Under the pieces are notes generated by a model. It was not told the origin of the DNA, ran no database searches, and saw only the letters and a list, made by a program, of their open reading frames with translations. A DNA stretch of 33,979 nt, from positions 1 through 33,979 of the forward strand of contig JFNH01000001.1 in NCBI GenBank assembly GCA_000634415.1, written 5' to 3'. Source of the DNA: Prochlorococcus sp. scB245a_519A13 (GTDB lineage: Bacteria > Cyanobacteriota > Cyanobacteriia > PCC-6307 > Cyanobiaceae). The position numbers and the translations under genes were made by a program. Of the stretch, positions 1-33,979 are shown piece after piece (the stretch's first letter is position 1; the number at the start of each line of letters is the position of its first letter).

Positions 1-1676
1 TGTTTCTAATAATCTGTCATTGTCTCTCTGATGCAAACCAATACTTGGTTCATCTAATACATATAAAACGCCAGTAAGACCTGCACCTATTTGTGTAGCC
101 AATCTAATACGCTGAGCCTCACCACCAGACAAAGTCATAGCTGGTCTATCTAAAGTCAAATAATCTAAACCTACATTAATTAAAAACTTCAAACGTAAAC
201 GAATCTCTTTTAAAACCAATTCACCTATCTGCTTTTGTTTTTCTGATAAAGATATATTTTCTTTCTTTGTCTTACCTAAGCCCATGATGCGCTCTACATG
301 ATTTAAGGTTTCAGAAACGCTTATAGAAGTTAAATCAGTTATGTTGTATGGACCAAGTTTAACTGCCAAAGCCTCAGGTCTTAATCTTTTTCCAGAACAT
401 GTCTTACAGGGAACCAATTCTAGATACTTTTCTAATTTTTGTTTAACTGATTCTCCATTGGCTTCATTCAATTGCCTTTCTAATATTGGCAAAATCCCCT
501 CAAAAGGTCTTTCAAAACCACTAGAAGTTTTAAAACGACTATCAGCTTGAATTAATATTGGTTTATCTGATCCCAAAAGTAGAACTTTTTTTTGCAAATC
601 ACTTAAATCTTTCCATGGAGTTTTTAATTCAAAACCATAAGCTTGTCCTACAGAATAAAGTAAAGAGAAGTAATAAGTATTATCTTTTTCACTCCAAGGA
701 GCTATTGCAGCATAAACAGGTAATGTTTGATCAGGTATAACTCTATCCGCAGTAAATTTTTTTAAATAACCAATTCCATGACAATCTGGACAGGCCCCAT
801 ATGGGCTATTAAAAGAAAATAATCTCGGAGAAAGTTCTTCAACAATAGATCCATGTACAGGACATGCATAATTTTCTGAGTAAAGTTTTTCTCTTTCTAA
901 GTTAGAAGGTAAGTTTTCTCCTTTTTTTGGAACAACTTCTACTATTGCTAAACCATCTCCTCTTTTGAGACAAGTTTGTAGAGAATCATTTAATCTTTCT
1001 TGTATGCCTTCTCTTGCAATTAATCTATCTACTACTACCTCAATATTATGAATTTGATTTTTATCTAATTCAATACTATCAGCAAGTTCTCTTACCTCTC
1101 CATTGATTCTTACCCTAGCAAATCCTTCAGCAGCTAATCCGCTTATTAATTTTGTATGTGTACCTTTCTTACCTCTTACAACAGGAGCCAGCAATTGATA
1201 CCTTGTTCCTTCTGGTAAAAGTAGAATTTGATCCACCATTTCATCAATTGTTTGAGGCGCAATTGGAATCCCGCAGTGGTGACAATGCGGCTCACCAGCA
1301 CGACCAAACAATAATCTTAAATAATCTTGTATTTCTGTTACTGTTCCAACTGTCGATCTAGGATTATGACTTGTAGATTTTTGATCAATTGAAATAGCAG
1401 GTGATAAACCTTCAATATTGTCAACATCTGGTTTATCTACTTGACCCAAAAACTGCCTTGCGTATGCAGAAAGACTCTCAACATATCTTCTTTGACCTTC
1501 AGCAAAGATAGTATCAAAGGCCAGAGAACTTTTACCACTTCCACTCACACCTGTAAAAACTATAAATTTATTCCTAGGTAGAGAAAGATCTATATTTTTT
1601 AAATTATGCTGACGAGCTCCCCTAATATTAATTGAGTTATCTTCTCCAAAACTACTATCAACTTTATTAACCATGT
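1..1676 (-). CDS. uvrA: Excinuclease ABC subunit A (UvrA), 3' end beyond the window
   Basis: This is the ATPase that finds damaged DNA with UvrB in nucleotide excision repair. About 558 residues are present, starting at the ATG at 1676-1674 and open to the window edge, so the C-terminal 40% is missing. Near the N terminus, after RGARQHNLKNIDL, lies the Walker A GVSGSGKSSLAFDT. CHHCGIP and later CPVHG, CPDCHG and CKTCSGKRL are the paired-cysteine zinc elements of UvrA. The ABC signature TLSGGEAQRIRLA and a Walker B VLYVLDEPS lie close to the window edge. The protein is colinear with full-length UvrA throughout, with no frameshift. recN starts a new gene 52 bp downstream of the uvrA start region on the same strand, so the two repair genes lie side by side but are transcribed away from 3477. 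Identification is secure. Confidence 0.97.
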
Positions 1677-1728
1677 TTAAATCTAAGTTATGATTTAAAA
1701 AGGCTATTATAGTCGAATTTTTTTTATT

Positions 1729-3408
1729 TTACGCAGCTGAGCGATCAAGAAGTCTAGAAGCATATTCGTTTACTTCGAATGAACCTCCACCTATAAGTTC
1801 TATTAGTTCATTTTTTCTCTGATTTTTTGTAGTTAGTTTTGCAATTGAAGTATAAGTTATTCCATCAATTACGTTTTTATTAACTTTGAAATGAGCTGAT
1901 CCTCTAGCAGCTAGGAATGGCTGATGTGTAATACATAATACTTGTTGATTCTTAGAAATTTCTTTTATAAGCTCAACCAAAGAAAATAGAGATTTACCAC
2001 TTAAACCACTATCAATTTCATCTAAAAAGAAGGTATTTGGTTGTTTAGAAATACTAGATTTAATAGCTAATAAAAACCTTGACATTTCTCCGCCAGAAAT
2101 AACATTTGATAATGGAGCAAGCTTCTGATCAGGATTAGCAGAAAATAAAAAATTTATATCATCAATTCCATCGCTAGAAGGCCTGCAGTCAGAAAACTGA
2201 ATTGAAAAATTTGCATTTTCTAAACCTAGATTGCTTAAAATCGACATTACTGAGTTTTGTAACTGTTTAGCAATTTTTTTTCTTTCAATAGATTGAATAA
2301 CAAATAAGGAATTTAAATTACTTTGTAAATTCTCAATCTGATCTTGAATCCTAGAAATATCACTACCTTGATCATTTTGTTGAAAATACGTCTTTAATTG
2401 ATCGCGCTTTTCAATTAATTGAGGAAGATCCAATGAAAAAGTTCTCTCTAGGTTTTTTAAAAAAAATAATCTTTTTTGTATTTCAGGAAGATTAGATTCA
2501 TGATTTTCTATTTCTTGCAAATATGAATTTAGATCAAAAATTAAATCTTCAATATCAGCATGAATATTTAATAACTTCTCTCTAAATTTTTGAATCTTTA
2601 AATCGAAATCTGCTGTTTTATTTAAAATCTTTATTGATTGATTTATAAAAGAAGTTACTGACGGCTCATCATGCCTGAAATTATTTAAATTTTCTAATGA
2701 TGATTTAATTGAATTATTAATTTCTAAATTATTTACAAGTTTTTTTTCTACTAACTCTAATTCTAAAATTTCTTTACTGGAATTTAAATCAGCTTCTTCT
2801 AAACTTTTCAACATGTGTTTAATTGCCAAGTTTTTTTCTACTTGATTCTTAGAAAATTCTATTTTTTCATCCATTAATTTTTTTAAAACTTTAGTTTCTC
2901 CCCATATACTTTTAATCCTTTCGCTAGTCTCTCTAAATTCTTGGGAACATAAGTCATCAATAATTAATCTTCTCTTATCTAAAGAATCAAAGATAAAAGT
3001 GTCAGATTGACCTGCAGAATCTATTAAAAATCCTCCAAGTTTTTCTAATGATTGTCTATTTATTGGTAAATCATTAAGGCTATATTTGGATAAGATTTTA
3101 TTGTTTTTTTTATAAGATTTTCTTTTAATTTGTATTTCTGAAGAAATTATTTCAAAACCATTACTAATTAACCAATTATTAATTTGAGAAGAAGAAGAAA
3201 ATATTGCCTCAATAACACAAAAATCTTTTCCTGGACGTATTAAATGTTTTAGAGGTATATTAGTTCCACCAAATAAAGCATTTAGGGAATCCAAAATTAA
3301 TGATTTTCCTGAACCTGAATCCCCAGTTATGATATTCAAACCTTTTTCGAAATTAATTTCTATAATTTCTATTAATGCAATATTTTCAATTTTTAGTTTT
3401 ATTAACAT
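1729..3408 (-). CDS. recN: DNA repair protein RecN (SMC-like ATPase)
   Basis: RecN is a cytoplasmic SMC-family ATPase that acts in double-strand break repair. The 559-residue length is close to the usual 550-560. Walker A is GDSGSGKS at residues 29-36 (family norm GETGAGKS, so two mild changes). A long central section rich in Leu, Glu, Lys and Asn is the coiled-coil arm. The ABC signature SGGEMSRF starts at about 438 and Walker B FFLDEIDSGLSG at about 460-471, followed by the H-loop CITHQP. The start ATG at 3408 is followed directly by the IENIALIE motif typical of RecN N termini. The gene is divergent from the UbiB-family kinase, with 68 bp between the two starts, which must hold both promoters. 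Confidence is high from the RecN-type signature and length. Confidence 0.96.
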   Translation of the reverse strand: MLIKLKIENIALIEIIEINFEKGLNIITGDSGSGKSLILDSLNALFGGTNIPLKHLIRPGKDFCVIEAIFSSSSQINNWLISNGFEIISSEIQIKRKSYKKNNKILSKYSLNDLPINRQSLEKLGGFLIDSAGQSDTFIFDSLDKRRLIIDDLCSQEFRETSERIKSIWGETKVLKKLMDEKIEFSKNQVEKNLAIKHMLKSLEEADLNSSKEILELELVEKKLVNNLEINNSIKSSLENLNNFRHDEPSVTSFINQSIKILNKTADFDLKIQKFREKLLNIHADIEDLIFDLNSYLQEIENHESNLPEIQKRLFFLKNLERTFSLDLPQLIEKRDQLKTYFQQNDQGSDISRIQDQIENLQSNLNSLFVIQSIERKKIAKQLQNSVMSILSNLGLENANFSIQFSDCRPSSDGIDDINFLFSANPDQKLAPLSNVISGGEMSRFLLAIKSSISKQPNTFFLDEIDSGLSGKSLFSLVELIKEISKNQQVLCITHQPFLAARGSAHFKVNKNVIDGITYTSIAKLTTKNQRKNELIELIGGGSFEVNEYASRLLDRSAA

Positions 3409-3476
3409 GATAAATCTTCCATATAAAAAAATTAACTTCTTTTTAAAAAAAATAAAGGTTTTAAATATATAAAGTT
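3409..3476. promoter_or_regulatory. Divergent promoter region between recN and the UbiB-family kinase
   Basis: Sixty-eight bases of almost pure A+T separate two divergent start codons, so both genes must be read from here. TATATAAAG-like sequence lies just before the plus-strand ATG, too close to be a normal -10 for a leadered message. I see no convincing -35 box or operator. The call rests on geometry only. Confidence 0.45.
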
Positions 3477-5333
3477 ATGAAAGAAGATTTTACTGATTTT
3501 ATTGAGGTATCTGGACTCTTAAATTACGATCCAGATACAATTTCTAAAATTTACAAAAAAAATCCTAAAAGACTTTTAAGAAGACTTTGGCAAACACTCA
3601 TACCTATTTTTGCTTACATCCTCTCCGTTGGATGGGATAAATTAACTGGAAGATTGAAAAATGAACAGCAAGCAAGATTTAGAGCAAAAGAATTAACAAA
3701 TTTATTAGTAGAACTTGGACCTGCATTTGTTAAAGCAGGCCAAGCCTTATCAACAAGACCAGATATAATCCCAGGAATTCTTCTAGAAGAATTATCTGAA
3801 TTACAAGATCAGCTCCCTGGGTTTGATGGTGATAAAGCTATGGAATTAATAGAAGAAGATTTAGGAAACAAAATAAATGAGATTTTTTTAGAAATTGATA
3901 AAGAGCCAATTTCTGCTGCTTCTTTAGGGCAAGTTCATAAAGCTAAATTAAAGAATGAAGAGATTGTGGCAATAAAAGTACAACGTCCAGGCTTAAGAGA
4001 ACAAATAACCTTAGATCTTTACATAGTGAGAAATATTGCTTATTGGCTAAAAAACAATATCGGCTTAATAAGAAGTGATCTAGTTGCTTTGATTGATGAA
4101 TTAGGCAAGAGAGTTTTTGAAGAAATGGATTATCTTAACGAAGCTGCAAATGCAGAAAAATTCAGAAATATGCATAAACATAACAAAATGATTGCCGTAC
4201 CAAAAATTTATAAAGAAATAACTTCAAGAAGAGTTTTAGCAATGGAATGGATAGACGGTACAAAATTAACAAATTTAGAAGACGTAAAAAAATTAGGAAT
4301 CAATCCTGATGAAATGATTGATATAGGCGTGCAATGTAGCTTAGAACAGCTTTTAGAACATGGTTTTTTTCATGCAGACCCACATCCAGGTAATTTATTA
4401 GCCTTAGAAGATGGAAGATTATGTTATCTAGATTTTGGAATGATGAGCGAGGTTTCCAGAGAATCTAGATCAGGATTGATTCAAGCAGTAGTACATTTAG
4501 TAAATAAAAACTTCGACAAATTATCTCAAGATTTCGTAAAATTGGGATTTTTATCCGAGGAAGTTAATTTAGAACCCATTGTTCCAGCATTCCAAGATGT
4601 TTTCGTTAATGCCGTGGAACAAGGGGTTTCAAAAATGGATTTTAAGAGCGTTACAGATGATATGTCTGGTGTTATGTATAAATTCCCTTTCAGACTACCC
4701 CCATATTATGCACTTATAATTAGGTCATTACTTACATTAGAAGGAATAGCTTTAAGCGTAGATCCAAACTTCAAAATATTAGGCGCAGCTTATCCATATT
4801 TTGCAAGAAGATTGATGGAAGACCCTGATCCACAATTAAGGGAAAGCCTTAAAGAAATGCTTTTTGATAATAAAAAATTTAAATGGGACCGTTTAGAAGA
4901 TCTTCTTTCTAACGCTGCGAAGCAAACAAATCTCGATATAGAAAAACTTTTAGACGAAGTTATTAATCTTCTTTTTTCTTCAAATGGAGGATTTCTTAGA
5001 AATGAGATAGTTGAAGGTTTAACAAATCAGATAGATTCACTTAATCTGAAAATATTGAAAAGTTTGAATAACTATCTTCCTCAATCAATTAAATTTAATA
5101 CTATTAACGAAAATGACAACTTGAGTGACCTAATAATGTACATAGAACCATTGAGAAATTTTTTAGAAATTTTACAAAAAGTCCCCGGGTATTCGATTGA
5201 CATTTTTTTGAAAAGGGTTCCGAGACTTATAAATGAGCCCTATACAAAAGAAATGGGTATTAAAATTGCAAAAAAAGTAACTGAAAAAGGAGTAGTAAGA
5301 CTTGTTAAGATTGCCGCTGGTGCAAATATTTAA
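3477..5333 (+). CDS. ABC1/UbiB-family (ADCK-like) atypical kinase
   Basis: A protein of the UbiB/ABC1/ADCK family, linked in bacteria to quinone biosynthesis and in plastids to plastoquinone and tocopherol metabolism. The 618 residues include the family-specific KAGQ motif at 86-89, the Ala-rich loop AASLGQVHKA at 148-157 that replaces the usual P-loop, the conserved Lys in VAIKVQRPG (K167), the catalytic HADPHPGN at 299-306 and the DFG at 319-321. The C terminus is hydrophobic and may touch the membrane. Cyanobacteria carry several paralogues, so I give no symbol. The stop codon abuts the next ATG with no gap (5333/5334), which suggests cotranscription with the DUF1400 protein and thrC. Family assignment is firm; the substrate is unknown. 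Confidence 0.93.
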   Translation: MKEDFTDFIEVSGLLNYDPDTISKIYKKNPKRLLRRLWQTLIPIFAYILSVGWDKLTGRLKNEQQARFRAKELTNLLVELGPAFVKAGQALSTRPDIIPGILLEELSELQDQLPGFDGDKAMELIEEDLGNKINEIFLEIDKEPISAASLGQVHKAKLKNEEIVAIKVQRPGLREQITLDLYIVRNIAYWLKNNIGLIRSDLVALIDELGKRVFEEMDYLNEAANAEKFRNMHKHNKMIAVPKIYKEITSRRVLAMEWIDGTKLTNLEDVKKLGINPDEMIDIGVQCSLEQLLEHGFFHADPHPGNLLALEDGRLCYLDFGMMSEVSRESRSGLIQAVVHLVNKNFDKLSQDFVKLGFLSEEVNLEPIVPAFQDVFVNAVEQGVSKMDFKSVTDDMSGVMYKFPFRLPPYYALIIRSLLTLEGIALSVDPNFKILGAAYPYFARRLMEDPDPQLRESLKEMLFDNKKFKWDRLEDLLSNAAKQTNLDIEKLLDEVINLLFSSNGGFLRNEIVEGLTNQIDSLNLKILKSLNNYLPQSIKFNTINENDNLSDLIMYIEPLRNFLEILQKVPGYSIDIFLKRVPRLINEPYTKEMGIKIAKKVTEKGVVRLVKIAAGANI

Positions 5334-5906
5334 ATGAACTTTAGTAAATTTTTAATATTTAAAACATTCTTTATTTTAATAATTTCTCCATCATTTTTTT
5401 ATGTTCCAAAAGGTAATGCTGCTGAGGAAATTAAAATCACATACAGCATATTCTCTAGAACAATAAAAGTAAATTCTTTAAAAACTTTTGCTAAAGAAGG
5501 TAAATCCACAAAAAAATTAAAAAAGATATTGAAGGCAACCGGGTCTCCCGATAAAGAAATTAGAACAGTTTTAAATAGAGATTTTGAAGTTCCTATTACC
5601 ATTGCAAGCAAACTAGTATACTCTGAAATAGGAAATGTTTTTTTAACAAGACTTTCATCTATTATCCACCCACCCAGAGCAACTGATGAAAGAACAGGCA
5701 TGTTGGCCCTTAGAGCAAGCGTAATACAAGGAATTAATATAGGAAATGGAAAAATAAATCTAATAAATTTTTTTGAAGGATATCCAACCAAAACTGTAAT
5801 TTTAGATGTCAACGCTTTGAGCAAAGTTATGAATAAAGTAGAATCAATTTCAGAATTATTAACCTTTTTCACCAATTCTCCTCTAGAAAAAATCAAAAAA
5901 AATTAA
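5334..5906 (+). CDS. Exported DUF1400-domain protein, stand-alone
   Basis: A 190-residue protein starting right after the kinase stop. Residues 1-30 look like a signal peptide: NFSKFLIFK, a hydrophobic core, then GNAA before EEI, so export to the periplasm or thylakoid lumen is likely. The mature part carries the pattern I recognise from DUF1400, the N-terminal domain of many cyanobacterial alpha/beta hydrolases: VNSLKTFAKEGK near residue 47, then a short helix-rich stretch, ALRASVIQ, and INFFEGYPT. No GxSxG nucleophile elbow or other hydrolase motif follows, so no catalytic domain is present in this polypeptide. It sits between the kinase and thrC with a 6-bp gap downstream. The function is unknown; the domain match is from memory. 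Confidence 0.8.
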   Translation: MNFSKFLIFKTFFILIISPSFFYVPKGNAAEEIKITYSIFSRTIKVNSLKTFAKEGKSTKKLKKILKATGSPDKEIRTVLNRDFEVPITIASKLVYSEIGNVFLTRLSSIIHPPRATDERTGMLALRASVIQGINIGNGKINLINFFEGYPTKTVILDVNALSKVMNKVESISELLTFFTNSPLEKIKKN

Positions 5907-5912
5907 ACAATC

Positions 5913-7016
5913 ATGGTGTTATTAAATAAAATCAAAAATAAACTTCGTATTAATTACAGAAAAAAAAGATGGCCTGGACTAATAGAAGCTTATAAACAAT
6001 ATCTCCCGGTTACAAATAAAACTCCTATTATTTCGCTCAATGAAGGAAATACACCGCTAATTCTAAGCGAGTCAATTAGCAACTTAATTGGAAATGGAAC
6101 AAAAGTTTTTTTAAAATATGATGGCCTTAATCCAACAGGATCTTTTAAAGATCGTGGTATGACTATGGCAATTAGCAAAGCAAAAGAAGAAGGTCGTGAA
6201 GCTGTAATTTGTGCAAGTACTGGAAACACCTCTGCTGCTGCTGCTGCATATGCTTCGAGAGGAGGATTAAAACCTTATGTTTTAATCCCAGAAGGATTTG
6301 TTGCACAAGGAAAGCTTGCGCAAGCTTTAATGTATGGTGCTGAGATAATATCTATTAATGGAAACTTTGATAAAGCTCTTGAAATTGTTAGAGATTTATC
6401 CTCAGAAAATCCTATAGAACTTGTTAATTCTGTTAATCAATATCGAATACAAGGACAAAAGACGGCAGCTTTTGAGATAGTTGATGACTTAGGTCATGCT
6501 CCTGATTGGCTTTGTATTCCAATGGGTAATGCAGGAAACATAACTGCTTATTGGATGGGATTTAAAGAATATTCAAAAATAAAAAGAAATTTGAAATTAC
6601 CAATAATGATGGGTTTTCAATCCGAAGGCTCTGCTCCATTAGTAAAAAATATAATAGTTAAGGATCCAGAAACAATTGCAACTGCAATAAGAATTGGAAA
6701 TCCTGTAAATAGAGAAAAAGCAAAAAAAGTAAAGAAGGAGAGCAAAGGAGACTTTCAGTCAGTTACAGATGAAGAAATAATCAATGCTTATAAAATTCTT
6801 GCCAAAGAGGGAGTATTTTGTGAACCTGCTAGTGCAGCATCAGTTGCTGGACTTATTAAAAATAAAAATAGAATTCAAAAAGAATCTACTATTGTTTGTG
6901 TTCTTACAGGAAATGGATTAAAAGATCCTGATTGCGCCATAAAAAACAATGATGCTGTTTTCAGAAAAAATATTGAACCATCATTAAAAAATATAACTAA
7001 AATCTTAGGATATTAA
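5913..7016 (+). CDS. thrC: Threonine synthase
   Basis: A PLP enzyme converting O-phospho-homoserine to threonine, the last step of the pathway. The 367 residues are of the shorter plant/archaea-like ThrC class. NEGNTPLI at about 43-50 is the N-terminal motif. [13 protein letters not shown] carries the PLP Lys (K79), followed by [15 protein letters not shown], which binds phosphate. [10 protein letters not shown] and [11 protein letters not shown] also match the fold-type II family; [10 protein letters not shown] is a strong threonine synthase signature. It is the last plus-strand gene before the putative origin and ends 337 bp upstream of dnaN. It is probably cotranscribed with the two genes before it, judging by gaps of 0 and 6 bp. 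Confidence 0.96.
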
Positions 7017-7036
7017 AATTCAAAACAAATAGTGTC

Positions 7037-7045
7037 TGTGGAAAT
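7037..7045 (-). promoter_or_regulatory. DnaA-box-like 9-mer
   Basis: Read on the minus strand this is ATTTCCACA, one mismatch from the TTTTCCACA form common in cyanobacteria and two from TTATCCACA. It lies 21 bp after the thrC stop, at the far edge of the putative origin. Confidence 0.45.
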
Positions 7046-7155
7046 TCAATAAAAACAAACATCATTTGTTGAAAAATACATAATAAGTAATCGTATTTGT
7101 TGAATAAATTAAAATTTTTCGGATAAAGATAAAACTACTCAACAAAAAATAAAAT

Positions 7156-7164
7156 TTTTTCACA
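7156..7164 (+). promoter_or_regulatory. DnaA-box-like 9-mer
   Basis: TTTTTCACA fits the loose consensus TTWTNCACA fully. Because the region is T-rich, one such match could arise by chance; its place in the thrC-dnaN gap is the main support. Confidence 0.4.
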
Positions 7165-7209
7165 TGTTTTTGTGTATGTAAACTGTTTTGACAAGGTATT
7201 TAATTTAAG

Positions 7210-7227
7210 TATTCCACAATTCCCACA
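7210..7227 (+). promoter_or_regulatory. Two abutting DnaA-box-like 9-mers next to the CTA repeat
   Basis: TATTCCACA (7210-7218; one mismatch from TTTTCCACA) is followed with no gap by ATTCCCACA (7219-7227; two mismatches). Both point toward the CTA repeat, which starts 4 bp later. Two tandem boxes leading into a DnaA-trio is the layout described for the basal unwinding system of Bacillus subtilis-type origins. The second box alone would be weak; the pairing and position give it weight. Confidence 0.55.
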
Positions 7228-7231
7228 AGAA

Positions 7232-7243
7232 CTACTACTACTA
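7232..7243 (+). promoter_or_regulatory. Candidate DnaA-trio: four CTA repeats
   Basis: The plus strand reads CTACTACTACTA, so the complementary strand reads 3'-GAT four times, which is the preferred DnaA-trio unit. It lies 4 bp downstream of two tandem DnaA-like boxes and directly before an A+T run. Known role of the element: the DnaA filament grips single strands through it during melting. That it does so here is inference. Confidence 0.55.
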
Positions 7244-7352
7244 AATTTTTAATTTTATTATTTAATCTTTATTAGAAAAGAGCAAAAAATTAATTTATTG
7301 AATTTAATTTACGAAAAAAGTATATTGTATTTGTAAAAAGTTCCAAATTCCG

Positions 7353-8510
7353 ATGGAAATTATTTGTAATCAAAATGAATTAAATAATTCTATACAACTA
7401 GTTAGTAAAGCAGTTGCTTCTAGACCAACGCATCCAATTCTTGCAAATATACTTTTAACGGCTGATGAAGGAACTAATAAAATTAGCATGACAGGATTTG
7501 ACCTTAATTTAGGAATTCAAACCTCTTTTGATGGAACTGTTAAAAATAGTGGAGCTATTACTATACCTTCAAAACTTTTATCCGAAATCGTAAACAAACT
7601 ACCAAATGAAACTCCTGTTTCTCTGGAAGTAGATGAGAATTCAGATAATATCCTAATAAAAAGTGATAGAGGTTCTTTTAATCTAAAAGGGATCCCTTCT
7701 GATGAATATCCTAATTTACCATTTGTTGAAAGCGGTACTTCTTTGAATATTGATCCTAGTTCTTTTTTAAAGGCTTTAAAATCAACTATTTTTGCTAGTA
7801 GTAATGATGATTCAAAGCAACTACTCACAGGTGTCAATTTTACCTTCAAATCAAATTATTTAGAGTCTGCTTCTACAGATGGACATAGATTGGCTGTTGC
7901 TTTAATTGGTAATGAAGAACATATTGAAAATAAAGAAAACTTATCTTCTAATATTGATGACTTATCGGTAACTATCCCAACTAGATCATTAAGAGAAATT
8001 GAAAAACTAGTATCTTTGAAAAGCTCAGAAAATTCAATTAAGCTTTTCTATGACAAAGGTCAAGTAGTATTTATATCTTCTAATCAAATAATTACTACAA
8101 GAACTTTAGAAGGTACTTATCCTAATTATTCACAATTAATTCCTGATTCTTTTTCTAAAATTCTAAATTTTAATACAAAAAAATTAATTGATGCATTAGA
8201 AAGAATTGCTGTTTTAGCTGATCAGCAAAGTAGTGTTGTAAAGATTAAATTAGATGATACAGATTTAGCTTCAATCAGCGCAGATGCTCAAGATATTGGA
8301 AATGCAAATGAATCCATACCTGTTTCTTATTCTGGAGAAAATTTTGATATTGCATTTAACGTTAGATATCTGTTAGAAGGTTTAAAAGTTATTGCTTCTG
8401 AAAATGTGCTTTTAAAGTGTAATATTGCAACTACTCCTGCTGTTTTTGTACCAGAAGATAATTTTAATTCTTTTACTTATTTAGTTATGCCTGTGCAGGT
8501 TCGTTCTTAA
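7353..8510 (+). CDS. dnaN: DNA polymerase III beta sliding clamp
   Basis: The processivity clamp that encircles DNA and holds Pol III and many repair proteins. At 385 residues it spans all three clamp domains. Residues 1-40 carry VSKAVASRPTHPILANILL, typical of cyanobacterial DnaN; TDGHRLAVA near 175 and TRTLEGTYPNY near 250 are the classic clamp motifs, and the C terminus ends in LVMPVQVRS, matching the usual MPMRL-type tail at the peptide-binding pocket. The start ATG follows 336 bp of non-coding DNA. The next gene begins one base after its stop, so dnaN probably heads an operon with the PRC-barrel gene and purL. dnaA itself is not adjacent in this window. Confidence 0.97.
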   Translation: MEIICNQNELNNSIQLVSKAVASRPTHPILANILLTADEGTNKISMTGFDLNLGIQTSFDGTVKNSGAITIPSKLLSEIVNKLPNETPVSLEVDENSDNILIKSDRGSFNLKGIPSDEYPNLPFVESGTSLNIDPSSFLKALKSTIFASSNDDSKQLLTGVNFTFKSNYLESASTDGHRLAVALIGNEEHIENKENLSSNIDDLSVTIPTRSLREIEKLVSLKSSENSIKLFYDKGQVVFISSNQIITTRTLEGTYPNYSQLIPDSFSKILNFNTKKLIDALERIAVLADQQSSVVKIKLDDTDLASISADAQDIGNANESIPVSYSGENFDIAFNVRYLLEGLKVIASENVLLKCNIATTPAVFVPEDNFNSFTYLVMPVQVRS

Positions 8511-8511
8511 T

Positions 8512-9219
8512 TTGAAATTACCTAAAGAAATTTTATTAAGTGAATTACTAAATTATAGTGTTAAGGGCAATATGGCCCTTAATTATGGAAATGGTGAAAA
8601 TGTTTGGATGCACCCTCCAGTTCACCGGATTTTAGGTTGGTATTCTCGTCCTTCAAATTTTGATTTAAAAAGGAATGTTTGGCGATTAAATCAAATTACT
8701 CAAATAATAGATAATGAAATTTATGTCAAAGGTGATCCAGCTATCTCGGATTTAGCAACTTTAAATAGATTCCCAACTTTAATAGAAGCTAATCTTATAA
8801 ATATAAATGGATCAAAAATAGGAGTCATTGCAGATTTTTTATTTGAAATTAAAACGGGAAAAATTAAATATTACTTAGTTTCTAGATCTAATCCTAAGAT
8901 TCCAGGTTCTAGTAGATGGAAATTAACTATTGATAATATCAATGACCAACAACCGGGATTGGTATTTTGTGAAAGTAATTCTTTAAATGAGTTATCTTTA
9001 ATAAAATCAAGTATTAAAAATGAATTTATGCAAAAAGGGAAAAAAATTTTTGATAGGTTTGATGATATGAAAAATATTGCTTCTAATAGATTAGAGGAAT
9101 GGCTTGAAGAAGATGAAGATATTAGCCAAAACTCAGATTTTAAACAAAAAAGTTTTTATAATAGTGACAAAACACCTATACCGTTTAGTGAAAAAAAAGA
9201 AGATGACCCTTGGATATAA
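8512..9219 (+). CDS. PRC-barrel domain protein
   Basis: A 235-residue soluble protein. The middle part, about residues 80-145, has the PRC-barrel look: a VKGDPAISDLATLNRFPTL lead-in, then INGSKIGVIADFLFEIKTGKIKYYLVSRS, with the alternating strands and conserved Gly turn of that fold. The C-terminal third is charged, with a run of Glu/Asp, and probably disordered, ending in DDPWI. The chosen start is a TTG one base after the dnaN stop; the first in-frame ATG is about 19 codons later and would drop well-formed sequence, but I cannot exclude it. Its tight position between dnaN and purL suggests cotranscription. PRC barrels occur in RimM and photosystem H subunits; the role here is unknown. Confidence 0.82.
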   Translation: MKLPKEILLSELLNYSVKGNMALNYGNGENVWMHPPVHRILGWYSRPSNFDLKRNVWRLNQITQIIDNEIYVKGDPAISDLATLNRFPTLIEANLININGSKIGVIADFLFEIKTGKIKYYLVSRSNPKIPGSSRWKLTIDNINDQQPGLVFCESNSLNELSLIKSSIKNEFMQKGKKIFDRFDDMKNIASNRLEEWLEEDEDISQNSDFKQKSFYNSDKTPIPFSEKKEDDPWI

Positions 9220-9222
9220 ATA

Positions 9223-11562
9223 ATGATAAATCAAGAAAATAATGATCTATATGATCTTAATGAAGCACTACAAGTTGAAAATTTAACACTTAATGATTAC
9301 GAAGAAATTTGCAAAAGATTAAAGAGAAAACCTAATAGAACGGAATTAGGCATGTTTGGGGTTATGTGGTCTGAACATTGTTGTTATAGAAATTCAAAAC
9401 CTTTACTATCTAAGTTTCCCACTAAAGGTAAAAATGTTTTAGTTGGACCTGGAGAAAATGCTGGCGTTATTGATGTTGGAAATAATCAAAAACTTGTTTT
9501 TAAAATAGAAAGTCATAATCATCCTTCTGCTATTGAACCTTTCCAAGGCGCAGCAACAGGTGTAGGAGGGATTTTAAGAGATATATTTACAATGGGTGCA
9601 AGGCCAATCGCAGTCTTGAATTCATTAAGATTCGGTAACCTTGATAAATCATCAAATGTTGATTTGCTACGAGGAGTTGTATCCGGTATTGCACATTATG
9701 GAAATTGTGTAGGTGTGCCTACTATTGGAGGTGAAATTGACTTCGATGATAGTTACTCTGGAAATCCTCTAGTGAATGTTATGGCTTTAGGACTTTTAGA
9801 GACCGAGGAAATCGTTTGTTCTGGAGCAAAAAATGTAGGATCACCAGTGTTATATGTTGGTAATACAACTGGCAGAGATGGTGTTGGTGGTGCTAGTTTT
9901 GCTAGTTCAGAATTAACTACAGCTTCATTGGATGATAGACCTGCAGTTCAGGTAGGTGATCCATTTGTTGAGAAAAGTCTTATTGAAGCTTGTTTGGATG
10001 CTTTCAAGACAGGGGATGTAATTGCAGCTCAAGATATGGGTGCTGCAGGTTTAACATGCAGTAGCGCAGAAATGGCCGCAAATGGAAATTTAGGGATATC
10101 TATTGATTTAGATTTGGTCCCTTCTAGAGAAGATGATATGTCTTCATACCAATATTTATTATCTGAATCGCAAGAAAGAATGTTGTTTGTTGTTAAGGAA
10201 GAAAAAATTAATGAACTTATTGAAAAATTTAATAAATGGGGATTATATGCCAGTGTTATTGGTGAAGTGATAAGAACTAATGAGGTAATTATTTCTCATA
10301 AAGGTAAAATTGTGGCCCAAATACCTACTTCTGCCTTATCTGATGATACTCCTGTAAATTTTCACAATGAGATTAATAATCCACCCGATGAGCTTTTAAA
10401 TAAATGGGAATGGAAAGAAAATGATTTACCAGAAATTTACGAGCAAAAAATATTTTCATTGAAGGAAAATAAGAATTTTTCCTTTTCAGAAATCATTTTA
10501 AAACTACTCTCTAATCCATCAATAGCTTCTAAAAGATGGATTTATAAACAATATGACTCTCAAGTACAAGCAAATACAGTATTTACACCCGGAAAATCAG
10601 ATGCAGCAGTAGTAAGACTTAGGGAACAAAATAAAAAAAATAAAAGTAAAGTATTTTCTGGTGTCGCTGCTTCAGTTGATTGCAATAGTAGATGGGTTGC
10701 GCTTGATCCTTTTAGAGGATCTATCGCTGCTGTTGCAGAGTCCGCTAGAAATGTTAGTTGTGTTGGTGCTGAACCAATAGCAATTACAAATAATTTAAAT
10801 TTTTCTTCCCCTGAGAATGCAATAGGCTATTGGCAACTGTCATCTTCATGTAATGGAATTGCTGAAGCCTGTAAAGCTTTAGAAACTCCTGTTACGGGAG
10901 GTAATGTATCTTTATATAATGAATCAAAAAATAAAGATAATCTAATTACTCCTATCAATCCTACCCCTGTTATTGGAATGGTTGGAAAAATAGATAATGT
11001 TGAAAAAGCTATAAGTAGTGAATGGAAAAATATTGAAGATCAAATTTGGTTAATTGGTTCTTCCAAATCAGAAGTAAAAATTGCAGCTAGTTCTTATCTT
11101 GAATATTTTCATGGAGAAATTACAGGTCGGCCTCCAAAAATAGATTTGTTGGATGAAAAGTTTTGTCAAAGCTTTTTAAGAAATGCGATTTTAAATAGTC
11201 TTGTAGTTTCTTCTCACGATGTAAGCGATGGAGGTTTAGCTATAGCTTTAGCAGAGTCTTGTATTTTGTCCGCAATGGGAGCAACTATAGAATTAGAGAA
11301 AGATTTAAATAGAGTTGATAATTTATTGTTTGCCGAAGGAGGGTCAAGAATTATTTTCTCAATTAGTAAAATGAGACAAAATGAATGGTTTAATTATTTA
11401 AAACAAAATCAAATAAATTTCCCATCAAGTGTTTATGTAAAAAAAATAGGATACGTATCTAGTGACACACTGAAGATAAAAATCAACGAAAAAAATATTT
11501 GCAATATTAGGGTTGAGGAATTAACCGAAAAATTTAATAATAGTATTTCAGATTACTTTTAA
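9223..11562 (+). CDS. purL: Phosphoribosylformylglycinamidine synthase, PurL subunit
   Basis: Catalyses ATP-dependent conversion of FGAR to FGAM in purine synthesis. The 779-residue size is that of small PurL, which works with separate PurS and PurQ; neither is in this window. Motifs: [13 protein letters not shown] around residues 48-60 with the conserved His52, [21 protein letters not shown] at 96-116 (metal and nucleotide binding), AQDMGAAGL near 270, ASVDCNSRW near 485 and [16 protein letters not shown] near 665, the repeated-half signature of the PurM/PurL superfamily. It starts 3 bp after the PRC-barrel gene stop and is followed 47 bp later by purF, so purine genes are clustered. Confidence 0.97.
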
Positions 11563-11609
11563 ATATGAAAAACATTTCTCAACTATTAATCATTTTAAGA
11601 TATTAAGTT

Positions 11610-13070
11610 ATGTGCGGAATAGTTGGAATCGTTTCCTCAAATGATGTAAATCAACAAATTTACGATAGTCTTTTGCTTTTGCAGCATAGAGGTCAAGACT
11701 CAACAGGTATAGCAACAATGGAAAATACTGTTTTTCATATACATAAGGTTAAAGGTCAGGTTAATACTGCTTATAGGACTAGAGATATGAGGAATTTAAT
11801 TGGCAAAATTGGATTGGGTCATGTTAGGTATGCAACAAAGGGATCAGCAGAAAGTGTAGAAGAAGCACAGCCTTTTTATGTTAATGCTCCTTATGGAATT
11901 GTTTTGATACATAATGGAAATTTGACTAATACCAGAGATTTAGAAAAACAGTTATTTAATGTCGATAAGCGGCATACAAATTCTTCAAGTGATACTGAAA
12001 TGTTGTTAAATGTATTTGCGACAGAATTACAGGAACAAATTCATAATCAAGAATTAGAGCCTGATATTATTTTTAATGCGGTCGAATCTTTACATAAAAG
12101 AATTCAGGGATCATATGCTTCAATTGCATTGATTTCAGGACATGGTTTACTAGCATTTAGAGATCCTTTTGGTATTAGGCCTTTAGTCATAGGGAAAAGA
12201 TTTTCATTAACTACAAAAAAAGAAGAATGGATGGTTGCAAGTGAATCTTTAGTCCTCGAGAATAATGATTATGAAGTAGTGAGAGATGTAGATCCAGGAG
12301 AAGCTGTTTTTATAAATCTTAATGGGGAGTTTTTCTCTAAGCAATGTTCTGAAAATCCAATGTTATTCCCCTGTGCTTTTGAATATGTTTACTTAGCTAG
12401 GCCAGATTCAATTATGAATGGAATTTCAGTTTATAAAGCCCGTTTAAAGATGGGAGATTATTTAGCAGAAACAATAAAAGAAACAATCAATTCTGGAGAT
12501 ATTGATGTAGTTATGCCTATTCCTGATTCCTCTCGACCCGCGGCAATGCAAGTTGCAAGAGAGTTAGGGATAGAATATAGGGAAGGTTTTTTCAAAAATA
12601 GATATGTTGGCAGAACATTCATAATGCCTGGTCAGCAGAAACGTAAGAAATCTGTAAGGCAAAAATTAAATGCTATGAGTGCGGAGTTTAAAAATAAAAA
12701 TGTATTAATTGTTGATGATTCAATAGTAAGAGGTACTACTTCAAAAGAAATTGTCCAGATGGCTAAAGATGCAGGAGCAAATAAAGTTTTTTTTACATCA
12801 GCAGCTCCCCCTGTTCGTTATCCTCATGTTTATGGAATTAATATGCCTAATAGAGATGAATTAATAGCTCATAATAGGACAATAAGTGAAATCGCAGATA
12901 AACTTGAAATTGATAATCTTGTTTATCAAAGTGTTGAAAGTTTGCGTAAATCTATAATTGGTGATTCTCCTATTAAAGGTTTAGAGATGAGTTGTTTTAC
13001 TGGTGATTATGTAACTGGCACAGTAAATCAAGAATACTTAAATTGGGTTGAAAATGAATATAAATCTTAG
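11610..13070 (+). CDS. purF: Amidophosphoribosyltransferase
   Basis: First committed enzyme of purine synthesis: PRPP plus glutamine to phosphoribosylamine. The 486 residues begin MCGIVGIV, so Cys2 is exposed after Met removal and no propeptide is present. [10 protein letters not shown] and GHVRYAT mark the Ntn glutaminase domain; [13 protein letters not shown] at 365-377 is the PRPP loop. In Bacillus-type PurF an Fe-S cluster is held by four Cys. Here only C255 (PCAFEYVY) and C462 (SCFTGDY) align by eye; the other two places have H406 (PHVYG) and E459 (GLEMS). It thus looks cluster-free, as in E. coli. The stop overlaps the convergent gyrA-like gene by 4 bp. Confidence 0.97.
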
Positions 13071-15508
13071 TCGAGAAAGTTTTCAAGTCGGAAACAATTT
13101 TCAAGGTATTCATCATTATCTAATTTTAAAAAATCAATTAAAAAGGTTGATTTGTTGGATTTGAAATTTAATTTATTTAGGTCTAATCTTGCCGATTTAT
13201 TTCTATTAGTTTCAATATCAAGGTAATGGTTACTTGCCATTATTTTTAGGAAGTAATCGTTTTTAAGTTGTGTTTTTTCATTCAAATATCCTAAGCTGTA
13301 TTCATTTGAGCAGTAAATTTCATTAGTATTTATGCAAAAGATTTTTCCATGTTTAGATATTAAAAAAATATTTTCTCCATCATGAAATGTACAACAAGAA
13401 ACGATTTTTTCAGATGGTAAAAGTTTTGCAATTATTAACCCTTGGGATTGTTTAGAAGTTGGCGTTAAAAATTTATTTGATAAATTAAATTTAAAAATTC
13501 TTCCTATCGAGGTTAATACTATTAAATCTTTGTTTTCATTAGAAATAAAAGAATCAATTGTTTTTAAATCATTTTTTAATTTTGTAATAGTGAAAGATCT
13601 ATTGCTTTTAATCATATCTTCATCAAATAAAACTTTTTTAAATCTTCCATCTGAATTTAATATGCATAAATAATTTCTAGTTTCTTTTTTAATTGAATGA
13701 AAATTTATTATTTCACTAGGATGAATATTTCCAAGTATTTTATTATCTAATTTATAATCTTTATTAATACTTGATTCCCAATCAATGTTAAATACTTTTC
13801 CCGTATTTGTGATTCCAATTAATTTTATATTTTTGTCAATATTACATATAAATTTTTGAATATTTTTATTATCTATAATTTTATTTACAACCTCAAATGA
13901 TTTCTTGTAATTACTTAAAATCATCCTTTTTAAATAAAGTCTATTATCTATGTATAATTTTGTTTTTTTATTTATAAAGTCTTCTAATATTTGATTATTA
14001 AGCGTTTCTAATTCTTCATTTTGATTTATATTTTTTATTATTTTTGTTTTACGTATAATATTGTATTTTTTCTTTAATATTAATAATTCCTCTATGAGTA
14101 ATTTAAGTAATAATTCTCTTTCGTTCAATAATGTTTGAAAATAATTCTTTTTTTCTTCTAAATTTTTTATATCGTTATAAATTTGCTTTTTCTCTAGATT
14201 TGTTAATTTTTTTAGTGGCATATCTAAAACTGAATTTGCTTGTTTTTCACTCATGAAAAAATTTTCTACTAATTTTGATTTAGCTTGCGAAGAATTTTCT
14301 GATTCTTCAATAATTGCTATTACTTTTTTTATGTTTTTTGTAGCTTTAGCTAAACCTTCTGATATTTCTAGTTTATCAAGGGTATTTTTTAGAAAATAAA
14401 AAGTTCTTTTTCTAATTGTTTCTTCTCTAAATTCAAGAAAATAGTTGAGATATTTTTTCAGATTTAGTTTTACAGGCTTGCCTTTAATCAAAGCTAAGAA
14501 TATTGCGCCAAAGTTTGTTTGGAGAGTTGTTTTTTTATATAAATTAGAAATAACAAGTTCAGAATTAGAATCTTTTTTTAGTTCTATTACAATCCTCATT
14601 CCATCTCTGTCGCTCTCATCTCTAATATCAGAAATTCCAATAATCTTGCCTGAATTAACAAGTTCTGCGAGTTTTTCAATCCAACCTGCTTTATTAATTT
14701 GGTAAGGAAGTTCAGTAATGATTATTGCATTCTTCTTATGTTTTCCTTTGCCCAAATTTACCTCTTCCGTATTTACAACTCCTCTTATAGTTATAGATCC
14801 TTTTCCAGTTTGATAAAGTTCTTCTATTGCACGACTATAAATTAATTCTCCGCCTGTAGGAAAATCAGGTCCTTTGATAATGTTAGAAAGTTTTTTATCG
14901 CTAATATCTTTATTTTTAACTAAGGCAACTAAACCATCTACAATTTCTCCTAGATTGTGAGGCGGAATATTTGTTGCCATGCCAACAGCAATACCTGATG
15001 AGCCGTTCAATAATAAAAATGGAAGTTGGGCTGGAAGTACATCTGGTTCTTTCTGAGAACCGTCAAAATTATTTGAAAAGCTTACTGTTTCTGATGCAAT
15101 TTCTTCAAGAAATCCTTTATGAGCTATAGGAGCTAATCTAGTCTCAGTATATCTCATTGCTGCTGGCGGATCATTATCCACAGATCCAAAATTCCCATGG
15201 CCGTCAAGAGTAGGATATTTAGTTGAGAAATTTTGCACTAACTTCACTAATGCATCATAAACTGCTTGATCTCCATGAGGATGGTATTTTCCAAGTACAT
15301 CTCCAACAACTCTTGCACATTTCCTAAATGGTTTATCAGGAGTTAAACCTAATTCGTGCATCGCAAATATGATTCTTCTTTGTACAGGCTTTAGACCATC
15401 TCTTGCATCAGGCAACGCACGTCCAACTATGACGCTCATCGCATACTCCAAATAAGAACGTTGCATTTCTTCTTGAAGCGAGATGGAAGTGAATTTTTTC
15501 TTATCCAT
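13067..15508 (-). CDS. Type IIA topoisomerase A subunit, GyrA/ParC-like paralogue
   Basis: The DNA-breaking subunit of a gyrase or topoisomerase IV-like enzyme. 813 residues. The N-terminal half is well conserved: [12 protein letters not shown] at 35-46, the HPHGD loop at 76-80 and RYTETRLA with catalytic Tyr120. The C-terminal half is much less conserved, Lys/Asn/Ile-rich, with beta-pinwheel-like repeats (for example [31 protein letters not shown]), but no QRRGGKG-type GyrA box, so DNA wrapping and negative supercoiling are doubtful. The residue after HPHGD, a main quinolone-resistance site (Ser in E. coli GyrA/ParC), is Gln81. My recollection is that these genomes hold another, true gyrA elsewhere. 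No gyrB/parE partner is in this window. Confidence 0.9.
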
Positions 15509-15556
15509 TAGAGCGCAAAATTAAATTATTATTAATTAACTAAATTAAGACTAATA

Positions 15557-15574
15557 GGTAAAACAATATTTACC
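15557..15574. promoter_or_regulatory. Short inverted repeat upstream of the gyrA-like gene
   Basis: GGTAAA at 15557-15562 and TTTACC at 15569-15574 form a perfect 6-bp inverted repeat with a 6-base spacer, about 49 bp upstream of the gyrA-like start codon and 12 bp after the TPR gene's stop. It could be an operator or a weak hairpin; there is no T-run for an intrinsic terminator. Chance is quite possible. Confidence 0.25.
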
Positions 15575-15585
15575 AGTATTGAACA

Positions 15586-16449
15586 TTAAGATGATTTACT
15601 TATTTTGGATTTTGCCAGTATTACATCTTTTTTTAATTGTTTATTTTGTAAAAGAATTTCTGTAGAAGTTTGTAATTTTTCTCCCCATAATTGTTCTTTT
15701 CTATAATCATAATTAACATATTTAGGATCTTTACCCAAAGCTTTTTTTGCTAGCTGAATTGCTAATTTATTATTTTGGATATTCATACATGAGGCTAGGC
15801 CTAGTAATGGTTCCGCATTCTCCTCGATTGAGATTGCACTTCTAAAAAGTTTGATAGCGAGATCCACTTTGTTTTTTTCGAAATAAGCTAAACCTTGATT
15901 ATTTATTGCTTGCCAGAAATCAGGCTTGATTTTTATAGATTTATCAAACAATTCAATAGCTCCTAAATAATTTTTTTCCATTAATAAAATATTTCCTAAT
16001 TGAAAAATAGCTTTGTGGTTATTGGGCTCAATCTTTATTCCTTTTTCTAAAGCATTCTTTGCTTTTGTCTGTTGGGAAATTTTTAAGTAAATATTACTTT
16101 TAGCAAAATATATTTCGCTATTATTTGAATTGATCTGTTCCGCTTTATTTAAAGAATTTAATGCGTTTTTGTATTCTTTGTTAACTATTTGTGCTTCAGC
16201 CAAAATCAGCCAAAGTTTTTCATCTTTTGCATTTATTTTTACTGCTAATTTGGCTAAGTTAAGACTGTCTTCATATTGACCAAAATAAAGTAGTTGATAT
16301 GCATTTTTGCCAATATATAAACTTTGCTTTTGTAAATTTTTTATTGTTGGGAAATAATAATAGGGAACTATTGCTCGAACCATTTCTATTTGAAAAAAAT
16401 TAAAACAGATCAAGGAGGTCCAGATTGTTTTTTTAAAAAAAGACTTCAT
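15586..16449 (-). CDS. Exported tetratricopeptide-repeat protein
   Basis: A 287-residue TPR protein. The N terminus (KSFFKK, then a hydrophobic run IWTSLICFNFF and a small-residue site near VRA) looks like a signal peptide or membrane anchor, placing the repeats outside the cytoplasm. Five or more 34-residue helix pairs follow, for example KLWLILAEAQIVNKEYKNAL, IYFAKSNIYLKISQQTKAK, AIFQLGNILLMEKNYLGAI and AINNQGLAYFEKNKVDLAI, with the usual Gly/Ala/Tyr and final Pro pattern. TPR arrays mediate protein contacts, so a partner role is likely but unidentified. The start overlaps the queG stop as ATGA, so the two are translationally coupled. It ends 77 bp before the gyrA-like gene begins. Confidence 0.87.
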   Translation of the reverse strand: MKSFFKKTIWTSLICFNFFQIEMVRAIVPYYYFPTIKNLQKQSLYIGKNAYQLLYFGQYEDSLNLAKLAVKINAKDEKLWLILAEAQIVNKEYKNALNSLNKAEQINSNNSEIYFAKSNIYLKISQQTKAKNALEKGIKIEPNNHKAIFQLGNILLMEKNYLGAIELFDKSIKIKPDFWQAINNQGLAYFEKNKVDLAIKLFRSAISIEENAEPLLGLASCMNIQNNKLAIQLAKKALGKDPKYVNYDYRKEQLWGEKLQTSTEILLQNKQLKKDVILAKSKISKSS

Positions 16450-17402
16450 AGTTTAATTTTTTTATTCTTTATATTTGCTTGTATATTTCTTTTCCACATC
16501 CATGGTTTAATTCTTTTTAAAGTAGTTCCTTTAAGATTTTCTTGCCACGTTTTGTCGTCCCAATTGAGGGACTCAATATTAAGATTTTTAATCCATTCCT
16601 TCGGTGTGGTTTCATGATTATTGTTGTATGGCACTGATTTATTCCATGGACAAACATCTTGACAAATATCACATCCTGCAACCCATCCACCTAAATTTTT
16701 TTCAATTTTCTTCGGAATAGTTTTATCTCTGCTCTCTATTGTGTGATACGCAATGCATAAATCTGATTGTATTACAAATGGTTCTACAATGGCCTTTGTG
16801 GGACAATGTTCAATACAAATATCACATTTTCCACAGAGTGATTGATGAGGTTTATCTGGGATTAAATCTTTTGTGAGAATCATAAAACCTAAAGTAAACC
16901 AAGAACCATTTTTTTTGCTGATTAAATTACTATTTTTACCTATCCAACCAATCCCTGCTTCCTCTGCCCATGCTTTTTCAAGAAGAGGAGAGGTATCAAC
17001 ACATATTTTCCATTTGCAATCAGGTATTTCTATGTTTATCCATTTACCAATATTCTTTAATTTTTTGTGAATCACTTTATGATAATCCTCACCTTGGCTA
17101 AATTTAGCTACCTTGAGGAAATTGTTGTTGCTATTTTGTGAATTAATGTAAGTAAATCCAACGCTTAAAACACTTTTTGCATCTTCAAAAAGTGAGCCTA
17201 TATTTTTTCTTTTTTCTGCTTCCATCCATTTCATTTCAGCATGATAATTATTTGACAACCATCTTTCTAATGCATTAGTTCTTAATTTTACTCGCGAACT
17301 ACCTGGGATTGAAGCTATTCCTGCAACTGTAAAACCCTCAAAAATAGCTCTTTCTTTTAATTTTCTACTTATTTCTTTTTTGTCTTGAATCGTATCAATC
17401 AT
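16446..17402 (-). CDS. queG: Epoxyqueuosine reductase
   Basis: Reduces epoxyqueuosine to queuosine in tRNA wobble position 34; the known family uses cobalamin and two [4Fe-4S] clusters. At 318 residues it is shorter than E. coli or Bacillus QueG (about 380), ending soon after the second cluster, so the C-terminal tRNA-binding HEAT-like section is reduced or absent. CVDTSPLLEKAWAEEAG holds the catalytic Asp (D136), followed by GIGWIGKNSNLI. Cluster ligands are C190, C193, C196, C200 and C244, C247, C251, with C216 between them. It is coupled to the TPR gene by a 4-base ATGA overlap and is divergent from the DUF502 gene 145 bp away. Confidence 0.95.
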   Translation of the reverse strand: MIDTIQDKKEISRKLKERAIFEGFTVAGIASIPGSSRVKLRTNALERWLSNNYHAEMKWMEAEKRKNIGSLFEDAKSVLSVGFTYINSQNSNNNFLKVAKFSQGEDYHKVIHKKLKNIGKWINIEIPDCKWKICVDTSPLLEKAWAEEAGIGWIGKNSNLISKKNGSWFTLGFMILTKDLIPDKPHQSLCGKCDICIEHCPTKAIVEPFVIQSDLCIAYHTIESRDKTIPKKIEKNLGGWVAGCDICQDVCPWNKSVPYNNNHETTPKEWIKNLNIESLNWDDKTWQENLKGTTLKRIKPWMWKRNIQANIKNKKIKL

Positions 17403-17547
17403 TTCTTTTTCTTTATAGCATTTCTTTTAAAAGTCATGTTTAGGATAAAAAACTTATAAATAAAATAGATATATTTAAGAAAAATATATCCTAACTTAGT
17501 AAAAACAGTTAAATTATTAGTAAAGTTAGTATAGTTAAAACGTTATT
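17403..17547. promoter_or_regulatory. Divergent promoter region between queG and the DUF502 gene
   Basis: A 145-bp non-coding, mostly A+T gap between two divergent starts, so it should hold promoters for both. TATAGT at 17530-17535 (plus) is a -10-like hexamer but lies only 12 bp before the chosen TTG, so its message would be nearly leaderless. I see no clear -35 or operator. Confidence 0.4.
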
Positions 17548-18282
17548 TTGGTTGAATCTAATCAAAATCAAGATTCGAATTTAGGATCTAGGCTTCAACA
17601 AGATCTCAAAAATGATCTTATTGCTGGGTTGTTAGTTGTAATACCCTTAGCAACAACAATCTGGCTGTCATCATTAGTTAGCAAATTTGTTTTAACGTTA
17701 GTTACTTCAGTTCCAAAGCAATTAAATCCTTTTATTACTTTAAATCCTTTATTACAAGATTTAATTAATCTCACCTTAGGTCTAACTGTTCCTTTATTAG
17801 CTATTTTGCTTATAGGTTTGATGGCGAGAAATTTTGTAGGAAGATGGTTATTAGAATTTGGAGAGGGTACTTTATCAAAAATCCCAGTAGCTGGAGCGGT
17901 TTATAAAACTCTTAAACAATTGCTAGAAACTTTCTTAAGTAATAAATCCAATAGATTTAGACGAGTTGTTTTAGTTGAATATCCTCGTGAAGGACTATAT
18001 AGTGTAGGCTTTGTAACTGGAGACGTAGGAGCTTCTCTACAGCCAGAATTGGAAGAAAACTTACTTAGTGTTTTCATTCCTACAGCACCAAATCCAACGA
18101 CTGGCTGGTACACACTCGTTCCTGAGTCCTCTGTTAAGGATTTGGATATTTCTGTTGAAGATGCTTTTAAAACAATAATTTCTGCTGGCATAGTTAATCC
18201 AGATGAGAAAAATAACACCACAAATCCAACATTTTCAAAATTGTTTTCTCAATTACGCGCTTCTACTAATACTTCTTCTTAA
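17548..18282 (+). CDS. DUF502-family membrane protein
   Basis: A 244-residue protein of the widespread DUF502 family. Two membrane segments are visible, about residues 25-52 (LIAGLLVVIPLATTIWLSSLV) and 73-99 (TLGLTVPLLAILLIGLMARN). KIPVAGAVYKTLKQLLETF and VEYPREGLYSVGFVTGD, then VFIPTAPNPTTGWY, are the family hallmarks. The chosen start is TTG, since no ATG occurs before the second membrane segment and the sequence from TTG is natural (VESNQNQDSNLGS). The message seems to continue into nusB with a 3-bp gap. The molecular role is unknown; I infer only inner or thylakoid membrane location. The family assignment is confident from the motifs. Confidence 0.87.
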   Translation: MVESNQNQDSNLGSRLQQDLKNDLIAGLLVVIPLATTIWLSSLVSKFVLTLVTSVPKQLNPFITLNPLLQDLINLTLGLTVPLLAILLIGLMARNFVGRWLLEFGEGTLSKIPVAGAVYKTLKQLLETFLSNKSNRFRRVVLVEYPREGLYSVGFVTGDVGASLQPELEENLLSVFIPTAPNPTTGWYTLVPESSVKDLDISVEDAFKTIISAGIVNPDEKNNTTNPTFSKLFSQLRASTNTSS

Positions 18283-18285
18283 TTG

Positions 18286-18903
18286 ATGCATAATAGATCC
18301 CTTTCTAGAGAATTATCTTTAATTTCTCTTGGCCTTATTAAAGATAAAGGTGATTTTAAATTAAATAAATTTCAGATAGAAGAAATTTTTGAATCTGCTT
18401 TGGATTCTCTAATAAACCATTGCAGAGAGGAATTAGATAATTGTGAGTCAGAGTTAGAAAATGCTTCACAAAAAATATTAGATAGTGAATTACAAGAGGG
18501 TGTTGATTCCTCTTATTCAAATGTTCGCGACGAGCTAAAAAAATCTTTGATAAAAATTGAAACCGTAATGAATACACTTTCTGTCACTTTAGATTTTCCA
18601 AAATTAATTGTTTCTAGCGGTCAAATTGATATTAGAGAGGATGTAAATCAAAGGATTTGTAATATAATCAATAATCTTAAAAGTATTGATTCTGATATTG
18701 ATCAAGTAATGGATGGCTGGAGATTAAAAAGATTACCAAGAATTGATAGGGATATTCTGCGTCTAGCTTACTCGGATATAAATTTTTTGAACACACCTGT
18801 CGCCGTTGCTTGTGATGAGGCAGTCAATTTAGCTAATAAATATAGTGATTCGCAAGGAAGAAAATTTATTAATGGAGTTTTAAGGAGATTACAAACAATT
18901 TAA
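18286..18903 (+). CDS. nusB: Transcription antitermination protein NusB, long form
   Basis: NusB binds boxA RNA with S10 in rRNA antitermination. The 205 residues are well above the usual 130-150. The N-terminal helix SRELSLISLGLI matches the normal NusB start (RxxARExALQxLF), then about 65 residues of acidic, Glu/Asp/Ser-rich, probably helical sequence are inserted (around residues 18-85). The core resumes with WRLKRLPRIDRDILRLAYSDI and ends PVAVACDEAVNLANKYSD followed by KFINGVLRRL, all diagnostic. I chose the ATG at 18286; a TTG directly before it gives one extra residue. It lies 3 bp after the DUF502 gene and 66 bp before ftsY. Confidence 0.92.
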   Translation: MHNRSLSRELSLISLGLIKDKGDFKLNKFQIEEIFESALDSLINHCREELDNCESELENASQKILDSELQEGVDSSYSNVRDELKKSLIKIETVMNTLSVTLDFPKLIVSSGQIDIREDVNQRICNIINNLKSIDSDIDQVMDGWRLKRLPRIDRDILRLAYSDINFLNTPVAVACDEAVNLANKYSDSQGRKFINGVLRRLQTI

Positions 18904-18969
18904 TTGTCATAATTATTTGATATAAATAAATAGTATTTAGAAAATTTTTACTACGAACTTAATATAGTA

Positions 18970-20199
18970 ATGACAAATACTGACTCTGATAATTCTCGTG
19001 AATGGGCTGCACAAGCTTATGCACTTTTAAAAAAGCGACAAGAAGAGCAAAAGCAAGAATTAGAGAAACAAGAAGAGCAAAAGCAAGAATTAGAGAAACA
19101 AGAAAATCAAAAGCAAGAATCGATTGATCCTCCTGATAAAAAAAATATTGCTGGACAGTCTAAAACTATTGCTGAATCTGAATTAGGAGAATTTGATGAT
19201 AATTTTACTTGGTCTGCAATGGTATTAGCTGCTCAAGGAAAAAAAATAAATCAAATATCGATTGATGAAATTGATTGGTTAACTAAATTAAGGAGAGGAT
19301 TAGAAGAAACCCGAAAAGGATTTGTTACTGAATTATTGGATAAATTGGGAGATGATCCTCTTACTCCTGAATCTCTTGATGATTTAGAGACTCTATTAAT
19401 AAGAGCTGATGTAGGGATTGATTCAACCGATAAAGTTATAAGTTCTCTTAGAACAAAATTAAACGAGGAAGTCGTGGGTGGAGAAGCAGGAATAAAATTT
19501 TTGAAGAAGGAATTAAAATTAATTATCGATAAACCAATAAAAAATTCGGGCTCCGATCTTTTAGTTCCCCAAAAGGGTAAGTTAAATGTCTGGTTATTAG
19601 TAGGAGTTAACGGTGTTGGTAAAACTACTACACTAGGAAAATTAGCATATCTGTCATCAAAAAGTAATTATAAAACTTTGATTGCTGCTGCTGATACTTT
19701 TAGAGCGGCTGCAGTAGAACAACTTAAAGTGTGGGGAGATAGAAGTAATGTTGACGTTATATCTAATCAATCAAAAAATGCTGATCCAGCTGCTGTGGTT
19801 TTTGATGCAATTAATTCTGCAAAAAAAAGAAATGTTGATTTATTACTTGTTGATACAGCGGGTAGATTGCAAACAAAAAATAATTTAATGGATGAATTAG
19901 CAAAAATAAAAAAAATTATTGATAAAAAGGTTCCAGATGCAATTGTTGAATCATTATTAGTTTTAGATGCAAGTCAGGGACAAAATGGATTAAAACAAGC
20001 AAAAAGTTTCGCTAAATCAGCAGATTTAAGTGGAGCAATTATTACTAAATTGGATGGCACTTCTAGAGGAGGTGTTTCTTTAGCTGTATCTGAAGAAGTA
20101 AATTTGCCTATAAGGTTTATTGGAGCTGGAGAAGGTATAAAAGATTTGAGACCATTTAATAGTTATGAATTTGTAGAGGCTATGCTTGCAGATAAATAA
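18970..20199 (+). CDS. ftsY: Signal recognition particle receptor FtsY
   Basis: The SRP GTPase receptor that docks ribosome-nascent chains at the membrane. 409 residues. An acidic, Gln/Glu/Lys-rich A domain (1-55) is followed by the N domain (around 100-190) and the G domain: GVNGVGKTTTLGKLA from 212, DTFRAAAVEQL at 242-252, DTAGRLQT at 295-302, TKLDGTSRGG at 359-368, and GEGIKDLRPF near the end. The A domain holds a tandem repeat of QEEQKQELEK encoded by a 30-bp DNA unit (see that entry). There are no membrane segments; anchoring is likely by charged helices as in other FtsY. It is placed between nusB and the phosphatase gene. Confidence 0.96.
   Translation: MTNTDSDNSREWAAQAYALLKKRQEEQKQELEKQEEQKQELEKQENQKQESIDPPDKKNIAGQSKTIAESELGEFDDNFTWSAMVLAAQGKKINQISIDEIDWLTKLRRGLEETRKGFVTELLDKLGDDPLTPESLDDLETLLIRADVGIDSTDKVISSLRTKLNEEVVGGEAGIKFLKKELKLIIDKPIKNSGSDLLVPQKGKLNVWLLVGVNGVGKTTTLGKLAYLSSKSNYKTLIAAADTFRAAAVEQLKVWGDRSNVDVISNQSKNADPAAVVFDAINSAKKRNVDLLLVDTAGRLQTKNNLMDELAKIKKIIDKKVPDAIVESLLVLDASQGQNGLKQAKSFAKSADLSGAIITKLDGTSRGGVSLAVSEEVNLPIRFIGAGEGIKDLRPFNSYEFVEAMLADK
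19039..19120 (+). repeat. 30-bp in-frame tandem repeat in ftsY
   Basis: Two identical 30-bp units (19039-19068 and 19069-19098), each encoding QEEQKQELEK, are followed by a partial third (19099-19120) with a small change giving QENQKQE. The repeat is in frame and perfect at DNA level in the first two copies, which suggests recent slippage or expansion. Copy number is a good candidate for strain variation. Confidence 0.95.
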
Positions 20200-20266
20200 A
20201 TATTTAATTAATTTTTTTTAAAAACCTAAATTTAATGTTAAAACATATTTATCTAATAGATTTGTT

Positions 20267-21610
20267 TTGACAAATAATCAAAAAGAAAAAATATTTTCGA
20301 ATAAATTTATCCAAAATTTTTTAGAAAATGATTCTAAAGTAACTTTAAAAAATAAATATAAATTTGCTGAAATTGCATCTTCTTTAGCATATTATTTAAA
20401 ATCTTTTTCCAATATAAATAAATTACTGGATTATGTATGCTTAATTTTTAAACATATTTTTTCTGAGAATATAATTTTAATTATTCCTTTAAACTACGAG
20501 GGTGAGATATGGAATGAAAATATAAAAATTTCTGTCAATAATGAATATTTAACGATTGAAGAAGAAATTAAAAGTTTTTTGGACCAATTTCATTTTTCAA
20601 GAAATTTTAAAATAAAAGAAATTCTTACTTTTGAAAACGCTTTAAAAAATAAATTTAAAGAATATAAAATTGAAACAAAAAAAATAATATCTAGAGGTAA
20701 ATGTAGAGGATTTATTTATATTTTTAGCGAAGCTATTTCTAAACATTCGATTACTGAAGATAGTAATTTTAATTTTATTGAAAATTGTCTAGCTGTTGGA
20801 TTAGAAAATCACTATTTAATAAAAACAAAGAAAAAGCATGAAAATGTAGATAGAGAAATTTCCACTGGTGCAGAAATTCAATCTCAACTACTCCCGGATT
20901 ACTGTCCAATTATCCATGGTATAGATCTGGCCGCACATTGTAGACCAGCTCTTCAGCTCGGTGGAGATTACTATGATTTTATGTGCTTAAAGACGAATAT
21001 CTCTGAAAAAAGGAAAGAAAAATCAAGATGGGCTTTTGTAATAGGTGATGTCATGGGTAAAGGGATTCCAGCTGGTCTTTTAATGACTATGTTAAGAGGA
21101 ATGCTTCGTGCAGAGGTTCTTACAGGTCTACCTCCAGATAGAATTTTGCATGATTTGAATCAACTAGCAATAAATGATTTAGATCAATCTCATAGATTTG
21201 TGACATTATTTTACTCCGATTATGATCCTAGAACTAAAAAATTGAGATTTGCTAATGCAGCGCATAATCCTCCACTGCTTTGGAAAAATTCAGATCAGAA
21301 AATTATTAAATTAGATGCAAAAGGATTTGTACTAGGACTACAACATGATGCTGAATATTACTGTGGTGAAATCAAACTTAACCAAAATGATTTAGTTCTT
21401 TATTACACAGATGGAGTAATTGATACTTCTAACTCTTTAGGACAAAGATTTGATGAGGAAAGATTAATTAAAACCCTCACAAAATTATGCAAGCAATCTT
21501 ATACATCCCAAGAAATCTTAAATAAAATATTTAAAAAGTTAGATGATTTTACAGGCCAAAATAGACATCTTGAAGATGATGCCTCCATGGTTATTTTTCA
21601 ATTGATATAG
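20267..21610 (+). CDS. PP2C-type serine phosphatase (RsbU/SpoIIE-like) with N-terminal sensor-like region
   Basis: A 447-residue predicted phosphatase. The C-terminal part is a PPM/SpoIIE domain: IQSQLLPDYCP near 204, GGDYYDF at 232-238, VIGDVMGKGIPAGLLM at 258-273 with the metal-binding Asp261, ANAAHNPPLLW, then YYTDGVID and EDDASMVIF at the end. These are the hallmarks of RsbU-type regulators that dephosphorylate anti-sigma antagonists. The first 185 residues are AT-rich, Lys/Asn/Ile-heavy and look like a degenerate GAF-type sensor, but I see no diagnostic motif. The start is TTG, the first plausible codon that keeps the N terminus. No RsbV- or RsbW-like partner is in this window, so the target is unknown. 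Confidence 0.88.
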   Translation: MTNNQKEKIFSNKFIQNFLENDSKVTLKNKYKFAEIASSLAYYLKSFSNINKLLDYVCLIFKHIFSENIILIIPLNYEGEIWNENIKISVNNEYLTIEEEIKSFLDQFHFSRNFKIKEILTFENALKNKFKEYKIETKKIISRGKCRGFIYIFSEAISKHSITEDSNFNFIENCLAVGLENHYLIKTKKKHENVDREISTGAEIQSQLLPDYCPIIHGIDLAAHCRPALQLGGDYYDFMCLKTNISEKRKEKSRWAFVIGDVMGKGIPAGLLMTMLRGMLRAEVLTGLPPDRILHDLNQLAINDLDQSHRFVTLFYSDYDPRTKKLRFANAAHNPPLLWKNSDQKIIKLDAKGFVLGLQHDAEYYCGEIKLNQNDLVLYYTDGVIDTSNSLGQRFDEERLIKTLTKLCKQSYTSQEILNKIFKKLDDFTGQNRHLEDDASMVIFQLI

Positions 21611-21672
21611 ATATTTTTTGTCACTTATATAAAAAAATGCTTTATTAGAGATACTTAAAGTTACTAATTGAT

Positions 21673-23052
21673 ATGGCCAAAGTTTGGAGTAAAAGGTTTG
21701 ATAATGCACTTAACCCTTTTATTGAAAAGTTTAATGCCTCAATTGGTTTTGATAGAAAGCTTATTTTAGAAGATTTAGATTGTTCGATTGCTCATGCGAA
21801 AATGCTTAGCAAAACAAAAGTTTTATCCTCTTCTGAGGCTTACCAAATCATTAATGGTTTAGAATTAATAAAAGTTGAGTATTTGGAGGGTAAATTTTCT
21901 CCTGGTCCACCTTCTGAAGATATTCACTATTGCATAGAAGAAAAGCTGATAAGTTTAATTGGTGATACTGGAAAAAAATTACACACAGGTAGAAGTAGAA
22001 ATGATCAAGTTGGCACAGATATAAGATTGTGGCTAAGAAAAGAGATTGACAATATTGAAATTTTAATAACCGATTTGCAAAAATCTTTCTTAAATCTTGC
22101 GAAATCTAATATTTATACCTTAATTCCTGGATATACCCACATGCAAAGAGCACAACCATTATCGCTAGCTCATCATTTATTGGCTTACATAGAAATGCTC
22201 CAAAGAGATCGCGAAAGGTTTAAAGAAGTACGCTCAAGAGTTAATATTTCTCCGTTAGGAGCTGCAGCATTAGCTGGAACAAAAATAAAAATAGATAGAC
22301 ATTTCACAGCTGCAGAATTGGGTTTTAAAAAGATTTATAAAAACAGTATTGATGCAGTGAGTGATAGAGATTTTTGTATAGAGTTTGTTTCTGCATCTGC
22401 TATATTGATGTCTCATTTAAGTAAAATTTCAGAGGAAATAATTTTATGGGTAACTGATGAATTTTCTTTTGCAAAATTAACAGATAAATGTTCCACAGGA
22501 AGTAGCTTGATGCCGCAGAAAAAAAATCCTGACGTTCCAGAACTGATTAGAGGTAAGACAGGAAGAGTGTATGGACATCTTCAGGCATTGTTAACGATCG
22601 TCAAAGGGGTACCACTTGCTTATAATAAGGATTTTCAAGAGGATAAAGAGCCAATATTTGATACTGCAGAGACAATATCTTCTTGTATTAAAGCAATGAC
22701 TATTTTAATTAATGAGGGCATTGAATTTAATTTTGATAATTTAGCAGATTCTGTAGAAAACGATTTTTCTAATGCTACTGATTTGGCAGATTACTTAGTT
22801 GATAAAGAAGTTCCTTTTAGGACTGCTTATCAAGTTGTTGGTCAAATGGTTAAATATTGCCTGGAGAGAAAGATATTATTAAAAAATCTTAAAATTGAAG
22901 AATTTAAAAAATTTCATCCCGAATTTGATGAGGATGTTTTTGTAGATCTTAAACCTCTTAATGTTGTTAAATCAAGAAATAGCGAAGGTGGTACAGGATT
23001 TGTTCAAGTAGAAAAAGAGGTAAATAATTGGCAAAAAAGATTGTTACTTTGA
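21673..23052 (+). CDS. argH: Argininosuccinate lyase
   Basis: Splits argininosuccinate to arginine and fumarate, the last step of arginine synthesis. 459 residues, the usual length. Motifs: [14 protein letters not shown] at 103-116, [10 protein letters not shown] at 153-162 with the catalytic His156, and the superfamily signature [12 protein letters not shown] at 276-287 with Ser278 in the mobile loop. [12 protein letters not shown] near 78-89 is also typical. The family's usual ALAGTxxPIDR reads [11 protein letters not shown] here, with Pro replaced, a mild change. It is preceded by 62 bp after the phosphatase gene and followed by a 112-bp gap before the RRM gene. Identification is secure. 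Confidence 0.97.
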
Positions 23053-23164
23053 ATCTCAATTATTTTTCTACAACAAGGGTATGCTTTGAAGTAGAATAGT
23101 TAAGCAATATTATGAGATTACTCATTGTAGTTTTTTTATAAGGTAAATTTTTGTTGAGTTCAAA

Positions 23165-23716
23165 GTGAGTATTTTTGTTGGCAATTTGCCGTTCCGCGCA
23201 GAGCGTGAAGATGTTATACAGTTGTTTGCCCCTTTTGGTGAGGTTTTAAATTGTTCTCTTCCCTTGGAGAGGGATACTGGAAGGAAAAGAGGATTCGCTT
23301 TTATTGAAATGGCAGATGAAGCAATTGAGTCAAAAGCTATTGATGGTTTGCAAGGAACTGAACTTATGGGTAGGCCATTAAGAATTAATAAAGCTGAGCC
23401 TAGAGGTTCTGGTGGTTCTCGTAGAGGAGGAAGAGGTGGCAACAATGGTGGTGGCTACGGAGGTGGCGGTTATGGCGGCGGCAACAATGGTGGTGGCTAC
23501 GGAGGTGGCGGTTATGGCGGCGGCAACAATGGTGGCGGCTACGGAGGTGGCAACAATCGATTTAATAGCTCTAACGTTAATAAATCTTCTGGAGCAGAAG
23601 GTTGGGAAGACAGAAGTTATGGAAATTCTTCTGATAACTCTGAATATGAAAATGGTAGAAGCAGAAGAAAAAGGGGAGTGTCTAATGAGAGCAATGCGTC
23701 AAACGAGACAAATTAG
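23165..23716 (+). CDS. Cyanobacterial RRM RNA-binding protein with glycine-rich tail
   Basis: A 183-residue RNA-binding protein. Residues 1-78 form one RRM: RNP2 is IFVGNLP at 3-9 and RNP1 is KRGFAFIE at 41-48. The next 50 residues are Gly-rich (GGGYGGGGYGGGNN units) and the last 50 are Ser/Asn/Glu/Arg-rich. This layout is that of cyanobacterial Rbp proteins, several of which are cold- or light-responsive. The start is GTG at 23165, which gives MSIFVGNLP exactly as expected for the RRM; no ATG is available. The preceding gap (23053-23164) is non-coding with no clear promoter. The stop overlaps the convergent dus stop by 4 bp. The Gly-rich part is much more GC-rich than the rest of the window. 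Confidence 0.93.
   Translation: MSIFVGNLPFRAEREDVIQLFAPFGEVLNCSLPLERDTGRKRGFAFIEMADEAIESKAIDGLQGTELMGRPLRINKAEPRGSGGSRRGGRGGNNGGGYGGGGYGGGNNGGGYGGGGYGGGNNGGGYGGGNNRFNSSNVNKSSGAEGWEDRSYGNSSDNSEYENGRSRRKRGVSNESNASNETN
23438..23557 (+). repeat. 42-bp tandem repeat encoding the glycine-rich tail
   Basis: Two identical 42-bp units (23438-23479 and 23480-23521) encode GNNGGGYGGGGYGG. A third, shortened unit with small changes runs from 23522 to about 23557. The tract is GC-rich in an otherwise AT-rich window, as Gly codons require, and is a plausible site for slippage-driven length change. Confidence 0.95.
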
Positions 23717-24717
23717 TAACCCATTTCTTCGAGTGCTTTTGTTAATTTAAATAGATATTCAATATTTAATTCTTTTTTTATAGATTTATTTGAAATTTGA
23801 TTTCTCCAAATTTTAGCTTTTGGTATGCCTTCAACTAAATTTATAAGATGTTTACAAATATCCCAAGATTTTCCTCCATTACTTAAATGCCTTTCTATGT
23901 ATGGAATTAAGGAGAAAATAATATTTGAAGCAGATTTTGGTTTTTTATTAATCCCATAAATCTTTTGATCAATTTCAGACCATCTCAAGGGATGTTTATA
24001 AATTGACCGTCCAATCATGACTCCATCAAAATCATTCAAGGCATCTAATGATTCATCGATATTTGTTAAACCCCCATTGATTTCTATTAATAGTTCTGGA
24101 TTTAATTGTTTTAACTTTTTTACTACATCAAAATTTAGTGGGGGTATGGTCCTATTTTGTTTTGGATTTAAACCTTTTAATATGGCTTTCCTTGCATGAA
24201 CTGTAAATCTGTCTGCACCAGCTTTTGCGATAATTCTTACGAAATTATTTAACTTAACGATACTATCATCATTGTCTACACCGATTCTGTGTTTGATCGT
24301 AACCGGTAATGTGCAATTATTTTTGAGGGATTCTATACATTTTGCTACTTTTTCAGGTTCTTTCATCAGTGAAGCGCCAAAATTTCCAGAACATACCCTT
24401 GGACTCGGACAGCCAACATTAAAGTTTATTTCGTCATAACCCCAATCCTGTGCCATTTTGGCTGCTTCTTTAAGGATTTTAGGATCGTCTCCACCAAATT
24501 GAACAGATATCGGGTGTTCTTCACCATTAAAATCTAGAAAATTTTCTTTTTTATTCGTATACACTAAACTCTGGGCCACAATCATTTCCGTATACAAAAG
24601 AGCTTCAGAACTTATTTTTCTCATTATCATTCTGAAGTGTTTATCAGTACAATCCATCATTGGAGCAATACTTAATTTATGAATATTTTTAATAGAATTG
24701 GTTTGTATGAAATTCAT
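23713..24717 (-). CDS. dusA: tRNA-dihydrouridine synthase (DusA-like)
   Basis: A flavin enzyme that reduces uridines to dihydrouridine in tRNA. 334 residues, the DusA size. SIAPMMDCTDKHFR at 16-29 is the N-terminal barrel strand, VQFGGDDP near 72-79 binds flavin, and NVGCPSPRVCSGNFGASLM at 100-118 carries the catalytic Cys (C103). KHRIG and FTVHAR follow, then INGGLTN and GVMIGRSIYKHP near the C-terminal side of the barrel. The assignment to DusA rather than DusB rests on length and the VxSGxFGASLM form. The start ATG at 24717 is divergent from msrB with only 23 bp between the starts. It overlaps the RRM gene by 4 bp at its stop. Confidence 0.92.
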   Translation of the reverse strand: MNFIQTNSIKNIHKLSIAPMMDCTDKHFRMIMRKISSEALLYTEMIVAQSLVYTNKKENFLDFNGEEHPISVQFGGDDPKILKEAAKMAQDWGYDEINFNVGCPSPRVCSGNFGASLMKEPEKVAKCIESLKNNCTLPVTIKHRIGVDNDDSIVKLNNFVRIIAKAGADRFTVHARKAILKGLNPKQNRTIPPLNFDVVKKLKQLNPELLIEINGGLTNIDESLDALNDFDGVMIGRSIYKHPLRWSEIDQKIYGINKKPKSASNIIFSLIPYIERHLSNGGKSWDICKHLINLVEGIPKAKIWRNQISNKSIKKELNIEYLFKLTKALEEMGY

Positions 24718-24740
24718 TACTTTTTTTGTGATTTAAATAT

Positions 24741-25235
24741 ATGAATCAATTTTTTTCAAGAAGAACTTTTATTCTAATTCCTACTATGTCAATCTTAAAA
24801 ATAATCTTTAATCCTATCCAAGTATTAGCATCTTCACTTACTTCTAAAGAAGAGTGGAATTTCTCAAAAGACGAATGGAAAGCTAGGCTTAGCCCAGAAT
24901 CTTATTATATTTTAAGGGAGGAAGGAACTGAAAGAGCTTTTAGCAGCAAATTAAATAATGAGAAAAGAAAAGGGAGTTTTCACTGTGCAGGATGCGATTT
25001 GCCGCTTTTTTCCTCAGATAAAAAGTATGATAGTGGTACAGGATGGCCAAGTTTTTGGGATTCAATTCAAGGATCAGTAGAAACAAAAGTTGATTTCAAG
25101 TTAATTGTCCCTAGAACCGAATATCATTGCACTAGATGCGGAGGTCATCAAGGACATGTCTTCAATGATGGGCCACCTCCCACTGGCAAAAGATACTGCA
25201 ACAATGGATTAGCATTAAGATTTGTTCCTGACTAA
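24741..25235 (+). CDS. msrB: Peptide methionine-R-sulfoxide reductase with export signal
   Basis: Reduces methionine-R-sulfoxide in oxidised proteins. 164 residues. Zinc-binding Cys pairs are C82/C85 (HCAGC) and C130/C133 ([11 protein letters not shown]). SGTGWPSFW and the catalytic C153 in [11 protein letters not shown] complete the domain; the family usually has NS after Cys-x, while here NG is found. The N terminus has FSRRTFI (residues 5-11), matching the twin-arginine SRRxFI pattern, followed by a hydrophobic stretch ending near VLAS at 31. So the enzyme may be exported folded through Tat to the periplasm or lumen. It is divergent from dus by 23 bp and followed by a hairpin at 25243-25256. 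Confidence 0.94.
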
Positions 25236-25242
25236 TTATTTG

Positions 25243-25256
25243 TGCGGCCTTCCGCA
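25243..25256 (+). terminator. Possible hairpin between msrB and grpE
   Basis: TGCGG (25243-25247) pairs with CCGCA (25252-25256) around a CCTT loop: a compact, GC-rich stem in an AT-rich gap, 7 bp after the msrB stop. The sequence after it is ACTTGTTTTG, only a weak T-run, so an intrinsic terminator is possible but not certain. Confidence 0.45.
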
Positions 25257-25309
25257 ACTTGTTTTGTGCATCACTTTATTGGAGAATAGTTTTATTAAAT
25301 TTTAGAAAA

Positions 25310-26029
25310 ATGATTGAAAATCATTCAGATAATATTGATAGTAAAGAAAATGATAATTCTAATCAGGATAGTGTTCCTGAAGATATATCATCTACCCAAA
25401 ACTTAACTACCGAAAACAAAGAATTATCTTCTCAAAAAACAGAAGAAATAAACACTGAAGAATTAAAAAATACTATTTCAAATAATGATGCACGATTAGA
25501 ACAATTAGAAAAAGAGCATGAAACATTAAAAAATCAATATGTAAGAATTTCAGCAGATTTTGATAATTTCAGAAAAAGGCAGTCTAGGGATCAAGACGAT
25601 TTAAAAATCCAACTTGTTTCAAAGACTTTAACTGCAATTCTTCCTATTGTTGATAATTTTGAGAGAGCAAGACAACAACTTAAACCAGAAAGTGAAGAAG
25701 CTCAAGTTCTTCATAGAAGTTATCAAGGATTGTATAAACAATTAGTAGAAGTTTTAAAGCAGCAGGGAGTATCACCTATGAGAGTTGTTGGTCAGCAATT
25801 TGATCCAAACTTGCATGAAGCTGTATTAAGAGAACCTAGTGAAGAGGTTGAAGAAGATTTTATCATTGAAGAATTGCAGCGAGGATATCATCTTGAAGGT
25901 AAGGTTTTGAGACATGCGTTGGTTAAGGTTTCTATGGGACCTGGCAAACAAAATTCACAAGAGGAAGTAGAAAAGGATAAAGTTGAGGGGGATATCGATT
26001 CAGAGGTAAATACTTCTGAAGATGAATAA
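25310..26029 (+). CDS. grpE: GrpE nucleotide exchange factor
   Basis: Cochaperone that drives ADP release from DnaK. I choose the ATG at 25310, giving 239 residues; an in-frame TTG at 25259 would add 17 residues of unlike composition ([14 protein letters not shown]) that overlap the hairpin, so it is rejected. Residues 1-75 are acidic and low-complexity; then a long helix runs [29 protein letters not shown], the GrpE dimer helix core. [11 protein letters not shown] and [21 protein letters not shown] are the diagnostic segments, ending with [17 protein letters not shown]. The C-terminal tail is again acidic. It is followed 29 bp later by dnaJ. No CIRCE element was found upstream. Confidence 0.95.
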
Positions 26030-26058
26030 ATTCCAAATTCTTATTTGAGCATTATCTA

Positions 26059-27183
26059 ATGGCTGATTTTTACCAAATACTTGGAGTTTCAAGAGATGCT
26101 GATGCGGATACCTTAAAAAGGGCTTATAGAAAATTAGCAAGACAATATCATCCTGATGTTAATAAAGAACCTGGAGCCGAAGATAAATTTAAAGAAATTG
26201 GTAAGGCTTATGAAGCATTAGCTGATCCTGAAACAAGAGCTAGATATGATCAGTTTGGTGAGGCTGGCCTTGGAGGTGCGGCTGGAATGCCTGATATGGG
26301 CGATATGGGTGGCTTTGCAGATTTATTTGAAACTTTTTTTAATGGCTTTGGTGGACAAAATCCCCAAGGAGGAAGAACTCAAAGAAGAGGTCCTCAACAA
26401 GGTGATGATTTAAGGTATGACCTTAATGTTGATTTTAAAGATGCAATATTTGGTCAACAAAGAGAAATAAAAATTCCTCATCTTGAAACATGTGAAGTCT
26501 GTAGAGGAACTGGTGCCAAACCAGGAACCGGACCAAAAACTTGCTCAACTTGTGGGGGCAGTGGACAAGTTAGAAGAGCTACGAGAACACCTTTTGGTAA
26601 TTTCACACAAGTAGCTGAATGTCCTTCATGTAATGGAGCTGGTCAGATAATTGCAGATCCATGTGTAAGTTGTGGTGGTAATGGAGTAAAGCAAGTTAGA
26701 AAAAAATTAAGAATTAATATTCCTGCGGGAGTTGATACTGGTACTAAATTAAGAGTTTCCGGAGAGGGAAATGTTGGTTTAAAAGGGGGTCCACCTGGAG
26801 ACCTTTATGTTTTTATCAAGGTTAAGAATGATTCAAAACTTAAAAGAGATGGTGTGACTATTTACTCAGAAATAGTTGTAAGTTATTTACAGGCTATTTT
26901 AGGTGATACTGTTGATATTACTACAGTTGATGGAAATGTTAATTTAAAAATTCCAAGTGGTACCCAGCCAAATACAACTCTTTCACTTGAGAATAAAGGG
27001 GTACCTAGGCTTGGCAACCCCGTTGCTCGAGGAAATCATGAAGTTTTAGTAAAGGTAAAATTGCCAACTCGTATAACTGACGAAGAACGAAAGCTTTTAG
27101 AGGGTTTAGCTTCTCAATATTCAGATAAAAATATTAATTCCAGTACTGGACTTTTTAGTAAATTATTCGGTAAAGAATCCTAA
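26059..27183 (+). CDS. dnaJ: Chaperone DnaJ (Hsp40), type I
   Basis: Hsp40 cochaperone that delivers substrates to DnaK. 374 residues. The J domain has HPD at 31-33; a Gly/Phe/Met-rich linker follows at about 66-105 ([17 protein letters not shown]). Four zinc-ribbon pairs are C145/C148, C162/C165, C188/C191 and C202/C205, in the CxxCxGxG form ([32 protein letters not shown]). The C-terminal client-binding domain ends in KLFGKES. It follows grpE by 29 bp; the last base of its TAA is the first of the ATG of the next gene (TAATG), which suggests translational coupling. Confidence 0.97.
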
Positions 27184-27413
27184 TGACTTCTTTAAAGCAT
27201 TTGGATCTTAAATCTGTTCCATGCCCTTTAAATGTTGTCAAAATCAAATTAGCTTTGGAGAAGTTATCAAAAAATGAACACCTTATAGTTGAACTAGATA
27301 AAGGTGAACCAGAAGAAATGGTATTAAACAACTTAAAAGAGATGGGATGTTTTTTCAAACAAATTAAAGAAAATGAAAAATTTATAAAAATAAAAATATT
27401 GAATGAAAATTAA
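27183..27413 (+). CDS. TusA/SirA-family small protein
   Basis: A 76-residue protein of the TusA/SirA/YeeD fold. LDLKSVPCPLNVVKIKLAL at 7-25 contains the family Cys (C14) in a CPxN instead of the usual CPxP motif; DKGEPEEMVLNNL follows in the helix region, and the sheet ends with FIKIKIL. TusA proteins carry a persulfide in sulfur transfer to thiouridine, molybdenum cofactor or others; the Cys is kept, so sulfur relay is plausible, but the partner is unknown. It starts on the last base of the dnaJ stop and overlaps the rsgA start by 11 bp, so it is embedded in the dnaJ-rsgA operon. Confidence 0.85.
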   Translation: MTSLKHLDLKSVPCPLNVVKIKLALEKLSKNEHLIVELDKGEPEEMVLNNLKEMGCFFKQIKENEKFIKIKILNEN

Positions 27414-28320
27414 TAATAAATATTTAGGATTAGTTACGAAAAAATTTAATGATTTTTTTTTAGTTGACTTAAAAAATCAAGAAAACTCTCTAAATTGCCA
27501 GAAATTTTTATGTAAGGTGAGGAAGTCTGTAAATTTTAAGAATCAATTAATTTATGTTGGAGATAAAGTAGTAATTGAAAATATTGATTTAAAGAGCAAA
27601 CGCGCAGTAATAACAAGTCTTAAAAAAAGAAAAAATTTATTAGTTAGACCTTCTGTTGCCAATATTTCTAACATATATATTATTTTTTCCGTTGAAGAGC
27701 CATCGTTAAATTTATCTCAAGTAAATAGGTTCTTGATATCAGCAGAATCTATGGGTGTTGAAGTGTCATTAGTTTTGACAAAATGTGATTTAATTTCGAG
27801 TACAAAAAGATCTTTTTTAATTGATAAATTTGAGAAATGGGGTTATGAAGCAATAACTTTAAATTTAGAGAAATCTGATGACTTTAATAATTTATTAGTG
27901 GAGTTAAAGAAAAAAGAGTGTTCAACTTTTATTGGCCCATCAGGTGTTGGAAAAACTACTTTGCTTAATATGATAATCCCTGGTCTTGAAAATAGTACTG
28001 CTCCAGTTTCCAATAAAATTAAGAGGGGTAAAAATACTACTCGAAATGTTGAGTTATTTTCTATATCAAATCAAAGTTATATTGTGGATACTCCTGGTTT
28101 TAATATGCAACCTATACAGGTTAATACTAGCTTGTTGCCAAATCTTTATTCAGAAATTTATAAACAGGTAATTGATGAAGGAATTAAGTGTAAATTTCGT
28201 AACTGCTTACATTTAAACGATGAGGGCTGTAATTTAAATAAATCCTTCGAAAGATATTCTTTTTATAAAGAAATGATTGAGTCTTCTAAGAGTCACTATT
28301 ATCAAAACCAGGAAGATTAA
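27403..28320 (+). CDS. rsgA: Ribosome small subunit GTPase RsgA
   Basis: A circularly permuted GTPase that acts in late 30S subunit maturation. 305 residues. The OB-fold domain spans about 1-75; the G motifs appear in permuted order: TKCD at 126-129 (G4), [12 protein letters not shown] at 178-189 (G1), then NTTRNVELF at 211-219 (G2 region) and DTPGF at 229-233 (G3). The zinc knuckle is C263, C268, H270, C276 ([14 protein letters not shown]). It overlaps the TusA-like gene by 11 bp upstream and runs 35 bp into the convergent ybaB gene. Its place after dnaJ suggests coexpression with folding genes. Confidence 0.96.
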
Positions 28321-28636
28321 GATTTAATCCACCAGTCAAATCATTCATCCTTTCTTTCATAGTTGTAGTTGATAATTCATGAGCTTTTTGAATAGCTTGT
28401 AAAATGTTTCTCTCTATTTTTTCTTTATCTGCGTTTAAAATACTTTCTTGTACTTCTACCTTTAAAGGAAGTTGGTTTCCACTTATCCAGACTTTAATCA
28501 TTTTATCATCACTTTTTCCTTCAATCTCCATATTTTCAAGTTCATCTTGTAATTTTTGAGCATCTTGCTGAATTTGTTTAGCTTTTTTAAAAGCTTCTGT
28601 AAGTTGTCCAAAGTTAGGAAGTCCAAAACCCGCCAT
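28286..28636 (-). CDS. ybaB: YbaB/EbfC nucleoid-associated protein
   Basis: A small DNA-binding protein of the YbaB/EbfC family. I choose the ATG at 28636, giving 116 residues beginning [20 protein letters not shown]; an upstream in-frame ATG at 28678 adds 14 unlike residues and lies inside murB, so it is rejected. The N-terminal helix [22 protein letters not shown], the central strand [15 protein letters not shown] and the end helix followed by [10 protein letters not shown] match the family. It lies 19 bp after murB on the same strand. Its last 35 bp overlap the end of rsgA on the other strand. Confidence 0.94.
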
Positions 28637-28655
28637 TTTTTTTAAAAAAGTTTCT

Positions 28656-29549
28656 TTAGTTAGGATAGTCAAAACCAATCATTCTTACTTCCGGTTGCAA
28701 AAAAATTCCTTTGTTTTGTAGTACTTTTTGTTGAATTACTGTTATTAATTCATAAATATCTTTTGAACTTGCTGAAGAAGTGTTAATTATAAAATTTGAA
28801 TGTAATGTAGAAATTTCAGCATCGCCAATTTTAAATCCTTTTAAACCCATTTCATCAATTAATTTTGCTGCATAATTATTTTCAGGATTTTTAAAAACAC
28901 TACCAAAACTTGGTTGATGATATGGTTGTGTTTCAGTTTTTAATTTAAGGTTATTTTTGGTTGTTTGAAACAATTGTTCTAGATTTCCATTAGGCTCAAA
29001 ATGAAATCTTGCACTAATAATTGTCAAATCATTTTTTTGAAAAGAGCTAAATCTATACTCAAAATTGATATCTTTTTTTTCAATTTCAAGTTTTTTATTA
29101 GTTTTATTATCTATAACTTTTACGGAAATAAGATTTTTTGCTAACGATAAATTACCTGTGCCAGCATTCATATAAATTGCTCCTCCTAATGTTCCTGGAA
29201 TTCCGACAGCCCATTCTCCTCCTTGTAATCCATTTTTAGCAAGAGAATTAGATAATGTTGGGAGCATTACACCTGCTTCCGCTTCAACAATTCCTGAATA
29301 TGGCTCTACCTTTAATAATTTCAATTTTTTTGTACATACAACTAAGCCTTTTATGAAAATATTATTTATTAAAAGATTTGAACCTGCGCCAATTATTTGA
29401 CATCTTTGTTTGTTTAAATTAGCCCATTTAATTATATATGAAAGCTCTTCAATGCTTTTTGGTTCAGCAAAATATTCAGCTACTCCTCCCACTTTTATAG
29501 TTGTGTAACTACTTAAATTACAGTTTTCAGAAAAAATCTTTTTATACAT
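28656..29549 (-). CDS. murB: UDP-N-acetylenolpyruvoylglucosamine reductase
   Basis: Reduces UDP-GlcNAc-enolpyruvate to UDP-MurNAc with NADPH and FAD in peptidoglycan precursor synthesis. 297 residues, the shorter (type II) Mur[21 protein letters not shown] begins it; GAGSNLLI and [15 protein letters not shown] are the FAD-binding loops; [13 protein letters not shown] carries the catalytic Ser and is followed by [21 protein letters not shown], diagnostic for type II. It lies 11 bp after murC on the same strand, with ybaB next. The pair forms a cell-wall operon. Confidence 0.96.
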
Positions 29550-29560
29550 AAATCATTAAT

Positions 29561-30973
29561 TTATATTAATTGTTTTTTATTTAAAATTGACCATAAATTA
29601 TGACAATCACCAGCTCCCATATTTAAAATTAAATCCCCTTTTTGAGTTAATTCGTAAAAATTCTTTGTAACTTCATAATAACTATTTATGTAACTAACAT
29701 TTTTATTTTTTTTATAAATCAAATCAGTGATAATTTTAGAAGTAATTTTATCTTTATTTCCTTCTCCTGCTCCATAAATACTGGTTACATAAATTACATC
29801 TGCTTTTGATAATTCCTCTGCGAATTCTTTATTAAATTGCTTTACTCGAGAGTATCTATGAGGTTGAAATATAGCTATTAACCTACTTTTTTGATATTCA
29901 TTATTATTTTTTTGCTGAATAAATAATCTTCCTAATTTAATCGTCTCTTTTATTTCGTTTGGATGATGCGCATAATCATCATATAAACTTCTTTCATCTA
30001 TTTGGCCTCTGAATTCAAATCTTTTTTTTGGTAGTTTCAGATATTTTATATTTTTCTTAATTTCTATAAAATCTACCCCTATCATTCTTGAAGCTGCTAT
30101 TGCTGCAGTGATATTAGCTAGATTATGTAATCCTGGAATTGGAATATTTAAACTACTAATAAAATTTCCATTTTCATAATATTTTCCAATTGTATAGTTT
30201 GAATTAATTTCAGTCGGGATTATTGCATAAGCTACATTTTTAGCCGTAGTGTTTGACCACTTAAAATGAGAACAAAAATTATTTCTTGAGGTTTCACAAT
30301 CAAAATTAAGCAATAATTTTTTAGAGTTTGTTGCGAAACTTTTAAAAGAAGATATGACTTCACTTAAATTAGAAAAGTGATCGCAATGATCAAAATCAAT
30401 GTTATTGATTATTCCAATATCAGGTTTATATTTCTTAATTGTTCCATCAGATTCATCAACTTCAGCTACTAAGTATTTTGTATTTTCTAAATGACAATTA
30501 GAGTTGTAGATAGGAATTATTCCTCCAGTTATTGAAGAAGAATTATTTGTACATAATTCAAGTATTGTAGAGAGAAATGTACTGGTTGATGTTTTTCCGT
30601 GGCTGCCTGCTACTGCCAATGCAGTGTAAGAGCTCATTAGCATTGTAAGTATCTCCGAGCGATGTTTTATTGATAAATTTTTTTTTCTGCAGTACGAAAA
30701 TTCTTCATTTTCTGGTTTGATCGCGGAGCTTACAACAAAATTAATCAATTTGTTGGCAAATTTTGAAATAACAAATTCGATATTTTGTCGAACTTGAGAA
30801 GTAAAAATTATTGCACCTAATTTCTCTAATTTATTAGTTTCATCATTTTTAACTAAATCAGATCCTGAAACTGAACAACCTTTTTTAAGTAAACCCATTG
30901 CTAATGCTGACATCCCAATACCTCCAATCCCAATAAAATGAAAATGACTTTTCAACAGTAATTCTTTATCCAA
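29561..30973 (-). CDS. murC: UDP-N-acetylmuramate--L-alanine ligase
   Basis: Adds the first amino acid (L-Ala) to UDP-MurNAc. 470 residues. HFHFIGIGGIGMSALA at 10-25 is the N-terminal Rossmann motif; VAGSHGKTSTSTF is the ATP loop, VAEVDESDGT and NNIDFDHCDHF bind substrate and metal, and DDYAHHPNEIKETI with FQPHRYSR are the Mur ligase C-terminal signatures. The chosen start is TTG at 30973, which gives nine residues ahead of the HFHFIG block as usual for the family. It heads the murC-murB-ybaB operon and is divergent from gap2 by 193 bp. Confidence 0.96.
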   Translation of the reverse strand: MDKELLLKSHFHFIGIGGIGMSALAMGLLKKGCSVSGSDLVKNDETNKLEKLGAIIFTSQVRQNIEFVISKFANKLINFVVSSAIKPENEEFSYCRKKNLSIKHRSEILTMLMSSYTALAVAGSHGKTSTSTFLSTILELCTNNSSSITGGIIPIYNSNCHLENTKYLVAEVDESDGTIKKYKPDIGIINNIDFDHCDHFSNLSEVISSFKSFATNSKKLLLNFDCETSRNNFCSHFKWSNTTAKNVAYAIIPTEINSNYTIGKYYENGNFISSLNIPIPGLHNLANITAAIAASRMIGVDFIEIKKNIKYLKLPKKRFEFRGQIDERSLYDDYAHHPNEIKETIKLGRLFIQQKNNNEYQKSRLIAIFQPHRYSRVKQFNKEFAEELSKADVIYVTSIYGAGEGNKDKITSKIITDLIYKKNKNVSYINSYYEVTKNFYELTQKGDLILNMGAGDCHNLWSILNKKQLI

Positions 30974-31166
30974 TTTTTATCTTTTACTTAAATTAAAATA
31001 ACTTCTAGGTAAAATTTTGCTATTTTTTCTTAAAAAAAAATGTTTTTTTTCCTCGAATTAATACAAAACTAGACTTATTTGCTTAATAAATCAAAAAAAA
31101 CTTACGTTATTGCACAAAATTCAGTATGATCAGCAACTTAGGTTAATCATTTAGAAATTTTTAGTT
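30974..31166. promoter_or_regulatory. Divergent promoter region between murC and gap2
   Basis: A 193-bp non-coding gap between divergent starts. TATGAT at 31125-31130 is a good -10 hexamer for gap2, leaving a leader of about 30 bases; no matching -35 box is seen at the expected distance. A run of nine A (31032-31040) then TG then eight T (31043-31050) forms a small self-complementary A/T tract that could bend DNA or isolate the two promoters. Regulation itself cannot be read here. Confidence 0.45.
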
Positions 31167-32189
31167 ATGACTTTGCGTGTTGCAATTAACGGCTTTGGCA
31201 GAATTGGTCGAAACTTTATGCGTTGTTGGCTTAGTAGAGGGGCTTACACCAATATTGAAGTAGTTGGAATTAACGTTACTTCAGATCCTAAGACTAATGC
31301 TCATCTACTAAAATATGACTCAGTTCTTGGCCAACTTGATGGTGTTGATATTCAATATACTGATGACACTTTTGTAATTAATAACAAGACAATTAAATGT
31401 TTTTCTGATAGAAACCCTTTGAATCTCCCTTGGAAAGACTGGGGTGTAGATTTGGTTATTGAATCTACTGGAGTATTTAATACAGATGTTGGTGCAAGTA
31501 AACACTTAGAGGTTGGAGCAAAAAAAGTCATCTTAACTGCTCCAGGAAAAGGCGATGGCGTTGGTACCTATGTTGTTGGAGTCAATGCTGATACATATAA
31601 ACATCAAGATTATGATATTTTGAGTAATGCTAGTTGTACAACGAACTGTTTAGCTCCAGTAGTTAAGGTTTTAGATCAAACTTTTGGAATAAACAAAGGT
31701 TTAATGACTACAATTCATAGTTATACAGGGGATCAAAGAATTTTAGATAATAGTCATAGAGATTTAAGAAGGGCTAGAGCCGCTGCTACAAATATCGTAC
31801 CTACTTCTACAGGAGCCGCAAAAGCAGTAGCTCTGGTATACCCAGAAATGAAGGGCAAATTAACAGGAATTGCTATGAGAGTTCCAACTCCTAACGTTTC
31901 AGCAGTAGATTTTGTTTTTGAATCTTCTAAATCTGTTACAACTGAAGAAGTTAATAATGCTCTTAAGGAAGCATCCTTAAGCTCAATGAAAGGCATTATT
32001 AAGTATGGGGATGAACCATTAGTTTCAAGCGATTATGCAGGTACCAATGAATCATCAATTGTAGATAGTGACCTTACTATGTGTATCGGAGATAACCTTG
32101 TAAAGGTCCTTGCATGGTATGACAATGAGTGGGGTTATAGCCAGAGAGTTGTGGATTTAGCAGAGATTGTTGCTAAAAATTGGGAGTAA
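31167..32189 (+). CDS. gap2: Glyceraldehyde-3-phosphate dehydrogenase, Gap2 type
   Basis: The Calvin-cycle GAPDH of cyanobacteria. 340 residues. [12 protein letters not shown] at 5-16 binds the nucleotide; [12 protein letters not shown] at 153-164 holds the catalytic Cys157; [24 protein letters not shown] matches Gap2/plastid GapA rather than glycolytic Gap1. The NAD-selecting Asp usually found in the VxINDTSD loop is replaced: here GINVTSD, with Val37, which should favour NADPH or relax choice. Its stop and the convergent thiL stop abut at 32189/32190 with no spacer. It is divergent from murC. Confidence 0.97.
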
Positions 32190-33176
32190 TTAAAAGTGTT
32201 TGAAAGGTGAGTTACTAAATAATATGTTTTTATTATTATCTTTAAATTCTATTGATGGTTCACCATCAGCAAAAAAACCAATCTCGTTTATGTTTTTATC
32301 AAGCTTTGATAAACTTTGTGCCCATTTTTTTGGCAAAGAGAAAACTAATTCATAATCTTCACCTCCAAAAAAATAATATTCGTCCCATTTATCTCCTTCA
32401 GGCCAATCCTTATCTTTAGGTATTTTTTCATAATTTATTATCGCTTTGCAGTTGCTAGCTATTGCTAAATCTTGTAAAGCTTGGAATAGACCATCACTGC
32501 TATCAGTACATCCTATTCTCCTTATATTTTTATTGGAGCGAGTTTTGATGAGATTATTTAGAAAATTTGGGTAAACTCTAGGGCGACAAAAATGTTCAAT
32601 GGATTCAATGATTAATCTTTCATTGAGAGAAGATTCATGACCAAAATTAATTTTATTTTGTATCAAAAACCCCAGTTTGCTAAGACCATGAATTCCTGTA
32701 GTTAAGATTATATCTCCAGGTTTACAAGCGTTTCTTCGTAATTCAAGTTCACCTTGAATGCCAAAGGCTGTAATTGAAATGATTTTTTCATCCCCCTTTG
32801 AGCAATCTCCACCTAGAATCACGCCGCCATATTCTTTCAATGCTTTATTTATTCCTTTGTATAGTTCTTCAACCCAAATCCACTCAGTTTTAACAGGCAG
32901 GACTAGACTTATTGTAATACCTATAGTTTTCTTGCTTCCACTGGATAATAAGTCAGAGATGTTGCTAACAACTGCTTTCCACCCAACGTCCATAGGACAA
33001 ATAGTAATGTCATTGAAATGAACATTTTCTACCAAAGAATCAGTATTAACAAGTAAATTCTCATTTTTAGTATTGATTAAAGCGCAATCATCTGAAATTT
33101 GGTTTTTAGGCATAAATTTTCCAAGCCTATTTATTAATTCTTTTTCCCCTATATCTTCTAATATTTCTTTATGCAT
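32190..33176 (-). CDS. thiL: Thiamine-monophosphate kinase
   Basis: Phosphorylates thiamine monophosphate to the cofactor thiamine pyrophosphate. 328 residues. DDCALINTKNENLLVNTDSLVENVHF around 30-55 holds the metal-binding Asp and the ThiL-specific VNTDSLVENVHF; MDVGWKAVVSNISDLLSSG, GGVILGGDCSKGD and GCTDSSDGLFQAL follow, and FFGGEDYELVFSLP is the C-terminal signature. It overlaps the cyclophilin stop upstream by 8 bp, so it is probably cotranscribed with that gene. Its stop abuts the gap2 stop. Confidence 0.96.
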   Translation of the reverse strand: MHKEILEDIGEKELINRLGKFMPKNQISDDCALINTKNENLLVNTDSLVENVHFNDITICPMDVGWKAVVSNISDLLSSGSKKTIGITISLVLPVKTEWIWVEELYKGINKALKEYGGVILGGDCSKGDEKIISITAFGIQGELELRRNACKPGDIILTTGIHGLSKLGFLIQNKINFGHESSLNERLIIESIEHFCRPRVYPNFLNNLIKTRSNKNIRRIGCTDSSDGLFQALQDLAIASNCKAIINYEKIPKDKDWPEGDKWDEYYFFGGEDYELVFSLPKKWAQSLSKLDKNINEIGFFADGEPSIEFKDNNKNILFSNSPFKHF

Positions 33177-33979
33177 TTAATTTGAGGTTTTCAATCCCTT
33201 CTAAAACATCAATTGAAATTATTGTGTCATCTTTAGTAAGCTCTTCTAATACATCAAATCCATCTACTACATAACCAAAGGCAGCATTCCTCCCGTCAAT
33301 TAAATTTCGACCTGCTGGATTTAATTCTGCTTCATATAAAAAGAAGAAAAATTGCGATGAGCCATCATCAACTGCGGTATTTGAATGGGACCATCCTAGA
33401 GTTCCAAGTGTTGCAAAAGGTAATGTTGGCGTCTCTGTGTAAAGACCTAAATCTTCAAAAGTTTGATTATAAAAAGTATCCTTTTCATCAGGAATTCTAA
33501 TTTCTAATGGAACGTGACGTTCTTCATTTGTTTCAGGGTCTAAATAACCGATATTTTCACCAATTGGATCACCTGTTTGCAGTACAAAAAACTCTTCTGC
33601 TCTGTTGATTGGTAAATCTTTGTAGAAGTTTTTTGATGATAAATCTATAAATGCTCCTGCTGTAAGCGGGGCGTTAAATCCATCCACAATTGCCTGCATA
33701 TCTCCTTTGGAGGTTTTTATATTGACTTTTGCTCTGCCCAGTAATCTTGGTAAATTATCAAATTCCTGAGGTATAGAGTATGGAAATTCATTTGGTAGAA
33801 AATATTCTTCTAATCCACCTATTTTATCTAAAGCATCTCTTCTGGTAGCTATAAATGAATATTTATCCTTTGATTTAGAGTAATCTTGGAGACTATCAAA
33901 ATTTTTTTTGAGCTCTAAAAATGTTTTTTCAGCAATTTTCTTTTTATCGTTTGGTAATTCTTGAATAATTTTAGCTTGG
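33169..33979 (-). CDS. CYP38/TLP40-like cyclophilin, N terminus beyond the window
   Basis: A peptidyl-prolyl isomerase-like protein of the cyanobacterial/plastid CYP38 (TLP40) family, which in plants sits in the thylakoid lumen and helps photosystem II assembly. The reading frame runs open to the window edge, so the N terminus (with any signal peptide) is missing; about 269 residues are seen. The first 85 residues are helical and charged, the expected helical lead-in domain. The cyclophilin part starts near VNIKTSKGDMQAIVDGFNAPLTAG, with FVLQTGDPIG, TLGTLGWSHSN, SSQFFFFLY and FGYVVDGFDVLEEL. The classic catalytic Arg of FHRV is not seen (RAEEFFVLQ), so isomerase activity may be weak. Internal Met at 33699 is not the start. 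Confidence 0.87.
   Translation of the reverse strand, partial: QAKIIQELPNDKKKIAEKTFLELKKNFDSLQDYSKSKDKYSFIATRRDALDKIGGLEEYFLPNEFPYSIPQEFDNLPRLLGRAKVNIKTSKGDMQAIVDGFNAPLTAGAFIDLSSKNFYKDLPINRAEEFFVLQTGDPIGENIGYLDPETNEERHVPLEIRIPDEKDTFYNQTFEDLGLYTETPTLPFATLGTLGWSHSNTAVDDGSSQFFFFLYEAELNPAGRNLIDGRNAAFGYVVDGFDVLEELTKDDTIISIDVLEGIENLKLNA

Follow-up and report, generated by a model that had tools for sequence, protein, structure and literature searches.

The closest described system to the module considered here is the basal unwinding system (BUS) at the oriC of Bacillus subtilis, in which DnaA boxes 6 and 7 are combined with a run of DnaA-trios (PMC8287927, PMC10721633). In each trio, B. subtilis DnaA captures the G and the A and leaves the third base free, and Asn187 is contacted by the amine of the central base (PMC10721633). 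Asn196 contacts the uncaptured base. With cytosine in place of adenine, opening proceeded at a similar rate and growth was faster than with guanine or thymine, which makes cytosine the best substitute; 3'-AA-5' was tolerated in one trio but harmful in all six (PMC10721633).

A cyanobacterial counterpart has also been described. DnaA of Synechococcus elongatus opens its own BUS in vitro, with opening dependent on both the DnaA boxes and the trios (PMC8287927), so that the interest of our module does not lie in a cyanobacterial BUS being new; we liken the two by the published description. Cyanobacterial oriC records in DoriC and Ori-Finder resemble our locus in that the origin adjoins dnaN and carries TTTTCCACA-type boxes (PMC6323995, PMC10225481), and an origin between thrC and dnaN was predicted for 12 Prochlorococcus strains from skew and DnaA boxes (PMC2836286). 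The BUS as a kind is already known, and the Prochlorococcus origin locus is already predicted (PMC8287927, PMC2836286). Because DoriC 10 and Ori-Finder 2022 mark DnaA-trios, their Prochlorococcus entries may already be marked. In contrast to the present analysis, the available text on these resources (PMC6323995, PMC10225481) contains neither base-level conservation nor cytosine-centred trios. The base-level evidence for conservation of the Prochlorococcus module is new here.

The module in the thrC-dnaN gap and its conservation

The window, that is, the whole 33,979-nucleotide stretch of DNA analysed, is one contig of the 222-contig, 67% complete genome of Prochlorococcus sp. scB245a_519A13. 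Upstream of dnaN, the earlier note had described two abutting 9-mers, a 4-bp spacer, four CTA copies and an A+T run, and re-reading the sequence reproduced this description letter for letter. With the end of thrC at 7016 and the dnaN start codon at 7353, the module lies in the thrC-dnaN gap, the features of which are listed below (counts out of 80 refer to the alignment of close relatives described afterwards).

5913..7016, + strand: thrC, left neighbour of the predicted origin (TIGR00260, 320.6 bits; cut-off 167.1)
7037..7045, - strand: DnaA box-like 9-mer R1, ATTTCCACA on the - strand, identical in 67/80
7067..7075, - strand: DnaA box-like 9-mer R2, TTTTCAACA on the - strand, identical in 72/80
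7098..7106, - strand: DnaA box-like 9-mer R3, TATTCAACA on the - strand, identical in 61/80
7136..7144, + strand: DnaA box-like 9-mer R4, TACTCAACA, a form found in 5/80; commonest form TATTCAACA, in 59/80
7156..7164, + strand: DnaA box-like 9-mer R5, TTTTTCACA, a form found in 22/80; TTTTACACA in 43 and TTTTCCACA in 7
7210..7218, + strand: DnaA box R6, upstream member of the tandem, TATTCCACA; commonest form AATTCCACA
7219..7227, + strand: DnaA box R7, downstream member of the tandem, abutting R6, ATTCCCACA; commonest form GTTCCCACA
7228..7231, strand-less: 4-bp spacer AGAA, fixed in length, free in sequence and not G+C-rich here
7232..7243, - strand: four DnaA-trios, 5'-CTA x4 on the + strand, equal to 3'-GAT x4 on the - strand
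7244..7275 (end approximate), strand-less: A+T run, predicted DNA unwinding element (scan of AT content and stability)
7298..7326, + strand: probable dnaN promoter, TTGAAT-17 nt-TATATT (consensus scan; strong conservation of the block)
7353..8510, + strand: dnaN, DNA polymerase III beta subunit, right neighbour of the predicted origin (TIGR00663, 332.3 bits; cut-off 137.65)

We predict with high confidence that this module is the BUS of the Prochlorococcus oriC, with the duplex first opening at about 7232-7275 and the - strand of the trio run as the strand that DnaA would capture. The published BUS finder accepts a box with at most two mismatches and a paired second box with at most four, separated by at most 3 bp (PMC8287927). 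R6 and R7 differ from the E. coli box TTATCCACA at two and three positions, respectively, with a gap of 0, and from the cyanobacterial box TTTTCCACA (PMC4674748, PMC6323995) at one and two positions, all counted by eye. The first trio starts 4 bp from R7 and 13 bp from R6, inside the range of 0-16 bp from the first located box, and, where at least three in-frame trios with a central adenine are looked for, the window has four CTA copies with all four centres conserved in 80/80 rows. Compared by the features given in PMC8287927 and PMC10721633 rather than by its sequence, the B. subtilis BUS shares with our module two co-oriented boxes, a short spacer, a 3'-GAT run, the strand polarity, the A+T-rich side and the same base-capturing DnaA residues. 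It differs in having six trios and a G+C-rich spacer, whereas the window has four trios and an A-rich spacer; moreover, the boxes in the window are further from the high-affinity consensus, the residue corresponding to N196 is Asp, and dnaA is about 0.5 Mb away in the relative G264.

The alignment of close relatives was drawn from the best 80 of 196 dnaN loci, 79 of which had an upstream region and, together with the window, made 80 distinct sequences; L039 was left out, having just 43 bp upstream. The 79 relatives comprise 77 Prochlorococcus and two uncultured Synechococcaceae (L033, L067). The succession of box, box, 4 nt and trio run was directly readable in 80/80 sequences, with the first trio base 119-128 bp ahead of the dnaN start codon. 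R6 was at least 95% conserved at all nine columns (AATTCCACA in 73/80; the window form TATTCCACA in 3/80), and R7 occurred as GTTCCCACA in 53/80, as GTTTCCACA in 10/80 and in the window form ATTCCCACA in 5/80. The sequence of the 4-nt spacer varied among the 80 sequences and its length was constant. A perfect run of four CTA was present in 67/80, and the remaining 13 had one change each (11 C to T and 2 C to A on the + strand), in every case at the first base of trio 2, 3 or 4 and never at T or A. Nine of the 12 columns of the CTA run were invariant, compared with 1/106 non-motif A/T columns and 0/22 G/C columns at 7046-7209. The check set out in the earlier note, whether the CTA copies and both boxes are kept amid drifting flanks, came out in its favour, the block being readable in 80/80 of these sequences.

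Chance resemblance within very AT-rich DNA deserves consideration, as the gap between thrC and dnaN is very rich in A+T and contains many box-like 9-mers (R1-R7). Against chance, TTCCACANNTYCCACANNNNCTACTA was found once in 1.15 Mb of the window's own genome and its reversed control pattern 0 times, the modules of relatives scored above matched shuffles, and the block was conserved in the 80-row alignment while its flanks drifted. On uniqueness, shuffle comparison and conservation together, chance was ruled out; we give it a practically negligible probability.

The tandem boxes were present as the earlier note had claimed but are less isolated than it implied, since five more conserved box-like 9-mers, R1-R5, lie upstream. 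These are probably accessory boxes. Three conserved 9-mers within 7067-7144 of the window, TTTTCAACA, TATTCAACA and TACTCAACA, have a CAACA core in place of CCACA; judged by their letters, such CAACA-core 9-mers are perhaps low-affinity DnaA boxes of AT-rich Prochlorococcus. On the other side of the module, a block at about 7294-7348 equalled or exceeded the CTA run in conservation, with 12/12 columns from 7316 invariant over 80 rows. This block is probably the dnaN promoter and leader. In the promoter consensus scan, sites of the TTGAAT-17-TATATT type were no commoner in the real sequence than in shuffles.

Predicted origin position and the DnaA protein

As the genome of the window is split into 222 contigs, the skew test was run on one relative, the near-complete genome G264 of the same genus, whose main contig does not start at dnaN. 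Tiles of 20 kb covering about half of the contig were used, and 38 of the 40 were usable, two having been dropped. The cumulative G-C minimum fell in the tile 624,001-644,000, and dnaN is at 642,493; the location of the module in a chromosome origin is thus given by proxy, through the skew of one relative. An origin elsewhere, which the earlier note had named as grounds for giving up its reading, was pursued through this GC skew, and the minimum lay in the dnaN tile. An origin beside dnaA, which is at 1,160,677 in G264, about 0.5 Mb from dnaN, was rejected for that genome on the same result. The cumulative skew curve was shallow and noisy, and cumulative ORF-strand bias over the same G264 tiles had no extremum at dnaN. 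High-light strains have no marked strand asymmetry in codon usage (PMC2836286), and the weak skew signal of G264 agrees with this description. A bi-directional linear gradient has been reported for the metagenomic coverage of Prochlorococcus ecotypes when the fit starts from one fixed terminus, and the available text does not name the origin genes (PMC9589681). The earlier note's reading of the locus as a melting site composed of box, trio and unwinding element is therefore supported by both conservation and the GC skew of a relative, and it is still a prediction.

Elsewhere in the window, a GyrA-like protein is encoded at 13067-15508. It scored 748 bits, under two GyrA equivalog cut-offs (877 and 902), and reached 681 bits with a wider model for topoisomerase subunit A, above the cut-off of 654; by these models it may belong to either gyrase or topoisomerase IV.

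An intact DnaA is encoded in the window's genome (TIGR00362, 514 bits), and its best match among solved structures was 8btg, a DnaA, over nearly the full length (415 bits). We take 8btg to be the B. subtilis BUS complex. Residue positions were assigned by eye, using the alignment to 8btg, and compared in 29 DnaA rows, 14 of them from GC-rich genera, after two of 31 rows (L322, L327) had been dropped for a wrong reading frame. The residues aligned to B. subtilis E183, N187, I190, I193, R202, K222, E223 and E228 were identical in 29/29 rows, whereas the position of N196 was Asp in 27, Gly in 1 and Lys in 1. The DnaA of this genome has the base-capturing residues, identical at 8/9 positions with Asp at N196.

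From experiments on B. subtilis and S. elongatus we infer, by analogy, how DnaA binding, oligomer growth, base capture and melting might proceed at this locus. Domain IV of DnaA would bind the co-oriented R6 and R7 as duplex, and the AAA+ domains would assemble rightwards, toward dnaN, along the lower strand. A pocket between two subunits of DnaA would receive the 3'-G and the A of each trio, the third base staying outside. Such capture would hold the strands apart, after which melting could spread into the A+T run and the helicase could be loaded.

Family-wide occurrence and trio centres in GC-rich relatives

dnaN was detected in 274/300 genomes of the family (Cyanobiaceae). The family set consisted of 130 upstream regions from 129 genomes (G244 twice) and was non-random, with 30 best-scoring loci and 100 hand-picked ones, the latter chosen to span genera and then GC-rich genomes; it overlaps slightly with the 80-row set, as at least L138 and L142 seem to be the same as L075 and L058. 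The search always returned the best-scoring site per locus within 260 bp, with a maximum score of 25, and abutting boxes and a 4-nt spacer were built into its model, so that these are not independent results here. Module scores were 18-25 over the 130 loci, with 127/130 at 19 or more and a maximum of 18 among 1300 matched block shuffles; the three modules that scored 18 were no better than the best shuffles. When 70 family loci were scored over 700 bp on both strands, 69 lay above every one of 700 shuffles. At the centres of trios 2 and 3 the score allows either T or G, a bias for which a boxes-only search was intended as the control. That search returned the same position as the full model in 125/130 loci, spanning 37 genera, and the five discordant loci were dropped from the trio counts. 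Modules were called GC-rich when the 700 bp upstream of dnaN, rather than the whole genome, had a GC content of at least 0.45.

The position of the predicted unwinding element was kept in this wider set. The far side of the trios is A+T-rich in the window, where the least stable 40-mer of the intergenic region begins at 7239 (less stable places exist elsewhere in the window), and 71/76 GC-rich modules agree. A 30-mer scan, covering starts from -300 to +120 of the first trio base and resolving ties to the start nearest the trios, placed the most AT-rich 30-mer of those 71 modules at +9 to +18 from the first trio base; in the other 5/76 it was at 0 (2 modules) or about -100 (3 modules). Mean A+T of the GC-rich modules in the three 10-bp bins from +10 was 0.62, 0.77 and 0.73, compared with 0.26-0.57 in the 30 upstream bins.

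This arrangement bears on an alternative in which the boxes and the CTA run control dnaN transcription, DnaA at R6/R7 repressing or activating the promoter while replication starts elsewhere. DnaA also regulates transcription in other bacteria, the distance from the end of the CTA run to the dnaN start codon is 109 bp, and a site at 7298-7326 resembles a promoter. That site, however, belongs to a distinct conserved block, and the AT stretch between this block and the CTA run is less conserved. In GC-rich relatives the AT-rich stretch keeps its place immediately behind the trios. The skew minimum of the relative at dnaN and a module found in G326 downstream of dnaA, far from dnaN, also argue for a melting site, and a promoter role makes no prediction of which trio bases may change. 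We consider transcriptional control of dnaN a very unlikely account of the module.

Changes within the trios followed a pattern that the BUS reading can accommodate. In the 49 AT-rich modules, the centres of trios 1-3 were always T on the + strand (A on the trio strand), and that of trio 4 was T in 36 and G in 13 (+ strand). The centre of trio 1 was likewise T in 76/76 GC-rich modules (+ strand). Pooling trios 2-4 of these 76 modules (n=228) gave A 100, C 119, T 7 and G 2 on the trio strand, equivalent to T 100, G 119, A 7 and C 2 on the + strand, and the third base was loosely kept (A 196, G 103, T 5; + strand). The scaffold sequence of one GC-rich relative, CTACGACTACGG, serves as an example. 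The rule of three consecutive adenine centres was followed in 18/76 GC-rich homologues and not in the other 58/76, whereas four consecutive A- or C-centred trios were present in 67/76 and three of four in the other 9/76. The available portions of PMC8287927, PMC6323995, PMC10225481 and PMC10721633 describe no natural cytosine-centred trio in cyanobacteria. A criterion that admits A or C centres, both bearing an amine, is a possible extension of the trio rule, opened by PMC10721633.

Plain mutation pressure was considered as the source of the A-to-C change and rejected, as neither box nor upstream T columns explain G 119, A 7 and C 2. The box T columns of the same 76 modules changed to C 22, A 16 and G 2 times (+ strand; partly fixed by a score that wants T), and T-major upstream columns of eight GC-rich genera had C 37, G 19 and A 13 as minor bases. 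Counted once per genus, trio and base, the trio centres gave G 33, A 2 and C 2 (including trio 4 of AT-rich genera), and G against C differed from the upstream control with p 4e-9, cells being treated as independent though not fully so. No control columns in a CTA context were available among the upstream columns, and a context-specific mutation bias may lie behind the change. In GC-rich modules a negative association was found between trios 2 and 3 (Fisher p 7e-5); as these sequences share ancestry, no claim is built on it.

A further possibility is that the origin is here and the CTA run is kept as a duplex DnaA contact or a helicase-loader site, with opening by the A+T run alone. Trio reading by purified DnaA has been demonstrated in only a few species, and the 119/228 centres of trios 2-4 that are C on the trio strand in GC-rich relatives would suit such a role. 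On the other hand, the 4-nt spacing is fixed in 80/80 sequences, tolerated changes have a 3-nt periodicity, first-base variation in AT-rich modules and second-base A-to-C changes in GC-rich ones fit the pocket described in PMC10721633, and the pocket residues of DnaA are unchanged. We therefore regard this possibility as improbable and favour the trios as the bases read by DnaA.

Read from the sequences, the natural changes match base capture in B. subtilis, with the first base changing mostly from G to A in Prochlorococcus (11/13; G to T in 2), the centre changing from A to C in GC-rich relatives, and the third base loosely kept in the latter. We think it likely that the DnaA-trio code in nature is wider than 3'-GAT and reads 3'-G(A or C)N. 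If so, the boxes, the 4-bp spacer and trio 1 would have been kept as picocyanobacterial genomes turned GC-rich or AT-rich, and the centres of trios 2-4 would have moved between A and C, whose amine the conserved DnaA asparagine could hold, with guanine almost never taken up. A BUS finder that insists on three adenine-centred trios would then reject 58/76 GC-rich modules, and the family would amount to a natural mutagenesis series for base capture. Natural evolution may here serve as a test of the B. subtilis base-capture model, as the tolerated changes fall where the structure expects them. PMC10721633 asks if a broader set of trios can be read by homologues of DnaA; this would be a partial answer, and the question becomes directly testable with modules that are homologous and only a few bases apart. 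The analysis yields a base-exact prediction of the melting site for a photosynthetic organism that ranks among the most abundant.

Occurrence in the rest of the phylum

The pattern TTTTCCACANTTTCCACANNNNCTACTACTA, allowing up to three mismatches, gave 13 matches in 136 phylum genomes, one per genome, compared with 0 for the control; in these genomes, sites away from dnaN were sought with this pattern only. Compared by hand with the gene positions, 12 of the 13 matches were upstream of dnaN at a distance of no more than 500 bp, whereas the remaining one was about 480 bp downstream of dnaA. The draw included six family members, two of which (G034, G056) had no TTTTCCACANTTTCCACANNNNCTACTACTA match at up to three mismatches. 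This last match belongs to G326, a genome of another family, in which the module is at C1:1859-1889, about 480 bp downstream of dnaA, and dnaN is at 3,080,768 on the same contig. As the module is beside dnaA and far from dnaN, it goes with dnaA in this genome and not with dnaN, and its sequence position suggests that the origin of G326 is located with dnaA.

Fifty loci outside the family were scored, comprising 30 best-scoring and 20 hand-picked ones from 133 dnaN-bearing genomes (family members included). The identical geometry, with scores of 23-25, was found in 7/50 (f2, f3, f5, f9, f10, f15, f16), one of them being L170 (f10), which has the same geometry as the module of the window, and three more loci (f9, f18, f27) had CTACTACTA adjoining the boxes. 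No such module was found within 750 bp upstream of dnaN in 40/50 outside-family loci, and the arrangement is thus not universal in the phylum. A dnaA match was absent from 8/136 genomes, six of which had a dnaN match. To see if the module is lost along with dnaA, five of these six loci were set beside the dnaA-bearing ones: within 750 bp upstream of dnaN, the module was found at 0/5 dnaA-less loci compared with 10/45 dnaA-bearing outside-family loci, near forms included.

A second, diverged DnaN-like gene was also observed in a long open frame in G354, G362, G364, G368, G393, G415 and G417. These second matches, at 1e-60 to 1e-82, came from large genomes of f7 and f11, and G415 had three matches in total.
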